Source: Armatimonadota bacterium (GTDB taxonomy: Bacteria > Armatimonadota > Fimbriimonadia > Fimbriimonadales > Fimbriimonadaceae). From it: a stretch of 64,000 bases of DNA. Position 1 is the first letter of the stretch, and the number at the start of each line of letters is the position of its first letter. Below are positions 1 through 64,000 of the stretch, in pieces. A program made the position numbers and the translations under genes. The notes beneath the pieces are model-generated. The model saw only the letters and a list, made by a program, of their open reading frames with translations, had not been told where the DNA came from and ran no database searches. The stretch spans positions 310,001 through 374,000 of the forward strand of contig JADFMN010000001.1 of the NCBI GenBank assembly GCA_022563855.1, written 5' to 3'.

Positions 1-320
1 GCGACAACTGGCCGCTGCTCCTCGATCTGCCGACCGGCGAACGGACGTTTTGGAACATCAACGTGCCTGCAATTGCGGCGTCCGAGATAGCGGGCAATAG
101 GTTCGTCAAGACGGGCGATCGTGTGTATGAGGACCGGGTCGAGAGGCGCGATGACCCGTGGGGCAGGCCGTACTACTGGCAGGGCGGAGTCGTCGTCATG
201 CGCCCCGATCAGCACGGCACGGACGTTCAAGCCGTAAGCGAAGGGTACGTTGCGATCACTCCGCTCACCGTCGATTGGACCGACCACACGGTCCTTACCG
301 AGTGCGAAGCTCTCGAGTAA
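1..320 (+). CDS. surE: 5'/3'-nucleotidase SurE, C-terminal part (5' end outside window)
   Basis: The open frame enters from the left edge (codons from base 3) and stops at 318-320, giving about 105 residues. It reads through NINVP, then RVYEDRVERRDDPWGRPYYW, GTDVQAVSEGYVAITPL and a final DWTDH. This is the C-terminal region of the SurE survival-protein family, metal-dependent nucleoside monophosphatases that dephosphorylate 5'/3'-nucleotides and short polyphosphates. The metal-binding N-terminal half (DDG motif) is not in the window. Its last 26 bases overlap the convergent gene that follows, so transcription of the two collides. Confidence 0.93.
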   Translation, partial: DNWPLLLDLPTGERTFWNINVPAIAASEIAGNRFVKTGDRVYEDRVERRDDPWGRPYYWQGGVVVMRPDQHGTDVQAVSEGYVAITPLTVDWTDHTVLTECEALE

Positions 321-1011
321 GCCAATCGGCAACTGGACTCGAGCGGTGATCTTGTACGAACGCCCTCAAGCTATAGTCCCCTGCCACCCATCGCAAAACT
401 TGGTGCGGCGCCTCTTCGATCTCTCGATCCGCCATCGGAGGCGGCCAGGCCAAGTGCTTCCCCTTGATGCCGGACATGCCTGCGGCCCTCGTCAGGTTCA
501 GCACTCTCGAGCGGTGAAACAGGCTCTTCTCCACCAACGATAAGGCGTCGTTGACGGCCTCATCACGGCCTCGCGAGTCACCGACCGGCGACGACAGTTT
601 CCCCAACGTTCCGACACTCAGTTCTTCGAACGGGGTCGGTCGATTGATGTCGCCATACTCTAGCGGCCAACTGGGCGTTTCTTCCTCCTCGATTTCCGAT
701 GGCAGGTAAACCATGGCTGCGCTCTTCCCCGTCATGCGCCGAGAGCAGTCCTCGTTCAAGGTTAGGATGACCACGTCAGCATTGTCGAGCGCCTCTTCTA
801 GCACCGGCCTGCGAAAGACGTCGTGCTCGCGGTCCGATAGGTCCATGATAGTTCCGGCGAGCTGAAAGTACAGGTCTAGCCGCTCTTGGTTCGCATCGTA
901 CAGCCGGATATCGAGCCCCTCCAGCGCGTCCAAACCTGCGATTGACGCGAGAACGGCCGGGCAACAGCGAATGTTCCCGGCACCGACCAGCGCTAGCGAG
1001 CGGCGACTCAT
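295..1011 (-). CDS. GH4-like NAD-binding Rossmann protein
   Basis: 238 residues. The N-terminus has a Rossmann fingerprint (ALVGAGN, residues 7-13), a second strand ending in the acidic RLYDANQERL (about 36-45) and a later VVILTLNED strand. This arrangement is typical of the NAD-binding half of glycoside hydrolase family 4 and the related LDH/MDH superfamily. It is much shorter than true GH4 enzymes (about 430 residues), and I do not see the Cys-His metal motif clearly, so a sugar-binding or degenerate role is as likely as hydrolysis. The gene converges on surE with a 26-bp overlap and diverges from the large gene at 1069. Confidence 0.6.
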   Translation of the reverse strand: MSRRSLALVGAGNIRCCPAVLASIAGLDALEGLDIRLYDANQERLDLYFQLAGTIMDLSDREHDVFRRPVLEEALDNADVVILTLNEDCSRRMTGKSAAMVYLPSEIEEEETPSWPLEYGDINRPTPFEELSVGTLGKLSSPVGDSRGRDEAVNDALSLVEKSLFHRSRVLNLTRAAGMSGIKGKHLAWPPPMADREIEEAPHQVLRWVAGDYSLRAFVQDHRSSPVADWLTRELRTR

Positions 1012-1068
1012 GTACGCATTTTACGCCGTGACGGCCATCCGGGGCGACGGGTATTCTCAACTGGACGC

Positions 1069-3651
1069 ATGGATGCCTTCTCCGACGATCATCCCGAGTT
1101 CACTGGCGCGTTGATCTCCATGGAATTTGGCGCCGGTGGGCGGATACACCAGCTATGGGCGTCCGACCCAGATCTGCCTGACGAGGGCGAGGACTTTCAG
1201 TTCATCCTATCGCCGGTCGCCTTTGGCCAGGAGACGGCGGAAGACTACTACCCTGGCACGATCCTCATCGGTATTCGCTCTGATCCAGGCGACCCTTGGG
1301 TTTTGAGCCGCAACAGTCGAGCGAGGCGGCCGGAGGCCGATGACGAGCCGGACGACGACAGCACGGTCGAATTCGAATACGAGATGCCTCTCATCGACGA
1401 CTTGAAGGTCACGGGCCGTTACTTCGAGCTTCCAGGCACGATGCCACAGGTTGTCTGGGAGGTCACGTTGAAGAACAGGAGCCGGCACGCGGTGGAGATC
1501 GGCGAACTCGGATTTCCCTTGGCGTTTAACAATCTGTACGACGGGTTTGGCTGGAACGACGATCAGCTCAAGCGCTTGTGGAATTCGCGGGTGTACGTGC
1601 ACAAGTTCATCGGCGGCGGAGCGAGCTGGCTGTTCGCTCAGCGAATGACCGCTGAGACGCCGGGGCTGCTCGTGTTCCCCGGCACCGATACTTCCTGGGA
1701 GTTCTACAATCACGTCCGAGCGAGCTTGACGACCTCGTACCAGTGGGAGGGGATTCCCGTCGTTTACGTCTACAGCAAGGCGACAATCGAGAGGGAGCGC
1801 GGTGAAGGTTGGCACAACGACCACACGTCCCTCATCCTCGAGCCGGGCGAAGAGCGGACTATGCAGATGCGGTTCGTCCCGACGGAGAGCGATCAGCAGG
1901 ACGGCGTCCACCAGACTCTGGTGGCGTGCGACCGACCGGCGGTGCGCCTGCTCCCGGGCGCGGTTGCTCCGATCGACGTCGGGATCGCGATCGAGGTCGC
2001 TGGCGCCTCGCCCAAGGAGTTCCTGTTCAGCCGTGAGACCGAATCGCAGATCGATACAGATGAGAGCGGTGGATTCTGCTTTGTCAAGCCCTCGACGCCT
2101 GGTCCGCTGCGCGTCAGTTTTCGCGACGACGAAGGACGCATATGCCACACGCACCTTCTGTTGACCGAGCCTCTCGGCGACCTGATCCGAAGTCGGGCGG
2201 AGTACATCCATCGGTTCCAGATCATCCGCAAGCCGGGGTCGGTCCTCGATCACGCTTTTGCAAACACGGACATAACGACCGGGACGCCGGTTGTAGATCT
2301 CGCCGATTACCGCGAGCCTGGCGGGATCGAGTGCAGCCTTGCGGACGCACTGTACCTAGCAGAGAAGAACACCGTGTACCCCGATCGAGACCAGATCGCC
2401 GCCCTGGACGCCTTCATCGAGGAGTTCTTGAGGGACGAGGTCCAGAATCCTGGAGACCACTCGGTAGCGAGCGTCCTGTCGGGTGAAGAGCCGTTCGGAG
2501 CGTACGTAGGCCGCCCGCTCGGCTACCCGCACGTTACGAATCTGTACCACTCGATGTACCGGATCGCATCGACGTACGGCGAAACCGCCAGCGCGCCGCT
2601 GGTGTACCTGCGGTGGGCCGCCGCGACCGCAACGGCGATGTTCAACTTTGGCTGGAGGCATTACGTCCGAACGGTCGGCGTGCTGGGGTACGCGCGTATC
2701 TACGATCTGCTCGATGATCTTCGGCTGGAGGGCCTGACCGACGAACATTCTTCTCTACAGGAGTTGGTGCAGTTCAAAGCCAAGGAGTTGATGAGGCACG
2801 AATACCCGTACGCTGGCGAGTCGGTGCTGGACACCTCAGGTTTTGAGGAGGTGTTTGCCGCGGCCAAGTTCAGAGAGGACGACACGCACCTTGAGCGCAC
2901 GGTGCGGTGCGCGTTCGCCGTTCGATCGTTAGCTCCGAGCTGGTGGTGGTACGGAAGCGACAAGCGGTGCTGGGACGGCAACGACTCGACTCCGACTCGA
3001 GCGATGGCCGACCGCGGCGAGCTGTGTCTGGGGCACACAACGATCCCGAACTCCCTTATCTTCTACGACCTGCTCGACCGCGACTACCTCGCGATTCCTG
3101 ACGCGTATATGAGGCTGGCGTTCGGAGGAATGCTGGGGCCTTGGGCGCTCGTTCGCCCTGATGGCGCCGCTTCGCTTTGCTACTGCCCGGATCAGTCCTC
3201 AAAGCATTGGGGTTTCAATCGGTACACGGGCGCCAGCGGGCTTGGGTACTACCACTACCTGAGGCGCGTGGGCTCCTACGTTTTGCCAGATCACGCTCAA
3301 GGGGTCTTTACGTTCGGATGCCACTTTGAGTCAGACGATGAGTCTTACGTCGTTCGCCCGTGGGACGGCGTCGGCCGCCACATCGTCCTCCGGCAGTTCG
3401 GCGCAGAGTTCACGCTCAGCTTCGGCCGTATCGTGTCGCTCAAGCTCGACCGCCGAAAGCGCTGGTTCGAGCTGGAGATTGAGAACCCGTCCGACAAAGA
3501 CGTTGACGCGAAGCTCGCCATCGTCGGCATGTGGGGGGATCGAATCTCGGTCGCGGGCACAGAGACCGACAGCGACGGCGGAGCTGCGATCGCCAAGCTT
3601 CGCCTCCCTGCGCGACACACGAGTCACTTCAGAGGTAACGTCGTTTCGTGA
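1069..3651 (+). CDS. Large carbohydrate-related protein, DUF5695-like
   Basis: 860 residues with no obvious signal peptide or membrane segment. The N-terminal 300 residues are beta-rich (VWEVTLKNRSRHAVEIGELG, then KRLWNSRVYVHKFIGGGASW). The C-terminal half is rich in aromatic residues and helices (WWWYGSDKRCWDGNDSTP, about residue 625), resembling an (alpha/alpha)6 barrel as in carbohydrate-active enzymes. The pattern resembles the DUF5695 family found in cell-envelope carbohydrate loci; this is a memory-based match and no substrate can be named. A GTGA overlap at 3648-3651 couples it to the small coiled-coil membrane protein downstream. Confidence 0.6.
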   Translation: MDAFSDDHPEFTGALISMEFGAGGRIHQLWASDPDLPDEGEDFQFILSPVAFGQETAEDYYPGTILIGIRSDPGDPWVLSRNSRARRPEADDEPDDDSTVEFEYEMPLIDDLKVTGRYFELPGTMPQVVWEVTLKNRSRHAVEIGELGFPLAFNNLYDGFGWNDDQLKRLWNSRVYVHKFIGGGASWLFAQRMTAETPGLLVFPGTDTSWEFYNHVRASLTTSYQWEGIPVVYVYSKATIERERGEGWHNDHTSLILEPGEERTMQMRFVPTESDQQDGVHQTLVACDRPAVRLLPGAVAPIDVGIAIEVAGASPKEFLFSRETESQIDTDESGGFCFVKPSTPGPLRVSFRDDEGRICHTHLLLTEPLGDLIRSRAEYIHRFQIIRKPGSVLDHAFANTDITTGTPVVDLADYREPGGIECSLADALYLAEKNTVYPDRDQIAALDAFIEEFLRDEVQNPGDHSVASVLSGEEPFGAYVGRPLGYPHVTNLYHSMYRIASTYGETASAPLVYLRWAAATATAMFNFGWRHYVRTVGVLGYARIYDLLDDLRLEGLTDEHSSLQELVQFKAKELMRHEYPYAGESVLDTSGFEEVFAAAKFREDDTHLERTVRCAFAVRSLAPSWWWYGSDKRCWDGNDSTPTRAMADRGELCLGHTTIPNSLIFYDLLDRDYLAIPDAYMRLAFGGMLGPWALVRPDGAASLCYCPDQSSKHWGFNRYTGASGLGYYHYLRRVGSYVLPDHAQGVFTFGCHFESDDESYVVRPWDGVGRHIVLRQFGAEFTLSFGRIVSLKLDRRKRWFELEIENPSDKDVDAKLAIVGMWGDRISVAGTETDSDGGAAIAKLRLPARHTSHFRGNVVS

Positions 3652-4001
3652 CCGAGCTTCCAGAGTGGTGGGTGCAGTGGACCGGGCTTGCTGCGGTGTT
3701 CGTGGTCTTGGCCTCGCTAGCGGTGATCATCGGCATGGTCGTGTTCCTGCTTCTGGCGCTTGGCATTCGTCGCGAAATCGTGCAGCTCTCTGGCCGCATT
3801 CAGGGGCTTGTCGAGCGCGTCGATGGCATCGCAAAACAGGTGGAGTCGGTTACGAAAGAGGTCGGTGCTCGCACGACCGGGATCGTTCGGACGGTTGACG
3901 ATATAGCCGCCGGGGCGTTCAACGTGATCGAGAAATACGCTCCCATATTGCTTGGGATCGGGATCATTCTCAAACTGACGAGGCTGTTCGGCAAGAAGTA
4001 G
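3648..4001 (+). CDS. Small membrane protein with coiled coil
   Basis: 117 residues starting at GTG inside the stop of the upstream gene (GTGA), a translational coupling arrangement. One strong transmembrane helix (residues about 12-38) is followed by a heptad-patterned segment with repeated VERVD, KQVESV and KEVGART units. A second hydrophobic stretch (YAPILLGIGIILKLTRLF) precedes the end. The architecture resembles DUF948-type general-stress or cell-envelope proteins, which have one membrane anchor and a long amphipathic helix. Function is unknown. Confidence 0.7.
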   Translation: MTELPEWWVQWTGLAAVFVVLASLAVIIGMVVFLLLALGIRREIVQLSGRIQGLVERVDGIAKQVESVTKEVGARTTGIVRTVDDIAAGAFNVIEKYAPILLGIGIILKLTRLFGKK

Positions 4002-4008
4002 GCCCTGC

Positions 4009-4037
4009 TTGACTTGGGCCCGCCACACCGGGATAAT
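4009..4037 (+). promoter_or_regulatory. Sigma-70-type promoter for the initiator tRNA
   Basis: TTGACT at 4009-4014 and GATAAT at 4032-4037 are separated by exactly 17 bases. The -10 box ends 5 bases before the mature tRNA 5' end, so the transcript would begin almost at the tRNA. The match to the housekeeping consensus is 5/6 in each box. Confidence 0.7.
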
Positions 4038-4042
4038 GGCTC

Positions 4043-4119
<77 letters not shown>

Positions 4120-4202
4120 ACTGCATCCGAACTCGGCACTGCAAATTCACAGATGGAGGGTCGTTCTCCTGTGCGACCTTCGCCTGCGCTCACCGCGCAC
4201 AT

Positions 4203-4244
4203 CGGACTAAGAGTCCGAAGGCCGGGATGCGGACTAAGAGTCCG
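4203..4244. repeat. Two copies of a 15-bp palindrome (CGGACTAAGAGTCCG)
   Basis: CGGACT-AAG-AGTCCG occurs at 4203-4217 and again at 4230-4244, each a 6-bp stem with a 3-base loop, in the 237-bp gap between the tRNA and the YceI gene. Two identical copies 12 bases apart suggest a dispersed REP-like palindrome and not a single terminator; no T-run follows either. I see no gene in 4120-4356. Confidence 0.7.
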
Positions 4245-4356
4245 CGCTCCGTTCCACGCTGACGAACCGTTCGATCCTGATCTCAATGGCCCATGTATGG
4301 GAACCTTAACTCACGCTGTTGCTTTTCAGTCGTGAAACACCATCGGAGACCACAAA

Positions 4357-4959
4357 ATGAACAGCTACAGAATCCTCCCACTCGTGGCGCTAGTCGCCGC
4401 ATCGATCACTGGCCTGGCAGCAGAAAAGACGTACAAGGTCGGCGCTGGCCCGCCGTCGCAACAGATCGCCACGATTGAAAGCGTCACAGACTTCGAGACC
4501 TTTACGGGGACCACCCACAAGGTATCTGGAACGGTGAAGTTCGACAAGGCGAAGAGAACGATGACAGGAAAGATCATCGTCGACGTCGCCTCCATCAAGA
4601 CAGGCATCGACATGCGCAACGAGCACATGCGCGGACCTATGTGGATGAACGCCGAAAAGTTCAAGAGCATTACGTTCGTAGCGACCAAGAGCAAGCATGT
4701 CAAGGGAAACGATTGGGACGTAACGGGCAAGTTCACGATGCACGGCGTCACCAAGACGATCACCGTTCGCACGACGATCAAGGATCGCAATGAAAGCGAG
4801 GCGTCCAGAAAGGCCGGCTTCAAGGGCGACGTCTTGCAGCTCAAGGTCAAGTTCAAGATCAAGCTAAGCGATTACGGCGTAATGATTCCGAAGATGGCCG
4901 CCGCGAAGGTCAACGACGAGGTCACGATCTCCGTGACGACCTACTCACAGACAGGCTAA
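4357..4959 (+). CDS. YceI family periplasmic lipid/isoprenoid-binding protein
   Basis: 200 residues with a signal peptide (LPLVALVAASITGLAA, cut near residue 22). The mature part is a YceI-type lipocalin-like barrel: SVTDFETFTGTTHKVSGTV, then the signature IKTGIDMRNEHMRGPMWMNA, KFKSITFVA and GKFTMHGVTKTIT. Members bind polyprenoid or amphipathic ligands in the periplasm, and their genes often respond to alkaline or osmotic stress. A GGAG ribosome binding site lies just before the ATG. The gene stands alone; a GC-rich hairpin follows 17 bases after the stop. Confidence 0.92.
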   Translation: MNSYRILPLVALVAASITGLAAEKTYKVGAGPPSQQIATIESVTDFETFTGTTHKVSGTVKFDKAKRTMTGKIIVDVASIKTGIDMRNEHMRGPMWMNAEKFKSITFVATKSKHVKGNDWDVTGKFTMHGVTKTITVRTTIKDRNESEASRKAGFKGDVLQLKVKFKIKLSDYGVMIPKMAAAKVNDEVTISVTTYSQTG

Positions 4960-4976
4960 CAACGACTCACATTTTC

Positions 4977-4998
4977 GGGGTGCCAACGACGGCACCCC
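4977..4998. terminator. GC-rich hairpin after the YceI gene
   Basis: GGGGTGCC (4977-4984), loop AACGAC, GGCACCCC (4991-4998): a perfect 8-bp stem in the short gap between two plus-strand genes. No T-run follows on the plus strand, so it is either a weak or Rho-assisted terminator or an mRNA-stabilising hairpin. Confidence 0.5.
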
Positions 4999-5023
4999 GA
5001 CCGACCTCCCCACTAGAGGCATC

Positions 5024-5446
5024 ATGAAAACACTCATGCTTATTCTTAGAATCAGCTTCCTTCTTGCGGTTGTTGCGGCGATCGTCACGTATCCGGTGAT
5101 CCGGCACTACGAAGGCAAGGCGCAACTCGTGCAGCTCGTTGAGGTCACCGAAGAGGCAGCGCTGTTCGGCGAGCCCGGCGAGCTGATCGGATCCCCGCAA
5201 CGGCTGGTCATCGAGGTTCCGGCTGAGGCGATCATCGAGGGAGCAGGGCCTCAGGGGTCAATCCTAGTTGACAAAGCGTATTTGGACGATCACGGAATCT
5301 ACCCTCGGCAGCTGAAAACGATCACGTTCATCGGCGGCACCGTCCGGACAGCCTCCGTTACCGCAGCGTTTGTGCTTATGGCGGCCCTGCTGCTGATCCG
5401 CTGGCGCGAGCGCGCCGCACAACGCACCGAATTCGGAGCTACCTGA
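5024..5446 (+). CDS. Hypothetical two-TM membrane protein
   Basis: 140 residues. The first helix (LMLILRISFLLAVVAAIVTY, about residues 4-23) and the second (VTAAFVLMAALLLIRW, about 109-124) flank an extracytoplasmic domain of about 85 residues with alternating valine-rich strands and acidic residues. No recognised family. It follows the YceI gene in the same orientation but is separated from it by a hairpin. Confidence 0.6.
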   Translation: MKTLMLILRISFLLAVVAAIVTYPVIRHYEGKAQLVQLVEVTEEAALFGEPGELIGSPQRLVIEVPAEAIIEGAGPQGSILVDKAYLDDHGIYPRQLKTITFIGGTVRTASVTAAFVLMAALLLIRWRERAAQRTEFGAT

Positions 5447-5510
5447 ATCAGCTGCGAAGTGATAGCCGCCGTGAGCGGCTACGATTTGGATAGGCACAGC
5501 AATCAAGCAT

Positions 5511-6098
5511 CTACTGGATCTTCGGGGGACTGAGAATTGGCGGACGGGGGTTGGCGAGGTTCTTGGACACAGGCAACAAACTCACCCAGTCTTTATAGAC
5601 TAGCCACTCGTATTGCGTTGCAAAAGCTCGACGTGGAATCGTAGACAGTTGGGAACCGTTGCCTAGCACTACGACGGTAGGATCATCCCCGGGCAGCCGG
5701 AAAAGCAAGTCTGTCGGTGTCGCGTGCTCGATGCCTGAGTTAGAACGAACTCTCCAGAACTGGTCGTCTATCTCGATTACTGCAAGGTCGCCTGTCGGCA
5801 ACATTCCGACGTCTCGCAAACTTCGCTTCAACCCATACATTGGGTACAGGCAGACGACTGCCCCAAGGAATGAGAGCACAAAGAGAAGCCACAGGATCAC
5901 ACGTGCCCAGCTCTTCCAGGATTCCTGCATTGCCGTGTTATTGACAAATAACTCAAACAACGCGATAAAGACAGCGAATACTGCGGTCAATGTGATAAAC
6001 CTGATCAAGAGACTCTTAAACTGCCCTCTGATGAGAGGCAGTTGGAGTTTCGCCAGCTCCTCCGACGATAAGCCGAATGGCAAGGTCACGATTCGCAT
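5511..6098 (-). CDS. Hypothetical membrane protein, YcxB-like layout
   Basis: 195 residues. A short cytoplasmic N-terminus precedes two transmembrane helices (about residues 33-52 and 68-86), after which a soluble beta-rich domain contains GDLAVIEIDDQFWRVRSNSG and IPRRAFATQYEWLVYKDWV. Two adjacent helices followed by a PH-like region ending in IPRRAF resembles the YcxB-type fold (compare IPKRAF in that family). Function is unknown. It lies 9 bp downstream of the PLP enzyme gene on the same strand, so it is probably the last gene of that operon. Confidence 0.6.
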   Translation of the reverse strand: MRIVTLPFGLSSEELAKLQLPLIRGQFKSLLIRFITLTAVFAVFIALFELFVNNTAMQESWKSWARVILWLLFVLSFLGAVVCLYPMYGLKRSLRDVGMLPTGDLAVIEIDDQFWRVRSNSGIEHATPTDLLFRLPGDDPTVVVLGNGSQLSTIPRRAFATQYEWLVYKDWVSLLPVSKNLANPRPPILSPPKIQ

Positions 6099-6107
6099 CG
6101 CACTATC

Positions 6108-7061
6108 CTAATAGATCATTTTAGTCAATTCTATGATGTCCGCGTTGCCGCCGGTTATCAGCAGTCCGACGCGCTTGCCTGTTACGTCGATCTTGCCGGA
6201 CATCACGGCCGCAGCGGCGAGCGCGCCGGTTGGTTCGACTACAATTTTCATTCGCTCCCAGAAAAACTTCGTTGCCGTCAACAGCTCTTCGTCGCTCACC
6301 GCAAGCACGTCCTCGACGTTCTTCATCATGATCTCGAGATTCAGGTGGCCGATTGAGGGTGTTTTTGCCCCGTCGGCGATCGTGTCGGGTATCTCCGACC
6401 TGTGCAACTCTCCGGCTGAGAGTGAGCGCCGCGCCGAGTTGCGAGCGGCGGGCTCGACGGCGAGCACCGACACGCCGGGCCGGAGGGCGTGCGCCGCGAT
6501 CGAGCAGCCGGAGACCAGACCGCCCCCGCCGCACCCGACGATCAGCACGTCCAAGTCCGGAACTTCGTCGAACAGCTCCTTCCCTGCCGTGCCTTGTCCG
6601 GCGATGATGTCCGGATGGTCGTACGGCGGCACGACCGTCAAGCCGCGCTCCTCGGCGATCTTCATGCCGAGCTCTTCCCTGACCTGCTCGTTCCGTTCGT
6701 ACAGCACGACCTCCGCGCCGTAGCCCGCCACCGCGTCCTTCTTGATCTGCGGCGCGTCGTGGTTCATCACGACGACGACCGCCGCTCCGAGCAGTTTGCC
6801 AGCCAGAGCGCACGCCGCGCCGTGGTTGCCGGAAGAGAACGTCAGCACCCCCGCCTCTTTTTGGTCTGATGTCAAACGAGAGATAGCGTTGTACGCGCCG
6901 CGAAACTTGAAAGCGCCGACCCGCTGGAAGTTCTCGGCCTTGAAGAACGCCTCACACCCCGTCATGTCATTGAACGTACGAGAAGTGAGCACCGGCGTCT
7001 TGTTCGCAACGCCGTCTAGCACGCGGGCGGCGGCGCAGACGTCATCGTAGGAGACGGGCAT
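6108..7061 (-). CDS. PLP-dependent threonine/serine ammonia-lyase or serine racemase family
   Basis: 317 residues, fold-type II PLP enzyme. The Schiff-base lysine is in FKFRGA (K52), followed by the SSGNHG loop that holds the substrate carboxylate and the glycine-rich phosphate cradle GCGGGGLVSG (about 175-184). The length matches catabolic threonine dehydratase and serine racemase; the C-terminal ACT-like regulatory domain of biosynthetic IlvA is absent. The expected chemistry is deamination of L-Thr/L-Ser to 2-oxo acid, or racemisation; sequence alone does not separate these. It lies 10 bp downstream of the Gfo/Idh gene, so it is likely co-transcribed. Confidence 0.85.
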   Translation of the reverse strand: MPVSYDDVCAAARVLDGVANKTPVLTSRTFNDMTGCEAFFKAENFQRVGAFKFRGAYNAISRLTSDQKEAGVLTFSSGNHGAACALAGKLLGAAVVVVMNHDAPQIKKDAVAGYGAEVVLYERNEQVREELGMKIAEERGLTVVPPYDHPDIIAGQGTAGKELFDEVPDLDVLIVGCGGGGLVSGCSIAAHALRPGVSVLAVEPAARNSARRSLSAGELHRSEIPDTIADGAKTPSIGHLNLEIMMKNVEDVLAVSDEELLTATKFFWERMKIVVEPTGALAAAAVMSGKIDVTGKRVGLLITGGNADIIELTKMIY

Positions 7062-7071
7062 AGAGATCAGT

Positions 7072-8508
7072 TTAGACCTTGTCGGGCACGACGAACGGCT
7101 TGCGATAGTTCCTCTTGATCATCCAGTTTCCTGCGGAACTCATACGGCCGACGAACCGCTCGGAACCTCCGTCGAACGTCAGCTTTGGCCCGAGCCTCCA
7201 CGGGGTATCTCCAAGGTCGACGCCGTTGTCGCTGAGTCTCTCCTCATATCGCACGATTGCATCTGCGATCGCCCCGTCCTCGCGACCGATCTGCTTGACG
7301 CTGGAAGATTGCGCGAGCGACCCGGCCCTGTATGAAATGTTCGCCAGGTGTGCGAGCACGGTCGACGCGTGACCATTCTCGATCTCGCTCGTTAGGATTC
7401 CAGAGTCCCTCGACCGCACGGCATCGATGAAGTTCGCCTGGTGCCGCCCGCCGGAGTCTCCCGGGAAGTCCTTGATCAGCCGGCCATCGCGATCGTAGAC
7501 TTTGCCGCCGCCTCGCCCCCCTCGGAACTCGCCGCCTTCGCACGTGATGATCACCCCGACGCCGACCCCTCGATAGTTCTGCGAGTTGCGGCCGTTCGGT
7601 ATGTCATTAACCTCGAATATCCCAGGAACTCCATCGAAATCGAACTTCGTGATCAACGTGTTCGGGGTCTCGCCAGCGTCGCCCCAAACGAACCTGCCCC
7701 CGAGCGAGCGAACGGAGCGCGGGTGAGCAGGATCGTTGAGCGCCCATCTCATCAGGTCGAGCTCGTGCGGACCCTGGTTGCCGACGTCGCCGTTGCCGGT
7801 GTTCCATATCCAGTGCCAGTCGTAGTGGAACTGGTTTCGCATCATCGGCAAGTCCGCAGCCGGGCCGAGCCACAGGTCGTAGTCGACGTTTTCAGGTGGA
7901 GTCAATGGCGTCTGCCTGAGGCCGATCCCCCCACGGCTGCGGTAGCAAAGTCCCCTCACAGCCGTCACCTTTCCGATGTTGCCAGCGTGGAGGTACTGCA
8001 TGAACGGAACGAGCCCGGCGTCTGATCGGTTTTGAAAACCCGCGGCGACGACGCGGTCGTACTTCCTTGCCGCTTCGACCATCTTTCGCCCCTCCCATAT
8101 GCTGTGGCTGACCGGCTTTTCGATGTAGACGTCCTTGCCCGCTTGGCAGGCCCAGACTGTAACCAGCGAGTGCCAGTGGTTCGGCGCCGCGCACACGACG
8201 GCGTCTACATCCTGTCGGTCCATGATTTCTCGCAGGTCCCTCGTAGCGAAGACGCCGGGACGCTTGGCGGCCTCGCGGTCCAACACGCCCTGGTCTACGT
8301 CGCACAGGGCCACGACTTTTACGCCATCGATCCCCTCGAACGAACTCATCAGTCCGCCGCCACGACCGCGAAAGCCGATGACTGCAATCCTGACATCGTC
8401 GTTCGAACCGAGGATGCGCGTGTACGGGCCAAGCGCGACAGCGCCAGCCGCATAGAGCCCTGTCTTCAGCAGTTCGCGCCTTGTCGTCATGTTAATCTTT
8501 TTCGCCAT
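7072..8508 (-). CDS. Gfo/Idh/MocA family oxidoreductase with Tat signal
   Basis: 478 residues. The N-terminus carries a twin-arginine-type motif (TTRRELLKTG) and a hydrophobic stretch, so export by the Tat pathway is likely. The NAD(P)-binding Rossmann start is VRIAVIGFRGRGGG, the catalytic-domain signature is DVYIEKPVSH, and the C-terminal substrate half has GNGDVGNQGPHELDLMRWA. Such secreted Gfo/Idh proteins are common in Planctomycetes, Armatimonadota and Bacteroidota and act on sugars or inositols; the substrate here is unknown. It overlaps the upstream DUF6807 gene by 17 bp, indicating translational coupling. Confidence 0.88.
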   Translation of the reverse strand: MAKKINMTTRRELLKTGLYAAGAVALGPYTRILGSNDDVRIAVIGFRGRGGGLMSSFEGIDGVKVVALCDVDQGVLDREAAKRPGVFATRDLREIMDRQDVDAVVCAAPNHWHSLVTVWACQAGKDVYIEKPVSHSIWEGRKMVEAARKYDRVVAAGFQNRSDAGLVPFMQYLHAGNIGKVTAVRGLCYRSRGGIGLRQTPLTPPENVDYDLWLGPAADLPMMRNQFHYDWHWIWNTGNGDVGNQGPHELDLMRWALNDPAHPRSVRSLGGRFVWGDAGETPNTLITKFDFDGVPGIFEVNDIPNGRNSQNYRGVGVGVIITCEGGEFRGGRGGGKVYDRDGRLIKDFPGDSGGRHQANFIDAVRSRDSGILTSEIENGHASTVLAHLANISYRAGSLAQSSSVKQIGREDGAIADAIVRYEERLSDNGVDLGDTPWRLGPKLTFDGGSERFVGRMSSAGNWMIKRNYRKPFVVPDKV

Positions 8509-9406
8509 CTGCCCATGTCCTATATTGCTCGTCGATCACAGCCGACTTCGCCGTCCCAGTATGGAACAGCAAGCGGTACCTAAAGCGGACTTTCTCATCG
8601 ACTCCCAGTTGCATGTCTCCAGTGCCTGGAGGTTTGTCTTCAAACTCAAAGACACCGAACGGGTTCGCCGCGAAGAGGCCGTATTCGCGCGCATGCCACC
8701 AGGTCGGATGTCGCGGATTCTTCGGGTGGTCGAACATCGCTATGCCGACTACTTCACCGTCGATCGTGCCCCAATAGTCGATCCATGCGGCGCGCCTGCC
8801 CCACACTTGCGGTCCGCTGACACCTTCGCTGTTCAGCACGTTACCCCCCGGTCGATCCAGACGAAGGTTTGGATGTGTGCGGACTCCCATCATCCCCTCT
8901 TTCGTGTCGCCGAATACCAGGCTTCCGCCCGCAATCGGGGCAAGCAAGATGTCGTAGTCGATGAAACGCGCCGACTCGCCGCTTGTCCCGAAGGTCAGCC
9001 TCTGGGTGCATTGACCGAATATGACGCCCTCCGAATCGCGCATGTTCAGAACCAGCGTTATCGACGGACCGGTTAGTTGCGGTTTCGCCCTGACCGTCAT
9101 CGATCCCTTCTGATGCCACATGTCGACGCCATTCATGTCACCGTGCGCGAACCAAACGCCAGTGTGGTGCGGGTGGTCTGACGACTCGCCTTCGACTCCC
9201 TCGATGAACGGATAGTTGCGCAGCATCTGCGCGCCCGTCGGCCCATAGACCGGATACACGTAAGGCCGAGACCTGTCTGCATAGTGCACCGTCGCGAACG
9301 GGTCGCCGCCAATTAGCACATCGACCTCTCCGTCGCCCATTTTGAACTCGACCTTGTCCTGGGGCGATGCGATCGAACACGCCATGATTGCGACGGCGAT
9401 GAACAT
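8492..9406 (-). CDS. PmoA-like (DUF6807) secreted protein
   Basis: 304 residues with a short N-terminal hydrophobic signal (FIAVAIMACSIAS). It contains YVYPVYGPTGAQMLRNYPF, then the histidine-rich DHPHHTGVWFAHGDMNG (about 77-93), and ends with a PFGVFEFEDKPPG region. This matches the DUF6807 family, often labelled PmoA because of a misleading link to methane oxygenase. The clustered histidines suggest metal binding. Its tight overlap with a Gfo/Idh gene is a recurrent arrangement in carbohydrate-catabolic loci, so a sugar-related role is inferred. Confidence 0.8.
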   Translation of the reverse strand: MFIAVAIMACSIASPQDKVEFKMGDGEVDVLIGGDPFATVHYADRSRPYVYPVYGPTGAQMLRNYPFIEGVEGESSDHPHHTGVWFAHGDMNGVDMWHQKGSMTVRAKPQLTGPSITLVLNMRDSEGVIFGQCTQRLTFGTSGESARFIDYDILLAPIAGGSLVFGDTKEGMMGVRTHPNLRLDRPGGNVLNSEGVSGPQVWGRRAAWIDYWGTIDGEVVGIAMFDHPKNPRHPTWWHAREYGLFAANPFGVFEFEDKPPGTGDMQLGVDEKVRFRYRLLFHTGTAKSAVIDEQYRTWADGEKD

Positions 9407-9534
9407 ACGAGAATCTTACCAAGAGGCTATCCTCAGGTGCCAAGTTTGAGACAAAACAGATCAGGCCTTTCGGTACTTGCAGCCCCCAATCCCAAGTTCA
9501 ACCGAACTCGTTTAGTATCATAGGAGATACGAAT

Positions 9535-10749
9535 ATGCCGAACGTATCCCAGCGAGGGCAGGACGCCCCGGAATCGCCGATCCGCAAGCTTGCGCCGTTC
9601 GCGGCGAAGGCTGCCGCCAAGGGTCTGAAGATCTACGGCCTGAACATCGGCCAGCCGGACATCGACTCGCCGGAGACGTTTTGGAAGGCAGTGCGCGACC
9701 CGAGCCTGACCGTGCTCGCCTACAGCCCGTCGCCTGGTCTGCCGGAGCTGCGCAAGAAGCTGGCGGCCAGGTATCGCGGCATGGGGATCGACGTGACAGC
9801 CGATCAGGTGCTGGTGACGACGGCGGGCTCTGAGGCGCTGGTATTCGCAATGCTCGCGTGCATGGGTGTGGGGGAGGAGGTCATCATCCCCGAGCCGATG
9901 TACGCGAACTACCTCGGCTTCGCTGCGATCGCCAACGTCAAGGTCGTTCCGATCACGACGCGGATAGAAGACAACTTCGCCCTGCCGTCGATCGAGGAGT
10001 TCGCGCGGAAGATCACACCGAAGACGAAGGCGATCTTGGTCTGCAACCCCGGCAACCCGACAGGCGCGGTTTACTCCAATGAGCAGCTCGACGGCCTGCG
10101 AGAGCTCGTAATCGAACACGACCTGTTCATCATCGCTGACGAGGTGTACCGGGAGTTCAACTTTACCGGCAAGAAGATTCGGTCAGTCCTCGAGATGGAA
10201 GGCTTGGACCAGCACGCGATCATGATCGACTCCGCGTCGAAGATGTACTCGCTCTGCGGCGCGCGCGTGGGATTTCTCGTGTCGCGGAACGAAGAGGTGA
10301 ACTACACAGCGTTGAAATATGCTCAGGCGCGGCTCTCGCCTCCGACGCTCGAGCAGATCGGGATGATCGGCGCGCTCGACACGCCGCAGTCGTATCTCGA
10401 CAACGTGCGCGACGAGTACATGAAGCGGCGCGACCTGCTCGTCAGCAGGCTGAACGCCATGCCGGGGGTTCTGTGTCCCGAGATCAGCGGTGCGTTTTAC
10501 GCCACGGTGCGCCTGCCCGTCGACGACGCCGACAAGTTCTGCGAATGGCTGCTGGCGGAGTTCGATCACAACGGCACGACGATCATGTTCGCGCCCGCGT
10601 CGGGGTTCTATGCCACTCCCGGCCTCGGCAAAGACGAAGTGCGCATCGCCTATGTGCTGAACACCGACGATTTGAGCGATGCGATGGACTGTCTGGAGGC
10701 GGCGCTTGTCGCGTACCCGGGCAAGACGGTCGAAGTGACGAGCGTTTAA
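9535..10749 (+). CDS. Class I/II PLP aminotransferase (aspartate aminotransferase-like)
   Basis: 404 residues. Fold-type I motifs are visible in order: LNIGQPDIDSP (37-47), AYSPSPGLPELR (62-73), CNPGNPTGAVY (170-180), the ADEVY aspartate (about 202) and the PLP lysine in DSASKMYSLCGARVGF (K236). The family transfers the amino group between aspartate, alanine or aromatic amino acids and 2-oxoglutarate; the exact substrate cannot be read from sequence. An AGGAG ribosome binding site lies 8 bases before the ATG. The gene is divergent from the DUF6807 operon across a 128-bp gap. Confidence 0.87.
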   Translation: MPNVSQRGQDAPESPIRKLAPFAAKAAAKGLKIYGLNIGQPDIDSPETFWKAVRDPSLTVLAYSPSPGLPELRKKLAARYRGMGIDVTADQVLVTTAGSEALVFAMLACMGVGEEVIIPEPMYANYLGFAAIANVKVVPITTRIEDNFALPSIEEFARKITPKTKAILVCNPGNPTGAVYSNEQLDGLRELVIEHDLFIIADEVYREFNFTGKKIRSVLEMEGLDQHAIMIDSASKMYSLCGARVGFLVSRNEEVNYTALKYAQARLSPPTLEQIGMIGALDTPQSYLDNVRDEYMKRRDLLVSRLNAMPGVLCPEISGAFYATVRLPVDDADKFCEWLLAEFDHNGTTIMFAPASGFYATPGLGKDEVRIAYVLNTDDLSDAMDCLEAALVAYPGKTVEVTSV

Positions 10750-10751
10750 TC

Positions 10752-10922
10752 CACTTTGGAGTGCGGCGATTCATCGCCGCTTTCGCTCAGCGGGATTCAT
10801 CCCGCGCGCTCGTAAGTTGCTTCCGTATCTGCGGAATGCTCTCTCGAACGCACCGCTGTTCCGCACGAACATCGAAACAACAGTGGCACAATTAGAACCC
10901 TCCACACTGCGAGTGTGGAGGG
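10752..10922. repeat. Cluster of three REP-like palindromes
   Basis: Three perfect hairpins lie in the gap between the aminotransferase and rpmB: GCGGCGAT-TC-ATCGCCGC, then GCGGGAT-TC-ATCCCGC, and finally a larger one at 10898-10922 (CCCTCCACACT-GCG-AGTGTGGAGGG, 11-bp stem). None is followed by a T-run on the plus strand. Their stacked, gene-independent nature resembles dispersed intergenic repeats. Apart from these and the rpmB terminator I see nothing in 10750-10987. Confidence 0.6.
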
Positions 10923-10934
10923 ATGAAAGTCACG

Positions 10935-10965
10935 AAAAAACCGGACGCATCCAAGATGCATCCGG
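10935..10965 (-). terminator. Rho-independent terminator of rpmB
   Basis: On the minus strand CCGGATGCATC-TTG-GATGCGTCCGG is followed at once by six T. The stem is 11 bp with one G-T wobble and a 3-base loop. It begins 23 bases after the rpmB stop, a textbook intrinsic terminator. Confidence 0.9.
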
Positions 10966-10987
10966 CGTTCCAAAGCCTTCTTCGTCG

Positions 10988-11260
10988 CTACCTAAGGTTG
11001 TAGGTCGGCTTCTTGAGCCACTCCTTCGGAATCGGTTTCAGGCCGGCGACGACCATGGCGAACTTCTCGCTCTTGAGCACCGATGCGGCGACGACTAGCC
11101 GGACCTTGCCGCTCTTCGTCTTGATCGTGACCTTCTGCAGGTTCACACCCTGGATTCGGTTCCGCTTGGGCGCGCGGAACTTCCACGGCCCCGAGTGGCG
11201 GTGCCGTATGTGCTTGGCGTGATTGCCTTTCTTTCCGCTGACTTGACAGACTCTGGCCAT
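10988..11260 (-). CDS. rpmB: 50S ribosomal protein L28
   Basis: 90 residues beginning MARVCQVSGKKGN, the family N-terminus, followed by HIRHRHSGPWKFRAPKRN, the KVTIKTKSGKVRLVVAASVLKS core and a basic tail ending PTYNLR. L28 is a small component of the large ribosomal subunit. The frame is open further upstream, but the ATG at 11260 is chosen because it starts the conserved protein and is preceded by GGAGA at the right distance. The gene is monocistronic with its own terminator. Confidence 0.95.
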   Translation of the reverse strand: MARVCQVSGKKGNHAKHIRHRHSGPWKFRAPKRNRIQGVNLQKVTIKTKSGKVRLVVAASVLKSEKFAMVVAGLKPIPKEWLKKPTYNLR

Positions 11261-11351
11261 GGTTCGTTCTCCGTTGCCGGTGCTTGACCGACTCCAAATG
11301 ATACTCGGCGCGGCCTGGCTAAAACAGTACATCCGGGCCCGCTAGCGAGCA

Positions 11352-11726
11352 TTATTTGGAAAGGTCCTGGTACAGCATCAGGTGGTTTCCGTCAGGGTCA
11401 AAGAAGGTGGCGAGCTTGACCATGTCCGGGATTTCCGTGGTCTCGCCGTCGAATTTGACCCCTTTCGACTCCAATTCCGACCTTGCTGCGTCGATGTCCT
11501 TCACGCCCCAGGTCAGGGTCGGACCGCCCTCGACCTTGGGCTTTTCAACCTGTGAGAGGCCGACGTTGACCCTCGGGACGCTCGACGCCATCTCGCACCA
11601 GCCCATCTCTTCCAGGTGGTACTGCAGCGTGAATCCCATCACGTCCTGGTACCAAGCGATGCTCTTGCTGACGTCGCTCACTTCATAAGCGGCTGTCATA
11701 CCGCCTTCAAATTCAAAATTCGGCAT
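11352..11726 (-). CDS. VOC/glyoxalase superfamily protein
   Basis: 124 residues from the ATG at 11726. An upstream in-frame GTG at 11735 is possible, but AGGTG sits 6 bases before the ATG and overlaps that GTG, so it serves better as ribosome binding site. The beta-alpha-beta-beta-beta pattern includes YEVSDVSKSIAWYQDVMGF near the N-terminus and ATFFDPDGNHLMLYQDL at the C-terminus, the VOC metal-site segment. Members are dioxygenases, glyoxalases or antibiotic-binding proteins; the substrate is unknown. Confidence 0.85.
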   Translation of the reverse strand: MPNFEFEGGMTAAYEVSDVSKSIAWYQDVMGFTLQYHLEEMGWCEMASSVPRVNVGLSQVEKPKVEGGPTLTWGVKDIDAARSELESKGVKFDGETTEIPDMVKLATFFDPDGNHLMLYQDLSK

Positions 11727-11761
11727 TGTTTTCACCTAAGGATCTTCGTCCTCGTCGGGAT

Positions 11762-11789
11762 AATATACATAAAGTATAGTAACTGTCAA
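11762..11789 (-). promoter_or_regulatory. Strong sigma-70-like promoter for the VOC gene
   Basis: On the minus strand TTGACA (11789-11784) is followed after 16 bases by TATATT (11767-11762), about 36 bases before the VOC start codon. The box match is 6/6 and 5/6. The surrounding 60 bp are clearly more AT-rich than the rest of the window. Confidence 0.7.
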
Positions 11790-11817
11790 TACTAGATGAC
11801 TAAATCTGCTCCAATTC

Positions 11818-11963
11818 CATGCCTCAGGACGGGCCGGCTACCGAATCTCGGTCACCTCTGCCCACGTCCTGAGGCTTTGTCCCACAGCTGCGACAGGGAT
11901 TCAGAGCCTGAGGACGTAACTTGTCGCAAGCGAACCCGCGCTATATGCGCGTCCTGAGGCATG
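11818..11963. repeat. 146-bp double-hairpin element, copy A
   Basis: Starts CATGCCTCAGGACG and ends CGTCCTGAGGCATG (inverted ends of 14 bp). Internally CGTCCTGAGGC (11865-11875) pairs with the left end and GCCTGAGGACG (11906-11916) pairs with the right end with one mismatch. The element thus forms two hairpins of about 55 nt separated by 30 nt. Its last three bases are the ATG of the downstream winged-helix gene. Other copies: 13505-13650, 15310-15455, 60923-61063. Confidence 0.9.
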
Positions 11964-12521
11964 AAGAAGTCTGTTTTGTTGCGGGACTTGTTTCACCGGC
12001 GTTGGGCGATGCCCGCGTTGGCGCTGCTGTCTCGATTGCGGGGTGCGAAGTTCGTTACGCTGCACCGCGAGTTGGGAGCCTCTGTGGGGTCGATGCGGCA
12101 GACTATTGACTCTCTGATCGAGGCGGGGTGGGTGATGAAGAACCCTGGGTACGGTCACCCGATGCGCCCGGAGTACATCTTGACCGGGCGAGGTTTGGCC
12201 GTTGGTGAATGCTGCCGCGAACTTTGGTCAGCGCTGACTTCCCTTTCTGCCTGCGAGGTCGCGCTTTCAAAGTGGTCCATGCCGATCGTGTTCGCGTTGT
12301 CTCACCGCGAGTTGCGGTTTGGTGAAATCCGTTCGTTGTGCCCTGGTGTTACGGATCGCGTTTTGACTCAAGCGCTCAAGGGGCTTTCGGCGGGTGGTTT
12401 GGTAGAGCGTTCTGTCGAAGACACTTACCCGCCGACGGTTTCGTACTGCGTCTCCGGCGATGCTCGTCGGTTGTTGCCAGATTTAATTCTGCTGGCAAGT
12501 AGACTCGCGCCTGTCGATTAG
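11961..12521 (+). CDS. Tandem winged-helix (HxlR-like) transcription regulator
   Basis: 186 residues in two similar halves. The second half (about 98-170) has the HxlR pattern: SKWSMPIVFALSHRELRFGE, LCPGVTDRVLTQALKGLSAG, GLVERSVEDTYPPTVSYCVS. The first half (about 12-80) repeats it more loosely: RWAMPALALLSRLRGAKF, then SMRQTIDSLIEAGWVM and MRPEYILTGRG. A single chain with two such domains could bind DNA as a pseudo-dimer. HxlR proteins normally sense redox or electrophile stress through an N-terminal cysteine, which I do not see here. The ATG is formed by the last bases of repeat copy A and has no well-spaced ribosome binding site. Confidence 0.75.
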   Translation: MKKSVLLRDLFHRRWAMPALALLSRLRGAKFVTLHRELGASVGSMRQTIDSLIEAGWVMKNPGYGHPMRPEYILTGRGLAVGECCRELWSALTSLSACEVALSKWSMPIVFALSHRELRFGEIRSLCPGVTDRVLTQALKGLSAGGLVERSVEDTYPPTVSYCVSGDARRLLPDLILLASRLAPVD

Positions 12522-12535
12522 CGAAGACGTCTTGT

Positions 12536-13432
12536 CTATTGCGTCCCTTGCGATACGGGCTCCGTCTCCTCTCCTCGGCCTTGATCTACCTCCGAACCGA
12601 AGACGAGTAATGCAAATGAGCTGATGCGTTCTATCTGAGCATCTGTAAATTCCTCTCCTGAGGTCTTGCTGACAATCGACCAGAAAGCGGATTCTGTTTT
12701 GTGCAAGATTCCCGCGATCTCACCTGTCGACGTTCTCTTAAGCATTCTAACGTCGCCAAACCAGTCGCCAACTTGCTCCAATTCACGACGGGACAACACA
12801 CTGTCAACGTCATCCTTCTGATAACTCGCAAAATCGTATAGTGTTCGGTCGCTGGCATCAATGACGCTGCCGGTGTACATTCCTGGCGGGCCGCCGAGTA
12901 CTTCTCCGAACGTATACCAATCGGTGCCGAGAGGTGCAACAGCGTCCTCGTCCAAGTGTATCAATCGTAATGGATCAGCATGCGCCGCCAATGATCGACT
13001 TAGCTCAATTGCTGCTTTGATTTCTGGCAACGGTGCATCGCGCAATTCGCTTCGCCAATCGTCTGACGGCAAATTGGCATGAAACCACACAATCTGCTCA
13101 TCGCCATGAAATCCAACTATCTTTCGCCTTTCCACATCAAACGCGATGTTCCAGGTTCCGTCGCTAGACACCGTTGCGACTCCATGATATTCAGCCCAGC
13201 GCATGAGCCGATCTAGCGCATCATCTTCATCAGACTCGCCAGGTGGCAGATCGTACACGGCTAATTCTGCGCCCTGGCTGGACTCGAAGAAAGTGACTGA
13301 TACTTCGGATACGACCTCCGACTGATCCAGCCAATCTGGATCCGCTGGCGTCCAGACAACTTTCTCACGCGAACAGCCGACACAAAGAGCAAGTGCCACT
13401 ACTCCGCACCAAGCCCCTATCTTCTTATCCAT
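12536..13432 (-). CDS. Hypothetical lipoprotein
   Basis: 298 residues. The N-terminus MDKKIGAWCGVVALALCVGC ends in a lipobox (LCVGC) with Cys20 as the likely lipidated residue, so the protein is predicted to be envelope-anchored. The mature part is acidic with no family I recognise; it has a DDALDRLMRWAEYHGVA helix and several short beta-strand-like runs. It converges with the winged-helix gene 14 bp away and lies between repeat copies A and B. Confidence 0.65.
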   Translation of the reverse strand: MDKKIGAWCGVVALALCVGCSREKVVWTPADPDWLDQSEVVSEVSVTFFESSQGAELAVYDLPPGESDEDDALDRLMRWAEYHGVATVSSDGTWNIAFDVERRKIVGFHGDEQIVWFHANLPSDDWRSELRDAPLPEIKAAIELSRSLAAHADPLRLIHLDEDAVAPLGTDWYTFGEVLGGPPGMYTGSVIDASDRTLYDFASYQKDDVDSVLSRRELEQVGDWFGDVRMLKRTSTGEIAGILHKTESAFWSIVSKTSGEEFTDAQIERISSFALLVFGSEVDQGRGEETEPVSQGTQ

Positions 13433-13504
13433 GATCCCATTGTATCGCGGATTGCGTCACAAGACGGAATTTCTCCGTAACGCACTCCGCGCTCCAACTA
13501 CTTG

Positions 13505-13650
13505 CATGCCTCAGGACGGGTTGGCTGGCGATTCTTGGTCATCTCTGCCCACGTCCTGAGGCTTTGTCGCACGGAAATGGGCGGGGAACCGAGCCTCCGG
13601 ACGTGGCTTGTCGTCGGCCAATCTGTGTGGTGAGCCCGTCCTGAGGCATG
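13505..13650. repeat. 146-bp double-hairpin element, copy B
   Basis: Same length and architecture as copy A: CATGCCTCAGGACG at the left, CACGTCCTGAGGCTTTG internally (from 13550), GCCTCCGGACGT in the second arm and CGTCCTGAGGCATG ending at 13650. The left half is nearly identical to copy C (shared GGGTTGGCTGGCGATTCTTG and following bases), while copy A differs in the loop sequences. It lies between the lipoprotein gene and the PD40 gene and overlaps neither. Confidence 0.9.
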
Positions 13651-13673
13651 ACAACGAATTAGCACCGCGTAGT

Positions 13674-14993
13674 CTATTGTTTGGCTGAAGCAGAAACCGT
13701 AATATAGATCGGTTCAGCCTTTACTTTCCAATCGAAATAGCCGAGGATGCCGAACTTCTCAGCTTCTTCTGCGTGCCTACCCTGCATAACGGTGACCTCT
13801 ATCCGATAGGTCCCGGGTTTGCGGAGTCGAATCGAAAAAGCGCGGGAAACGCCAAAGTACTGGCCGCTGTCTAGCATAACGAAGTCACTTGGAGAATCTG
13901 CTGGAGCCCTGTGCAGTGTTCTATTCCATCCCTCATACTTTACGAAATTGCCGTCTGAATCATAGACGCCGAGAGTGAAGTTCCAAGTTCTGACGAGTGA
14001 CGAATCAATGCTGAAACTGCCTCGGGAAGTGTTGAGGATACGAAGGCCGAACGTAATGTCCTCGCCGACGGCGTAGACCTGCTTCTCAGTCGAGACAACC
14101 GCTTTTGCCACGTGATCGATGGTCCAGGCCTCTTGGATCGCATTCATGAGGTAAATCTCGTCGTTGCCGTCGCGGTCAGTTTGAAACACGATCATAGACC
14201 CATCAAGGCTAAGGGCAGGATTGCTATCCTCGGCTTGATGATCCCTCAATCTGGTCACACCTGAGCCGTCCGCGTTCATTATGTATATCTCGAGATCTCT
14301 CCATGATGTTTCTGCAGAAGATGCATAAGCAATCTTGGACCAGTTCGAACTGAACGTCGGCACGTCGAGAATTGGCCGATCCGGTGTCAATGGCTTCGCC
14401 GTTGTGCCGTCTGCGTTCATGTCGTAGAGCACGTAGCTGCCGCCGTATAGCGAGACATAGGCGATCTTCGTGCCGTCCGGGCTGAACGTCGGCGCTCCAT
14501 CGAAAACCGCGTTGTCCGTCAGCCGTGTTTGACCGGTTCCATCGGCATTCATAACGTAGACTTCGTTGTTGCCGTCTCGGCGGGACACGAACGCGATTTT
14601 GGAACTGTCGGGGCTGAACGCGGGGGATCCATCGTAGTCCTCGCTGTCCGTCAGCCGTGTTTGAGCGGATCCATCAGCGTTCATGACGTAGACCTCCCAG
14701 TTGCCGTCGCGGCCGGACTCGAACGCGATCTTCGAACCGTCGGGGCTGAAAGCTGGCGACCCATCGTAGTCCTCGTTTTCCGTCAGCCGAGTTTGAGCAG
14801 TTCCGTCGGCGTTCATGACGTAGATTTCGTTGCTGCCGTCACGGTTGGATACGAACGCAATCTTCGACCCATCGCGACTGAAGACAGGTGAGCCGTCGTA
14901 TGCTTTGTTGTTCGTCAGCCTCTTTTCCCAAGCATCGACCGGATCTTGTACGATGCTATTGAATGCGATGAGAGTCAGAATTGTGGTCAACAT
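13674..14993 (-). CDS. Secreted PD40/TolB-like beta-propeller protein
   Basis: 439 residues from the ATG at 14993, which has GAGGAA upstream; a longer frame to 15107 would bypass this site and overlap the next gene. The N-terminus is a weak signal (LTTILTLIAFNSIV). Seven or so PD40 blades follow, each with the signature DGSPAFSPDGSKIAF and a YVMNADGTAQTRLT segment; a C-terminal beta-sandwich region begins near residue 290 (IDHVAKAVVSTEKQVYAVGE). PD40 propellers usually mediate protein contacts or form the N-terminal part of TolB-type proteins. No catalytic domain is visible. Confidence 0.85.
   Translation of the reverse strand: MLTTILTLIAFNSIVQDPVDAWEKRLTNNKAYDGSPVFSRDGSKIAFVSNRDGSNEIYVMNADGTAQTRLTENEDYDGSPAFSPDGSKIAFESGRDGNWEVYVMNADGSAQTRLTDSEDYDGSPAFSPDSSKIAFVSRRDGNNEVYVMNADGTGQTRLTDNAVFDGAPTFSPDGTKIAYVSLYGGSYVLYDMNADGTTAKPLTPDRPILDVPTFSSNWSKIAYASSAETSWRDLEIYIMNADGSGVTRLRDHQAEDSNPALSLDGSMIVFQTDRDGNDEIYLMNAIQEAWTIDHVAKAVVSTEKQVYAVGEDITFGLRILNTSRGSFSIDSSLVRTWNFTLGVYDSDGNFVKYEGWNRTLHRAPADSPSDFVMLDSGQYFGVSRAFSIRLRKPGTYRIEVTVMQGRHAEEAEKFGILGYFDWKVKAEPIYITVSASAKQ
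14514..14911. repeat. Tandem 132-bp repeats encoding PD40 blades
   Basis: The string CCGTCAGCC recurs at 14516, 14648 and 14780, an exact 132-bp (44-codon) period, with most intervening bases conserved between units. The adjoining blades on both sides are more diverged. The high DNA identity points to recent duplication or gene conversion within the propeller. Confidence 0.8.
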
Positions 14994-15067
14994 GGTTCCT
15001 CGTCCTATATATCCTCGAAGTCCTATGGTACACGAAATTGCGGCGTGGATGGGGCGTCGTACCATGC

Positions 15068-15292
15068 CTAGCCAGGGAAAAGAATGGTGACGGGCATTAC
15101 AAGACAAAGCAGGACCATCGCCACGAGAGCTAGCGCCCTAGCGATCGCTGACAGCTTCAGTATCCTGGGCTGCCTGAACTCGTCAGCCAGATCGAAGATC
15201 TTGAGCATACGCAGGGTCACGGTGCTCTGTATGTAAAGTGAAATCGAAAGCAGAACCAAGCCGATAAGAAGCGGGATCATGAGCAGCGACAT
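15068..15292 (-). CDS. Small two-TM membrane protein
   Basis: 74 residues: helix 1 SLLMIPLLIGLVLLSISLYI (2-21), a charged middle FDLADEFRQPRILK, and helix 2 ALALVAMVLLCLVMPVTILF (about 53-72). A GGAGGG ribosome binding site at 15305-15310 touches the first base of repeat copy C. Function unknown; it precedes the PD40 gene on the same strand, and its last 75 bp lie upstream of the chosen PD40 start. Confidence 0.6.
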   Translation of the reverse strand: MSLLMIPLLIGLVLLSISLYIQSTVTLRMLKIFDLADEFRQPRILKLSAIARALALVAMVLLCLVMPVTILFPG

Positions 15293-15309
15293 GACCGAGT
15301 TCTACCCTC

Positions 15310-15455
15310 CATGCCTCAGGACGGGTTGGCTGGCGATTCTTGGTCATCTCTGCCCACGTCCTGAGGCTTTGTTGCACGGCGAAGGCTGGGGAGGGGAGCC
15401 TCCGGACGTGGCTTGTCGTCGGCCAATTGGTGTGGTGAGGCCGACCTGAGGTATT
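15310..15455. repeat. 146-bp double-hairpin element, copy C (right end decayed)
   Basis: Left end CATGCCTCAGGACG, internal CACGTCCTGAGGCTTTG, second arm GCCTCCGGACGT, right end CGACCTGAGGTATT with three substitutions from the consensus terminus. Overall length is again 146 bp. It lies between two minus-strand genes, 5 bp beyond the stop of the lipoprotein gene at 15461. Confidence 0.88.
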
Positions 15456-15460
15456 AATGG

Positions 15461-16174
15461 CTACTGCCAGGCATTTTGAGCTTCTGTCAGTTCGTCCAGT
15501 TCATCCAAAATCTCGATGAAGTCAGGCGCCATCATTGCGATCAACTCATAGTGTCGATTGAGATACTGAAGATCCCTTGTTGTGAACAGTCCATCTTCCT
15601 TGTCGCCAATCAAGTCAGTGCGACGATCTTCCAAGATTTTCAGAAATATCTCGCTGACCCGAATCTCGGTCTGCGCCATATGGCGGTAGTGCTCGCCTGC
15701 TTCAAGGTCATGCCCTGACTCTCGGAGATCGACGATCTCTTGATGCGAATCACCTTCGAACTCCTCTAAATAGCTCTCAAAAGCAAACATTAAACTGGTG
15801 CGAAAGACGTAGTTCATAGAGTCGGAAAAGAAATCGTCCTCGAACTCGTTCTGGAAGTCTTCGTATTGCTCCTCGGCTGCCCACACGCGTCCGAAGGCCG
15901 TGGAAAGCCGCGACAACATCGCCCTCTCATCAAAATCGAAGTTCCAACTGCCCAGCGACTCATCGATGTCCTCGATTAGCTGCTCTTCATGATCGATTTC
16001 CTCACCGGTTTTGCCGACAGCATTCTCGTAGCCAAACGTAACGATCACGTCGTCGATGAGTTCCCTCGCCTCTGCGACTTCCTCAGCAACGGTCTTGGAC
16101 ACTCCCGCTGAGTCACCCTTGTGACCGCACCCAAGAAGTGGTACGACCAGCAGGACGGCTAACCACTTTCGCAT
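15461..16174 (-). CDS. Hypothetical lipoprotein, acidic helical
   Basis: 237 residues. The signal MRKWLAVLLVVPLLGC ends in a lipobox (PLLGC, Cys16). The mature part is strongly acidic and predicted helical, with runs such as EEQLIEDIDESLG, FQNEFEDDFF and EFEGDSHQEIVDLR. No family recognised. An AAGGAT site precedes the ATG. With the lipoprotein at 12536 it brackets the repeat-rich stretch. Confidence 0.65.
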   Translation of the reverse strand: MRKWLAVLLVVPLLGCGHKGDSAGVSKTVAEEVAEARELIDDVIVTFGYENAVGKTGEEIDHEEQLIEDIDESLGSWNFDFDERAMLSRLSTAFGRVWAAEEQYEDFQNEFEDDFFSDSMNYVFRTSLMFAFESYLEEFEGDSHQEIVDLRESGHDLEAGEHYRHMAQTEIRVSEIFLKILEDRRTDLIGDKEDGLFTTRDLQYLNRHYELIAMMAPDFIEILDELDELTEAQNAWQ

Positions 16175-16255
16175 ATCCTTGTTTTACCCTGGGCTTGGAA
16201 CGACGACACCGGGTTCCAAGTAGTTGACAATCGCAGTCGGCTGATCCGATGAATC

Positions 16256-17548
16256 GTGGAGGCATTTCTTGCGCGGTTGGAACCGGTGTGGCATCCGCAC
16301 CCGGGGCAGCGTGAGTTTCTTCTGAATCCGGCGCGCAACAAGGTGCTGGCGTGCGGGCGTCGGTGGGGCAAGACAGACGCCTGCGCGGTGCAGATTCTGG
16401 CGAGCCTGTTTCGGGATCACCCCGCGCGGCATCTGATCCTGGCGCCGACGCTGGATCAGGCGCGGCTGCTGTTCGACAGAACGCTCGACCTGATCGACGA
16501 ACTGGCGAGGCACGAGCAGCGCATCGTTGATTTCAAAGTTCGGCGCACGCCGTATCCGCATATGCGGCTCGGCAGGCACGTCGTGATGGCGCGTTCGGGC
16601 CACATCGGTCGGGCGCTGCGAGGGAACGAGGCGACGGACATCATCGTCGACGAAGCCGCGTACGTTCCTGAAGAGCTGGTGACAGAGGTCGCCATGCCAA
16701 TGCTCGCAACGACCAACGGCACGCTGACGATGATCAGCACGCCGCGCGGGAAGAACCACTTCTGGCGGTTCTTCAAGATGGGCGAACGCCGCGAGCACGG
16801 GGTCTGGAGCCGTCGTGCGCCGTCGTCCGAGTCGCCGTACGTCTCGAAGAACTTCCTGCGGGTTCAGCGCGAGCTGATCAGCGAGCGCGCGTATTCAGTC
16901 GAGTACGAAGCGCAGTTCTTGGACAGCCAGGGGCAGGTGTTCGCCAGCGCGGCGATCGAGAACGCGGTTGTCGCCGAGCTGCCGGAGATCAAGTCCGAGC
17001 AGGCGTACATCGGCGTCGACTGGGCGCGGTACGCGGACTACACGGCGGTGGCGGTTCTACGCGGAACAAGGTCGCTCTGTCGGCTCGACGGCATCTGGCG
17101 TTTTCACGGAACGACATGGTCAGAAGCCGTGCGGCGCGTTGCCGAGATCATAAGACCGTACGAAAGCGCGAGCGTTCTTTGCGACGCGACGGGCATCGGC
17201 GACCCGGTGCTGGAGATGCTGAAGTCAGAGCATGAACGGTCTCGGATCGAAGGGTTGGTCTTCACCGCCAGGTCGAAGAACGAGCTGATCGACAACCTCG
17301 CGTGGCTGTTCGACAAGGGCTCGATCAAGATGCTGCCCGACACGCAGCTGCTCAAGGAGCTAGAGCACTTCGAAGCGCGACAGGGCCAAAGCGGACACAC
17401 GAAGCTCGGCGCAGGCAGCGGCTTCCACGACGACATGGTGATCGCGCTCGCGCTGGCGGCGCGACAGCTTCCGCGTGAGTACACGCCGGGAATCGGCATG
17501 GGGTCGGCGAGGAAGTTCAGCGAGGACACATTGAGAAACCAAGAATGA
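16256..17548 (+). CDS. Phage terminase large subunit (ATPase plus nuclease)
   Basis: 430 residues from a GTG start. Walker A is CGRRWGKT (33-40) and Walker B TDIIVDEAAYV (128-137), followed by a coupling STPRGKNHFW (161-170). The C-terminal RNase H-like nuclease shows its acidic residues in IGVDWARYADYTAV (D255), LCDATGIGDPV (D310) and HDDMVIALAL (391-400). Both activities look intact: DNA translocation into a procapsid and genome cutting. The gene overlaps the portal gene by ATGA. No small terminase subunit is adjacent; upstream is a chromosomal lipoprotein gene. Confidence 0.92.
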   Translation: MEAFLARLEPVWHPHPGQREFLLNPARNKVLACGRRWGKTDACAVQILASLFRDHPARHLILAPTLDQARLLFDRTLDLIDELARHEQRIVDFKVRRTPYPHMRLGRHVVMARSGHIGRALRGNEATDIIVDEAAYVPEELVTEVAMPMLATTNGTLTMISTPRGKNHFWRFFKMGERREHGVWSRRAPSSESPYVSKNFLRVQRELISERAYSVEYEAQFLDSQGQVFASAAIENAVVAELPEIKSEQAYIGVDWARYADYTAVAVLRGTRSLCRLDGIWRFHGTTWSEAVRRVAEIIRPYESASVLCDATGIGDPVLEMLKSEHERSRIEGLVFTARSKNELIDNLAWLFDKGSIKMLPDTQLLKELEHFEARQGQSGHTKLGAGSGFHDDMVIALALAARQLPREYTPGIGMGSARKFSEDTLRNQE

Positions 17549-18618
17549 AACTATTTCAACGCAAGAAGAAGAGATCGAAAGAGATCACGCCGCAACTGAC
17601 TGTTTACGAGCGGCGAGGACTGGAGTTTGCAGGGCACAACCCTGGCCGTCTGCCGGACAGCACGTATTCGCAGATGGAGGGCGACAGCATGATACAGACG
17701 GCACTCACGATCAAGAAGCTCGCTGTGCTGGCGGCGCCTTGGTCGATAGAGCCAGCTAGCGACTCCCCGGCAGATCGAGAGAAGGCGGAGTTCGTTGCGG
17801 ACGTTTTCGATCAGATGGACGGCTCGCCGAACACGATCCTGCTGCAGGCGATGGATGCGTTCTCCAAGGGTTGGTCCGTGCAGGAGATCGTGTACTTGGT
17901 GGATGGCGGAAAGCTGAAGATACGCGCCGTGCGCGCGAAGAACCCGTCTTACTTCGGGCTCGACATCGACGAGTTTGGCCGAATCCAGAACTTGAAGCTT
18001 CAGATTCCGGGCATCGAGGAGCGCAGCCTGCCGACGTCCAAGTTTGTGATCTACGTCAACCGGAAGGACTACGCGCAGCCGAAGGGCCGCAGCGATCTCG
18101 ACGCCGCGCACGAGCACTGGTCTACGAAGCAGACGCTGCTGAAGGCGTGGCAGCTGCACCTCGAGAAGTTCGCCATGCCGACGGTGCTCGGGCAGTACGA
18201 GCGGGGCATCCCGGCGGACGAGCGGAGCGCGATCCTGAAGGCGCTGCAGGACTTGCAGGACAACACGGCCATCGTGTACCCGAGCGAGATCAGCATCACG
18301 ACCCTCGGCGGCAATAAGGAGCCGTCAAGCGGCTTTCAAGAGGCGATCGAGTTTCACAACCGCGAAATGGCGCGGGCCGTGCTCGGCCAGACTTTGACGA
18401 CGGACGAGGGGCGCCGGGTCGGGTCGTTGGCTCTTGGAAAAGTTCACTTGCAGGTGTTGCTATTGCAGATCGCTGCTCTGCGGCGAGAGCTGGCGGACGT
18501 GGTGATGACCGAGCAGATCATTCAGCCATTGGTCGAGGCGAACTTCGGTCCGGGCACGACGCCTCGGTTCGAGTTCGAGGACGTGGAGAACAACGTGTTT
18601 CGTGGCGGGCGGTTGTAA
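17545..18618 (+). CDS. Phage portal protein (DUF935, Mu gp29-like)
   Basis: 357 residues beginning MKLFQRKKKRSKEITPQ. The middle contains AAPWSIEPASDSPADREKAE, LQAMDAFSKGWSVQEIVY and FVIYVNRKDYAQPKGRSDLD, the pattern of DUF935/Mu gp29-like portal proteins that form the dodecameric DNA gate of the capsid. The length is shorter than Mu gp29 (about 500), lacking part of the C-terminal region. Translationally coupled to the terminase. No protease, capsid or tail gene follows; the next 376 bp hold repeats. Confidence 0.88.
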   Translation: MKLFQRKKKRSKEITPQLTVYERRGLEFAGHNPGRLPDSTYSQMEGDSMIQTALTIKKLAVLAAPWSIEPASDSPADREKAEFVADVFDQMDGSPNTILLQAMDAFSKGWSVQEIVYLVDGGKLKIRAVRAKNPSYFGLDIDEFGRIQNLKLQIPGIEERSLPTSKFVIYVNRKDYAQPKGRSDLDAAHEHWSTKQTLLKAWQLHLEKFAMPTVLGQYERGIPADERSAILKALQDLQDNTAIVYPSEISITTLGGNKEPSSGFQEAIEFHNREMARAVLGQTLTTDEGRRVGSLALGKVHLQVLLLQIAALRRELADVVMTEQIIQPLVEANFGPGTTPRFEFEDVENNVFRGGRL

Positions 18619-18646
18619 TCTCGGTCAGTTCCGCACCTCGGCAATG

Positions 18647-18712
18647 CCCTCACCTAACCTCTCCCACTCACGCAGGTACTCAGCGAACGATAATGAGTAG
18701 AGCGGGAGAGGG
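18647..18712. repeat. Dispersed-repeat fragment with CCTCTCCC/GGGAGAGG arms
   Basis: CCCTCACCTAACCTCTCCC (18647-18665) and AGCGGGAGAGGG (18701-18712) form an inverted pair around a 38-base spacer. This resembles the CCCTCACCCTAACCCTCTCCC-type intergenic repeat that I recall from many bacterial genomes. It is non-coding and located directly after the portal gene. Confidence 0.55.
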
Positions 18713-18737
18713 ACTGTCGGATCGGGAGGTCGAGCGG

Positions 18738-18871
18738 GTCATCCTGAGCTCAGGACGACGAACGTCCGGGCGCCATTTCTCAAACTCCCTCACGTCACGC
18801 ATGCCGGCCAGGGTACGCGTCGCCAAGCCGACGCGATGAAAAGCGCGATCCTTCGACAGGCTCAGGATGAC
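18738..18871. repeat. Dispersed inverted repeat (GTCATCCTGAG ... CTCAGGATGAC)
   Basis: An 11-bp perfect inverted pair at 18738-18748 and 18861-18871. The right end includes GATCCTTCGACAGGCTCAGG, a string that I recall from REP/MITE-like repeats in many phyla. Open frames here translate to VILSLSKDR, a well-known spurious product of such repeats. I see no genuine gene in 18619-18994. Confidence 0.7.
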
Positions 18872-18994
18872 GGCCCGCACACTCCCATACGAATCCGAGC
18901 CAGGCTACGGCCTAGCCGAAGGTCATGGGCCTTTTTTGCCGCATCTTTCCGGTTGTGAAAATGTCCCTTATCATGGACGTGGAGGAGGATAACT

Positions 18995-19504
18995 ATGACA
19001 TTCGGAGATATCTTTGCGTTGATGAGTCTGATCCTGGGCAGCGCGGGCGCGCTATGGGCAGGAATGACCTTGTCCGCGATTTTCTTCCCTGATCGAGCTC
19101 TCATGATGTCGAAGCGGTTCGAACATCACCCGTTCAAGACCTTTTTGCTGGGCTTGCTGTTCTTCGCACCCGTGACTTTCGTCGGGGCTTTGCTGATTGG
19201 GCCAGCTCCGCCGCTCGGAGTTACGATCTTCATCGCTGAGATCGGAGTGATCGTTTTCGGCGCTGGCGGCTTCGCGCGGTTTGCCGCTCGGCGCATCGAG
19301 GAGCACGGCGGCGCGACCAGCGAATACGATGCGATCGCGCGAGGGGCTGGGCTGCTGGTTTTGGCGCAGTTAATGCCGCTGTTCGGCTGGCTGCTGATGG
19401 TGCCGTACGTGTTGATCGCGTCGTTCGGCGCTGGATGCCTTGGGATCGTCAGCAGGAGAATCGCGATCGAGGCCCCCGCGCCACCTACGCTGGAGACCCC
19501 GTGA
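18995..19504 (+). CDS. Hypothetical four-TM membrane protein
   Basis: 169 residues. Hydrophobic segments at about 5-30, 47-68, 74-94 and 118-150, with a charged FARFAARRIEEHGGATSEYD loop between the third and fourth. GGAGGA precedes the ATG by 7 bases. GTGA overlap at 19501-19504 couples it to the DUF1800 gene, so this gene begins a three-gene operon. No family recognised. Confidence 0.65.
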   Translation: MTFGDIFALMSLILGSAGALWAGMTLSAIFFPDRALMMSKRFEHHPFKTFLLGLLFFAPVTFVGALLIGPAPPLGVTIFIAEIGVIVFGAGGFARFAARRIEEHGGATSEYDAIARGAGLLVLAQLMPLFGWLLMVPYVLIASFGAGCLGIVSRRIAIEAPAPPTLETP

Positions 19505-20961
19505 CGTTCACACGCCGAGAGGCGTTCGCGGTGCTTGCTGGAGCCGGGGTGCTGTCGGGTTGTGGCAATCTCGCGTCTCAGAAAAAGACGGTACCTCCGC
19601 CAACCTCTCTGACCGACCCGGCAACGCGGTTGATTGCGCGCGCCGGTTTCGGCGCTCGGCCTGGAGAAACGCAAGACGTTCGCGAACTCGGCGCAGACGG
19701 ATGGATCGCCAGTCAGCTAAGGCCGGACGGTCACGAGCCGTTCGATCTCTTGCACCGTCTTTCGCGGCTGGATATCTTCCGGTTTTCGGCCTGGGAGCTG
19801 AGAGATTGGAAGGAGGACGACATCATAGGTCAGCTACAGCAGGCCGCACTGCTGAGCGCTGCGCTCTCACCGTGGCAGGTCCGCGAGCGCATGATCGACT
19901 TCTGGAGCAATCACTTCAACATTTACGCGAAGAAGGGGTTGTCCGCTTACCGACTTCCGAGCGCGTACAGGAACGTAATCCAGGCCAATGCGCTCGGCTC
20001 GTTCCCGAAGATGCTGCACGCGAGCGCCAAGAGTACGGCGATGCTTCTTTACTTAGACCAGCAGGCGAGCCACAGGGGCAATCCGAACGAGAACTACGCA
20101 CGGGAGCTTTTGGAGCTGCACACGCTTGGCGTGGACGCTGGGTATTCGCAGAAGGACGTGATGGAGGTCGCGCGATGCTTCACGGGCTGGACGGAAGAGC
20201 GCAGGTTTTTGAGGGAGAAGGGCTCGTTCCGGTTTTATCCGCAGCTTCATGACAGCGAAGAAAAGCTCGTGCTCGGCGAGGTGATTCCAGCGGGAGGAGG
20301 GGTCAAAGACGGCGAACGCGTGCTCGATATCTTGGCCCGACACCCGGCCACTGCAAGGCACCTGGCGCGGAAGCTCGTGAAGTTCTTCCTCGGCCGCGAG
20401 GACGTAGCCCTCGAGGTCGCAGTCGAGGATGCGTATTGGGGCGATCAGCTCGGCGACATCTCAGCAATGGTGAAGACCGTGCTTTCGTCGCCGGCTCTGC
20501 TGGACGGTCCGCCAGCGCCCAAGAGGCCGTTCGACTACGTCGTGTCCGCACTGCGGGCGACAGATTCTGGGTTTTCCCTCTGGCCAAAGTTTGCACCGAT
20601 CCTGGGCCATTTGGACAAGATGGGGCAGCCGCTGCACCTCTGGCCGATGCCGGATGGATACCCTCTCGACGCAGACGCGTGGGGCGGCAGCATGCTGGCT
20701 AGGTGGAACTTCGCGTTCGCCCTGACGTCGAACCGCATCGGGGGCGTCAGCGTTGATTTGTCCGGCCTCGCAAAGCGTTACGGGGCATCGAGCAGGAACG
20801 AGTGGATCGCCGCTGTGTTCGGATTGTCGCATGACAGCCAAAAAGCAGGCTCTCTCATGGCGACGCTTCAGCAGCACACAGTGCAAAATCCGTCAACCAG
20901 TGACGACTGGGCGCAGATCGCTGCGCTCTGCTTATGTTCACCGGAGTTTCAATGGCGATGA
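19501..20961 (+). CDS. DUF1800 family protein (secreted)
   Basis: 486 residues from GTG at 19501. The N-terminus TFTRREAFAVLAGAGVLSGC combines a Tat-like RR with a lipobox-like cysteine. DUF1800 landmarks: RLIARAGFGARPGETQDVRE, MIDFWSNHFNIY, then HRGNPNENYARELLELHTLG and VMEVARCFTGWT. The family is nearly always encoded next to DUF1501, as here (ATGA overlap at 20958), and is assumed to work with it in the envelope; the biochemical role is not established. The longer frame to 19435 lies within the upstream gene and is not favoured. Confidence 0.92.
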   Translation: MTFTRREAFAVLAGAGVLSGCGNLASQKKTVPPPTSLTDPATRLIARAGFGARPGETQDVRELGADGWIASQLRPDGHEPFDLLHRLSRLDIFRFSAWELRDWKEDDIIGQLQQAALLSAALSPWQVRERMIDFWSNHFNIYAKKGLSAYRLPSAYRNVIQANALGSFPKMLHASAKSTAMLLYLDQQASHRGNPNENYARELLELHTLGVDAGYSQKDVMEVARCFTGWTEERRFLREKGSFRFYPQLHDSEEKLVLGEVIPAGGGVKDGERVLDILARHPATARHLARKLVKFFLGREDVALEVAVEDAYWGDQLGDISAMVKTVLSSPALLDGPPAPKRPFDYVVSALRATDSGFSLWPKFAPILGHLDKMGQPLHLWPMPDGYPLDADAWGGSMLARWNFAFALTSNRIGGVSVDLSGLAKRYGASSRNEWIAAVFGLSHDSQKAGSLMATLQQHTVQNPSTSDDWAQIAALCLCSPEFQWR

Positions 20962-22235
20962 GCAAACACGAGTCAGCATGCGACGGCTACGCCGAGGCCA
21001 TGCAAAAACAGATGACGCGCAGGGCCGCACTGACCGCAGGCATAGCAGGAGTCGCGTGGTGGGCGGCACGAAAGACGGCGCTTGCACAGGCGACGTTCGG
21101 AGAAAACGGCAACGTACTTGTCGTGGTGTTCTTGCGTGGTGGCGCAGACGGGCTGAACATCGTTGCGCCGTACACGGAAGACGCCTATTACAAACTTCGC
21201 CCTACGCTTGCTATCAAAAAGCCGGGCGGTGGAGCGGGCGCGCTGCGAGACCTGGACGGGTTCTTCGGTCTGCACCCTTCTCTTTCTGCCCTGCATCCTC
21301 TCTTCGACGAGGGCGAGCTTGCGTTCATTCACGCCGTCGGTTCCGGCGATCAATCGCGCTCCCATTTTGAGGCGATGGCGACGATGGAGCGCGGAGCGGC
21401 GAACCGGCGCGCGCCGCAGTCGAGCGGATGGCTAGCCCGACACCTTGCGACGACACCGTCGCGGGGGAGCCCGATGCGAGCCGTCGCGCTGTCTCGCACC
21501 GTTCCTGAGTCGCTGCGAGGCGCAACACAGGCGATCGCCATTCGGTCGCTCGACGAGTTCCAGCTTGCGGGCAATCCCGATCAACGGCGGGATGCGGCAG
21601 ATGCTCTGGCAGATCTGTATCAAGACGGCGACGACGCGTTCGCAGGTGCCGGACGGGATACGTTGCAAGTCTTGAAAAAGCTCGGCTCGATCGACATGGA
21701 GTCGTACAGTCCCGAGAACGGAGCCGTCTACCCCGAGTCCTCGCTCGGCAACGGCCTGAAGCAGATCGCGATTCTAGTGCGAAAGGAGGTCGGGCTTGAG
21801 ATCGCAAGCCTTGACGCAAGCGACCGTGGCGGCTGGGACACGCACATCGCGCAGGAGCTTCTGCTGGCGATGCAGCTGCAGGACCTTGGCGACAGCTTGG
21901 CGGCTTTCAGAAAAGACTTGGCGGGCGATATGAGCAGGGTCACGGTGGTCGTGCAGACGGAGTTCGGCCGACGCGCTGCCGAGAACAGCGGATACGGCAC
22001 GGACCACGGTCGCGCTTCCATCATGATCGCGCTCGGCGGAGGCGTGTCGGGCGGGCGAGTCATTTCGGATTGGCCAGGTCTGGAGGAAGATCAACTAGAC
22101 GGCCCCGGCGACCTGCGCGTGACGACCGACTATCGCGACGTACTCGCAGAAGCTCTGTCAAAGCGCCTGGGGAATGCGCGGACCGATGAAGTATTCCCTC
22201 TCTCTTCGATCCGCCCGGTCGGAGTCTTCACCTAG
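20958..22235 (+). CDS. DUF1501 family protein (secreted, sulfatase/phosphatase-like fold)
   Basis: 425 residues from the ATG of the ATGA overlap; an earlier in-frame ATG (20934) is possible. A Tat-type signal TRRAALTAGIAGVAWWAARK lies at about 19-40. The conserved FLRGGADGLNIVAPYTED (about 55-72), the RGGWDTHIAQE segment with Asp and His (about 293), VVVQTEFGRRAAENSG and YGTDHGRASIMIALGG make a DUF1501 protein of the alkaline-phosphatase-like superfamily. It is the last gene of the operon; its stop abuts the stop of asd on the other strand. Confidence 0.93.
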   Translation: MSKHESACDGYAEAMQKQMTRRAALTAGIAGVAWWAARKTALAQATFGENGNVLVVVFLRGGADGLNIVAPYTEDAYYKLRPTLAIKKPGGGAGALRDLDGFFGLHPSLSALHPLFDEGELAFIHAVGSGDQSRSHFEAMATMERGAANRRAPQSSGWLARHLATTPSRGSPMRAVALSRTVPESLRGATQAIAIRSLDEFQLAGNPDQRRDAADALADLYQDGDDAFAGAGRDTLQVLKKLGSIDMESYSPENGAVYPESSLGNGLKQIAILVRKEVGLEIASLDASDRGGWDTHIAQELLLAMQLQDLGDSLAAFRKDLAGDMSRVTVVVQTEFGRRAAENSGYGTDHGRASIMIALGGGVSGGRVISDWPGLEEDQLDGPGDLRVTTDYRDVLAEALSKRLGNARTDEVFPLSSIRPVGVFT

Positions 22236-23264
22236 CTAAGACAGCGCTTCAACAATCGGCGCGCACTCGGCGATCTGTACGGCGTTGAGGGCAGCACCCT
22301 TCAGAAGTTGGTCGCCCGATGCGAAGAGGCAGAGACCGTTGCGGCTGGATGGGTCCTGGCGGATTCTGCCGACGAGCACATCGTTTTGGCCGCTCGCCTC
22401 GACCGGCATCGGGAAGTGGTTCTTTTCTCGGTCATCAACCAGGCGTACTCCGGAGAAGTCGGCGATCGCGCTTCTAGCCGCGTCTATGCCGGGCGCCTCA
22501 CCGGAGAACTCGACGAGCACTGACACGGAGTGGGCACGGAAGACCGGCACGCGGACGCAAGTCGCATTCACTTTGAGGTCTGGCATACCGAGGATCTTCC
22601 GCGTCTCTTCGATTACCTTCTCTTCCTCAACGTTCATCCCCGTCTCGCCGATGGGGGAGTCGTGCGAGAACACGTTGAACGCACACTGGTGCGGAAAGAC
22701 CGAAGGCTCGGCCTCTCGCCCCTCCAGGACGGCCCTTGACTGCTCTTCCAGCTCCTTCATGGCCGCCGCGCCCGCCCCGCTCGCGCTCTGGTAGGACGTC
22801 ATCACGACGCGCTCGAACTTCCCAAGAGACCGCAGCGGGGCGATGGCCATCAACAGGATGATCGCCGTGCAGTTCGGATTCGCGATCAGCCTAGTTGTCG
22901 CGCTGATCTCGGAGGCGTTGATCTCTGGGATCACGAGCGGAACGTCAGACCTCATTCGGAACGCGCTGGAGTTGTCGATGACGATGGCGCCTGACTCCAA
23001 AGCGCAAGGTGCGTATGTCTTGCTCACTTCTGCACCAGCGGAAAAGAACGCGATATCGACGCCCTTGAATCCGCCGCTGCAGCACTCCCTGACAAGAACC
23101 TCGTCACCCTTGAACGGTTGACGCTTGCCGACCGACCGCTTGCTGGCGAACAGCGACAGCTCGTCGACCGGCCACTCGCGCTCTTCAAGCAGGCGGGCAA
23201 ACTCCCTGCCGACGGCGCCAGTGGCACCAACGACAGCGACCCGGACCGGACGACGAAACGGCAT
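22236..23264 (-). CDS. asd: Aspartate-semialdehyde dehydrogenase
   Basis: 342 residues. NADP-binding VAVVGATGAVGREF (9-22); catalytic cysteine in IANPNCTAI (C132); substrate-binding Arg/His near VRVPVFRAHSV (about 240-250). It reduces aspartyl phosphate to aspartate semialdehyde, the branch point to lysine/DAP, threonine and methionine. Length is normal. Convergent with DUF1501 with zero gap. No other aspartate-pathway gene is adjacent. Confidence 0.96.
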   Translation of the reverse strand: MPFRRPVRVAVVGATGAVGREFARLLEEREWPVDELSLFASKRSVGKRQPFKGDEVLVRECCSGGFKGVDIAFFSAGAEVSKTYAPCALESGAIVIDNSSAFRMRSDVPLVIPEINASEISATTRLIANPNCTAIILLMAIAPLRSLGKFERVVMTSYQSASGAGAAAMKELEEQSRAVLEGREAEPSVFPHQCAFNVFSHDSPIGETGMNVEEEKVIEETRKILGMPDLKVNATCVRVPVFRAHSVSVLVEFSGEAPGIDAARSAIADFSGVRLVDDREKNHFPMPVEASGQNDVLVGRIRQDPSSRNGLCLFASGDQLLKGAALNAVQIAECAPIVEALS

Positions 23265-23331
23265 ACAACACTATCTTGGCCGAAGAAGCGCACGCGTTGC
23301 GGGACCGGTTTTGATTCCCTGCGCAGTCTGC

Positions 23332-24507
23332 TCAAAAACCGATGATCTTCGAAGCGGACTCCATGTCTTTGTCGCCGCGACCAGAAAGGTTGACCAGCAC
23401 CCGCGAGCCATTGTCGATCAAGCCGTCGATGCTGAGCGCAGCGAACGCGTGCGCCGACTCGAACGCAGGGATGATTCCTTCACACTTGGACAGTTGCTCG
23501 AACGCCGCGATCGCCTGCTCGTCGGTCACAGCGACGTACTCGACTCGACCAGAGTCCTTGAGATACGAGTGCTCCGGCCCAACGCCTGGATAGTCGAGGC
23601 CAGCGGACACGGAGTGCGTCGGCAGCACTTGGCCGTTCTCGTCCTGCATCATGTACGAGTACGATCCGTGCAGGACGCCCGGCGAGCCGGCTGCCAGCGG
23701 CGCTGCGTGGCGATCGGTGTCTATCCCCTCTCCGGCTGCTTCGACCCCGATCAAGCGCACCGCGTCGTCCATGAACCCAGCGAAGAACCCAATCGCGTTC
23801 GAACCGCCGCCTACGCATGCGATTGCGACATCTGGGAGCCCGCCGAACTGACGCTCATACTGCTCGCGCGCCTCGTGCCCGATCACGGCTTGGAACTCCC
23901 GAACCATCTCGGGATACGGATGCGGGCCTGCGACCGAACCGATGACGTAGTGCGTACCTTCGACGTTCGTCACCCAGTCCCGCAACGCCTCGTTGAGCGC
24001 ATCCTTCAGCGTCTTCGTACCGCTGCTAACGGGCACGACCTCTGCGCCTAGCAGCTTCATGCGGAAGACGTTGAGCTCCTGGCGGCGGCAGTCCTCCTCG
24101 CCCATGTATACGACGCACTCCAGGCCGAACAGCGCGCAGACGGTCGCTACCGCGACGCCGTGCTGGCCCGCTCCCGTCTCCGCGATAATCCGCTGCTTGC
24201 CCATCCTTCTGGCCAGCAGGATTTGACCGAGCGCGTTGTTTATCTTGTGCGCGCCGGTGTGATTGAGATCCTCGCGCTTGATCGCCAGTTCGAAACCTAA
24301 CGCTTGGCCCAGCCTCGTCGCCTCTGTGACGGGAGTCGGCCTGCCGACGTATTTGTCCAAGTACTCGTCCAACTCGGAGCGAAAGCTCTTGTCCTGCCAA
24401 GCCTTCTTGAACTCGGCAGCCAGTTCGTCAAGAGCCGGGATGAGCGTCTCCGGAACGTACCGCCCGCCATAAGCTCCAAATCGTCCGACCTTCTGGCCAC
24501 CCGCCAT
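23332..24507 (-). CDS. trpB: Tryptophan synthase beta chain
   Basis: 391 residues. It starts [15 protein letters not shown]; the PLP lysine is in [10 protein letters not shown] (K88); [10 protein letters not shown] and the phosphate loop [10 protein letters not shown] follow, and [13 protein letters not shown] lies near the C-terminus. It is the TrpB1 type that condenses indole with serine in complex with TrpA. trpA is not adjacent, so the trp genes are dispersed in this genome. It lies 67 bp upstream of asd on the same strand; co-transcription is possible. Confidence 0.97.
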
Positions 24508-24587
24508 GCGCCTATTCTACGGCACACGCTCTACTTCAGGCTGGGTTCCAGCCGGGCCGCATCGGATCGTTGCCTATCGAAGCCTTA

Positions 24588-24622
24588 AACAAAAGGAAGG
24601 CAGGTGACCGAAGTCACCTGCC
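24588..24622 (-). terminator. Rho-independent terminator of the pilin-like gene
   Basis: On the minus strand GGCAGGTGAC-TTCG-GTCACCTGCC is a perfect 10-bp stem closed by a C(UUCG)G tetraloop, followed by TTCCTTTTGTTT. It begins 36 bp after the pilin-like stop. The UUCG loop is an especially stable RNA cap. Confidence 0.88.
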
Positions 24623-24657
24623 TATTACCCTTTATACTTTTGTCGTCGAAGAGTGTC

Positions 24658-25014
24658 TTACAGACCTGACGGGTCAGACCGCCACGCGTCGGCATCCTTG
24701 CCGTTGAACGTCGGGTCAATATTGACCGCGTTGGCCAGATAGACGCCCGTCACAGGACCCGTTGGCCACTTCTTCATGTACACGGGTGCAAGGTCTCCCG
24801 ACACTGCCACGTCGGAGCCGACTTTGCCGAGTTCCATCGCCCACTGCTCTTCGGCAGATTCGATCTGCTTCAAGTTGGCGATGATTGTCTGTAGCCGACT
24901 GTTCTGTCGTGCCTTGATGAAATTCGGGACTGCGATCGCGAGCAAGATACCAATGATCAAGACCACGATCATGATTTCAACGAGCGTGAAACCGGTTCGC
25001 TTATTACGCTTCAT
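24658..25014 (-). CDS. Type IV pilin / pseudopilin-like protein
   Basis: 118 residues. The prepilin cleavage motif KRTGFTLVEIMIVVLIIGIL (6-25) has the cut G/F with Phe+1 and Glu+5, then a hydrophobic helix. The mature domain (about 105 residues) includes NLKQIESAEEQWAMELGK and ends ADAWRSDPSGL. No cysteine pair is seen. Such short proteins are common in several copies in Armatimonadota and Planctomycetes and may be structural pilin or type II secretion-like pseudopilins. It stands alone, with GGAGG and AAGGA sites upstream and its own terminator. Confidence 0.88.
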   Translation of the reverse strand: MKRNKRTGFTLVEIMIVVLIIGILLAIAVPNFIKARQNSRLQTIIANLKQIESAEEQWAMELGKVGSDVAVSGDLAPVYMKKWPTGPVTGVYLANAVNIDPTFNGKDADAWRSDPSGL

Positions 25015-25187
25015 TTTCCTTATGATCCTCCGGACTCAGGCCATACGACCTGCGGGCCGTTATACAACCCTCTTGTCCTGTCTTCCACAAGGTCGCAGCG
25101 CTGCCCACTGCACAAATGCGAGGTTTCTAGGCGAGTCGTCTGGCCGAATCGGAAACTGACCCGATCCAGGTATCGTCTAACAGTAAT

Positions 25188-26066
25188 ATGCGCGGAAAAC
25201 AGTTGGCCCTTTGCGTCTTCCTATCTGTGGCTACCGGCAGCTCAGCTCTGGCCGGCGACCTATTCAAGCCCAGTGTCCAGGATCAGATCAAGCTGGGTCA
25301 GCGTGCGGCAGAGGGTCTGCGTGACGAGATGACGATCCTGGAAGACGACGACCCCCGCGTGCTGGAACTGAGGCGACTGGGCCGGACGCTCGTCATGAAC
25401 ATTCCGGAAGAGGAGCGCGAGGCCAAGCCGTTCCAGTATACGTTCGACGTTGTGGATAGCGAGGAGATCAACGCGTTCGCACTCCCGGGCGGGCCAGTCT
25501 TCTTCTTCACAGGCTTGCTGGAGAAAATTGAGACCGAAGACCAGCTAATCAGCATCTTGGCGCACGAGATGACGCACGTTCAGAAGGAGCACTGGGCCAG
25601 CGCCTACGCCGACCAGCAGAAGAGGCAGATTGGCCTCTTGCTTCTTCTTGTACTGCTCGATGCGAACGACACCTTGTTCAATGTCGCCGCGGTCAGCGAC
25701 GAACTGCTCTTCACCCTTCCCTTCTCCCGTCGGCACGAGAGCGAGGCCGACCGGATCGGGTACGACATGGTCGTCGAGGCGAGCTTCAACCCGCAAGGAA
25801 TGGTGGACGTGTTCAAGATGTTGAAGGAAGTCGCTGGGGGAGGAGGGGGCAAGTTCGACGAATACTTCAGCACTCACCCCACTCACGACCGTCGAATCCG
25901 CGACATTGAGGAGCGTATTGAGAAATCGGAAACCGAGTTCCCCGAGCAAATCAAGCGCGAAATCGGCCTACTTCGTCAGGCGGTTGCCTCTTCGGTTTTC
26001 TTGACCGTCAGAATGCTGGCCTCTGCCGCCAGCCGTCCGGCCACCGACCTGAATGCCGCTGCCTGA
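25188..26066 (+). CDS. M48 family metalloprotease
   Basis: 292 residues. A signal peptide (LALCVFLSVATGSSALAG, cut near 23) leads to a M48 catalytic domain: AFALPGGPVFFFTGLL, zinc motif HEMTH (126-130), and third ligand in RRHESEADRIG (about 185-195), with FSTHPTHDRRI near the C-terminus. The layout is like BepA/LoiP periplasmic proteases that handle outer-membrane protein quality, without the TPR tail. The last 91 bp overlap the convergent mrp gene; the overlapping tail is low-complexity and may be non-essential. Confidence 0.9.
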   Translation: MRGKQLALCVFLSVATGSSALAGDLFKPSVQDQIKLGQRAAEGLRDEMTILEDDDPRVLELRRLGRTLVMNIPEEEREAKPFQYTFDVVDSEEINAFALPGGPVFFFTGLLEKIETEDQLISILAHEMTHVQKEHWASAYADQQKRQIGLLLLLVLLDANDTLFNVAAVSDELLFTLPFSRRHESEADRIGYDMVVEASFNPQGMVDVFKMLKEVAGGGGGKFDEYFSTHPTHDRRIRDIEERIEKSETEFPEQIKREIGLLRQAVASSVFLTVRMLASAASRPATDLNAAA

Positions 26067-27043
26067 GGCGTGTCCGGGTGCTCCATGATCGCCGGGCGCC
26101 CATCGTCGGATGACTGGCTGATGGCCGGATCAAGCGGTATCGAGCCGAGATACGGGATGCCAAGCCTCTTGGCCAATTCATCGCCCCGCGTACCGTTGAA
26201 CAGCCTGAACTCCTCGTGGCAAGATGGGCACACGAACTGGCCCATGTTCTCAACGACCCCGAGCAACGGCGCCTCAAGCTTCTGAAACAGCTGTGCGGCC
26301 TTGCCAGCTATGTTCGCAGCTACGCTGTGCGGCGTGGTCACGATCACTACGCCCGTCAGCGGCACCAACTGGGCCAAGCTCATGGGCGCGTCGCCGGTGC
26401 CGGGCGGCAGATCGACCAGCAGATAGTCGAGTTCGCCCCAGATCACGTCATCCAAGAGCTGTTTGACGGTGGCCGCGACCATCGGGCCCCTCCACATCAC
26501 GGCCTGGCCCTCCTCCAACAGGAATCCCATCGACATCATCCGGATGCCGTATCGCTCGATCGGCACGATCTTGGAATCCTGGGCGAGCGGCTTCTCGCCT
26601 TCGGTGCCCATCATCATCGGGATGCTCGGACCGTAGACGTCTGCGTCCAGCAGACCAACCTTCGCGCCCTGTTCGGCGAGCGCCACGGCTAGGTTGACTG
26701 CAACCGTACTCTTTCCGACTCCGCCCTTGCCGCTCGCGATCGCAATGCACTGCTTGACCTCGGGGATTCGATCTGCCCTGTCCGGAGAGCTCGGCCACAC
26801 TCGCGCAGTCATCTCAACGGCAACGGAAGCAACGCCCTCGAGAGCGATCACAGCCTCGTGACACTGTTGCTGAAGCAATTCCTTGACCGGGCAGGCAGGG
26901 GTCGTCAACTCGACCTTGAACGAAACTGAATCGCCTTCGATCTCGACGTCCTTGACGAACCCGAGGGCGACGATGTCCCGGTGAAGATCCGGATCCTCCA
27001 CGGCTTTGAGCGCCTCTAAAACCTGATCTTGGCTAACTGGCAT
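25976..27043 (-). CDS. mrp: Mrp/ApbC family iron-sulfur carrier ATPase
   Basis: 355 residues. The N-terminal 80 residues are a MIP18/DUF59 domain (VEDPDLHRDIVALGFV). The P-loop is SGKGGVGKST (104-113), the deviant Walker A of the MinD/Mrp class; then GLLDADVYGPSIPMMMG, DYLLVDLPPGTGD and a CPSC motif (about 268) that can hold a bridging [4Fe-4S] cluster between subunits. The role is assembly and transfer of Fe-S clusters. The convergent 91-bp overlap with the M48 protease is the notable feature. Confidence 0.95.
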   Translation of the reverse strand: MPVSQDQVLEALKAVEDPDLHRDIVALGFVKDVEIEGDSVSFKVELTTPACPVKELLQQQCHEAVIALEGVASVAVEMTARVWPSSPDRADRIPEVKQCIAIASGKGGVGKSTVAVNLAVALAEQGAKVGLLDADVYGPSIPMMMGTEGEKPLAQDSKIVPIERYGIRMMSMGFLLEEGQAVMWRGPMVAATVKQLLDDVIWGELDYLLVDLPPGTGDAPMSLAQLVPLTGVVIVTTPHSVAANIAGKAAQLFQKLEAPLLGVVENMGQFVCPSCHEEFRLFNGTRGDELAKRLGIPYLGSIPLDPAISQSSDDGRPAIMEHPDTPQAAAFRSVAGRLAAEASILTVKKTEEATA

Positions 27044-27138
27044 CTTTTGTACAGATTACCTTGCGCGGCTAAAATGCGAAGGGCCGACTGCAGCCTCCTC
27101 GAACTGCCTTCGGCCCTGCCCGCCGTTTCGGTTGTCGC

Positions 27139-27798
27139 TCAACTAAGAGCTACCGTCAGATCCTTCTTCAAGATCGCCCTGGCTCGGAAAAGCCAGCTCT
27201 TGATGGTCCCTTCCGGAATATCAAGCGCGTCAGCGATCTCATTGACGTCCATATGGTCGTAGTGTCGCATCATGACGATTCTGCGGTACTTCTCTGGCAG
27301 TCGACCGATCGCGCTGCGAAGGCTCTCCGCCCGCAAGCGCCTTTCGACGCCTTCTGCAACTCCCATCCGCGAATCGTACAGCGCATGCTCGTGCTTGTCC
27401 AGCGTCTCGTGCCCCGGCTTGCGGTTGCGAATGATGTCGACCGCGCAGTTCGAGCAGATTCGCATCAACCACGGCAGGAACGGCCTGCCGGCATGAAACG
27501 ACCCGATCGCCTTGAACGCCTTCAGGAACGATTCCTGTACGGCGTCGTCGGCGTCTTCACCATCTCGTAGCATTCTGAGCGCGTGATACCGCAGCTGCGT
27601 CCGGTACGTATCCATCAGCAGCTCCATCGCAACGCTCTCGCCAGCCTGTGCTCGGCGGATCAAATGCTCTTCCCAGTTTGCGATTCTTTGATTTTTGAGG
27701 TTATTTCCTCGTCCCACACTTCCATTGTATAAAAAGTTTGGGCTTCCCAGCCCGAATGTGCCCGAAAGACCTGTCTGGGGAGCATAGAACGGGTCCAT
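27139..27798 (-). CDS. ECF-type RNA polymerase sigma factor
   Basis: 219 residues from the ATG at 27798; the longer frame to 27843 begins at TTG and is not favoured. Region 2: LIRRAQAGESVAMELLMDTY, ADDAVQESFLKAFKAIGSF, FLPWLMRICSNCAVDIIRNR; region 4: AIGRLPEKYRRIVMMRHY, then NEIADALDIPEGTIKSWLFR. A 45-residue N-terminal extension precedes region 2. No anti-sigma gene is adjacent on the same strand; the divergent neighbour at 27837 encodes a membrane-anchored protein. Confidence 0.93.
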   Translation of the reverse strand: MDPFYAPQTGLSGTFGLGSPNFLYNGSVGRGNNLKNQRIANWEEHLIRRAQAGESVAMELLMDTYRTQLRYHALRMLRDGEDADDAVQESFLKAFKAIGSFHAGRPFLPWLMRICSNCAVDIIRNRKPGHETLDKHEHALYDSRMGVAEGVERRLRAESLRSAIGRLPEKYRRIVMMRHYDHMDVNEIADALDIPEGTIKSWLFRARAILKKDLTVALS

Positions 27799-27836
27799 TG
27801 CCTTTTTGAGCTGTAGCCGAATGATAGGAGCAATAG

Positions 27837-28733
27837 ATGCCAATTATTCTGATCATGCTGGTCAAGAAAGCTGTCTACCAACTGTTGGCAGCCGGGCCAT
27901 TCCTATTGCTCGGCCTGATAGCAATCAGCGGGCGCACGAGCGCGAACGCGTACGAGTTCATCGAGTACGGTCCTGCGATGAATGACTCCATCCTGGCCTA
28001 CGTAGACCCGGTTCGAGTTTCTGTCGCCTACGAGAGCGAGGCGAAGCAGTCCCCCAATCGCCAGCAGTTGCTCGAAGCTATCGAGTTCTGGCTCACGGCG
28101 TACCGGAACGGCGAGTTGAAGGACATCCGCCCTGCCACGACGATACTCGACGGCCGGACATCGGCGTACACCAGTATCCTAGACGCGAGATCTACGCTCT
28201 TGAGGGACGGCTACGACCTGGCCAATGAGTGGGCGACGCTCGGTCAGTACGAGGATGCTGCGAATCTATACGGCGATCTGATCGAACTTGCGAACGTCGC
28301 AAAGTACGGCGACTTCTCCAGCCTGATCGCTTCGGCACCGTTTCAAATGAGAATCCTAGGGAGTATTGAGGCCATCTCGTCTGAACTCGACGAAGCTCAG
28401 CGAACTCGCCTCGCGTCCCAAATCGAGGAGCTGGAACAGCCAGGCCGCAATCCAACTCAGATCGTCAACCACATGGCGGTCGTCTATAGCCGCGACCTTC
28501 GTCGCAAGGGCGAGTCGACGAACTGGCTTGCGGCGGTCCGATCAAGCCACACCCTGGCAAGCAACGACGAAGAGGAGTTCAAGTTGGAGGAGTGGATCGA
28601 AATCACCTCTTCCGATCAAGACCTCCTACCGCTCGCAGCAAGAAGCCGCGTGGCGCTCAGCCAAGAGCGGAGATACCGAGAGCGACGAGATTCGGTCTTG
28701 AACCAACTGCTCGCGAACGAGCAGGCCGAGTAG
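27837..28733 (+). CDS. Hypothetical membrane-anchored helical protein
   Basis: 298 residues. One hydrophobic N-terminal helix (about 12-32) is followed by a soluble helical domain with TPR-like spacing: EAIEFWLTAYRNGELKDI, ANEWATLGQYEDAANLYGDL, DEAQRTRLASQIEELEQ. AGGAG precedes the ATG by 8 bases. Divergent from the sigma-factor gene with only 38 bp between start codons, so their promoters must overlap. No family recognised; a link to the sigma factor is only positional. Confidence 0.6.
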   Translation: MPIILIMLVKKAVYQLLAAGPFLLLGLIAISGRTSANAYEFIEYGPAMNDSILAYVDPVRVSVAYESEAKQSPNRQQLLEAIEFWLTAYRNGELKDIRPATTILDGRTSAYTSILDARSTLLRDGYDLANEWATLGQYEDAANLYGDLIELANVAKYGDFSSLIASAPFQMRILGSIEAISSELDEAQRTRLASQIEELEQPGRNPTQIVNHMAVVYSRDLRRKGESTNWLAAVRSSHTLASNDEEEFKLEEWIEITSSDQDLLPLAARSRVALSQERRYRERRDSVLNQLLANEQAE

Positions 28734-28736
28734 CGC

Positions 28737-29579
28737 TCAGTCGCTGATGCGGACTACGCCGTTCTGGTCCTGTGCAACGTGCATCCCCAAGCTATCGATT
28801 TCATCCTCAACCGCTTCGACCGGGTCGAGCGACTCGAACTCCCAATCGAGAATCGCTTCGGAGTCGCTTACCGACACGTAGACAGGTACGTTGTATCGAG
28901 CTGAAATCGCGGTTGCGAACTCGAGCAGCGAACCGCTGCCGGCATCGTCCTGGGCGAGGGCGATTCCCGGAATCAGCAGGTACACGGGCCGATCTAGGCT
29001 GGCGATGTCTACTCGCAGCATCGAGGGTTCATCGGCGTCGTTGTGCAAGGTTAGCTGAACCAACTGGCCGTCGAGGTCTTTCGCGAAAAGCTCTACGTTG
29101 TCAGAATCGCGGGACACGGTGATCGACGTTTCTGCACCGGTTCTGAACTCGAACATCACGTTGCCGTCGGACACCTCCAGGTTTGGCGCAATCTCCGTTT
29201 GGCCGCTAAGTCCAGCGGACTGGACGTTGCCGCCCGGGCTCGGGCCGAATGAGACGATCATCATGATGGCGATCGCCGCTGCCGCCGTGCCGTACGCCAG
29301 AGGCTTCCAAGCCCACCAAATCGTGGATGTGCGGTTGTCCGTACGACTCTCGGGAACGGACTGATCCAGCCGCTCCCGTATTCGTTGGTGGAGGTCTGCA
29401 GGCACCTCGACCGGCTTCGCCATCGAGTTGAGATCCCCTATTACGCGCACGAACTGCTCGTACTCAGAACGAATGTCCGGGTCGTTCTGCATTGCTCGCT
29501 CGAAGGCCTGTCGCAGACCTTCGTCCAGCGACCCCTCGTGGTAATGCGAGTATAAGTCTCGTGCCTTCCTCTGATTCAT
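28737..29579 (-). CDS. Putative anti-sigma factor
   Basis: 280 residues. The cytoplasmic N-terminus (MNQRKARDLYSHYHEGSLDE, then FERAMQNDPDIRSEYEQFVR) looks like an anti-sigma domain but lacks the zinc-binding His-Cys-Cys of ZAS domains. One transmembrane helix (about 90-110, YGTAAAAIAIMMIVSFG) leads to an extracytoplasmic beta-rich sensor of about 170 residues. It begins 19 bp after the ECF gene on the same strand, which supports a sigma/anti-sigma pair. Confidence 0.72.
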   Translation of the reverse strand: MNQRKARDLYSHYHEGSLDEGLRQAFERAMQNDPDIRSEYEQFVRVIGDLNSMAKPVEVPADLHQRIRERLDQSVPESRTDNRTSTIWWAWKPLAYGTAAAAIAIMMIVSFGPSPGGNVQSAGLSGQTEIAPNLEVSDGNVMFEFRTGAETSITVSRDSDNVELFAKDLDGQLVQLTLHNDADEPSMLRVDIASLDRPVYLLIPGIALAQDDAGSGSLLEFATAISARYNVPVYVSVSDSEAILDWEFESLDPVEAVEDEIDSLGMHVAQDQNGVVRISD

Positions 29580-29598
29580 CTTACATTTGGGTTTGACT

Positions 29599-30192
29599 TC
29601 AACTCAGGTTAAAAAGTTCCACGTCCTGCGCCAAACGGTCCCGGAGAGCGAGCCGAGCCCGGTTCAATCGACTCTTGACCGTACCTATGGGCAGGTCGAG
29701 CGCATCTGAGATATCTTCGTAGCTCAGCGCCTCCACGTGGTACATAACGAGCATCACCTGCTGATACTCGGGCATATGTCCCAGTGCCGCCTGAACTGCC
29801 TGCTCCCTCTCGTTCTGCTCGGCTATCTCGTCGGCTCTTGGGGACTGGTCCTCTACCTGCATCTGGACCTCACCCCCGTCTAGGCGAAGCGAGGCCTCTA
29901 AGCTTTGGTGCTGGCGATTCCGCTCCTTCTTGCGATGATCCAGGTAGCAGTTCGTCAGGATCCTGTACAGCCACGTGCTGAAGCTGCTCTGCCCTTTGAA
30001 GTTCTTGAGGGCGTTGAACACCCTGACGAAAGCCTCTGCGACGATGTCGGACGCCTCCTCTGGATTCGAGGTCAGCCGATGTGCGTACTGGTACGCCCGC
30101 TGCTCGTACTTGCGAATCAGCGCGTCGAAAGCCTGTCGGTCGCCCTCTTGGCTGTGCTCGATCAGGAGGCTATCGTCAGCGTGCGTAGTCAT
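29599..30192 (-). CDS. ECF-type RNA polymerase sigma factor (RpoE/SigW-like)
   Basis: 197 residues. Region 2: LIEHSQEGDRQAFDALIRKY, ASDIVAEAFVRVFNALKNF, FSTWLYRILTNCYLDHRKKE; region 4: ALGHMPEYQQVMLVMYHVE, then YEDISDALDLPIGTVKSRLN. The acidic linker (QMQVEDQSPRADEIAEQN) is long. It overlaps the upstream DUF4446 gene by ATGA and is followed by the putative anti-sigma gene, giving a DUF4446-sigma-anti-sigma operon. Confidence 0.95.
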   Translation of the reverse strand: MTTHADDSLLIEHSQEGDRQAFDALIRKYEQRAYQYAHRLTSNPEEASDIVAEAFVRVFNALKNFKGQSSFSTWLYRILTNCYLDHRKKERNRQHQSLEASLRLDGGEVQMQVEDQSPRADEIAEQNEREQAVQAALGHMPEYQQVMLVMYHVEALSYEDISDALDLPIGTVKSRLNRARLALRDRLAQDVELFNLS

Positions 30193-30704
30193 TGCCTTCG
30201 TTTTGCGACTTGTGCTGCTGCCTGCTCAATCGCAGCGCTTTCCTCCTGGCTCAGCTCGCGGTCAGCCTCGCCTCGAATCAGCTGCTTGGCGTACACACGA
30301 CAGTCGGCGCGACCGACTTGGCTTGTAATCACGGCGCCGTCGCCACGCTCGTCGTACATGGCAAACGCGAAGCTCTGCTCGCCGCCGACGTCGTCAAAAG
30401 CATCGTATCGCACGACGGCGAGGTACCGCTTCGCGGATTCCATCTGATCCTCCAATCTCGCGATTCTCTCTTGCGCGCCGGCTAGCTCTACGCTGATCCT
30501 CTCACTGTTCGTCAGATTCGCCTCCAGTGCGTCTTCGATATTCTCGACCTTGACGCCGGCCAAGAGATGTGCCCAGCGCTGTCGAATCTTCCGGAGGGCG
30601 ATATACGTCATGATTGCTAATGCAAGCGCGATCAAGGCTATCAGGCCTACCGCGAGAACTGCCCAGACCGGGGCGTTGTTAAGCTTCTCAAAGAGTGACT
30701 GCAT
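30189..30704 (-). CDS. DUF4446 family membrane protein
   Basis: 171 residues. N-terminal helix VWAVLAVGLIALIALALAIM (13-32), an amphipathic/coiled-coil middle, then the family signature AVVRYDAFDDVGGEQSFAFA (about 95-114) and GRADCRVYAKQLIRGEADRE. DUF4446 is best known from Firmicutes, where its function is unsettled. Here it is translationally coupled (ATGA, 30189-30192) to an ECF sigma factor, suggesting a link to envelope signalling. Confidence 0.85.
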   Translation of the reverse strand: MQSLFEKLNNAPVWAVLAVGLIALIALALAIMTYIALRKIRQRWAHLLAGVKVENIEDALEANLTNSERISVELAGAQERIARLEDQMESAKRYLAVVRYDAFDDVGGEQSFAFAMYDERGDGAVITSQVGRADCRVYAKQLIRGEADRELSQEESAAIEQAAAQVAKRRQ

Positions 30705-30768
30705 GTGGACTGGTTTTTTCCTGTTCTGTGAAGTATAACCACCACGGGCAGATCGCCGACAATGTTAC

Positions 30769-31338
30769 ATGGGGATCGACGAAAGAATGAGTGTTACGCC
30801 TGAGCCGCTGGAGAGCGGCGAACCTACCCCTGCCGAGCGGCTTGCCTCCTCGGAGGCCGCTGGCGTTGTCGCGCGCCGACGAACGCTCATTTTGACGGGT
30901 TTCTCAGGTTTTCTCCTCTTCACCCTGGGGTTCGTCGTCTTTTTCTTCATGAATTTCAAGACCATCGAGGTGCGGGGCGACTCGATGTACCCGAATCTGT
31001 ATCCGGGACAGCGCCTGCTGATGACGAAGGCGTACTGGCTGGTCGGCGACCTAGAGGTGGACGATATCGTCGTCCTGTTCAACGAGGCCGAGGACGAGGT
31101 CATCATCAAACGCGTCTACCGGCTGGGCCACGGCGAGGTCGACCTTGCGAACGTACCAAAGAACTACGATCTCCGCAATGGCGCTTACATTGTTCGCGAC
31201 GGCTACATTTACGTGCTCGGAGACAACTGGGAGGTGTCGTTGGACAGCAGGACATACGGGGAGTTTCCTGTCGAGGCCATTATGGGCAAGGTTGTAGTCA
31301 TGAACGGCGGCTTCGTCGGGTCAAAGGGGCAGGAGTAG
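30769..31338 (+). CDS. lepB: Signal peptidase I
   Basis: 189 residues. One transmembrane helix (about 40-61) precedes the catalytic domain: IEVRGDSMYPNLYPGQ with nucleophile Ser72, IIKRVYRLGH with general base Lys114, and the C-terminal box YVLGDNWEVSLDSRTYGEFP. It cleaves leader peptides from Sec and Tat substrates at the membrane surface. A start at the ATG 30787 would also keep every domain. The NUDIX gene follows 12 bp downstream and is probably co-transcribed. Confidence 0.94.
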   Translation: MGIDERMSVTPEPLESGEPTPAERLASSEAAGVVARRRTLILTGFSGFLLFTLGFVVFFFMNFKTIEVRGDSMYPNLYPGQRLLMTKAYWLVGDLEVDDIVVLFNEAEDEVIIKRVYRLGHGEVDLANVPKNYDLRNGAYIVRDGYIYVLGDNWEVSLDSRTYGEFPVEAIMGKVVVMNGGFVGSKGQE

Positions 31339-31350
31339 CGAGCGCGAGGA

Positions 31351-31848
31351 ATGAAGAAATACCCCTGCGGCAAGTACGGTAGGCAAACGTTGGAGTTCTG
31401 CGCCGCGCCGTTTCGCGCCCCGTTGCGAGCGTTTGCAGCGCTCGTGTTTCCTTGGTGCGGAGACAAGGTACTCATCTGTCACATCGAAGACAGGGGGTGG
31501 TGCGTACCGAGCGGTCGAGTCGAGCCCGGAGAATCCTCGCTTGAAGCCGCAAAGCGCGAAGCGATGGAGGAGTCCGGCGCGAGCCTCAAGGAGATTCACT
31601 ACATGGGCTGCTACCGGGTCACGCAGCGCTCCGAGGTGCGATGGATCGACCTCTACACCGCGAACGTAGTCAGCCTGTGCGAACTCGATCCGCAGTTCGA
31701 GAGCACCGACAGGAAGTACGTGAAGGTGGAGGAGCTTCCTGAGATCTACCACCTGTGGAACCCCCTGATGGAGTGCGTCTTCAAGCACAGCAAAGAGGTT
31801 CTCGTGCGCCACGAGGCGATGAAAGAGTGCCTCGACAGTAGCAAGTGA
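31351..31848 (+). CDS. NUDIX hydrolase
   Basis: 165 residues. The Nudix box is complete: GRVEPGESSLEAAKREAMEE followed by SGA (about 52-74), with the REXXEE metal ligands. The N-terminal region CGKYGRQTLEFCAAPFRAP is unusual. Substrates of the family are nucleoside diphosphates linked to another moiety; specificity cannot be read here. The C-terminal helical segment (YHLWNPLMECVFKHSKEV) is family-typical. Convergent with purF, with only 4 bp between their ends. Confidence 0.9.
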   Translation: MKKYPCGKYGRQTLEFCAAPFRAPLRAFAALVFPWCGDKVLICHIEDRGWCVPSGRVEPGESSLEAAKREAMEESGASLKEIHYMGCYRVTQRSEVRWIDLYTANVVSLCELDPQFESTDRKYVKVEELPEIYHLWNPLMECVFKHSKEVLVRHEAMKECLDSSK

Positions 31849-31852
31849 CTGG

Positions 31853-33328
31853 TTACTCGGTCTCGGGCAATTTGAGCTGGCCGGCCGTCACCACGCCGAT
31901 CTCGCCAACGTCGGCGGCCTTTTCGAACGCGAGCTTGCTGAGGTTCTGCGGCACTGGGATACTGTAGTCGCCGTTGAAGCAAGCTAGGCAGAACTCGCCG
32001 TTTCCGCGTCCGACGGCCTCCGTCACGCTGTCGATCGGGAGATAGCCGAGAGAAGTCGCACCGATATGCTCGCAAATCTCGTCGACGCTCCACTTCGCAG
32101 CCGCCAGCTCGCCCTTGCTGGCCATATCGATTCCATAGAAGCACGGGAAGCGGATCGGTGGCGCAGTGATCCGCACATGCACCTCCTTCGCGCCACACTC
32201 GAACAGGAACTTGACGATCTGCTTTGTGGTCGTAGCCCGTACAATCGAATCGTCCACGAGGACGATTCGCTGCCCTTTAATTTTGTCTACGAGCGGGCTC
32301 AGCTTCATGCGAACACCCATCTCGCGCATGCGCTGGTCCGGTTGGATGAACGTGCGATGGATGTAGCGGCTCTTCATCATGCCCTCTTGGAACGGAAGGC
32401 CGCTGACGCGGCTGTAGCCGATAGCCGCAGGTATGCCGCTGTCCGGCACCGGGACGACGATGTCTGCGTCTGCCGGGTGCTCCCGAGCCAGCGCTTCGCC
32501 CATCCGTTCGCGCACAGCATAGATCGACTTGCCGTAAATATTGCTGTCTGGCCGCGCGAAGTAGATGAACTCGAAGAGACACATGGCCGGTCGCTCGGTC
32601 GGCACGACCTGAGAGAAGCGCATTCCCTCTTCGTCGATTATCACTAGTTCGCCTGGCTCGATCTCCTTCTCGGCCGTCGCGTTGATCGGAGGGAACGCGC
32701 AGGACTCGCTCGCTAGAATGTGCCCGCCGCCCTTCAGCCTCCCGGCGACCAAGGGCCGAATTCCATAAGGGTCGCGGAACCCCATAATGAGCCTGGGCGT
32801 GAGAACGACGACGCTGTACGCGCCTTGAATCTCCCCCATGGTGCGCCGGACTGCCTCTTCCGGCCCGTACTCCAGGTTCTTGACCAGCAACAGTGCAATG
32901 AGTTCGCTGTCAGCGGTTGTCTCAAGCTTTTCACCGCTCGCCTCTAGCTGGTTTCTGACTTCCTCTGCGTTGATGAGGTTGCCGTTGTGAGCCACCGCGA
33001 TTTCGCCGACCGAGCTGGTGCAATAGATCGGCTGAGCGTTGCGGAGCACGCTTGAACCCATCGTGCTGTAGCGGGTGTGGCCGATCGCAAAGTCGCCTGG
33101 GAGCGACCCAAGAATCTCCTCGTTGAACACTTGGCTGACGAGCCCCATGCTCTTGTGCATCCTCACCTTTTCGCCGTCCGAGGCAGCGATGCCCGCAGAC
33201 TCCTGTCCGCGATGCTGTAGAGCAAAGAGGGAGAAGAACACAAGGCGGGCGGAATCACCACCTGGAGCGTAGAGCCCGACGACGCCGCACTCTTCTTTGA
33301 TGCGGTCATCGTGCCATGCGTCGGACAT
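31853..33328 (-). CDS. purF: Amidophosphoribosyltransferase (glutamine PRPP amidotransferase)
   Basis: 491 residues. The N-terminal nucleophile cysteine follows a 13-residue propeptide (KEECGVVGLYAPGG, C14). The class II glutaminase domain has FAIGHTRYSTMG; the phosphoribosyltransferase domain has the PRPP loop IVLVDDSIVRATTTKQI (about 369-385). Later cysteines in FPCFYGIDM and CLACFNGDYS fit the [4Fe-4S] site of the Bacillus-type enzyme. First committed step of purine synthesis. GGAGGAG lies 16 bases before the start, longer than usual spacing. Confidence 0.97.
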   Translation of the reverse strand: MSDAWHDDRIKEECGVVGLYAPGGDSARLVFFSLFALQHRGQESAGIAASDGEKVRMHKSMGLVSQVFNEEILGSLPGDFAIGHTRYSTMGSSVLRNAQPIYCTSSVGEIAVAHNGNLINAEEVRNQLEASGEKLETTADSELIALLLVKNLEYGPEEAVRRTMGEIQGAYSVVVLTPRLIMGFRDPYGIRPLVAGRLKGGGHILASESCAFPPINATAEKEIEPGELVIIDEEGMRFSQVVPTERPAMCLFEFIYFARPDSNIYGKSIYAVRERMGEALAREHPADADIVVPVPDSGIPAAIGYSRVSGLPFQEGMMKSRYIHRTFIQPDQRMREMGVRMKLSPLVDKIKGQRIVLVDDSIVRATTTKQIVKFLFECGAKEVHVRITAPPIRFPCFYGIDMASKGELAAAKWSVDEICEHIGATSLGYLPIDSVTEAVGRGNGEFCLACFNGDYSIPVPQNLSKLAFEKAADVGEIGVVTAGQLKLPETE

Positions 33329-33396
33329 GTCGGCAGTATATCTACTCCTCCTTTGAACGACAGGAGCTAAACTGCCTACAAAGGTACACTTGCCGC

Positions 33397-33747
33397 ATGA
33401 CGTGGGTGAAGTGGGTGATGCTTTTTTACGGAGTCGGCCTGATTGCGATGGGCTTGGACGGCTACTTCGGACCGAGCGCGAGCCTCCCTTCCTTGATCGC
33501 TGGCGGCGGCTCTGGGCTGATCGTGCTCGTCGGGCTTTTTCTCTCCCTCAAAATGGCCACCCCTCGTGTTGGGTACATCATGACGCTCGTCATCTGCGTC
33601 ATGATTGCCGGTCGCTTTGGGAAGGACGCATTCGGTGGCGAGATGTATCCAGCCATGACCGCGTTCGTCGCCTCGATTGTGACGTTCCTCTGCCTGCTGT
33701 CCGGGCACTTGTTAGCGATGAAGGCCAAGAAGAGCGGCGCTGGCTAG
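33397..33747 (+). CDS. TMEM14-like small membrane protein
   Basis: 116 residues from the ATG at 33397 (an upstream in-frame extension lacks conserved features). Four hydrophobic helices; the first loop holds GYFGPSASLPSLIAGGGSG, similar to the TMEM14 signature GY.K.GS..SL.AG. The family occurs in mitochondria, chlamydiae, cyanobacteria and some other bacteria; the mitochondrial member is implicated in porphyrin transport. The role here is unknown. The last 4 bases overlap the convergent YgfZ gene. Confidence 0.72.
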   Translation: MTWVKWVMLFYGVGLIAMGLDGYFGPSASLPSLIAGGGSGLIVLVGLFLSLKMATPRVGYIMTLVICVMIAGRFGKDAFGGEMYPAMTAFVASIVTFLCLLSGHLLAMKAKKSGAG

Positions 33748-34613
33748 CGATCAAACGGCATTTCGACCACTTCCGCGCTTGTGTCTGCGATGGCGACGCG
33801 CGTTCCGGGAGTCGTGGCTTGGTTGCGCAGAGTCGCGCTGGCTATCCAGCCGTGCGTTGGGCTCAGCGCCGTTCTGTGGACTTTGCCGACGTCTTTGCCA
33901 TCGTGGAGCACTGAAGTGCCTCGATCGACGTCTGACTCGAGCTTGAGTCCCACCCAAGTCTTGTTCGTATGGCCTCGTGAGTAAATCCTCATCAACACCT
34001 CCTGGCCGACGTAGCACCCTTTTTGGTAGCTCACGTAAGAAGACACGAACGCTGCACCCAGCTCTGGTGGAAGCGTCTTCGGGCTCGTGTCGACGCCGAA
34101 GAGCGGAATCCCTGCTTCCAACGTCGCTAGTTCGTACCCTTCTTCACTCAGCTCGGGCGCATCGGGGGAAGCGGCTGGGCCGATGATCTCCCAACCGCCG
34201 GAGCCGGTCCGATCGCTGGGCAGTGCCCAACGGCCCCCGACCGCTTCGGCCTGCGGGCCTTGCAGACAGACGGTTTGCTCGCCGACGCGCGACGCCTCGA
34301 CGTCCTCCATGATGACGAACCGCTCGACCCGCTGCTCGATCAGCTCCGGGCTCTGCGTGCCTATAATCACCCCTTCCGGCACCCTCCAGGCGCGGCAGAT
34401 GGCCCGCAACTGGCCAGTGGGCTCGATAAGACAGAAGTCCACGGCATGGTCTGGGCTGAGATCGGCCACGTCGTTCGTCGTCTGCCCCTGTAGCCAGGCC
34501 ACAGCATCGGTGCCGGCGAGCAACACATGCGCCATGCCGGGCAGGCGCACCTTGGCTACGCTCTCACGAAGAGCTCTGTATCCCGGCGGAGCGGCAGTAG
34601 TGGAACTAGACAT
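33744..34613 (-). CDS. ygfZ: YgfZ/GcvT-like folate-binding Fe-S cluster repair protein
   Basis: 289 residues from the ATG at 34613; an ATG nine codons upstream (34640) is also open but lies 4 bp from the divergent start. It has the aminomethyltransferase-like fold with AWLQGQTTNDVADLSPDH near residue 45 and the YgfZ signature YQKGCYVGQEVLMRIYSRGH (about 195-214) with its redox-active cysteine. YgfZ/CAF17 proteins use tetrahydrofolate and help maintain certain [4Fe-4S] enzymes. It may act with mrp elsewhere in this window. Confidence 0.9.
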   Translation of the reverse strand: MSSSTTAAPPGYRALRESVAKVRLPGMAHVLLAGTDAVAWLQGQTTNDVADLSPDHAVDFCLIEPTGQLRAICRAWRVPEGVIIGTQSPELIEQRVERFVIMEDVEASRVGEQTVCLQGPQAEAVGGRWALPSDRTGSGGWEIIGPAASPDAPELSEEGYELATLEAGIPLFGVDTSPKTLPPELGAAFVSSYVSYQKGCYVGQEVLMRIYSRGHTNKTWVGLKLESDVDRGTSVLHDGKDVGKVHRTALSPTHGWIASATLRNQATTPGTRVAIADTSAEVVEMPFDR

Positions 34614-34644
34614 TCGCGTGTAAGAGTATTCTGTCACCATTCCA

Positions 34645-35469
34645 ATGGGGCCACTCCTCCCTTTCCTGTTGCTGGGTCTCGGATTCGGGCTAAGCAGCGT
34701 CGAGACTGCCAGATTCGAGCGCGCTGCCGCTGCGGATATCGCCAGCAGGCTGAGCGGCGATGCCGTTCAAGTCTCCGTCAATATCGTGCCGAACGGAATC
34801 GCAGCGGCTTGGGGAGAGGTGTCGTCTGCAACGATAGCGGCGAGCAACTTTTCGCTGGATCAACTCCCGCTGTTCACCGAGCCCGACAGATCGCAGTACG
34901 GCAAGCTCCACAGATTGCGAATCCAGCTGTCCGACTTCCGATTGCGCGGTCTTCTGGTCTCTGAGCTGACGGTCGATATCCCAGACTGCAGGTTTGACCT
35001 GGGGCTCGCCAGGAGCGAGCGAAAGCTGCGGCTGACGCGCAGCGGCGAAGGCCTGGGGACGGTCAAGATAACCGAAGACAGCCTAGCCGAATACATCGTC
35101 GGCAAGTACGCTGAGATCAAGAGCGTGACGGTGCGCGTGTACAACGATGTGATCTGGGTCGAAGGGTACGGCGAGTTCCTGTTCGTCAAAACCGACTTCG
35201 CGATCATTGCACACATTGTCGCCGTGGACGGAACGAAGCTCACGCTGACAGACGCAAAGATCTACTTTGACTGGCAGCGCGCAGACCCGGCCGCGGTGCA
35301 GATCCTGCTCGACGTTTTGAACCCGGTCATCGACCTGGACGCCGACCTAGGGCTGTTCGGTGCGATCACGGTAGAGCGCGTCCGCCTGCGCGACGGCGTT
35401 CTTGAAGCCAGCGGGCCCGCGAGAATCCCTATCAAGCCCGACGCGGCCCATACCGACAATAGCAGTTAG
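34645..35469 (+). CDS. LmeA/DUF2993 family phospholipid-binding protein
   Basis: 274 residues with an N-terminal hydrophobic signal (LLPFLLLGLGFGLSS). The mature part follows the LmeA/DUF2993 pattern: GKLHRLRIQLSDFRLRGLLV, ELTVDIPDCRFD, then LGTVKITEDSLAEYIVGKYA and LLDVLNPVIDLDADL. The fold resembles the tubular lipid-binding (BPI/TULIP-like) domains and is common in actinobacteria and cyanobacteria. A role in phospholipid or envelope homeostasis is inferred. The stop codon is followed directly by the ATG of the next gene. Confidence 0.78.
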   Translation: MGPLLPFLLLGLGFGLSSVETARFERAAAADIASRLSGDAVQVSVNIVPNGIAAAWGEVSSATIAASNFSLDQLPLFTEPDRSQYGKLHRLRIQLSDFRLRGLLVSELTVDIPDCRFDLGLARSERKLRLTRSGEGLGTVKITEDSLAEYIVGKYAEIKSVTVRVYNDVIWVEGYGEFLFVKTDFAIIAHIVAVDGTKLTLTDAKIYFDWQRADPAAVQILLDVLNPVIDLDADLGLFGAITVERVRLRDGVLEASGPARIPIKPDAAHTDNSS

Positions 35470-36327
35470 ATGATCCTCGAGTCGATCCTGCTCATGGCGG
35501 CGCTTGCCGGGCGCCCGCAGTTCCCCGCCTCGCCGATCCCTGAGCACCTCGCGCAGGGCCGATCGCTGGGGCGGAGCAAGCCCAAGTTCAGCACTCACGA
35601 CCTCTTCGGCAGCCCGGCGCCGCGCACGACGTTTGATACGATTTGGAAGAGCGACAAGCAGGACATCGGTTGGTGGTCCAACGGGTATTCGCAGCAGCCG
35701 GTCGAGCAAGTGATCTGGCTCTCGCCGGAACTCATGTCTCGCTGGCTGGGGTTCTTGCAGGCCCGCGAGTACTGGTCGGACGACGAACTGCTGGACCGAT
35801 GGGGCGCGGTCCGCAAGAGGCTCACGGGCTCATACACGTTCATCGTTCAGCTCACCGCCTTCCCGAAGTTGCCAACTTACGGAATCGGCGACTACGTTCG
35901 AACAACTCCTGAAGAGCTGCTCAACGTTCGGTTCGTCATGACGTCGAAAGGCACGTCGCTACCATTGAGAGCGGAGCAACTCGCGTTCTGGCAAGCGCGA
36001 AAGCGCGAAGAACTCAAACGGTACGATTGGTGGCGCTCATTCGAGTTTGGGTGGGCGCTGACCGGCGAGTTCGACCTCCCAAGCGAGCCGCCGTTTCTAG
36101 CCGTCGGGGATTACTACCGCGCTTGGTACTTGCTGTCGATCGATACGGCTCCGAAGTTCGACCGGTTTGAAGTTCGCACTCTCAGTCGGCGCAAGGAGCG
36201 CGTCGCTTCGTTCAAGTACCCTAGCGCTTCTTCCAGCGGCGATACTTCAGAAGGGTCCAGAAAGCCTCGGGAGCGTCGGTCCACCGGATTTTCTTTCCGG
36301 CCTCCCTTGTCCTCGGGGCGTAGCTGA
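35470..36327 (+). CDS. Hypothetical protein downstream of lmeA-like gene
   Basis: 285 residues; the ATG follows the LmeA-like stop with no gap. A short hydrophobic N-terminus (LESILLMAALAG) may be a weak signal. The body is aromatic-rich (DIGWWSNGYSQQPVEQVIWL, RYDWWRSFEFGWALTG) without a recognised family. The last 107 bp overlap the convergent glycosyltransferase; the tail encoded there (SSSGDTSEGSRKPRERRST) is low-complexity and possibly an artefact of a lost earlier stop. Confidence 0.6.
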   Translation: MILESILLMAALAGRPQFPASPIPEHLAQGRSLGRSKPKFSTHDLFGSPAPRTTFDTIWKSDKQDIGWWSNGYSQQPVEQVIWLSPELMSRWLGFLQAREYWSDDELLDRWGAVRKRLTGSYTFIVQLTAFPKLPTYGIGDYVRTTPEELLNVRFVMTSKGTSLPLRAEQLAFWQARKREELKRYDWWRSFEFGWALTGEFDLPSEPPFLAVGDYYRAWYLLSIDTAPKFDRFEVRTLSRRKERVASFKYPSASSSGDTSEGSRKPRERRSTGFSFRPPLSSGRS

Positions 36328-36922
36328 TCGGTACTTCGTGGATGTGCTCGCCCATCAGAATCGCCTTTGCCGTAACCTCTGGACAGAACTCGAAGCGCCT
36401 GCACTCTAGCTCCATCTCCTCGAGGATGTCGCGGCGAAACGCCTTGTAGCAAGTGGCCTCGTCGGTCAGCTTCCGACCGTAAAGCAGCGCGACGGCCCAC
36501 CGCAGCAGGATGTTGACGATCCTGTTCGGCAGCGCCATATCCTTGTGCATGCCGTTTGCGAACCTCGTACCGTAGACGACCCCGTACTGCCCGATCAGGA
36601 TCGGCTCAACGAGCTGCGGAATCTCCTCCGGCTGGTATTCGAGGTCAGCGTCTTGAATGACGATCACTCTTCCGATAGCGTACGGCAGACCGCGCCGGAT
36701 CGCCATGCCCTTGCCGGACGGCTCCTCGTTCCGTATCGTCGTGACGCGATCTCGGTATCGCTCTAGGATTGCGGACGTGCCATCCGTGCTGCCGTCGTCG
36801 ATCACGATGACCTGGAGAGAGAGAGGCAACGCAAGCAGTCTGTCCAGTACCTCTTCAATGGTGTCTTGCTCGTCGAGCGCTGGAACCAGCACCGTGACAT
36901 CGGGAGAGTCGGACGGGATCAT
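36221..36922 (-). CDS. Family 2 glycosyltransferase (dolichyl/undecaprenyl-phosphate sugar type)
   Basis: 233 residues from ATG 36922, chosen because VTVLVPALDEQDTIEEVLDR starts the GT2 domain at once; the extension to 36994 is unconserved. It shows VIDDGSTDGTS, VIVIQDADLEYQPEEIPQLV (the DXD-like metal site) and FANGMHKDMALPNRIVNILL. Size and motifs match single-domain polyprenyl-phosphate mannose/glucose transferases without a membrane tail. Possible roles are in cell-wall or glycolipid synthesis. Confidence 0.9.
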   Translation of the reverse strand: MIPSDSPDVTVLVPALDEQDTIEEVLDRLLALPLSLQVIVIDDGSTDGTSAILERYRDRVTTIRNEEPSGKGMAIRRGLPYAIGRVIVIQDADLEYQPEEIPQLVEPILIGQYGVVYGTRFANGMHKDMALPNRIVNILLRWAVALLYGRKLTDEATCYKAFRRDILEEMELECRRFEFCPEVTAKAILMGEHIHEVPISYAPRTREAGKKIRWTDAPEAFWTLLKYRRWKKR

Positions 36923-37017
36923 GCTTGCGAGAAGATGATACTCTTGCCTGTGCGCGAATCTGTGGCCAATCGACGCAAGCTTTGTGAAACGCAAGGGGAT
37001 TCCTTGCTCGACGAGAT

Positions 37018-38367
37018 ATGATGAGGGGGATGCCAGCGGAGTTTGATCTGATCGTCAGAGGTGGCGTCGTCGTGAGTTCCGCTGGCCGAAACGACGCCGA
37101 CGTTGGGATTCAAGGCGGCAAAATCGTGGCCGTCGGCGATCTGAGAGAATCGACTGCGGTGCGCGAAATCTCGGCGCAGGGCTTGCACGTCCTGCCAGGT
37201 GTGATCGACACACAGGTTCATTTTAGGGAGCCGGGCCTAACGCACAAGGAGGACATCGAGACCGGCTCGCGCGCGGCGGTGATGGGCGGCGTGACGACGT
37301 ACTTCGAGATGCCGAACACGAATCCGGCCACGACGACGCGGGAGGCGCTTGAGGGCAAGCTTGCACGGGCGAAAGGCAGGTCGTGGGCGAACTACGCGTT
37401 CTTCATCGGCGCCTCGGCGCAGAACGTCGATGAGCTGGCCGCTCTTGAAATGCTGCCTGGCACTCCGGGTGTGAAGCTGTTCATCGGCAGTTCGACCGGC
37501 GACCTGCTCGTCGAAGAGGACGAGCTGATCGCAAGGATTCTGGAGGCGGGGGTCAGGCCGTGCGCCGTTCATGCAGAAGATGAGGCGCGGCTTAGAGAAC
37601 GCAAGTCGCTTCTTTCAGACAACCCGCATGTTCGGGAGCATCCATTTATCAGAGATGAGGAGGTGGCGCTCTTAGCGACGAAGCGAATGATCGCGCTGTG
37701 CAAGAGAACCGGACGCCCCGTGCACATTCTTCACATTTCTACGTGGCAGGAGTTCGCAATCCTGGTTAAGGCGAAAGGAAACAGGCTACCAGTTACCTGC
37801 GAAGTAACGCCTCAGCATCTGTCGCTCAACGCCGAGGCGTACGAGGCGCTGGGAACTCTCGTGCAAATGAACCCGCCGATCCGAGACGAAGAACACAGGC
37901 GGGAGCTATGGTCTGGTGTTTCTGTAGGGCTGTTCGACGTGTTCGGCAGCGACCACGCGCCGCACACGCTGGAGGAGAAGCAGCAGCCGTATCCGAAATC
38001 GCCGAGCGGGATGCCGGGCGTGCAGACGATGCTTCCCATCCTGCTGGACTGGGTGCACCGCAGCAAACTTGAGCTAGAGAAGGTAGTCAAGATGACCGCT
38101 GAGCGACCAGCGGAGCTATTCGGGATCGCTGGAAAGGGACACATCGCCCCAGGCTACGACGCGGACCTTGCGGTCGTTGATCTGGAAGAGGAGTTCGAGG
38201 TGACTAAGTACTGGATTCAGAGCAAGTGCCGGTGGAGCCCGTTCGAGGGCCAGTTTCTAATCGGCAAGCCTGTGCACACGATCGTGAACGGCGTCGCAGT
38301 CGTGTCGAACGGCGTGATCGTTGGCGAACCGGCAGGCAGAATGGTGGAGTTCACATGGAAGAACTGA
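37018..38367 (+). CDS. pyrC: Dihydroorotase (type I)
   Basis: 449 residues. The N-terminal DLIVRGGVVVSSAGRNDADV and the metal-binding VIDTQVHFREPGLTHKED (about 63-80), a metal-site lysine in TPGVKLFIGSS (carboxylated Lys, about 153), later His residues in VHILHIST and EVTPQHLSL, and Asp in GSDHAPHTLEEKQQPYPK fit the cyclic amidohydrolase superfamily. Dihydroorotase is the best call, with allantoinase possible; it closes carbamoyl-aspartate in pyrimidine synthesis. Possible starts are 37018, 37021 or 37030. The DinB gene begins 13 bp before its stop. Confidence 0.88.
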   Translation: MMRGMPAEFDLIVRGGVVVSSAGRNDADVGIQGGKIVAVGDLRESTAVREISAQGLHVLPGVIDTQVHFREPGLTHKEDIETGSRAAVMGGVTTYFEMPNTNPATTTREALEGKLARAKGRSWANYAFFIGASAQNVDELAALEMLPGTPGVKLFIGSSTGDLLVEEDELIARILEAGVRPCAVHAEDEARLRERKSLLSDNPHVREHPFIRDEEVALLATKRMIALCKRTGRPVHILHISTWQEFAILVKAKGNRLPVTCEVTPQHLSLNAEAYEALGTLVQMNPPIRDEEHRRELWSGVSVGLFDVFGSDHAPHTLEEKQQPYPKSPSGMPGVQTMLPILLDWVHRSKLELEKVVKMTAERPAELFGIAGKGHIAPGYDADLAVVDLEEEFEVTKYWIQSKCRWSPFEGQFLIGKPVHTIVNGVAVVSNGVIVGEPAGRMVEFTWKN

Positions 38368-38798
38368 TCCTGGGATTCGACTACGTGATCTGGGGGAACA
38401 AGAAGTGGATCGAGATTCTGGATCGCTTTCCTGACCGTGCGCGCGCCGAGGAGATTCTGCGGCACATGTCGTACTGGCAGCGACGGTGGCTGCAGCGCGC
38501 CTCGCTGCACATCACAGGTGAAGACGTCGATCTGCTGCGCGGTTTGCGGGTTGGAGAGGCTTTGGAACAAGGCGCTCGTGATTGGCAGTCGTTCCTGCTG
38601 GTGCATGCGGACCAGGACGTCGCGTTCACGCGCGATGACGGCGTGGATCACGTGACGCCGCTGCACTGCATCGCGCAACAGCTCGTGTTCCACAGCGCGT
38701 ACCACAGAGGCCAGTTGCGCGGCCTGGCCGAAGCCCAAGGCTTGGAGGAGTTCCCCGACACCGACTGGTTCTACTTCTGCAACGATCCAAATCGATAG
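38355..38798 (+). CDS. DinB family protein
   Basis: 147 residues from the ATG at 38355 (a longer upstream frame is antisense-like noise within pyrC). It is helical with histidines in LRHMSYWQRRW and in QQLVFHSAYHRGQLRGLAEA, the HxxxH ligand pattern of DinB/YfiT metalloenzymes; HITGEDVDLLRG lies between. The four-helix bundle fold coordinates a divalent metal; many members are thiol transferases, but the substrate is unknown. Overlaps the dihydroorotase stop by 13 bp. Confidence 0.85.
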   Translation: MEELILGFDYVIWGNKKWIEILDRFPDRARAEEILRHMSYWQRRWLQRASLHITGEDVDLLRGLRVGEALEQGARDWQSFLLVHADQDVAFTRDDGVDHVTPLHCIAQQLVFHSAYHRGQLRGLAEAQGLEEFPDTDWFYFCNDPNR

Positions 38799-38819
38799 CC
38801 CGGTATCCTTGACCCGTCA

Positions 38820-39422
38820 ATGGCAAAGCTGATCTTGATCCGGCATGGGCAGTCGCTCTGGAACTTCGAGAACCGATTCACCGGCTGGGTGGACGTTCCT
38901 TTGACCGAGAAGGGCGAGCAGGAGGCGAGGGAGGCCGGAGAGAAGATAAAGGGCGTCAGCATCGACATCGCCTACACGAGCGCGCTGCTACGCGCCCAGG
39001 ACACGCTGACCATCGTGATGCAGGTCGCGGGGCTCGACGTCCCCGTCATCCGCGACCAAGCGCTGAACGAGCGCGACTACGGCGACCTCTGCGGCCTGAA
39101 CAAGGCAGAGACCGCAGAAAAGTTCGGCGCGGAGCAGGTCCACATCTGGCGCAGGAGCTACGACGTCAACCCGCCAGGGGGCGAGTCGCTAAAGGACACC
39201 AGAGCGAGAACTCTTCCGTTCTTCGAGCGGGCGATCATGGGCGACATCAACCATGGCAAGGACGTGCTGGTCGTCGCGCACGGCAACAGCAACCGCGCGA
39301 TCATCATGGCACTAGAGAACCTCACCCCCGAACAGATACTGAAGACCGAGGTCGGGACCGGCGTGCCGTACGTCTACGACTTGGAGCAGGACGGCAGGGT
39401 AAAGAGCAAGACCGTTCTCTAG
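38820..39422 (+). CDS. gpmA: 2,3-bisphosphoglycerate-dependent phosphoglycerate mutase
   Basis: 200 residues. The phosphohistidine loop is LILIRHGQSLWNFENRFTGW (H9), followed by YTSALLRAQDTL, ALNERDYGDLCGLNKAET and the second His in DVLVVAHGNSNRAIIM. It interconverts 3- and 2-phosphoglycerate in glycolysis. At 200 residues it is shorter than the E. coli enzyme (250) but matches the compact GpmA of other bacteria. It follows the DinB gene by 21 bp and converges on the cyclophilin gene with a 4-bp overlap. Confidence 0.94.
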   Translation: MAKLILIRHGQSLWNFENRFTGWVDVPLTEKGEQEAREAGEKIKGVSIDIAYTSALLRAQDTLTIVMQVAGLDVPVIRDQALNERDYGDLCGLNKAETAEKFGAEQVHIWRRSYDVNPPGGESLKDTRARTLPFFERAIMGDINHGKDVLVVAHGNSNRAIIMALENLTPEQILKTEVGTGVPYVYDLEQDGRVKSKTVL

Positions 39423-39964
39423 CGCTTGCGCCGAATCCAAATGATCGGGTCGCCGCGACGAATCTTCTTGATCCGGTCGATCCCAACCGTCACTTTGCCA
39501 AATACGCAGTACTTGTGATCGAGCCGGCTGTTGTCCTCAAGGTTGATGAAGAACTGGCTGTCGCCCGTGTCGCTGGCAGGTGACTCCAGGGCCATGCCCA
39601 CGGTGCCCGGCAGGTGGCTGATGTCGTTGTCCTCGAAAGGAACGGTCTTCCCCGATCCGCCGTCGCCGAGCCCCTCGACCTGTCCGTACGAGCCCACCGG
39701 TGCAGCCAGGGCCTCCTCGCGGGTCCAGGTCTTGCTCTCCGGGTCTCCGGTCTGCGCCACCCACCCGTCGACGACCCGGTGGAACAGCATGCCGTTGTAG
39801 AACTTGCGATCGACCAATTCAAGGAAGTGCTTGACAAGCTTGGGCGCCTCCTTTGGGTACAGCTCGATCTCATAGACCCCGCGCTGGTAGACCATCATCT
39901 CTACCACCGGGAGTTCGTCAGCGACAGCCGAGCCGGCCGCTAGGTACAAAATCACGCCAATCAT
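39419..39964 (-). CDS. Cyclophilin-type peptidyl-prolyl isomerase (secreted)
   Basis: 181 residues from ATG 39964, which begins a signal-like IGVILYLAAGSAVADELP; ATG 39982 is also possible. The domain includes VYEIELYPKEAPKLVKHFLE, NGMLFHRVVDGWVAQTGDPE with the catalytic-site FHR, and DTGDSQFFINLEDNSRLDHK and YCVFGKVTVGIDRI. It catalyses cis-trans isomerisation of X-Pro bonds, likely in the periplasm. The long frame beyond 39964 overlaps the divergent GGDEF gene and is not coding. Confidence 0.9.
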   Translation of the reverse strand: MIGVILYLAAGSAVADELPVVEMMVYQRGVYEIELYPKEAPKLVKHFLELVDRKFYNGMLFHRVVDGWVAQTGDPESKTWTREEALAAPVGSYGQVEGLGDGGSGKTVPFEDNDISHLPGTVGMALESPASDTGDSQFFINLEDNSRLDHKYCVFGKVTVGIDRIKKIRRGDPIIWIRRKR

Positions 39965-40031
39965 GCAGTCAGCATAGCCCATATCATTGCCGTTGCAGTC
40001 AGCCCGTAGAGCAACCGATAATTCGAATTGC

Positions 40032-41132
40032 ATGTCCTTGTTTCGCAAAAAGCAACCTGTTCTCCGTCCGTCTAGCTGGGAGGAGCTTGACGAGGCCGTC
40101 CTCCGCGAACGCATCACGCCTCTGGTCGCGTACGTTGCGGCCGCGCTCGAAGCCTCGCAAGGCCTAGTAATTTCGCCGGGCTCGGAGAACAGCAAGGTGT
40201 TCATAAAAGTGGCGAACGAGTTGACCGCACACCTCCTGGACGGCCCATCGTCGGCACGCGACATCGACGGCGCTCGCAAAGAGTTCAGCGACGCTGCCCA
40301 GGAACTCGGGGCATGGCAGAGAGAAGAGATCGCGGCGTTTCAACAAGAGACCGCAGAAGCCCTGCGCGAACTTATTGGATCAGCCCGCACAGCCCTCGAT
40401 GGCCAAGACGAGACTCTCGACGACTTCGACCGCATGAACAAGAACCTGGAGCACGCTGCGAGCAGCGACGACATCACGCAGTTTAGGGAGATCGTTCGCA
40501 ACGAAATCAAGAGAGCTGTTTCGATCGTCGAAAGCCAGCGCAAGCGTCACGATGAACTGAAAGAGGAACTCACCGACACGATGGAGATGATGGAGAAGAA
40601 GCTCGACGCAGTTCGAGGAGCCGGCAGCAAGGATTATCTGACGGAGTGTGCCAGCCGCGCAGCGCTGGACTTTTACCTCGCCGCTATCTGTAAGAAAGCG
40701 CAAGTCGAGCAGCGTCTGTACAGCATTGCGATGATCGACCTCGACGACTTCAAGGGCATCAACGATCTTTGGGGTCATCAGGAGGGGGACAACGCGCTCG
40801 GGCACTTTGTCAAAATCGTGAAACGGTCCTTGCCGTCTCGCGCGTTTGTCGGTCGATACGGTGGCGACGAGTTCGTCGTGGTCGCAAGCATGCCGGAAGA
40901 GGACCTGACGAAAAAGATGAGCAAATTGCTCCAGAACGTGCGCGCGACGAAGATCAAGGTGGAAGGGGTCGATGGCGCGACGCTATCGCTCTCTGCCAGT
41001 GCAGGCGTGACCGAGATTCGTGAGCACGACTCCCTTGACTCCGTTCTGCGGCGAGCGGATGAGGCTCTGTTCACCGCCAAGCAGCTGGGAAAAGGGCGAG
41101 TGTGCCGCGCTTCGGAAACTCGGGCTGCTTGA
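40032..41132 (+). CDS. GGDEF diguanylate cyclase with N-terminal helical region
   Basis: 366 residues from ATG 40032. Residues 1-200 form a helical region with coiled-coil character (REEIAAFQQETAEALRELIG, QRKRHDELKEELTDTMEMME). The GGDEF domain (about 205-355) has YSIAMIDLDDFKGINDLWGH and the active site RYGGDEFVVVASMPEED. It makes c-di-GMP from GTP; the RxxD product-inhibition site is not obvious. The layout recalls BdcA/TipF-like proteins whose N-terminal region senses partners. Divergent from the cyclophilin gene. Confidence 0.9.
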   Translation: MSLFRKKQPVLRPSSWEELDEAVLRERITPLVAYVAAALEASQGLVISPGSENSKVFIKVANELTAHLLDGPSSARDIDGARKEFSDAAQELGAWQREEIAAFQQETAEALRELIGSARTALDGQDETLDDFDRMNKNLEHAASSDDITQFREIVRNEIKRAVSIVESQRKRHDELKEELTDTMEMMEKKLDAVRGAGSKDYLTECASRAALDFYLAAICKKAQVEQRLYSIAMIDLDDFKGINDLWGHQEGDNALGHFVKIVKRSLPSRAFVGRYGGDEFVVVASMPEEDLTKKMSKLLQNVRATKIKVEGVDGATLSLSASAGVTEIREHDSLDSVLRRADEALFTAKQLGKGRVCRASETRAA

Positions 41133-41134
41133 GC

Positions 41135-41296
41135 TCAGCCGAGCTCTTGTTCCAGCGCCTCGAGCTTCTCTTTGATCGACTCGGCCAGCTCCTCCACGTC
41201 TTGCTGATCCTGCTCGCTGCGCAATCGAGCAATGGCGCCCATCAACGCCATCCCGGAAAGAACACCCACTACGAACCAGCCCAACTGCTTGCCCAC
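41135..41296 (-). CDS. 53-residue single-pass membrane protein
   Basis: A GTG-started frame of 53 residues. It has a transmembrane segment GWFVVGVLSGMALMGAIARL (6-25) followed by an acidic, heptad-like helix (QDVEELAESIKEKLEALEQ). The frame ends 3 bases after the GGDEF stop on the opposite strand. Hydrophobic helix plus coiled coil, correct codon preferences and a GAGG sequence 14 bases upstream support a real small gene. Function unknown. Confidence 0.6.
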   Translation of the reverse strand: MGKQLGWFVVGVLSGMALMGAIARLRSEQDQQDVEELAESIKEKLEALEQELG

Positions 41297-41328
41297 GCGA
41301 TTGTTTTACCTCACGCTCCGAAATGCCA

Positions 41329-41362
41329 AGCGCCCGGTCGCTCTTGTGGCGAACCGGGCGCT
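41329..41362 (-). terminator. Hairpin downstream of the SBBP-protein gene
   Basis: AGCGCCCGGT (41329-41338) pairs perfectly with ACCGGGCGCT (41353-41362), loop 14 bases with extra pairing (CGC/GCG). It starts 27 bases after the stop of the large gene on the minus strand; the following bases TTGGCATTTC are only weakly T-rich. Confidence 0.6.
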
Positions 41363-41388
41363 CGTTTCAGGCCTATTGTCGGTGGTTG

Positions 41389-44300
41389 CTACGGCTTGAT
41401 GTACAGATAGCCGGATGAGAACATCGGGCTGGCTGGTGGTCCAGCTGTAAACCTCACCGCGATCATGCGCGACACAGGCACCGTTATGACCGTAAAGTTT
41501 GCGGACGACTGACCCTCGGGGATCGTAACCGTGAGTACACCAAATTGGTCTGCACCGACAATCACAGCCAGCAGTAGGTTGTGGCTCATGATTTCGATCG
41601 TCAGTCCACCCACAGGTGCGGGTTGATCGAGGGTCACGGTGCCGATCGCGTTATTGCCACCGAGCACGCGCGGAGGCGCGAACGTGATGCCTGAGATGAC
41701 CGGCGCGCGGACTGTCAGCGTCGCGTTAATAACCGAGGATTCCAACGTCGCCGTTATCGTCTCGACAGAGTCGAACGAGACCGCGAATGTGGTGATCGTG
41801 AACGAGGCCGTATCAGACCCTTCGGGGACGTTGACCAGCGTCGGCACGGCCGCCGCAGAGCCTGGCACTGCGGCCAAGAGCACGTCCAAACCACCTTCTG
41901 GCGCAGTGATCGCCAAAGTGACCGTGCCTGTCGCAGGCGTCGGCCCCGTAACGGTGCTCGGATCGATCACCAGGCTGACGATGCCTGGCGTCTTGACGGT
42001 CATGGTCGCGCTTGCGAAGACCGCAGGACTGGCCTCAGCTCTGATCACCACTCCCTGATCGCTCTGAACCTTCAGGGTCGTGACGTCGAAGTCGAACGTC
42101 GTAGCGCCACCCGGGACATCGACTGTCGCCGGCACGGTGGCCGCTTCAGGCCTTGTAGACGACAACGTGAGCGTCAATCCTGTCGGCGGTGCCGCAGGTG
42201 CGAACGTGACGGTGCCAACCGAGTTATCGACTCCGCCCACGACCACAATTGGATCGAGAGTCAGATCGATCACAAGCGTTCGAACCGTCACCGTTTCTGT
42301 TTGAGTCGTGAACCCGAGTTTGCTAACCGACAGCGTCGTGACTTCGTCAGCGCTCACGACCTCTGTCGTAAACATGAATTCAGGGCTGATCAGCTCTCCA
42401 GGTTCTATCGTTATCGTCGAAACTGACAACGTGCCTGCTGCTGGGTTCGAATTGTCCAGATCGACCGTGAATCCGCCAGCACCGGCAGCGCGCGTCAGCC
42501 GCACAACGACCGTAAGCACTGTGCCACCGATCACGTCTGTTGCCGGCGAAACCACCAACTGAGCTATGTCGATGTCGTCGATGAACAGAGTGCCGTCCAC
42601 CGATGTGACCGTGTCGCTGGCGTTCAAGGTCACCGCCGACGGGCTGGGCACGAACGGAGCTGTCACGGCGAAGTTGACCTCCGACTCCTGCGCGGGGATA
42701 ACTACCGTCTGCGGAAGGGCGTTGCCTTCAACGAGCGCGCCCGTCGCGCCGCTGACGTACGTTATGTCGATCGTGCGGTTGATGCCCGATTTGCCGGACA
42801 ACCTCACAGTGGCGACAGTGTCTTCGCCGCCGTTCACACGCGTCGGCAAGAAGCTCAATATCTGCACTGTGGCAGGCGTCAGCGAGGCGAAGGCGTCTTT
42901 ACCAACCCCGAGCAGCGACCCGGTGATCGTCAAGTTTTGGGCTGTCGTCACGCCGGAGGTCTCCAGCAGGATCGACGATGTTTGGGCGCCTGCCGGCACG
43001 GTCAACTGCGCCGGGACCGGCAGCGTCACCAGATCCGGGCGGTCGGTCGTCAACTGTACGGTCACCGCATCCATCGCCACCTGGAACAACGTCACACGTG
43101 CAGTCAGCTGATTGCCGCCAACGATTTCTGATGGCGAGATAGAGAAGTCATCTAGCCACGGCTTGATGGTCAGGCGGTCTTCGACGAAGTCGTTGTCGAG
43201 GGTCACCCGAACATCGCTGATCGATTGTGACGTGACCGGCAGCGAGAACACCGTCAGGGTCGTCGTTGTCGTATCGACAGCTATCGTGAATATCAGAGTC
43301 GTCGAGCCCGGATCCACATCGAACGAAGTCGCAGCCGGATTCGAGAGCGTTGCGGTTAGCGTCACGCCGCCTGGCGGGGCTGGGTCGCGCAGATTAACCG
43401 TCACTGTGGACGTCACGCCGAGTCCGCCGGCCATCTCATTCGGATCCAGCGAAATGCTGTCGAGGATCGGCAATCCAACGCGGAGCTTGATCGCCCAGCC
43501 GTCTTGGTTGGCGCCAACGTTTCTCTTGAACGCGTTGTTCGTAATATAGGGGCCTAAGCCCGTCGGCAATTGCTGCTGGCCGTCTGCATTGTAAACGACC
43601 GTCGTGTCACCGACTAGCCACGTTGCGCCGACCACGTCGACGATGATGTCGTTGACGATCTCGTCGCCGCACTCGCCGATGTAGTCCGAGTACAGCAAGT
43701 CCGAGCCGGCCGCGTTCATGAACATCACGAACCCATCGACAGACGATGGAAAAGCACTGGGAGTGTTCGGATCCGGGTTGTTCGGCGGAAAGACAAGATT
43801 GTCGCCGCAATCGTACACGCCGTCGAGTCCATCGACGATCGGGATCGATCCCGGAATGGTGTTCGCTATGCCAAACGGATTAGGATGGATGAAGCCGACG
43901 ACGCCGCCGATAATGGCGATTCCACGGTCATCAACTGCGATCTCCATCGGTATGACGTTGCCGGTCGTGCGCAGGCCGGTCGAGTACAGAATCGCCGCTC
44001 CGTCCGCCTTGATCTTGGTCGCAAACGACTTGGTCGCGGTAGAGAAATTCTCGTCGTACGCGCCGTGGTTTCGCGGGAAGTCGAACGACTCCGTCCGCCC
44101 AGTCACGTAGATGTCCCCTAACTGGTCAACGGCGACGTCAGCGATATCCTCTAGGTTCGCGCCGCCGAGGAGACTCGAGAACTGTGTAGACCCTCCGGAG
44201 TTCATCTTGACGATGAACGTCTCGTCGTTGCGGATGAAACGTCCGTTTTCGTATACGCCGGCAGTCGTTGGGAAGGTTGGCGGCGACGTTACGCCAGTAT

Positions 44301-45813
44301 CCTCTGTGCCTGTGAACGGGAAGAAGCCGACGAAGATCACGTTATCGTCGCTGTCCACCGCGAGGCCGGTCAAAGTGTCGTCCTCAGCACCGCCTACCAA
44401 CTTCTGGTAACCGATGTTTGCGGAGCCGTCAAGGGACGTAACAAAGCCGTCAACGCCACCGCCAGCGAATGCCAGGAAGTCGGTGAACGCGCCAAGATCA
44501 GCGTTGTCCGCCATGCCAGCGATGTAAACCACGCCGGACTGCGAGACCTTCATATCTACCCACTCCATGCTTGGGCCAGCGGCGACGTAATAGCTGGAGA
44601 ACAGCGGCGTCACAACGCCCGCGGCATCGACCGAGAACTTGGTCAAGAAGATATCTGTAACGTTCACGAGCGCAGTGCCGTTCGAAACGCCTGGGAAGTC
44701 AGACGATTCAGTCGTACCGCCGATCCACAGTTCGCCAGTGCTGTTAACCAAGCCGATACCTAAGGCGGATTCCGTACCGCTGCCGCCGATGTAGGCTGCG
44801 TAGCTCATCGTGTAGGCGTCGCCCGCTAAGCGAACCAGGAAAATATCTTGAGCGCCGTTCAGCGAGAAGCCGTACGGGCCGTCTGTTATAGGGAACGTGA
44901 TCGAGGTGGTCGAGCCCGTCATGAACAGGTTTCCGTTCTCATCCGCGACGCTGGTAGCCAGCGTCTCCCAACCAGTCGAGGCAAACGTCGCGTCGCTGCC
45001 GACGTACGTCCCGTAGACGAGGGGGTCGATGATGAGCGGAAGCCTGTGATCGTAGTCGCCGATCTCAAAGCCGACCCGATTTGGGCCAAGCAGTATGAAT
45101 CGAGCGTCAACGACCTTTCTGGCGTTGCCGATCGGCTGGTAGGCAAACGGGCGCGAGTTTTCGATCGTGCCGAGATCGGTGTAAATCCACAACTCGCCGT
45201 CGCGGGTGAGCTCGATGCCGTCCGCTCCGGTCACGTCATACATCACTTGGGCTGGGTCGGCACCCGGTTCTATAACGATGTCGAAGCGATTCTTGTAGCT
45301 GTCGAAGTAGTTTCGGAGATGAACACCTGGGTAGATCGAGGTTGCGTACGCTTCGGTGAACGTCTGGACTCCGCGCGCGTGCCGCGAAGGGTCCGAGCCG
45401 ATCAGAAAGTCCAACGTGACCTCGGCGGGGCCGTAGCCGAACGGCTGCGTCAGCTTAGAGGCGCCGACGAAGTTCAGGCTGACAACGTGGCCGACGCGGC
45501 GCAGTCCAGCGCCTGCCTCGCCCAAGCCCCCGCCGCCACCAAAAGTGCCGTCCTTCTCGAAGCCGTAAAAATCTATCGTGATGCCGTTCTTCGTCACCCA
45601 ATAATCCAGTCCAGGCGACTTGGCAAGGTACAGCGCACGGGAATCCCACTGGCCCCGATTCTCGATAAACGTCTTGGCTAGTCTCTGCTGGAATGAAGAT
45701 CCTGGGTTTGGCGGAGGCGTCCCGCCTTGTCCCATTGCGATTCCACTCGTCACGAAGACACATGCCGCTAACAACAAGCTGCGTTGAAACATATCTCTCA
45801 AACTCACACTCAT
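41389..45813 (-). CDS. Giant SBBP/DUF7948 secreted surface protein
   Basis: 1474 residues from ATG 45813, preceded by GGAG and beginning with a signal peptide (FQRSLLLAACVFVTSGIAMG). Residues about 40-260 are a DUF7948-type domain (TFIENRGQWDSRALYLAKSP, GLDYWVTKNGITIDFYGF). Then about 450 residues of SBBP beta-propeller repeats (for example VDQLGDIYVTGRTESFDFPR), followed by seven or so Ig-like beta-sandwich repeats of about 90 residues, each with a P-x-x-V-x-GG start and a VTIPEGQSSANFTVIT-like end. There is no LPXTG, Por or transmembrane anchor at the C-terminus (ends GYLYIKP). Probably an adhesin or surface matrix protein. Confidence 0.88.
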   Translation of the reverse strand: MSVSLRDMFQRSLLLAACVFVTSGIAMGQGGTPPPNPGSSFQQRLAKTFIENRGQWDSRALYLAKSPGLDYWVTKNGITIDFYGFEKDGTFGGGGGLGEAGAGLRRVGHVVSLNFVGASKLTQPFGYGPAEVTLDFLIGSDPSRHARGVQTFTEAYATSIYPGVHLRNYFDSYKNRFDIVIEPGADPAQVMYDVTGADGIELTRDGELWIYTDLGTIENSRPFAYQPIGNARKVVDARFILLGPNRVGFEIGDYDHRLPLIIDPLVYGTYVGSDATFASTGWETLATSVADENGNLFMTGSTTSITFPITDGPYGFSLNGAQDIFLVRLAGDAYTMSYAAYIGGSGTESALGIGLVNSTGELWIGGTTESSDFPGVSNGTALVNVTDIFLTKFSVDAAGVVTPLFSSYYVAAGPSMEWVDMKVSQSGVVYIAGMADNADLGAFTDFLAFAGGGVDGFVTSLDGSANIGYQKLVGGAEDDTLTGLAVDSDDNVIFVGFFPFTGTEDTGVTSPPTFPTTAGVYENGRFIRNDETFIVKMNSGGSTQFSSLLGGANLEDIADVAVDQLGDIYVTGRTESFDFPRNHGAYDENFSTATKSFATKIKADGAAILYSTGLRTTGNVIPMEIAVDDRGIAIIGGVVGFIHPNPFGIANTIPGSIPIVDGLDGVYDCGDNLVFPPNNPDPNTPSAFPSSVDGFVMFMNAAGSDLLYSDYIGECGDEIVNDIIVDVVGATWLVGDTTVVYNADGQQQLPTGLGPYITNNAFKRNVGANQDGWAIKLRVGLPILDSISLDPNEMAGGLGVTSTVTVNLRDPAPPGGVTLTATLSNPAATSFDVDPGSTTLIFTIAVDTTTTTLTVFSLPVTSQSISDVRVTLDNDFVEDRLTIKPWLDDFSISPSEIVGGNQLTARVTLFQVAMDAVTVQLTTDRPDLVTLPVPAQLTVPAGAQTSSILLETSGVTTAQNLTITGSLLGVGKDAFASLTPATVQILSFLPTRVNGGEDTVATVRLSGKSGINRTIDITYVSGATGALVEGNALPQTVVIPAQESEVNFAVTAPFVPSPSAVTLNASDTVTSVDGTLFIDDIDIAQLVVSPATDVIGGTVLTVVVRLTRAAGAGGFTVDLDNSNPAAGTLSVSTITIEPGELISPEFMFTTEVVSADEVTTLSVSKLGFTTQTETVTVRTLVIDLTLDPIVVVGGVDNSVGTVTFAPAAPPTGLTLTLSSTRPEAATVPATVDVPGGATTFDFDVTTLKVQSDQGVVIRAEASPAVFASATMTVKTPGIVSLVIDPSTVTGPTPATGTVTLAITAPEGGLDVLLAAVPGSAAAVPTLVNVPEGSDTASFTITTFAVSFDSVETITATLESSVINATLTVRAPVISGITFAPPRVLGGNNAIGTVTLDQPAPVGGLTIEIMSHNLLLAVIVGADQFGVLTVTIPEGQSSANFTVITVPVSRMIAVRFTAGPPASPMFSSGYLYIKP

Positions 45814-45992
45814 CGACCCACTCCAATACTGACAGCGAGCTACGCTTTGGCCAAGCCCACGAGTCGAATCACGAACTCGCCCAAGGTAACAGGCCCGCGC
45901 AGACATACGCCCGACGCAGGTCGCCAGTACTCGACGGCAAGTGTAACTCATTCAAGGGACGGAAGGATACGTTTGATTGGTTCGACGCGCGA

Positions 45993-46039
45993 AAGAATCC
46001 GGTTCTTGTTGGCCAGTTAGGCACCGGGGAACCGGTTCC
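45993..46039. promoter_or_regulatory. Two related palindromes in the divergent promoter region
   Basis: AAGAA-TCCGG-TTCTT (45993-46007) and GGAACCGGTTCC (46028-46039) share the core CCGGTTC and are centred about 34 bp apart, roughly three helical turns. They lie in the 288-bp gap between the divergent SBBP-protein gene and the selenoprotein gene, a typical place for operators. Confidence 0.35.
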
Positions 46040-46101
46040 AGATGCCTAGAAACGCCCAATTTCAGGTGAACTCTTGCCGGTCTGGACCGTTTTGACGGTT
46101 G

Positions 46102-46704
46102 ATGACACTACGATGGACGATCCTCTTGGCCAGCCTGGCAGTTGGGCTGACAGCCGGGGCAAGCGAGCAGCGCCGGGCTGACGTTCGATTGAAGGAGGGC
46201 GATAAGGCTCCGAATTTCAAGTTGAACATCCTTCACTCTGAAAAGACGTTTGAGCTGAAGAGCAACTTCGGAGAGCGGCCCACTATTCTCATTTTCGGCA
46301 GCTACACGTGACCGCCTTTCCGCTCCCAGGTGGGAGCGCTCGAAAAGTGGTTCGACGAGTACAAGGACAGGGCAGACTTTCGGATAGTGTACATTCGGGA
46401 AGCCCATCCGAGCGACGGCCGGCGGGCTAGAGGGAACAACCGATCCGGCATCAACGTAAAATCGCCGACAACGCTCGATGAGAGAACTGAGATTGCCACG
46501 GTTTGCGCCACTGAGCTTAAGATCAGCATTCCGATCATCATCGATGGATTGGACGACAAGGTCGGGACGGAGTACGGCGGCTGGCCAGATCGAATCTATG
46601 TCATTGGCACAGACGGCAAGATCGTCTATCAGAGCGGCCCGGGACCACGCGGATTCAAGCCTCAGGAAGCGAAGAAGGCCCTGACAGAGTACTTGAAGAG
46701 CTAG
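46102..46704 (+). CDS. Iodothyronine deiodinase-like selenoprotein (TGA = selenocysteine at residue 70)
   Basis: 200 residues when TGA 46309-46311 is read as Sec. The N-terminus is a signal peptide (LRWTILLASLAVGLTAG). A thioredoxin-fold domain follows: EGDKAPNFKLNILHSEKTFE, then RPTILIFGSYT-U-PPFRSQ, DEYKDRADFRIVYIREAHPS and DGRRARGNNRSG, ending with YGGWPDRIYVIGTDGKIVYQ. The order FGS-x-T-U-PPF ... VYI-EAHPSDG matches vertebrate type 1-3 deiodinases and bacterial DI-like proteins. A 7-bp hairpin with AGGT loop follows the TGA by 9 bases (SECIS). If Sec is not inserted, the product would be a useless 69-residue fragment although the downstream half is well conserved, so read-through is strongly favoured. 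Without iodothyronines in bacteria, a general reductive dehalogenase or thiol/peroxide role is likely. Confidence 0.9.
46309..46338 (+). promoter_or_regulatory. Bacterial SECIS element at the in-frame TGA
   Basis: TGA (46309-46311) is followed by 9 bases and then CGCTCCC (46321-46327), loop AGGT (46328-46331), GGGAGCG (46332-46338): a perfect 7-bp, mostly G-C stem. The loop starts 16 bases after the TGA and has G at its second and third positions, as in the E. coli fdhF loop (AGGUCU). This agrees with the known rule that bacterial SECIS loops lie about 16-37 nt after UGA with G among the first two bases. Confidence 0.8.
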
Positions 46705-47189
46705 TCGTCCGCCTCGTCGATGCGGACGTAGACGCGTTCGGCCTGGCCGACATTGGGGTCGTGCTGGCGAAGCAAGTATTCGCCAGCATCGTCTTTTTCC
46801 AGGTCGAACACGTACTGCTTATCTAAGGTGTCGAGATACTCGTTCGTGTTGCCCTGCATATCTCCGCTCATCTCTGCGAAGCTCTCGCGAGTCAGCTCGC
46901 CCATCCTTTCGACCCGCATTTTGACCAGTCCATCGACGAAGGTGTACGTGCCGGAAAGCGCTGGCAAGCCCGGCTCTTGGAACGTCATATCATCGCTCAG
47001 GGTGAGGATCATCCCGCCGATCGGATTTCCGTCAGGATCGAGCAGCTGCCACGACCCGGCGACTGATCCCAGCGTGGTCTCTCGCTGAGCGCAACCTAGG
47101 CACAGCGCGCACAGCGCCACAACCGCCACGCCGCCGAGCCAACGCTTGGCACCGCGCAATCCTGCAAAACCGACCGTCCGACGTCTCAT
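46701..47189 (-). CDS. Hypothetical lipoprotein
   Basis: 162 residues. Signal and lipobox: RWLGGVAVVALCALCLGC (Cys33). The mature part begins AQRETTLGSVAGSWQLLDPD and has a lipocalin-like pattern: GMILTLSDDMTFQEPGLPAL, SGTYTFVDGLVKMRVERMGE. It may bind a small ligand; family not recognised. Convergent with the selenoprotein gene, overlapping by 4 bp, and 3 bp downstream of the M28 peptidase gene with which it is probably co-transcribed. Confidence 0.65.
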   Translation of the reverse strand: MRRRTVGFAGLRGAKRWLGGVAVVALCALCLGCAQRETTLGSVAGSWQLLDPDGNPIGGMILTLSDDMTFQEPGLPALSGTYTFVDGLVKMRVERMGELTRESFAEMSGDMQGNTNEYLDTLDKQYVFDLEKDDAGEYLLRQHDPNVGQAERVYVRIDEADD

Positions 47190-47192
47190 TGC

Positions 47193-48698
47193 CTAGTCGT
47201 CGATGACCTCTCTCGTTATCAATCCAGGGAGCTGACCTATTCTCTGCACGACGATGTAGTTGAGCCGGGCTGCGCTCACGATCTTGTCGAAGTTGATCTT
47301 GTCGATCGTGTCCGTGGCCTTGTGGTAGTCAGGGTGAAAACCGCTGAACAGGAACGTGATCGGCACGCCCTTTTCCGCGAATTTGTAGTGGTCGCTGCGC
47401 CGATACACGTCCTCTTCGTCGTATTCGAACTCGAACTGGATGTAATCGTTCGCAGCGATGGTCATGTTGTGCAGCTGCGTTGAGATCCTCTTGCTGCCGA
47501 TCAGGTGAATCGTGTTGACGTTGTCCTCGGGAGCGTCGTCCGACTTCTCCTCGTTTCGACCGACCATGTCCATTTGCAGCAGGCAGGACATGTCTTCGAG
47601 CGGCATGAGCGGGTTCGCCGCGTAGTATCCGGACCCGACCAGCCCTTTCTCCTCCCCGGTGAACGCCATGAATACTACGCTGCGCTTGGGCTTGAGTTCG
47701 TTCGTGGTCAGGGCCTTAGCAACCAAGAGCATGGCCGTGGTGCCGGAGCCGTCGTCGTCTGCTCCCGGCTGTATCACGCCGTTGAGGATTCCGTTGTGGT
47801 CCAGGTGCGCACCGACACCGATGTACTGGTGCCTCAGCTTGGGGTCGGAGCCCTCTAGTTTCGCCAACACGTTTGGAACGTAGATATCTTCAGCCATCAC
47901 ATCGACGCTTACGTCGAGCGTCCCGTTGCCCGCCGCGTAGACGACGGCTCTGCTACCAGTCGACCCCGATGCAGTGATGGACGGAGCGACCCCCATCGCG
48001 ATTGCCAAGTCTTTGGCGGCGGAGCGAGTTATGCTGAGCGACGACCGTCGGCGCGAGGAGCGCAGCGTCGCACCGTGACCACGTCGAACAGATGGCGAAG
48101 GCGCAACGATCTCATCCCGAACGTAGATTCTGACAGCAGCTCCGGAGCGGTTCATAGCCGTGCGAAAGCTGCCAGACACGTCGTTCTCAACGATGACGAC
48201 CGCCTTCCCCTCCAAGTCTAGATTCTCCGGCAACTCTGCGGAGTCGCCTTTCGCGTTGATGAACACGACCTCGCCGTTGAACTTCCAAACCCTGATGGAC
48301 GAGCTTCCAAAGTCGGAGCCAAAGTTGCGCAAGAACCCGTTCGGACCGGAGATCGATGACGTTGCCAGATTCACGCTGGTGCGAGTGAACGGCACGTTCT
48401 GGAAGTACGTTCCGTTTTCGCCGGCTGGCGCAAGCCCCATCATCTCGAACTGCCTTGCGACCCAGTACGCTGCGAGCATGAACCCGTCTTGGCCGGTTCC
48501 TCTTCCGGCGCACTCCGGGCCTGCGAGGAACGTCAGCCACTCGCGAGCCAGGTCCGTGTCGATGGCGTTGAAGCCGTTCGCGTACTCGGCTGGCGGGTCG
48601 ATGATGCCGTCGTACTGTGCATCAACTAGTGCGGCAGGAGCGGCGGCGCCACAGACAGCCGTGGCCAGTCCAAGTGTTCGAAATAGTGAGCAACGCAT
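47193..48698 (-). CDS. M28 family metallopeptidase with PA-like insert
   Basis: 501 residues. Signal peptide (FRTLGLATAVCGAAAPAALV). Middle region 130-230 resembles a protease-associated (PA) domain (LDLEGKAVVIVENDVSGSF). The M28 zinc ligands appear as VGAHLDHNG (His), GADDDGSGTTAM (Asp), AFTGEEKGLVGSGYYA (catalytic Glu plus Glu ligand) and LLQMDMVGRN (Asp), ending with YRRSDHYKFAEKGVPITFLF (His). A secreted aminopeptidase is expected. The following lipoprotein gene lies 3 bp downstream. Confidence 0.93.
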   Translation of the reverse strand: MRCSLFRTLGLATAVCGAAAPAALVDAQYDGIIDPPAEYANGFNAIDTDLAREWLTFLAGPECAGRGTGQDGFMLAAYWVARQFEMMGLAPAGENGTYFQNVPFTRTSVNLATSSISGPNGFLRNFGSDFGSSSIRVWKFNGEVVFINAKGDSAELPENLDLEGKAVVIVENDVSGSFRTAMNRSGAAVRIYVRDEIVAPSPSVRRGHGATLRSSRRRSSLSITRSAAKDLAIAMGVAPSITASGSTGSRAVVYAAGNGTLDVSVDVMAEDIYVPNVLAKLEGSDPKLRHQYIGVGAHLDHNGILNGVIQPGADDDGSGTTAMLLVAKALTTNELKPKRSVVFMAFTGEEKGLVGSGYYAANPLMPLEDMSCLLQMDMVGRNEEKSDDAPEDNVNTIHLIGSKRISTQLHNMTIAANDYIQFEFEYDEEDVYRRSDHYKFAEKGVPITFLFSGFHPDYHKATDTIDKINFDKIVSAARLNYIVVQRIGQLPGLITREVIDD

Positions 48699-48772
48699 AA
48701 CACCAATTCTCCGACAGCCGTAGGCTTCCAGACACTTGTACCCCCTGCGAGTCGCGATTTGTTACCGGAAAG

Positions 48773-50236
48773 CTACAAACCGTCGCCCGTGGGACGGCCG
48801 GTCCGGATGCTTCTTTGGTGTGCTAAGTCGGCGAGATTTTCGGCGTCCGCACTCCTCAGATCGATCACGGAGGCCACCGAGCCTGGCCCGCTCGCACCAG
48901 TAAATAGGCTGACGGAGATCAAGTCCAGCCTTCGCTGGAACGGACTCTGTCTCATGGTTACCGCCTGGATCTTTTCGTGCGGCACGTACCAAGTCCACCT
49001 GTTGAGAAGGCCGAGCCGCGACCCCAACACCTTTTCACCGATCCCGTAAGCCAGCGTCTTGTACGCGATGACCCCGGTAAGCCACGCGAGCAGTGCGGCC
49101 GGAATCAGTGCATAAAACGCGACAGGGCCGAAGAAAAAGCTCGAAACTGCGATCAGGACTCCGAAGCCGACAAGCCTGACTTGAAAGTGCTTTCGCACCG
49201 TCCGCTTGCTGACGGGCTTCCAGATCAACGGCTGATCAAGCTTGTCCGGCAGAACTGAGCGAGCTATCGTTGGAAGCCTCTTTGACTCGAGCAGGGGGCT
49301 GACGAGCGACGAGCCCCCCATATCCTTCTCGCTAAAGGAGCCTGCGGTCTCGACGTAGAGCTTGCACAGCTTCAGCGCCCGCTGGATGAGCGTCTCCGTG
49401 GTCCGCATCACCTGCACTCTGCTCAGAGGAACGACGCTCTCCACCTGCGTCAGCAGACCGTACTTGCGCCTCAGACGGCCGTCTTCGCGCGTCAGCACGA
49501 AGTTGCCGTATGTGACGAATGTCGAGACGATCGAGAACAAGCAGCCGACTACCAGTAGGATGACGATCGAGGCCGTCACCAGCGCCCACATCTCGATGCC
49601 AGTATCCAAGAATCGCTGGCGGATGGGGGCCAGTTGACCTTGGAAGAAAAACGAGAGTCCCGCCAGAGATCCCATGATCGCCAGCGCGCGATTCTCCGTC
49701 ACGCCTGCCAAGATCAACTCCCTTTGCGTAATCCGATAGACGCTCTTCGGCGCGCTGTAACCGCCTTGCGCTGGATCATCAGGTTTTGTTTGCTCGATGT
49801 GTTGCGCCAGTTGCTTTCTGACACGCGCCGCCTCTTCGAGGTCCAGCGCCGACAGCGATGCCTCTGTGCCAATGCCCGCCGCTGTCTCGATCCGCAGATC
49901 GACGAGGCCGAGTATCCGGTGCACGACCGTCCTCTGCAGGTTGATGTTCTGGATTCTATCGAGAGGGATGGTTCTGTTCTGCCGGACAAAAATGCCCGAG
50001 CGGATGTGCAAGTGCCCGTTGTGGATTGCAAACGTGTAGGAGTAGTACCGTGCCACGGCAGCGAGAACGGCGACTCCGCCCAACGCCTCTATCCAGAAAT
50101 TCTCCGCGCTCCCTTCGCCGCTGGTAATGCGCTGATAGGCCAAGAACGCAAAGAAAATGATCCATCTTCCAACAACCTTGAACAACTCCACGACGATCGT
50201 CAGAGGGTGCAGCCTGCGAAATACCGGCTCAGACAT
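48773..50236 (-). CDS. YdbT-like membrane protein with bacterial PH domains
   Basis: 487 residues from ATG 50236, which overlaps the stop of the upstream YdbS-like gene by 8 bp. Three PH-like modules follow pairs of transmembrane helices: (1) IHNGHLHIRSGIFVRQNRTI with PLDRIQNINLQRTVVHRILG (about 90-130), (2) NFVLTREDGRLRRKYGLLTQ with PLSRVQVMRTTETLIQRALK (about 280-320), (3) LGLLNRWTWYVPHEKIQAVT. This is the layout of B. subtilis YdbT, which with YdbS gives resistance to amylolysin. Likely an envelope-stress protein. Confidence 0.88.
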   Translation of the reverse strand: MSEPVFRRLHPLTIVVELFKVVGRWIIFFAFLAYQRITSGEGSAENFWIEALGGVAVLAAVARYYSYTFAIHNGHLHIRSGIFVRQNRTIPLDRIQNINLQRTVVHRILGLVDLRIETAAGIGTEASLSALDLEEAARVRKQLAQHIEQTKPDDPAQGGYSAPKSVYRITQRELILAGVTENRALAIMGSLAGLSFFFQGQLAPIRQRFLDTGIEMWALVTASIVILLVVGCLFSIVSTFVTYGNFVLTREDGRLRRKYGLLTQVESVVPLSRVQVMRTTETLIQRALKLCKLYVETAGSFSEKDMGGSSLVSPLLESKRLPTIARSVLPDKLDQPLIWKPVSKRTVRKHFQVRLVGFGVLIAVSSFFFGPVAFYALIPAALLAWLTGVIAYKTLAYGIGEKVLGSRLGLLNRWTWYVPHEKIQAVTMRQSPFQRRLDLISVSLFTGASGPGSVASVIDLRSADAENLADLAHQRSIRTGRPTGDGL

Positions 50237-50810
50237 CCGTGGAGCCCCCGTCCTGAGGGTCGAACTGCGACTCTCGAGCAGCGACAGGAGGCACGTCCTC
50301 ACCAACGAATGGCGGCGGTTGGACCTGCGCATCTTCGAGCCTCAATAGCTGTCGACGAAGTCGATCGGCCTCAGCCGTTGCCAGGCCCGGAATCGTCGCA
50401 ACAGCCCCTGCCCGGCCACCAACGAATACGCTCAGAATCGCCAGCCCCAGCATTCTCGAGATCGGTCCAGCGGTCACGTCGACGTGTTGGATACGAACGC
50501 GCGGCACGTACGCTCTCGTTCTCCAATAGATACCGTAGGCGACGCACAGGTCCGCATCCCCCAACCTGTACCGCCAGAAGTGGAATCTGCGACCGACCAA
50601 GTACTGAAGCCAGCCGGCGAAAGCCACAGCGAGTACGATCATCGCAACGCCTTTCGGAAAAGGCAACGGGTCAAATGCGCCGTGGAACGCGAAGTCCACT
50701 GGTATCAGCAACCCACCGACGACAAGCGACGATATGGCAGCCTCGATGCGCCAAAGCCGCTTCACATTGATATCGAGACTCGACCACTCTTTATCGAGAT
50801 CGTCGTTCAT
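50229..50810 (-). CDS. YdbS-like membrane protein with bacterial PH domain
   Basis: 193 residues. Two transmembrane helices (about 26-48 and 53-72) precede a bPH2 domain with LCVAYGIYWRTRAYVPRVRI and QHVDVTAGPISRMLGLAILS (about 88-128). This matches B. subtilis YdbS. It overlaps the YdbT-like gene by 8 bp, so the two are translated together and probably form a complex. Divergence from the family: a long acidic/proline-rich tail (QPPPFVGEDVPPVAARES). Confidence 0.88.
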   Translation of the reverse strand: MNDDLDKEWSSLDINVKRLWRIEAAISSLVVGGLLIPVDFAFHGAFDPLPFPKGVAMIVLAVAFAGWLQYLVGRRFHFWRYRLGDADLCVAYGIYWRTRAYVPRVRIQHVDVTAGPISRMLGLAILSVFVGGRAGAVATIPGLATAEADRLRRQLLRLEDAQVQPPPFVGEDVPPVAARESQFDPQDGGSTDV

Positions 50811-50845
50811 GCCTCAGCTATTGTACGGCGTAATCGCCTAGCACG

Positions 50846-51502
50846 CTACACCAGTCGCAACGGTTTTGGAGACGCGTACTGTGAATTGTCGTAAAACGGA
50901 ACGCCGAGAACGTGCGCAAACCGCTGTCCGAGCACCAGCAGTCTGCTGCAGCCGAAGTTGAGCGGCTGCCCAGCCCTGCACAGCATCTGGTCTCGCTCAA
51001 CGATGAGCAACGGCTCGGCCTGCCCCTTCCAGTACACCACCAGCCGATATATCACGACTCTGCTCGCAGGAAGGACGGACAACTCCTCTGTCAGCAGCAC
51101 AACGGCGTCTAATTCGATCAGCGACCCGCGCTTTCCACGCCGAAACGCAGCGCCGCCCTCCCTCCGATAGTACGTTCTTGAGCGCAGGTCGCACAGCATA
51201 TACTCCGACGAAAGCAAGGCCCAGAATCCAGACATGATCAACGCTGGACCGAGCCAGACTCCGATTGCGAAGCTAAAGATCGAACCTATCACCGGCAGTG
51301 GAACCAGGAGCGAGGCCAGCACGAGGGCGCCCGCAAGAAAACAGCCCGCGACCAACACTTGGTACCACTGCGGCGGCGCGAACAAAAGCCGCTTGTTTTC
51401 GCCCCAAAACCGGCCGGAAAGCGGAGTTTCCAGTCCGATTTTGCCGCGCTGCCGCGGAGGGCGGCCCTCCGCCCCGGTACGATTTTCTGGCCCAGCCTGC
51501 AT
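50846..51502 (-). CDS. Hypothetical two-TM membrane protein
   Basis: 218 residues from ATG 51502. An N-terminal basic segment (RPPRQRGKIGLETPLSGRFW), two transmembrane helices (about 54-73 and 77-98), and a C-terminal cytoplasmic domain with strands such as IELDAVVLLTEELSVLPASR and LLIVERDQMLCRAGQPL. The layout of helices plus a PH-like region is similar to its neighbours. No specific family. It lies 35 bp upstream of the ydbS-like gene on the same strand. Confidence 0.6.
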   Translation of the reverse strand: MQAGPENRTGAEGRPPRQRGKIGLETPLSGRFWGENKRLLFAPPQWYQVLVAGCFLAGALVLASLLVPLPVIGSIFSFAIGVWLGPALIMSGFWALLSSEYMLCDLRSRTYYRREGGAAFRRGKRGSLIELDAVVLLTEELSVLPASRVVIYRLVVYWKGQAEPLLIVERDQMLCRAGQPLNFGCSRLLVLGQRFAHVLGVPFYDNSQYASPKPLRLV

Positions 51503-51615
51503 CGTGCGTTGACAACTATACAAGCTTCGTCGCTGATACTAGCAATTCTGCCTGTTCTCAACGGTTGTGTCGTGAGCATTATGAGGATGTGGAACCTAAT
51601 AGGAGGAAGGGCTGG

Positions 51616-52500
51616 ATGACGAATCACGAAGAGTATCGCCAAATTCAAGAGAGATTTGAAGGCGCAAGCTCCTTGCCGCAGCTGCCGAAGTCTCCTTTGG
51701 CGCTCAGCAAGATGCTGGAGTCAGCCGATTCGTCTCCTCGAGAAATCGAGGTTCTGATACTTTCCGACCCTGCTTTGACAGCGGGGCTCCTGCGGGTCGC
51801 ATCTTCGGCGTTCCATGGCAGATCGAAACCGGTTACGACGGTTCGCGAGTCGATCTTGGTCCTCGGCTTCCGTGCGCTACGAAGTATGGCGATTGCCCTT
51901 TGGACACAAGCGTTGATCGTTGAGGCCAGCAAGAGATCGTTCTTCGACTCCAAGCGATTCACCAAGAACGGCAGCTTCGTGGGATTCCTGTCAAGCGCCT
52001 TGTACACGCATTCGACCAATGAGAGACAGCCGATGGACTGGGTGCCTGAAGAGGTTTATGCAGGCGGCGTGCTGCAGAACATCCCTTTTGGACTGCTTGC
52101 AGTGCTTCACCCGCGCGCGTTCAACGCCGTCTACGTACTGGCAAAGGAGAACAACTGGTCGCTGGAACAGGGGTTCCGGAGTCGATACTCTGTCGAGTTG
52201 GCGGAGCTTGCGCCGGCTGCGGCTAAGTCTCTCGGCTTGCCAGAGCTATTTGAGATCGTGATCTCCAACGCGCACAACCCGGAAGGGGCGATGGATCACT
52301 TCCGTCCGATGGCCTGCCTGCACTACGCGCGCACCATGGCCGACGCACGACAGTTCGGCTTGCAGCGCTGGGCCGTTGAGTTCGCCGTTTCTGGTGCGGT
52401 CCTAGAGGAGATCGACGTTCCACAGGATGTCGTGGATCAGATGATCGATGAGGCTCGGAGGCACGTGGTTCTTTACTGCCCTGCCTCGTCTGTGGCTTAA
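51616..52500 (+). CDS. HDOD domain protein
   Basis: 294 residues from ATG 51616 with AGGAGG nine bases upstream. The HDOD pattern starts SLPQLPKSPLALSKMLESAD, SDPALTAGLLRVASSAFHGR, then TTVRESILVLGFRALRSMAI (about 65-85) and continues with a helical C-terminal half. HDOD domains are degenerate HD-phosphohydrolases without metal ligands, used in signal transduction, often with c-di-GMP. Two GGDEF proteins in this window (40 and 53 kb) fit such a context. Confidence 0.88.
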   Translation: MTNHEEYRQIQERFEGASSLPQLPKSPLALSKMLESADSSPREIEVLILSDPALTAGLLRVASSAFHGRSKPVTTVRESILVLGFRALRSMAIALWTQALIVEASKRSFFDSKRFTKNGSFVGFLSSALYTHSTNERQPMDWVPEEVYAGGVLQNIPFGLLAVLHPRAFNAVYVLAKENNWSLEQGFRSRYSVELAELAPAAAKSLGLPELFEIVISNAHNPEGAMDHFRPMACLHYARTMADARQFGLQRWAVEFAVSGAVLEEIDVPQDVVDQMIDEARRHVVLYCPASSVA

Positions 52501-52544
52501 CTTCCACGTTCGCTTGGTATGCTTAACGCGTACCGACACCGGAC

Positions 52545-52991
52545 ATGATCTGCCCGCATTGCGAACACGATAACGACAGCAGCGCCGTGAATTGCGCCGG
52601 GTGCGGCGCTGAGTTGGCGAAACGCGTACCTGACAAGGACGGCGTCTTCTACTGCTATCGGCACCGAACGGTCGAGACGCGGCTGAGATGCGGTCGGTGC
52701 GGACGTCCGATCTGCACGCGCTGCGCGATGCTCGGCCACGCAGGCCCCCGATGCCCCGAATGCGGCAAGGCCAATATCCCGATCCGGACCCGCGCGATCG
52801 GGTTCGAAGTTGGAAGAACCTTCAAGAACATCTACCGCGGACCGAGAAGCATGTTCGCCTGGATCATTACGGCGGTGCTGGTTTTCACGGTTTTTCGAGC
52901 ATGCAGTGCCGTCCGGCGCAACCAACAGCGACCCCCGATCGAGCCTGAGCACAGGCAAGACGCGTTTGGTGAACCTGACGGCACCAATTAG
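52545..52991 (+). CDS. Zinc-ribbon/B-box membrane protein
   Basis: 148 residues. Zinc knuckles: CPHCEHDN ... NCAGCGAEL (3-25), then B-box-like YCYRHRTVETRLRCGRCGRP and ICTRCAMLGHAGPRCPECGK (36-75). A transmembrane helix (FAWIITAVLVFTVFRACS, about 104-121) and a polar tail follow. A B-box zinc finger with a membrane helix is often seen next to, or fused to, rhomboid proteases; no protease domain is present here. Function unknown. Confidence 0.8.
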   Translation: MICPHCEHDNDSSAVNCAGCGAELAKRVPDKDGVFYCYRHRTVETRLRCGRCGRPICTRCAMLGHAGPRCPECGKANIPIRTRAIGFEVGRTFKNIYRGPRSMFAWIITAVLVFTVFRACSAVRRNQQRPPIEPEHRQDAFGEPDGTN

Positions 52992-53132
52992 CCGCTTGCC
53001 TCTGTAGCGACAACTATTAGGAATTGAGGCAGAATCAGCAATGAATCTAGCCTGAAATGCCAAAGATATCCCTTGGCGAACCCGGGTTCAGGCGAAGTAA
53101 GAGTCGTTCGGTCCGCGCTGAGTTGGCGAAGC

Positions 53133-54605
53133 ATGGGAAGTACTGGTGAAAATCCGCCGCATTCCGGCAAATACGAGCGCGCACCGATTTCTGCCGCAGA
53201 TGAAATCCAAGATCGGCTCGCCGTTTACGAGCGCGCTGCGAGCCGTTTTGAGGAGCTGTTTCACGGATTGCCCATAGCGTGCTTCACATACAATCACGAT
53301 GGCAAGATCATCGAATGGAACGACGCCGCCACCAAGCTTTGGGGTCTTGAGGCGCACATCGCTGCGCTAGCCAGCATATTCGACGTGATCTTCCGGCCTG
53401 AAGATCGTGATCTGAGGCGTTCGCTCCACGCCGACGTACTCTCCGGCAAGCGGATAGAGCAGTTTGAAATCGAAACCGTCACACAGGGCGGGGAGTGTCG
53501 ATGGGTTCTCTTAAGTGAAATCCCGTGCAAGAGTCGAGACGGCAAGGTTGTCGGTGGCCTGTCGGCCAGCCTTGACATCACGTCGCGACGGAAATCAGAG
53601 GCCGAGCTGAAAGCAAGTCGCAATCTCTTCGGCACGTCCATCGAAGTGATGCAAGGCGGCGTGTTCATTCTCACCGCTGAAGGGCGAATCGACATCGCCA
53701 ATCCACGAGCAGGTGAAATCCTCGGAAAATCGGTGGAAGAGTTGGTCGGCTCCAATCTCCCTGATGCCATCCCAGGAGCGATCAAGGAGAATGGTGAGCT
53801 GTTTGCGGCAGACGAGCTCCCATCTCAACGCTCGATCGCAAATGGCGAGAGCTTTACCGACGTCGTCATTGGATTCAAATGCGAAGCCGACGAGACCGTT
53901 TGGATCAATCTGAAGTCAACGCCGATCGTCGAATGCGAAAGCGAGCCACCAACCGGTGCCGTGGTCTGCTTCTCAGACATCACATTGCGCTTAGAGCACA
54001 TCAACGAGATTGAGGATAGCCTCAGGCAAATCCGCGACCTCAACGTGATCATGGAGTTGCAGCATCTAGAGTTGGAGGACGCAAACGCAAAGCTCGAGGG
54101 GCTGGCTCACAAAGACGGGCTTACGGGGCTCGCTAACCACCGCGCGTTCCAAGACTTCTTGGATCAACAGCTTCAAATGGCGCTGGCTTTCAAACATGAT
54201 CTGTCTGTGATCCTGCTCGACGTGGACCATTTCAAGTTCTTCAACGACGAATTCGGACATCTGGAGGGCGATAACGTTCTGAAAAAAGTCGCCGACATTT
54301 TGAGCAAGTCAGCCAGGGACAGTGATCTAGTCGCGCGATACGGCGGAGAAGAATTCATCATCGTGCTGCCAAACACGAGTAGCGAAGATGCGAGGAAGGT
54401 AGGTGAGCGCTTCCGCAAGAGCATTGAGCGCCACGAATGGACGCCAGCGGCAGTCAGAGCAAGCTTCGGAATCACGACGCTCGACAATCGAAAGCTCTCC
54501 AAAGTCGATCTTATCGACGAGGCTGACCGAGCGCTCTACTGGTCAAAGGAGAACGGCAGGAATCGGTCCACGCACTACGCCGATATCGTAGACAAAGCCG
54601 CCTAG
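53133..54605 (+). CDS. PAS-PAS-GGDEF diguanylate cyclase
   Basis: 490 residues from ATG 53133; a TTG at 53073 gives a longer but unconserved start. PAS 1 (about 38-160): RFEELFHGLPIACFTYNHDG, then GGECRWVLLSEIPCKSRDGK and DITSRRKSE. PAS 2 (about 165-300): VMQGGVFILTAEGRIDIANP. GGDEF (about 325-480): LAHKDGLTGLANHRAFQDFL, VILLDVDHFKFFNDEFGH, active site RYGGEEFIIVLPNTSSED (GGEEF). It makes c-di-GMP in response to a signal read by the PAS domains. No transmembrane segment. Convergent with the DUF6786 gene by 4 bp. Confidence 0.94.
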   Translation: MGSTGENPPHSGKYERAPISAADEIQDRLAVYERAASRFEELFHGLPIACFTYNHDGKIIEWNDAATKLWGLEAHIAALASIFDVIFRPEDRDLRRSLHADVLSGKRIEQFEIETVTQGGECRWVLLSEIPCKSRDGKVVGGLSASLDITSRRKSEAELKASRNLFGTSIEVMQGGVFILTAEGRIDIANPRAGEILGKSVEELVGSNLPDAIPGAIKENGELFAADELPSQRSIANGESFTDVVIGFKCEADETVWINLKSTPIVECESEPPTGAVVCFSDITLRLEHINEIEDSLRQIRDLNVIMELQHLELEDANAKLEGLAHKDGLTGLANHRAFQDFLDQQLQMALAFKHDLSVILLDVDHFKFFNDEFGHLEGDNVLKKVADILSKSARDSDLVARYGGEEFIIVLPNTSSEDARKVGERFRKSIERHEWTPAAVRASFGITTLDNRKLSKVDLIDEADRALYWSKENGRNRSTHYADIVDKAA

Positions 54606-55873
54606 CCTCGCACGCCTCCAGCCATCGCTGCGATCACAAGATTCAGATCGACTCCGAGGGTCGCCGTCGCGATCTCTTGCAACTGTGGCTGCGGTCCGAT
54701 GAAGTGAAACGTCCTGTGAAAATGGGTGACTGATTCGCCCGGACCGATGGCGATCGCAGGCGAACTGGACTCCAACTCGTAGAACGGTCCAAGCGGCGGC
54801 TCATCCTCCGACGGCGGGCCGTCGTTGTAGCTGTTGACTACGTCGCCGCCGTACGGCTCGTCCTGAAGCTCCCACATCGAATTGACGTAGTCAGTCGCGC
54901 CCTCTGGCAACGTGTACTCGACGATCGTGAGCAACTGCCGCCACGGATCGTAGCTGCCGACGAACGAGCGAGCGCGTTGGGGACCGATTCCGATCTTGCT
55001 GCGATACGCGCCGTCCGCTTTGAAGAACAGGACGTCGTCTCGAACTACCAGCCGGTCTTCCGGGACCTTGCCGAAGTACTCGTCATTCACCTTTTTGCCG
55101 AGATCTTCCTCCGAGCCGGCGATAAACGGCATCGTTACGACAGTGGTGTCCGAGTGCTTGAACATGCCCAAAATCCAAATCGACAGCAACCCTGTCTCGC
55201 GCGTCCAGGCTGTATCGCCCGTGTTCGACAACGTGCTCTTCGACTCATACGCGACCATGGACAGCTTTTCGCTCGGACGCACGCCCAAGAATCGCTCGAC
55301 GTCGTCCGCATCGAGCAGACGGACGGACCGCTCGATCCCTACGTTGAACACGGTTCCGCTGTAGTTCTCGAGCGTTCCACTGGCCTCGAACGATACCTCT
55401 GTCTCACTCTGCGACACGACGGCGTACGGAGCGGTGTCGATCAGCTCGGGCGTCTGCCAATCATCAAATATGAATTCGTCGCCTTCTTTGAAAAAGATAC
55501 CGAACTGCCCTCCCTCGGGCCCGATCCAAAACCGGTCTTCCCCGCCGAAAACGTTGATGTGCGGGACGAGTTCCCCGCTCTTGATGAACTCGTAGTTGAT
55601 GAACCCGTTGCCGACGCCGGACTTTGCGTTCGACGTGCTGGTCATCACGCGGCCCTGATAAGCTGGCGCAACTGCAATTGCGGGGCCGTCTCCACCGCCG
55701 AGCACGACTAGATCGTTCATGTGCTCTTCTAGGAACTTCACATCGTCCGCAAACGTGACCACGCCTGAATCACCTGCACTCGCGCCACCAGCGGTTCCGT
55801 TGTCCTTGCCCCCTCCGCAGCCGATTGCCAGACCAAAAACTGCAAGTATCAGAACCCATTGCGTGTTACCCAT
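54602..55873 (-). CDS. DUF6786 family lipoprotein
   Basis: 423 residues. N-terminal signal with a lipobox (LAVFGLAIGCGGG, Cys19). The mature part opens with FADDVKFLEEHMNDLVVLGG and continues AVAPAYQGRVMTSTSNAKSG, HINVFGGEDRFWIGPEGGQF and WQTPELIDTAPYAVVSQSET, the pattern of DUF6786 proteins, a beta-rich family in carbohydrate-active loci of Bacteroidota, Planctomycetes and Armatimonadota; related folds (aldose-1-epimerase-like) are suspected. Function unknown. Confidence 0.82.
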   Translation of the reverse strand: MGNTQWVLILAVFGLAIGCGGGKDNGTAGGASAGDSGVVTFADDVKFLEEHMNDLVVLGGGDGPAIAVAPAYQGRVMTSTSNAKSGVGNGFINYEFIKSGELVPHINVFGGEDRFWIGPEGGQFGIFFKEGDEFIFDDWQTPELIDTAPYAVVSQSETEVSFEASGTLENYSGTVFNVGIERSVRLLDADDVERFLGVRPSEKLSMVAYESKSTLSNTGDTAWTRETGLLSIWILGMFKHSDTTVVTMPFIAGSEEDLGKKVNDEYFGKVPEDRLVVRDDVLFFKADGAYRSKIGIGPQRARSFVGSYDPWRQLLTIVEYTLPEGATDYVNSMWELQDEPYGGDVVNSYNDGPPSEDEPPLGPFYELESSSPAIAIGPGESVTHFHRTFHFIGPQPQLQEIATATLGVDLNLVIAAMAGGVRG

Positions 55874-55910
55874 TCTCCGCGTCCTCCGCTCGAGCGGAGT
55901 ATATCCCGGA

Positions 55911-58900
55911 TCACCCTTTCACGTACGCTTTCGCAGGTATCAGCCCGTCCTGTCTGGCCTCTGGCAGCACGCACGGAACCACGACCGAGACTCCTGGCTC
56001 TTGCATCGTCACGCCGAACCACACGTCGGCAGCCGCGATCGTCACCGGGTTGTGCGTGATCAGAATGAACTGGGAGTTCACAGTGAACTCGCGCAGAAGA
56101 GAGATGTACCGCTCGACGTTCCGTCCGTCGAGGGGCGCATCGACCTCATCGAGGATGACGAGTGGGCTTGGCTTGACCTTGAGCAGAGCGAAGATGAACG
56201 CCGTTGCGGCCAGCGCCCTCTCCCCGCCGCTCAACAGCTCCAGCCGCTGCCGCCTCTTTCCTGGCACGGTCACCCTGATGTCGACTCCTGAATCCAAGGG
56301 GTGCTTCGGATCGAGCAGAGCGATCTCCACCTCTCCGCCGTCGAACAGCTTCCGGAAAGTCTCGCCGAACGCGACCTGGAGCTTGGCGAACGTGGCTTCA
56401 AACCTGTCCTGAGTCAACAGATCCAACTCGTTTATGCTCTCCTTGATCTCGGCCATGCCAGACAGGATGTCCTGGCTCTGCGCCGTCAACTCTTCGTGCC
56501 GCTCGGTGAGTCTCTCGAACGCCTCTATCGCGCCCAAGTTGACGTCGCCCATCTCCTTCAACTCTCGCCGGAGCCTTGGCACCAGCTGTCTGGCGTCGGC
56601 AGGGATCTCGGTTTTGGGCGCGCGATTGACCGCATCGATCTCGGTCACGCCGTACTCTTCGACCAAGCGCTGCGCGGTGGCGGTTCTGCGGGTATCGAGC
56701 CGCACACGCTTGACCTCTGCCCGATGAGCTTGTTCGGCGAAGGTCTGGGCGCCGACCTGGGCAGCCTTTGCTTCCTTTGCCGCGACCGCGCCAGCCTCGA
56801 CCACTTCCGTCTTCTTGGTCGCAAGACCGCTCAGTCGGCTCTCAGTATTCTCGACCGATTTTTCAGCCGCTTCAATGCGCGTTTCGGTTTCGAGGATCAA
56901 CTTTCGCTGACGCTCCCTGTCCGGCTCAAGGTTGGCGGTGCGCCTTCGTTGCACGGCCTGTGCGTCGGTCAGATTCCGAACACGAACCTCGATGTCGGTC
57001 CGCCGCTGCTTCGCTTCTGCAGCCCTTGCATCCGCCTCGTGCAACCTGACCTCGGCGCCCTCTGCGTCGGCAGACTTTGCGACGAGGCTCTTGAGGATTT
57101 CGTCTCTCTGCCGCTCTACTTTCGTCGCGTCGATCTCGCTCTCGTCAACCGCAGGTTCTGCCTGTATCGAATCGCGCTCAGCCTCAAGCTTCTCTTGTCC
57201 CCTCACGGTGGCTTGCAGCTCATGGCGAAGGTTCAGCAGCCACGACTTCGACTCGTCGTGCTGGACGACCAAGCCATCGGCTGTCTTTCGCGCCTCGTCG
57301 AGCTTTGCTCCGTGCTCGGCTCGCGCTTGCTCGCAACTCTCACGGTCGGCTTCGAGCAGTTCGAGCTCCTTCGTCAGCTCGACGATCTTACTCTCGACCT
57401 TGTGCAAATCCGCAATCCTTCGAACGACGCCAGTGCCGCCGTTGGCCGTCTCGCCTCCCGTGATCGATCCGGACGCGTGGACGACGTCTCCTTCTAGCGA
57501 CACGAGGCAAGTAAAACCGGTTTCCTTGGCAAGTTCGAGGCTCGTCGCAAGGGTGTCGGTGACGACGACCCCGTCCAAGACTGAATCGACGATCTGCCGG
57601 TGCGCGTCGTCGCACTTGACCAGCTCGCTGGCTAGACCGATCACACCCGGGTGCTGCAGCAACGTCGTTTTCCGCGCTGTTTGCGGCCGCGTCCAAACGA
57701 GCGACAGCGGTCTGAACGTCGCTCGGCCGAGCTTTTGCGACTTCAGCAGCTCCACTGCGTTTTGAGCGTGCTTCAGGTCTCTAACTATTAGATCGTTCGC
57801 TGCGGCGCCAAGAGCGACTTCTACCGCTGGGGCGTACTCCGAGTCCACTTCCAAGCACTCGCCGAGCGGCAAGTACGATCCGCGCAAAGCCCCGCTTTCG
57901 ACTGCGCTCATGATCGCCAGAGCGCCTTGCGCCAAACCTTCGTGCGCGTCGATCGTCGATTGGAGGCCGCTTCGGCGACCATCGAGGACGGCAAGCTCGT
58001 TCATCAGCCTGCGGACTTTCGCAGCGCACTCCTCCTCCTTCTCCCTCAACTGCTTCAGAGACGCAACAGCGGATTCGATCTTTGACTTGGAACTCGCTAC
58101 TGCGCCGTCAATCTCCTCGAACGCCTTCTCGCCGTCCTGAATTGCTTTCTCGATGTCCGGGATACCGTCTTGGATGCCCGTCAGCTCGACTTCGATCGCG
58201 CTCAGGCGCTCGAGCTTGTGCGCTCGCTCCAGCTCGGCGCGCTGGCTTCTGGCCGTGGCCTCGCGTACGACGACCAGCTCTTTTTCAATCTCTGCAAGCT
58301 GTTTCGCCAACCCTCTGGCTTCTTGGTCTGCGCCAGAGAGGTCAACGCGCAATGCGCTCAGCGCGTCGGCCTCTCTCTTCTCGGCCTCGACAGCCTTCTC
58401 CAAATCGATCGCGGCGTCCTTGATCTGCCGGTCTGCCTGCTCTGAATCCGCGCCGAGGCTGGTTTCCAGCACGCTAAGGCTCTCCAGTCGGCTTTGCGCT
58501 ACCTGCCGCTCGGCAATCGTCCTTTCGAGGGCGGTCCTCTCCTCTTGGTACTTCTGCCGCAGCGCATCCAGGTCGGTGTCCAACTGCACGATCTTGGAGG
58601 CTGTTGTGGCGGCTTCGCGCTCGAGCTCTTCTGCCCGGGTCGTCTCCTGCTCGACCATCTTGGTCGCGCCGACCAGTTGCTCGTCTACTTCCTTGAGCTG
58701 GGTGACGATCTTTGCGACCTCGTGGATGAGCATGCCGGATTCCATCGACCGCAACGACGTCATCGCCTGCTTGTACCGCCGCGCCGTCTCGGCCTCATTT
58801 TTCAGCGGCTCGCGTTGAGTCTCGATCTCCGATACGATGTCGTGCACCCTGTCCAGATGATCTTGGGCGGAGTCCAAACGGCGAAGCGACTCGGTCCTGC

Positions 58901-59417
58901 GCACGCGGTACCGCATGACTCCAGCCGCCTCGTCGATCCAATTTCGACGCTGCTCGGGGGATGCAGCCAGCGCCTGGTCGATTTCCTGCTGGCCGACGAT
59001 CGCATAACCTGCCCGGCCGAGTCCCGAATCGGAAAGGAGGTCAACGACATCTCTGAGTCGGCACGTGCGCCCGTTGATTCGGTAGTTGCTGTCGCCGCGC
59101 CGGGTGACCCGTCGCGTCAGCGAGACCTCGGGAGCGTCCAACGGCAACGCGCCGTCCTCGTTGTCGAACGTCAGCGTGACTTCGGCAAAGCCAAGCGCTT
59201 TCCGGCGGCCTGAGCCGGCAAAGATCACGTCAGCGCTCGTCTTGGCGCGCAAGCTACTGGTCTTCGCCTCGCCGAGTCCCCAGAGGATGGCGTCGACGAT
59301 GTTCGACTTGCCGCAGCCGTTCGGCCCGACGATCGCCGTAAGGTCCGCGTCGACCTCGACCTCGGTCCTATCCGCAAACGTCTTGAATCCGTAGATGCTC
59401 ACGCGCTTCAGCTTCAT
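55911..59417 (-). CDS. smc: Chromosome segregation protein SMC
   Basis: 1168 residues from ATG 59417, which has AAGGTG 6 bases upstream; a GTG three codons earlier is less likely. Walker A GPNGCGKSNIVDAILWGLGE (about 31-50), QQEIDQ Q-loop near 145, a coiled coil from 160 to 500, the hinge (ESGALRGSYLPLGECLEVDS to about 650), a second coiled coil to about 1000, ABC signature LLSGGERALAATAFIFALL and Walker B PLVILDEVDAPLDGRNVER. It compacts and segregates chromosomes with ScpA/ScpB, which are not in this window. Confidence 0.97.
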   Translation of the reverse strand: MKLKRVSIYGFKTFADRTEVEVDADLTAIVGPNGCGKSNIVDAILWGLGEAKTSSLRAKTSADVIFAGSGRRKALGFAEVTLTFDNEDGALPLDAPEVSLTRRVTRRGDSNYRINGRTCRLRDVVDLLSDSGLGRAGYAIVGQQEIDQALAASPEQRRNWIDEAAGVMRYRVRRTESLRRLDSAQDHLDRVHDIVSEIETQREPLKNEAETARRYKQAMTSLRSMESGMLIHEVAKIVTQLKEVDEQLVGATKMVEQETTRAEELEREAATTASKIVQLDTDLDALRQKYQEERTALERTIAERQVAQSRLESLSVLETSLGADSEQADRQIKDAAIDLEKAVEAEKREADALSALRVDLSGADQEARGLAKQLAEIEKELVVVREATARSQRAELERAHKLERLSAIEVELTGIQDGIPDIEKAIQDGEKAFEEIDGAVASSKSKIESAVASLKQLREKEEECAAKVRRLMNELAVLDGRRSGLQSTIDAHEGLAQGALAIMSAVESGALRGSYLPLGECLEVDSEYAPAVEVALGAAANDLIVRDLKHAQNAVELLKSQKLGRATFRPLSLVWTRPQTARKTTLLQHPGVIGLASELVKCDDAHRQIVDSVLDGVVVTDTLATSLELAKETGFTCLVSLEGDVVHASGSITGGETANGGTGVVRRIADLHKVESKIVELTKELELLEADRESCEQARAEHGAKLDEARKTADGLVVQHDESKSWLLNLRHELQATVRGQEKLEAERDSIQAEPAVDESEIDATKVERQRDEILKSLVAKSADAEGAEVRLHEADARAAEAKQRRTDIEVRVRNLTDAQAVQRRRTANLEPDRERQRKLILETETRIEAAEKSVENTESRLSGLATKKTEVVEAGAVAAKEAKAAQVGAQTFAEQAHRAEVKRVRLDTRRTATAQRLVEEYGVTEIDAVNRAPKTEIPADARQLVPRLRRELKEMGDVNLGAIEAFERLTERHEELTAQSQDILSGMAEIKESINELDLLTQDRFEATFAKLQVAFGETFRKLFDGGEVEIALLDPKHPLDSGVDIRVTVPGKRRQRLELLSGGERALAATAFIFALLKVKPSPLVILDEVDAPLDGRNVERYISLLREFTVNSQFILITHNPVTIAAADVWFGVTMQEPGVSVVVPCVLPEARQDGLIPAKAYVKG

Positions 59418-59472
59418 GCGCGGCACCTTCCCGTAGAACTAGGCAAATCCAACGATATCACAACCATTCCAG

Positions 59473-60132
59473 TTACTCAGCGGACGATTCGGACGGCCCC
59501 TTTGGACGTGGCATTTCAAAGAAATTTCCATCCGCGAGATTCAAATAGTCGGGGCCCCCGAGTCGGGCGATCGGCTCGAACCGCCTCAACAGCTTGGCAC
59601 TTTGATCGACCAACTCATCGGCGACGTGGGCAATCAGCGCCTCGCCGATCACGTAGACCGCCGCGCTCGGACCGTCGCCGTGATGAACGATCTGGTGCAG
59701 CCTGCACTCGAACTGCGCGGCGCTTTCTTTTACGCGGGCAGGTTTCACAACCGTGCTCTCCTCTGGGGAAAACCCTGAGACCTGCCATTCGTCGAAGTCG
59801 CTGTCAAAGCTGATCCCGGCCTCGTTGATCCCTTTGGCCATCGCGAAGTCGACGAGGTTTACAACGAACTCGCCGTTCGCCCGCACGTTCTGCAGGCTGT
59901 CCTTCTCGTCCCCATTCTTCTTGATCAGCGGGCAGAACATCAGGCTCGGCGGGTTGATTCCTCCGACCATGAAGAAGCTGAACGGCGCCAGATTTGGAAC
60001 TCCGTCTTCGCTAACTGTGCTGACGAGCCCGATCGGCCGCGGAACGACCAAGCCGACGAGAAGGTCGTAACGCCGGCTCGCCTCAAGGTCTTGTAGATCA
60101 AACGAGTGCCGACCGGATGCGACGGTGGCCAT
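59473..60132 (-). CDS. Flavin reductase-like FMN-binding protein
   Basis: 219 residues. YDLLVGLVVPRPIGLVSTVS (about 17-36), VPNLAPFSFFMVGGINPPSL and the KNGDEKDSLQNVRANGEFVV segment are typical of the flavin reductase-like (DIM6/NTAB) split-barrel family that binds FMN and reduces it with NAD(P)H, or acts as a flavoprotein in its own right. It follows the dienelactone hydrolase gene by a single base, so the two are co-transcribed. Confidence 0.9.
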   Translation of the reverse strand: MATVASGRHSFDLQDLEASRRYDLLVGLVVPRPIGLVSTVSEDGVPNLAPFSFFMVGGINPPSLMFCPLIKKNGDEKDSLQNVRANGEFVVNLVDFAMAKGINEAGISFDSDFDEWQVSGFSPEESTVVKPARVKESAAQFECRLHQIVHHGDGPSAAVYVIGEALIAHVADELVDQSAKLLRRFEPIARLGGPDYLNLADGNFFEMPRPKGPSESSAE

Positions 60133-60133
60133 C

Positions 60134-60814
60134 CTAGGCCAGCTGCCTCCGGAAAAACTTCAGCATCGCGGCCCACGAATCCTCTGCGGCCTCCTGGTCG
60201 TACACATCTGGCCTGTCGCTGTTAAAGAACGCGTGGTGGCAGCCGCGGTACGTCTTGAAGTAGTGCTCCTTGCCGAGCTCTGAGAGGTTCATATCGAGCA
60301 CGGAGACTTGGGCGGGCCAGACGTGCTCGTCGCGCTCGGCGAAGAACCCCATCACCGGCGCCCGCAGGTCCTCTAGCTTCGGATGCACGTTCGGATGGAT
60401 GCCGTAGTAGTCGACGCAGGCCCCGATCTTCGGGTTGATCGACGCTGCGAAGAGGCTCAACTGACCGCCCATGCAAAAGCCAACCACGCCGACCTTTTCG
60501 CCAGTTGTGGCCTCGTGTGCAAGCAACGCCTCGACCGCGCCTTGGATGACCCTCTCTGCCTCGGGTACGTCCAGCGCCATCATGAGCGACCCGGCTTCGT
60601 CAGGTTCGTCCGTGTGCTTGCCGTGGTAGAAGTCCGGAGCAAGCGCGGTGAATCCCTCTTTCGAGAACCTATCAGCGACGTCTTTGATGTGCCCTACCAG
60701 CCCCCACCACTCCTGAATCACGATCACGCCCGGACCGCTGCCGGTCTCGCTGGGGGCGAGATAGCCGGAGTACGGCTGACCGTTTCCACTGAACTCGAAG
60801 GACGTGCCGCCCAC
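60134..60814 (-). CDS. Dienelactone hydrolase family protein
   Basis: 226 residues from a GTG at 60814, selected because the longer frame to 60925 is repeat sequence without coding character and its ATG lies within repeat copy D. Domain: GPGVIVIQEWWGLVGHIKDV, then nucleophile in VVGFCMGGQLSLFAASINPK (Cys), and Asp and His in FFAERDEHVWPAQV and YRGCHHAFFNSDRPDVY. This is an alpha/beta hydrolase of the DLH family that acts on cyclic ester lactones, with a Cys-Asp-His triad. The real start is uncertain. Confidence 0.88.
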   Translation of the reverse strand: MGGTSFEFSGNGQPYSGYLAPSETGSGPGVIVIQEWWGLVGHIKDVADRFSKEGFTALAPDFYHGKHTDEPDEAGSLMMALDVPEAERVIQGAVEALLAHEATTGEKVGVVGFCMGGQLSLFAASINPKIGACVDYYGIHPNVHPKLEDLRAPVMGFFAERDEHVWPAQVSVLDMNLSELGKEHYFKTYRGCHHAFFNSDRPDVYDQEAAEDSWAAMLKFFRRQLA

Positions 60815-60878
60815 GTCTTCATTCTGATTGGTCGGACGGGTTTGCGGCAACGGTAGTTTTCCACAGGGGGTGAACAGA

Positions 60879-60913
60879 GAATGCGGAGGGCTGAATGCTA
60901 AATGCTGAATGGG
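60879..60913. repeat. Short repetitive stretch next to repeat copy D
   Basis: GAATGCGGAGGGCTGAATGC, TAAATGCTGAATG: three near-copies of the 7-base unit TGAATGC/TAAATGC with the inverted form nearby. It resembles the dispersed attcagcatttagcattcagc sequence family. Non-coding; its open frame on the minus strand is what creates the spurious N-terminus of the neighbouring hydrolase. Confidence 0.45.
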
Positions 60914-60922
60914 GGAATCTTG

Positions 60923-61063
60923 CATGCCTCAGGACGCGCCTTTCTTGGGAACTCGGCATTGCACAGTGCCAAGTCCGGAGGCTTTGCGCTTGGACGACGA
61001 CAGAAAGCCTCAGGACGTGATCACTGAATTTGTTATCCCTGCACTTGCCCGTCCTGAGGCATG
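60923..61063. repeat. 141-bp double-hairpin element, copy D
   Basis: CATGCCTCAGGACG at 60923 and CGTCCTGAGGCATG ending at 61063 are identical to the copy A and B termini. Here the first internal arm is AAGTCCGGAGGCTTTG (one mismatch) and the second, AAGCCTCAGGACGTG, is perfect, the reverse of copies A-C. The loop sequences differ from the other copies and the total is 141 bp. Conservation of the arms over the loops suggests selection on the hairpins. Confidence 0.88.
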
Positions 61064-61258
61064 AAACGACCAAGCGACGCTTACAGCATTGGAGGGTGGC
61101 GCTCCCGCGACACCGTGCGCGGCTCGCGAGGCCCTTCAATCCACTCAGGATCACGCGCTCGCCTTCCCGGCCAGTGTCAGTTCGACGAAAGTCAGGAACT
61201 AGATTCAGCAAAGCGAGTGACCCCGCCGACGGCGGACAGCCCTGTCACAATATCCGGC

Positions 61259-61819
61259 GTGCGGTGTTTTTTGGCGGTGCGGCTGCCGGATGGTGTGAAG
61301 AGAAAGCTAGTTGAAGTGCAGGAGCAGGTCGAGCAGGGCGCTCCGGGATTCTACAGTTGGACCGCGGAGGAGGCGATGCACTTGACTCTTTACTTTCTCG
61401 GCGAGACGGAGGAAGGATCGCTGGAAGGGGTCAAGGACGCGCTTGCGGGGGTCCAGGGCGAACCGTTTCGCCTGCGCGTCGAGGGGCTTGTGCGACTGCC
61501 GGAGCCGACTTCCCCGCGCGTGCTCGCCGGCGGGATAGCGGGGGACCTCGAGAAGCTCGCGCGGTTCCAGCAGCGGCTTTCTGACACTATCTTCCAGCTG
61601 GCGGCGTTCAAAGAGACACGGAGGTACTACCCGCACGTGACGTTCGGCAGGCTGCGAAGAGGGATGCCCGGCAACGCGAAGGCTGTGAAACGCACGCTTG
61701 CGAAGATTGTGATTGAACCGACTGCCATGTTCGAGAACACCGAGTATGTGTTGATCAGGAGCAACCCGGGCAACGAACGGTTGCGATATGAGACTTTGGA
61801 GACGTACAAGCTGGGCTAG
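61259..61819 (+). CDS. thpR: RNA 2',3'-cyclic phosphodiesterase (2'-5' RNA ligase family)
   Basis: 186 residues from GTG 61259, since the conserved N-terminus is RCFLAVRLPDGVKRKLVEVQ; the open frame back to 61061 starts in repeat copy D and lacks family character. The two catalytic HxT/S motifs are MHLTLYFLGETEEGSLEGVK (about 41-60) and YYPHVTFGRLRRGMPGNAKA (about 123-142). The enzyme opens 2',3'-cyclic phosphates to 2'-phosphates. Its last 32 bases overlap the next gene. Confidence 0.9.
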   Translation: MRCFLAVRLPDGVKRKLVEVQEQVEQGAPGFYSWTAEEAMHLTLYFLGETEEGSLEGVKDALAGVQGEPFRLRVEGLVRLPEPTSPRVLAGGIAGDLEKLARFQQRLSDTIFQLAAFKETRRYYPHVTFGRLRRGMPGNAKAVKRTLAKIVIEPTAMFENTEYVLIRSNPGNERLRYETLETYKLG

Positions 61820-63608
61820 CCTCGCGCTGGTGGTGCTGGCCGGGTGCTCACAAGACACCCCGCAGGAAACGCCGTCTACGGCGATGACGGAGTATGAGGA
61901 GATCGTCGATCCGTGGGTGCTGGTCTGCACCGACCCGACGAACGACACTCCGGCCTATCTCAGTGATGGGATCACCGGTATACGGATCGGACGAGATGGA
62001 TCGACGCTAGTGACCGCTGGGGGCGACTCGACATACAGTAGTTCAGCTATCTACGTGCCAGAAGTCGAGTGGTCTGTCGACAACACCCTCCTCGATCCAA
62101 CGAATGGCACTAACTATAGACAGACCCTAGACCTTCGCACCGGAGTACTCGCTACGAGTTGGGAGCAGCAGATCGGTTCCAAGAACGTTCGCATTTCGAG
62201 CTATTACTTGTTCGACGGCGAGCTGTTCGGCTCCGCGAGATTCATGGCGGACCAAGACGCAGTCTTGTCAACTGACGGCCCGGGCATGGATGGAATCGTT
62301 GTCAAAATGAAAGCTGGGGTCGAATGGGGTGCTAGCGATCCTCGCTTCCTCGGCGCAATCAAGCGAAGGGGCACGCCCGAGGTCGACATCGAGATCGACG
62401 GCCCGGTCGGAGACCAAAGGGCCATCCGGTCGTTCCTGTTCTATCTGCGCCAGTCAATGGGCTCCGATACGCCGCCCGGCCCGATGGGGCTGAGCAACGA
62501 CACATACAACGGCCACATTTTCTGGGACTCGGACGTGTGGATGTTTCCTGCGCTCGCTTTCGTTGATCCCAATAGCGCATCTCAAATTTCGAACTTCAGA
62601 TCACAGACCGTGCAAAACGTGCAGTCTCAGTATCTCCGAACGCTCGGCGGACGATATGAACTTGCTGCGAACGCAATCGAACGCACAGGACACAATTTCG
62701 TGTTTCCTGACTATCCGCTGCGCTACCCGTGGGAGTCCGACGCCTCCGGCAACGACGTGACGGAAGGGCCGACGGTCAAGGAAGACCATCAGTCCGGAGG
62801 TGTCGCCTGGAGCCTTGATCTAGCGTCGGCGCTCGGGCTTCAGCACCCAAGTACTGCAAAAGACATCGGCACCGCGGTGGCACACTATTACAAGAGCCGT
62901 TTGGCTGTCAACGAGAATGGACAGTCGGAAGTCCGAAACGTCACCGGAGTCGACGAGTGGTTCGAGGGCGACAACTGCCTTTACACCAACGCGATCGCGG
63001 ACTGGACGATCAAGAAGTACCTCGGCGACGACGTGAACATGTACTACCCGCGTGATGAAAAGGGGCTGCTCGCTTATGACGGCGACCAGAGGAGGGCGTA
63101 CCAGCAAGCCGCAGCCCCGCTGATCCTGTGGCCGCTCGAGCGCGAGGACCTCGTGGACGACCCGATCGCGTTCCTCGACCTCTTCGAGGGCAAGGAGTCG
63201 CCGAACGGACCGGCGATGTCGCTCAGCGTCTACGCGCTGATCCGCGCGCGGTATGGCGACGCCGACGAGGCGTACGAGACTTGGCGGAATAGCTGGAAGA
63301 AGTACACCGACGGCAACCCGCTCATGCTCTTCAGCGAAAGACCGGGCCGCTCCGACCTCACGTACTTCCTGACCGGCGCCGCGGGATGCCTCAACTCCGT
63401 CATCTACGGCTTCATCGGCGTGCGCATCGTAGACGAGGAACCGCCGGACGAAGCAAAACTGAAGATCGAGAACGGCAAGTGGCTCGTCATCCGGCCAAAC
63501 CTCCCGAAAGCGTGGAAGAGCGTAACGTTCAAAGGGATGCAGGTGCTTGGAAAGAGTTACACCGTCCACTGCGTCGGAAAGACCGCGACGATCACGCTCG
63601 AAGAGTGA
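61788..63608 (+). CDS. GH65-like (alpha/alpha)6 glycosidase/phosphorylase, lipoprotein
   Basis: 606 residues; starts in the 3' end of thpR. N-terminal lipobox (SLALVVLAGCSQD, Cys20). Then a beta-sandwich about 30-230 and a catalytic barrel with GHIFWDSDVWMFPALAFVDP (about 243-262), RYPWESDASGNDVTEG and the presumed catalytic acid in NVTGVDEWFEGDNCLYTNAI (Glu about 390), matching GH65 (maltose/trehalose/kojibiose phosphorylases) and the ATHL1 glucosidases that act on glucosyl-galactosyl-hydroxylysine. The lipid anchor suggests extracytoplasmic hydrolysis. Substrate unknown. Confidence 0.82.
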   Translation: MRLWRRTSWASLALVVLAGCSQDTPQETPSTAMTEYEEIVDPWVLVCTDPTNDTPAYLSDGITGIRIGRDGSTLVTAGGDSTYSSSAIYVPEVEWSVDNTLLDPTNGTNYRQTLDLRTGVLATSWEQQIGSKNVRISSYYLFDGELFGSARFMADQDAVLSTDGPGMDGIVVKMKAGVEWGASDPRFLGAIKRRGTPEVDIEIDGPVGDQRAIRSFLFYLRQSMGSDTPPGPMGLSNDTYNGHIFWDSDVWMFPALAFVDPNSASQISNFRSQTVQNVQSQYLRTLGGRYELAANAIERTGHNFVFPDYPLRYPWESDASGNDVTEGPTVKEDHQSGGVAWSLDLASALGLQHPSTAKDIGTAVAHYYKSRLAVNENGQSEVRNVTGVDEWFEGDNCLYTNAIADWTIKKYLGDDVNMYYPRDEKGLLAYDGDQRRAYQQAAAPLILWPLEREDLVDDPIAFLDLFEGKESPNGPAMSLSVYALIRARYGDADEAYETWRNSWKKYTDGNPLMLFSERPGRSDLTYFLTGAAGCLNSVIYGFIGVRIVDEEPPDEAKLKIENGKWLVIRPNLPKAWKSVTFKGMQVLGKSYTVHCVGKTATITLEE

Positions 63609-63621
63609 AGAAACGCCCAGG

Positions 63622-63692
63622 CCTAAAGGCGCATTTATGCCAATGCCAGGCCATCCGCAAGCTGCCGTGGCCTTAAGGCTTCCGTAACGGAA
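63622..63692. repeat. Palindromes in the GH65/cysteine-synthase gap
   Basis: GCCTAAAGGC (63622-63631), GCCTTAAGGC (63670-63679) and TTCCG-TAA-CGGAA (63680-63692) are stacked in the 148-bp gap before the PLP gene. They resemble the other small intergenic hairpins in this window. No T-run makes any of them a clear terminator. Confidence 0.4.
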
Positions 63693-63756
63693 TCTGCTCG
63701 GACATCACGCCCGAAGAGAATCTTTACTTTTAGGTACATTAAGACCTTGGCACGCC

Positions 63757-64000
63757 ATGAACGACCACACGCTGCGCATCTACGACTCTATCCTCGGCCT
63801 GCTCTCGAGCGTCGACAACCCAACTCCGCTGGTACGGCTCAACCGTGTCGTGCCTTTTCGGAACGCGCAGGTGTACGCCAAGCTCGAATGGTACAACCCA
63901 TTCGGGGCCGTCAAGGACCGGGTGGCCGCCAGCATGGTGGCGGACGCCGAGGAGCACCAGAGGATGGGAGCGGAGCAGCAGCTCGTAGAGCCCACGTCAG
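63757..64000 (+). CDS. Cysteine synthase/cystathionine beta-synthase family (5' part)
   Basis: The first 81 codons; the gene runs off the right edge. The N-terminus reads IYDSILGLLSSVDNPTPLVR, then LEWYNPFGAVKDRVAASMVA with the PLP lysine (K51). This fold-type II enzyme replaces O-acetyl- or O-phosphoserine with sulfide to give cysteine; the rest, needed to tell CysK, CysM and CBS apart, is missing. The NPFGAVKDR motif is closer to CysM/CysO-type (NPFGSVKDR) than to CysK (NP-x-SVKDR). Confidence 0.88.
   Translation, partial: MNDHTLRIYDSILGLLSSVDNPTPLVRLNRVVPFRNAQVYAKLEWYNPFGAVKDRVAASMVADAEEHQRMGAEQQLVEPTS

Follow-up and report, generated by a model that had tools for sequence, protein, structure and literature searches.

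The forward strand of the window (the whole 64,000-nucleotide stretch analyzed here, from an Armatimonadota bacterium) carries a frame that is open on both sides of a single TGA codon and whose translation resembles the active site of the vertebrate deiodinases (DIO). Two questions arise from this locus: how the TGA is read and, if it codes for selenocysteine (Sec), which reaction the product may catalyze in a bacterium.

Bacterial selenoproteins of the deiodinase type are not new. In the available portions of the sources, Sec and Cys forms with a bacterial SECIS element were described from the Sargasso Sea data in 2005, with a redox role proposed (PMC1088965), and such proteins recur in later surveys and reviews (GOS 2008, PMC2398784; PMC9312934; PMC13188914), where the redox motif is given as UxxC (PMC9312934, PMC13188914). 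The gene described here therefore adds to an already known group. The surprise expressed in the initial annotation is overstated, given the 2005 report and the existence of an NCBIfam model, NF038285.

The gene and its reading frame

Translation returned one TGA, at residue 70, and the peptides FGSYT-U-PPFRSQ and VYIREAHPSDG as first read from the sequence (Table 1). The expectation that automatic annotation would split the gene was borne out: mechanical ORF calling gave two pieces, 46099-46311 (70 aa) and 46330-46704 (124 aa). Annotation pipelines that split such genes make the family look less widely distributed than it is. A profile search of the genome found this gene as its sole PF00837 match. 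The flanking genes, a large beta-propeller-repeat protein and a small lipoprotein-like ORF, lie on the opposite strand, so the gene probably stands alone. Positions 41389-45951 (minus strand) of the window encode a 1520-aa protein with DUF7948 and beta-propeller (SBBP) repeat matches, likely at the surface or secreted.

Table 1. Features of the deiodinase-family locus (window coordinates)
Feature	Position	Strand	Details	Evidence
Deiodinase-family selenoprotein CDS	46102..46704	+	200 aa with TGA as Sec; stop codon TAG	Translation; PF00837, 117.7 bits
Signal-peptide-like N-terminus	46102..46161	+	MTLRWTILLASLAVGLTAGA; AGA ahead of possible cleavage site	Direct reading; hydropathy; low pLDDT of residues 1-30
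In-frame TGA, Sec70	46309..46311	+	Active-site residue	Same column: TGA in 21 further genes of the phylum, otherwise Cys
SECIS-like hairpin core	46321..46338	+	CGCUCCC-AGGU-GGGAGCG	z -2.9 (dinucleotide shuffles) and -3.1 (synonymous shuffles)
Cys135, candidate resolving cysteine	46504..46506	+	Helix 125-138	Present in 20/21 aligned proteins; two family members without Cys135 have Cys68

Decoding of the TGA

The genome that holds the window (3.18 Mb, 22 contigs, 96% complete) contains the complete Sec machinery, the first check proposed in the initial annotation. A tRNA-Sec was found at 74.2 bits, and ARAGORN calls the same tRNA tRNA-SeC with anticodon TCA; SelA, SelB and SelD were matched at 513, 345 (over the cut-off) and 359 bits, respectively. 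The SelD gene (L077, about position 5870, minus strand, G000 contig C4) has its own in-frame TGA near the N-terminus (CAG-U-ASK), at the site that holds Sec in selenoprotein forms of SelD. SelD is probably itself a selenoprotein and, in view of its in-frame TGA, this genome appears to have a use for Sec decoding other than the deiodinase-like gene.

In the window, TGA closes 11 of the 33 long frames as a normal stop. This usage bears on two other ways of reading the codon. One takes the TGA as a real stop that leaves a truncated or decaying pseudogene, and is favored by the usage itself and by the behavior of a standard gene caller, which would stop the ORF at 46311. The second has the UGA decoded otherwise than as Sec, by a reassigned code or by suppression; nothing was found to point to it except that the frame is open, and the ordinary use of TGA as a stop argues against it, as does the presence of the Sec machinery with its tRNA.

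The phylum provides the wider evidence. Among 291 of its genomes, 19 gave strong PF00837 matches whose domain contains one TGA, and five others gave matches that lack the TGA and have Cys as the active-site residue. The motif FGSx[T/R]-TGA was read directly in 22 genes (the window gene with 20 close relatives, plus L072, a distant one), with the TGA at the same column throughout. Cys also occupies this column in L069 and in L080, a Mycolicibacterium plasmid protein, and Trp never does among the aligned homologs; the column is thus Sec or Cys, an outcome in favor of the initial annotation, as are the Sec machinery and the PF00837 match. The selA gene is present in all 19 TGA genomes versus none of the five genomes with only the Cys form, at a base rate of 149/291. 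The corresponding P values (hypergeometric 1.6e-6 for its presence in all TGA genomes, Fisher 2.4e-5 for the contrast between TGA and Cys-form genomes) are guides only, because the genomes are related.

The hairpin downstream of the TGA was examined in all 22 genes. In the window gene it extends to a longer fold at about 46310-46352, and the z score of -2.9 (dinucleotide shuffles) refers to the folding of 54 bases from the TGA; the apical loop starts after 16 bases and has G at its second position. A hairpin was counted when it had a loop of 3-14 bases, a stem of at least 4, a G at loop position 1 or 2 and a loop start 13-37 bases past the UGA. These limits are modeled on published accounts of bacterial SECIS elements, except that the lower bound of 13 is looser than the usual 16. 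The expectation was obtained from synonymous-codon shuffles that preserve each protein; counting of base pairs in a SECIS alignment was dropped for this procedure because the hairpin takes two or more registers among the genes. SECIS-like hairpins were found in 20 of the 22 genes versus 7.3 expected, two genes having none by these criteria. With the loop start narrowed to 14-23, a range chosen after the first result was seen, the count was 18/22 versus 3.8 expected (tail P about 1e-11, assuming independence). The Cys-coding homologs had no such hairpin by the same criteria (0/5), and no Rfam family matching the hairpin was found.

That 22 genes share this TGA codon with conserved sequence on both sides, always in the presence of selA and usually with a SECIS-like hairpin, makes the pseudogene very improbable. 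Decoding otherwise than as Sec is just as hard to credit with a column that alternates between Sec and Cys and never holds Trp. The 21 further genes of the phylum in practice rule out that the TGA is a sequencing error. That the TGA of the window gene codes for Sec is strongly supported; the UGA would be decoded by SelB and tRNA-Sec, guided by the hairpin just downstream, as the computations support.

Relatives and variants

Several relatives differ from the window gene in organization. The locus L056 (G123:C134, 3004-4951) holds three tandem Sec deiodinase-like genes with TGA at 3202, 3881 and 4559, the first with UGPF in place of UPPF; a protein that matches rhodanese and MoaE is encoded nearby. 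In L062 (6221-7522) the deiodinase domain follows about 260 residues without any Pfam match. The distant L072 (G123:C53, 2771-3457, minus strand) resembles a selenoprotein gene, contains EAHP and a UPYC motif, scores slightly below the PF00837 cut-off, and corresponds to the UxxC type of the reviews. The paralog L069 (G210:C240, about 6120, minus strand) has an active-site Cys (FGSCTCPRF) and an in-frame TGA about 15 residues past the active site, where its relatives have mostly Arg or Lys; this TGA is probably damage or an assembly error.

A scan of genome contigs, in which phyla other than that of the window were hardly sampled, gave two weak relatives, both from Bacilli. No deiodinase-like relative was found in viral contigs and phages, and the plasmid search gave one of Cys type. 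On the Mycolicibacterium plasmid NZ_CP126902.1 (L080, 752-2722), the Cys-type deiodinase-like gene adjoins a carboxymuconolactone-decarboxylase-family gene and a glutaredoxin gene.

Fold and active site

When U was replaced by Cys, the window protein matched PF00837 (T4_deiodinase) on both sides of the TGA, far over the cut-off of 27 bits (E = 6.7e-34). AhpC/TSA (PF00578) reached 34.3 bits (cut-off 26) and Redoxin was also weaker than PF00837. The protein was filed under PF00837, since this match is far stronger than that of PF00578. It also has the Thr/Ser that peroxiredoxins carry three residues before the nucleophile (Ser67, ahead of U70). The sole PDB sequence matches at E <= 0.001 were mouse DIO3 (phmmer E = 3.7e-21) and DIO2. 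A chance open frame is ruled out by the PF00837 and DIO3 E values and by the TGA kept in 21 further genes.

The AF2 model (21 homologs, pLDDT 88.8) agrees with the thioredoxin fold assigned initially. VIA-align placed DIO2 (Z 22.4, 173 aligned, rmsd 2.9) and DIO3 (Z 21.4, 177 aligned, rmsd 3.7) closest, followed by the peroxiredoxin AhpE (Z 18.5, 143 aligned, rmsd 1.9) and ResA (Z 17.9), and Foldseek likewise ranked DIO2 and DIO3 first. The computations thus support a thioredoxin/peroxiredoxin-fold product with the deiodinase-specific loop. Prediction is poor for residues 1-30, which fits a signal peptide, and the predicted signal-peptide-like N-terminus is in line with the export proposed in the initial annotation. 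By hydropathy, the N-termini of families f1, f2 and f3 are mostly signal-peptide-like, a character that the f13 N-termini lack; the N-terminal region is longer in two f28 proteins, L062 among them.

Through residue 206, DIO3 numbering equals window numbering plus 100. Ser67, Tyr97, Glu100, His102, Arg128 and Arg164 are invariant in the alignment, and Thr69 nearly so. The DIO3 network 167/169/170/197/200/202 is matched by S67, T69, U70, Y97, E100 and H102. At the positions of DIO3 His219, Arg275 and Trp207, which have a role in hormone binding (PMC7506546, PMC11592359), the window protein has Pro, Pro and Arg, so that neither the His219 and Arg275 contacts nor equivalents are found in it. In family f13, as in DIO2, these positions are His, Lys and Trp. 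In the tree, DIO2 and DIO3 group with L069, a long-branch row, at 81/91 support, a grouping that may be an artifact and gives no reliable placement within the bacterial branch.

A candidate resolving cysteine

The UPPF motif itself contains no Cys. Cys135 is present in all aligned proteins except L054, which has Cys68 (FGSCTU), as in DIO3. L069, a Cys form, has Cys68 without Cys135, and the distant L072 has Cys73 without Cys135. Cys135 and Cys68 never occur together (20 versus 2, Fisher 0.004), an exchange that depends on two exceptions only, one of which (L069) is a damaged-looking gene. The helix position of Cys135 may be comparable to that of the resolving Cys of some thiol peroxidases. That proteins lacking Cys135 carry Cys68, as DIO3 does, suggests that Cys135 may resolve the oxidized selenium. 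Re-reduction of human DIO1 by glutathione requires the Cys at the equivalent of position 68 (PMC9141512).

Proposed function

The protein, by strong computational support a genuine deiodinase-family selenoprotein, may act as an exported Sec redox enzyme, most likely on a hydroperoxide or an oxidized thiol, with Cys135 as the resolving residue; we hold this reading to be moderately probable. The N-terminal signal peptide would carry the protein out of the cytoplasm. There, the Sec70 selenolate would attack an electrophile, most likely a hydroperoxide or oxidized thiol and possibly a halogenated aromatic. Cys135 would then resolve the oxidized selenium as a selenenylsulfide, which a thioredoxin-like protein of the envelope could re-reduce. 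Thyroid hormone is unlikely as a substrate, and peroxide or thiol reduction appears a more likely role.

A reductive dehalogenase acting on halogenated aromatics other than thyroid hormone is a possible alternative, though a rather doubtful one. In such an enzyme, Sec70 would take iodine or bromine as a cation and the Thr69-Tyr97-Glu100-His102 network would give the proton. Fold and profile are nearest to DIO2/DIO3, f13 has the His and Lys of the DIO2-like hormone clamp, and all of Ser167, Thr169, Tyr197 and Glu200, whose mutation inactivates or cripples DIO3 (PMC7506546), have their counterparts in the window protein. Nevertheless, Glu200 may merely anchor the loop (PMC7506546), the clamp positions of the window protein are substituted, and no halogen-related gene was seen near the examined loci. 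The gene neighborhood was rejected as a clue to the substrate because neighbors are not conserved: in the operon context of the relatives, no neighbor gene is shared beyond close relatives, with the exception of an HslU-like gene (named by eye only) in three f2 genomes, and no conserved neighbor hints at the substrate.

A broader form of the dehalogenase proposal would extend to all bacterial UPPF proteins, of which some families would be exported and another has no signal peptide. These proteins would be true reductive dehalogenases of environmental iodo- and bromo-aromatics that have kept the entire deiodinase proton network, the resolving Cys having moved between positions 68, 73 and 135, and the deiodinases of animals would have arisen from this branch as one of its lines, bearing a hormone clamp like that of f13. 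We regard this scenario as unlikely.

Relation to known proteins

Returning to the favored redox enzyme, its closest known counterparts are the bacterial PF00837 selenoproteins. As far as the available text of the surveys and reviews describes them, they share with the window gene the active-site Sec, Cys homologs elsewhere and a bacterial SECIS right after the UGA, but the reviews give UxxC, whereas the window protein has UPPF, a motif without Cys, and the conserved Cys135 instead. In the available portions of the surveyed literature, no description was found of a UPPF protein that carries Cys135, nor of the apparent switch of resolving Cys.

The vertebrate DIO1-3 (4tr3, 9h48) have the same fold and loop insertion, FGSxTUPPF, EAHPSDG and all relay residues, and the window protein is 31-34% identical to mouse DIO2/DIO3 in the catalytic domain. 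On the other hand, the window gene has a bacterial SECIS within the coding region and a signal-peptide-like N-terminus, its protein has Pro for the clamp residues His219 and Arg275, and Cys135 is absent from DIO2/DIO3. NF038285 (deiodinase family protein) matches all 21 aligned proteins, the window protein in its C-terminal domain (E 6.5e-60), but at 203.4 bits the latter stays below the curated cut-off of 250 and lacks the approximately 178 N-terminal residues of the model. Peroxiredoxins and ResA-type proteins (AhpE, Bcp, ResA) share the thioredoxin fold and the PF00578 match but are less similar than DIO; the window protein has the deiodinase loop, and Sec in place of their Cys.

The set gathered here comprises 22 Sec genes and five Cys homologs in one phylum, with two kinds of N-terminus and alternative resolving cysteines. 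It provides concrete proteins for asking what deiodinases did before thyroid hormone.

Follow-up and report, generated by a model that had tools for sequence, protein, structure and literature searches.

A compact bSECIS-type hairpin within the coding sequence of a deiodinase-like gene from Armatimonadota

The hairpin that follows the in-frame TGA of a deiodinase-like gene (Table 1) is very probably a bacterial SECIS that lies inside the coding sequence and directs selenocysteine (Sec) insertion at UGA 46309. The gene was found in a stretch of 64,000 nt of Armatimonadota DNA, here called the window. Mechanical ORF calling divides it at the TGA into an ORF at 46099-46311 and a GTG-started ORF at 46330-46704. 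The hairpin makes a well-supported selenoprotein of a gene that standard annotation would split in two. The kind of signal is known, and this new example of it is well supported; the gene family has been known in bacteria since 2005. In that year deiodinase-like selenoproteins with bSECIS elements were described from bacteria (PMC1088965), and they were counted again in 2008 (PMC2398784). The Sargasso Sea/GOS members share with the window gene the PF00837 domain and a Sec codon that is immediately followed by a bacterial SECIS.

Table 1. Positions of the gene, the predicted Sec codon and the hairpin elements in the window.
Feature	Position	Strand	Basis
Deiodinase-like selenoprotein gene (PF00837), TGA read through as Sec	46102..46704	+	translation with TGA=U; PF00837 profile; Dio3/Dio2 matches
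In-frame TGA, predicted selenocysteine codon, context FGSYT-U-PPFR	46309..46311	+	translation; homologues; Dio2/Dio3 alignment
SECIS stem, 5' arm CGCUCCC	46321..46327	+	sequence, folding
Apical loop AGGU, G at second position as putative SelB contact	46328..46331	+	sequence, folding; bSECIS model (PMC13188914)
SECIS stem, 3' arm GGGAGCG	46332..46338	+	sequence, folding, arm-swap tests
Possible lower helix (CCGC.UUUC with GAAA.GUGG) lengthening the hairpin towards the TGA	46312..46350	+	predicted by folding

With the TGA read as Sec, the product has 200 residues from ATG 46102 or 201 residues from TTG 46099, which is also a possible start. The PF00837 profile matched the window protein with an E value of 6.7e-34 and 117.7 bits (cut-off 27). 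The protein also aligned with Dio3 and Dio2 over their catalytic domains, and in this alignment the TGA, codon 70 counted from ATG 46102, fell on the catalytic Sec position, which the crystallized constructs occupy with Cys. Scoring above the curated cut-off and with Sec/Cys at the active site, the protein belongs to the deiodinase family PF00837. Its N-terminus resembles a signal sequence, as judged by eye, and the product is probably exported. The proton relay of Dio2 comprises Ser127, Thr129, Tyr157, Glu160, His162 and His182 (PMC11592359). The window protein conserves five of these, up to and including His162, but has Pro in place of His182, and this last site is occupied by His, Pro, Ala or Thr across the homologues. 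By its relay residues the protein would therefore not be classed as an iodothyronine deiodinase, and thyroid hormone as a substrate is not implied. It is a deiodinase-family protein of the thioredoxin fold with a predicted Sec at the catalytic position, where a redox role would be expected. A 2026 review gave the motif of the deiodinase-like family as UxxC (PMC13188914), whereas the window protein has U-P-P-F, as in the animal enzymes, and its paralogue L018 has U-P-Y-C.

The original prediction of a perfect 7-bp stem, CGCTCCC-AGGT-GGGAGCG, with its loop 16 nt past the TGA was confirmed in the sequence. The stem begins 9 nt after the TGA, and the codons of the hairpin specify R-S-Q-V-G-A. The bSECIS model allows a loop of 3-9 nt with a G in its first two positions, a stem of 4-16 bp, a spacing of 16-37 nt and an MFE of ≤ -7.5 (PMC13188914). 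The window hairpin falls within all of these limits (AGGU loop of 4 nt with G second and followed by another G, upper stem of 7 bp, 16 nt, -12.8 kcal/mol for the hairpin alone); its spacing is at the lower limit of the range, and it is otherwise typical. When positions 46312-46350 were folded alone, the hairpin together with the lower helix reached -19.8 kcal/mol (z -3.28), and 0 of 200 shuffled sequences folded as well. The same fold was the MFE structure of positions 46285-46350, but z was only -1.04 and not significant. The hairpin was thus recovered in both stretches, though with a z value that depended on the stretch, so that folding energy alone is no proof of it.

The likeness to the SECIS of E. 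coli fdhF that had been pointed out in the original prediction is limited. Both loops start with AGGU at nearly equal distances from the UGA (16 nt here and 17 nt in fdhF), and the shared G-G/U follows the general bSECIS rule. The fdhF loop, AGGUCU, is larger (6 nt), and its upper stem contains an unpaired U, while the stem at 46321-46338 is uninterrupted, with a 4-nt loop. The unpaired U in the upper stem is needed by E. coli SelB, and binding of the window hairpin by E. coli SelB can therefore not be assumed.

To the 1,952 TGAs of the window (both strands, all frames) we compared the exact element and looser versions of it. At offset 16, a 4-nt loop closed by seven uninterrupted Watson-Crick pairs followed this TGA only, which was also the only one to reach -12.8 kcal/mol at an offset of 16-17 nt. 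With the offset anywhere in 16-37 nt, 6 TGAs reached this value, and 107 were followed by a looser hairpin that satisfies the bSECIS model at -7.5 kcal/mol or below. An element of exactly this form is rare, but a loose bSECIS match by itself would be weak evidence.

A homologue was detected at E 1e-8 in 25 of the 291 genomes of the phylum. A scan of contigs with the window protein as single query gave only four distant relatives, which were left unused. Twenty genomes, including this one, have a TGA at the same codon. SelA is present in all 19 others and SelB in 18 of them; the assembly that lacks SelB is 88% complete. In the five Cys-only genomes the codon is TGC or TGT, and neither SelA nor SelB was found in any of them. 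The hairpin lies at 16-17 nt in 12 of the 20 distinct Sec genes that were read; in seven others the best hairpin lies at 20-34 nt, and in the last one no hairpin fits the model. All six Cys homologues lack a hairpin at the 16-17 nt spacing. Sec homologues without the hairpin had been named as an observation that would speak against the element: this applies to 8 of the 20, which are distant relatives, and not to the 12 that keep it.

We tested the stem for selection beyond coding by two approaches. Synonymous recoding that preserved the peptide was significant (p < 0.05) for 11 of 19 distinct Sec genes and for none of the six Cys genes; combined by Fisher's method, the values were 6e-11 and 0.64, respectively, which is indicative only because the homologues are related. 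In the register-free arm-swap test, the 3' arms were exchanged between species with 5,000 permutations. For all 19 Sec homologues, which were not chosen by hairpin, the mean energy was -6.6 kcal/mol with the own arm and -1.9 kcal/mol with a swapped arm (p 0.0002, the permutation floor). In the subset of 12 genes chosen for carrying the hairpin at 16-17 nt, the means were -10.0 and -3.3 kcal/mol, again at the floor of p 0.0002. Swapping arms between species with nearly identical peptides thus cost about two thirds of the energy, which indicates that the stem arms co-evolve. Scanning 36 further offsets revealed none that resembled offset 16; at each of them at most 2 of the 12 sequences reached -6 kcal/mol. 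At offset 16 all 12 did so, a count that is partly due to the selection of the set, while the contrast between own and swapped arms is not. Pair counts in a fixed register did not reveal this (61.9% paired and 59.9% in shuffles), and a second covariation count was also weak, because the register of the stem slips by 1-2 nt between species with the loop staying in place; three registers occur among the homologues. The register-free swap is a simple test for selection on SECIS hairpins in coding sequences where covariation counting fails. The comparison of the stem among homologues, as proposed in the original prediction, revealed selection on the structure beyond coding.

The genome encodes SelA (513 bits), SelB (345 bits), a tRNA-Sec with the anticodon TCA in the gene (UCA in the RNA) and SelD, the gene for which itself carries an in-frame TGA; all four components are thus present. 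Nine other TGA genes were collected: seven by a search with one thioredoxin-fold family, each placing Sec in a plausible active site, one (L018) by a search with the window protein, and selD. In six of the nine, a hairpin that fits the model has its loop 16-18 nt past the TGA, compared with 68 of 6,009 background TGAs (1.1%), and the loops of these six include AGUU and CGGC. In the remaining three, the loop lies at 14 or 32-33 nt (selD) or at 20 nt (L066), or no hairpin fits the model (L059). L018 (G000:C2:204722-205069 and around) is a second deiodinase-like gene with the motif FGSFT-U-PYC and a partly kept EAHP motif; its hairpin has the loop GGC/CGGCG at 16-17 nt. The other eight (L051, L057, L058, L059, L064, L066, L067 and L068) comprise selD and peroxiredoxin-like, TlpA-like and other thioredoxin-fold genes. 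Together, the TGA genes of this genome constitute a broad thioredoxin-fold selenoproteome.

Alternatively, the hairpin could arise as a by-product where GC-rich codons encode the conserved peptide R-x-Q-V-G-A, with Sec inserted through another element or not at all. The codons CGN NNN CAG GTN GGN indeed provide several G and C bases for pairing, loose model hairpins are found after random TGAs, and the eight Sec homologues mentioned above do without a hairpin at this spacing. However, when the same peptide was recoded synonymously, only 0.5% of the draws matched the strength of the observed stem (p 0.005), in agreement with the earlier view that its perfection is unlikely to be due to codons alone. 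The energy lost on swapping arms between near-identical peptides, and the restriction of this pattern to one offset, also argue against a by-product, which we regard as very unlikely.

Even less probable, and about equally so, are two other explanations. The TGA would be an ordinary stop if the gene were decayed, if there were a sequencing error, or if the two ORFs were merely adjacent, and mechanical ORF calling does break the gene there. Against this, 19 further genomes share the TGA at this codon, which aligns with the catalytic Sec position of the deiodinases, and genomes without Sec machinery have TGC or TGT instead. A role of the hairpin mainly as transcription terminator or translation-pausing element, instead of a SECIS bound by SelB, could be proposed since GC stems are able to stall ribosomes or polymerase; the stem is not followed by a run of U, though, and the position of the hairpin is tied to the TGA in the homologues and in the other TGA genes of the genome. 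The hairpin had originally been taken as support for Sec insertion, and a SECIS is indeed favored by its agreement with the model, the synonymous test, the compensatory changes, the machinery and the same position of hairpins after other TGAs.

By the established bacterial pathway, SelB with Sec-tRNA-Sec (anticodon UCA) would bind the loop A-G-G-U through its C-terminal domain. The short spacing would bring the tRNA to the ribosomal A site as UGA 46309 arrives there, and Sec would be inserted in place of termination. It is conceivable, though we put this forward tentatively, that the SelB of this lineage reads a compact, bulge-free hairpin by its shape and position (loop N-G-[G/U], 16-18 nt past the UGA), that the register is free to slip between species, that this form is common to several selenoprotein genes of one genome, and that a related family has the element shifted downstream by 4-5 nt.

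The seven hairpins located further downstream are mostly weak. Two of them belong to L032 (34 nt) and L045 (25 nt), and the other five to one family, f13 (L036-L040). The f13 hairpins lie at 20-21 nt and are weak and not significant, and their arms swap freely (own -6.1 and swapped -5.6 kcal/mol). The genomes of L036-L040 have SelA and SelB, and the proteins keep the second proton-relay His, which is absent in the window protein.

Genome G123 harbors three tandem, diverged TGA deiodinase-like copies about 675 bp apart (L024, L047 and L049; G123:C134:3079-4942). The rows L047 and L049 duplicate the gene of L024 due to overlapping loci and were left out of the tests; one other copy was read separately. 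The second tandem copy (L047:1624) has kept the TGA, with no hairpin that fits the model. L048 (G210:C240:19014-19556) is deiodinase-like with an active-site Cys, and some 17 residues further downstream, outside the catalytic site, its frame contains a TGA; this TGA may be a sequencing error, a sign of decay or something else.
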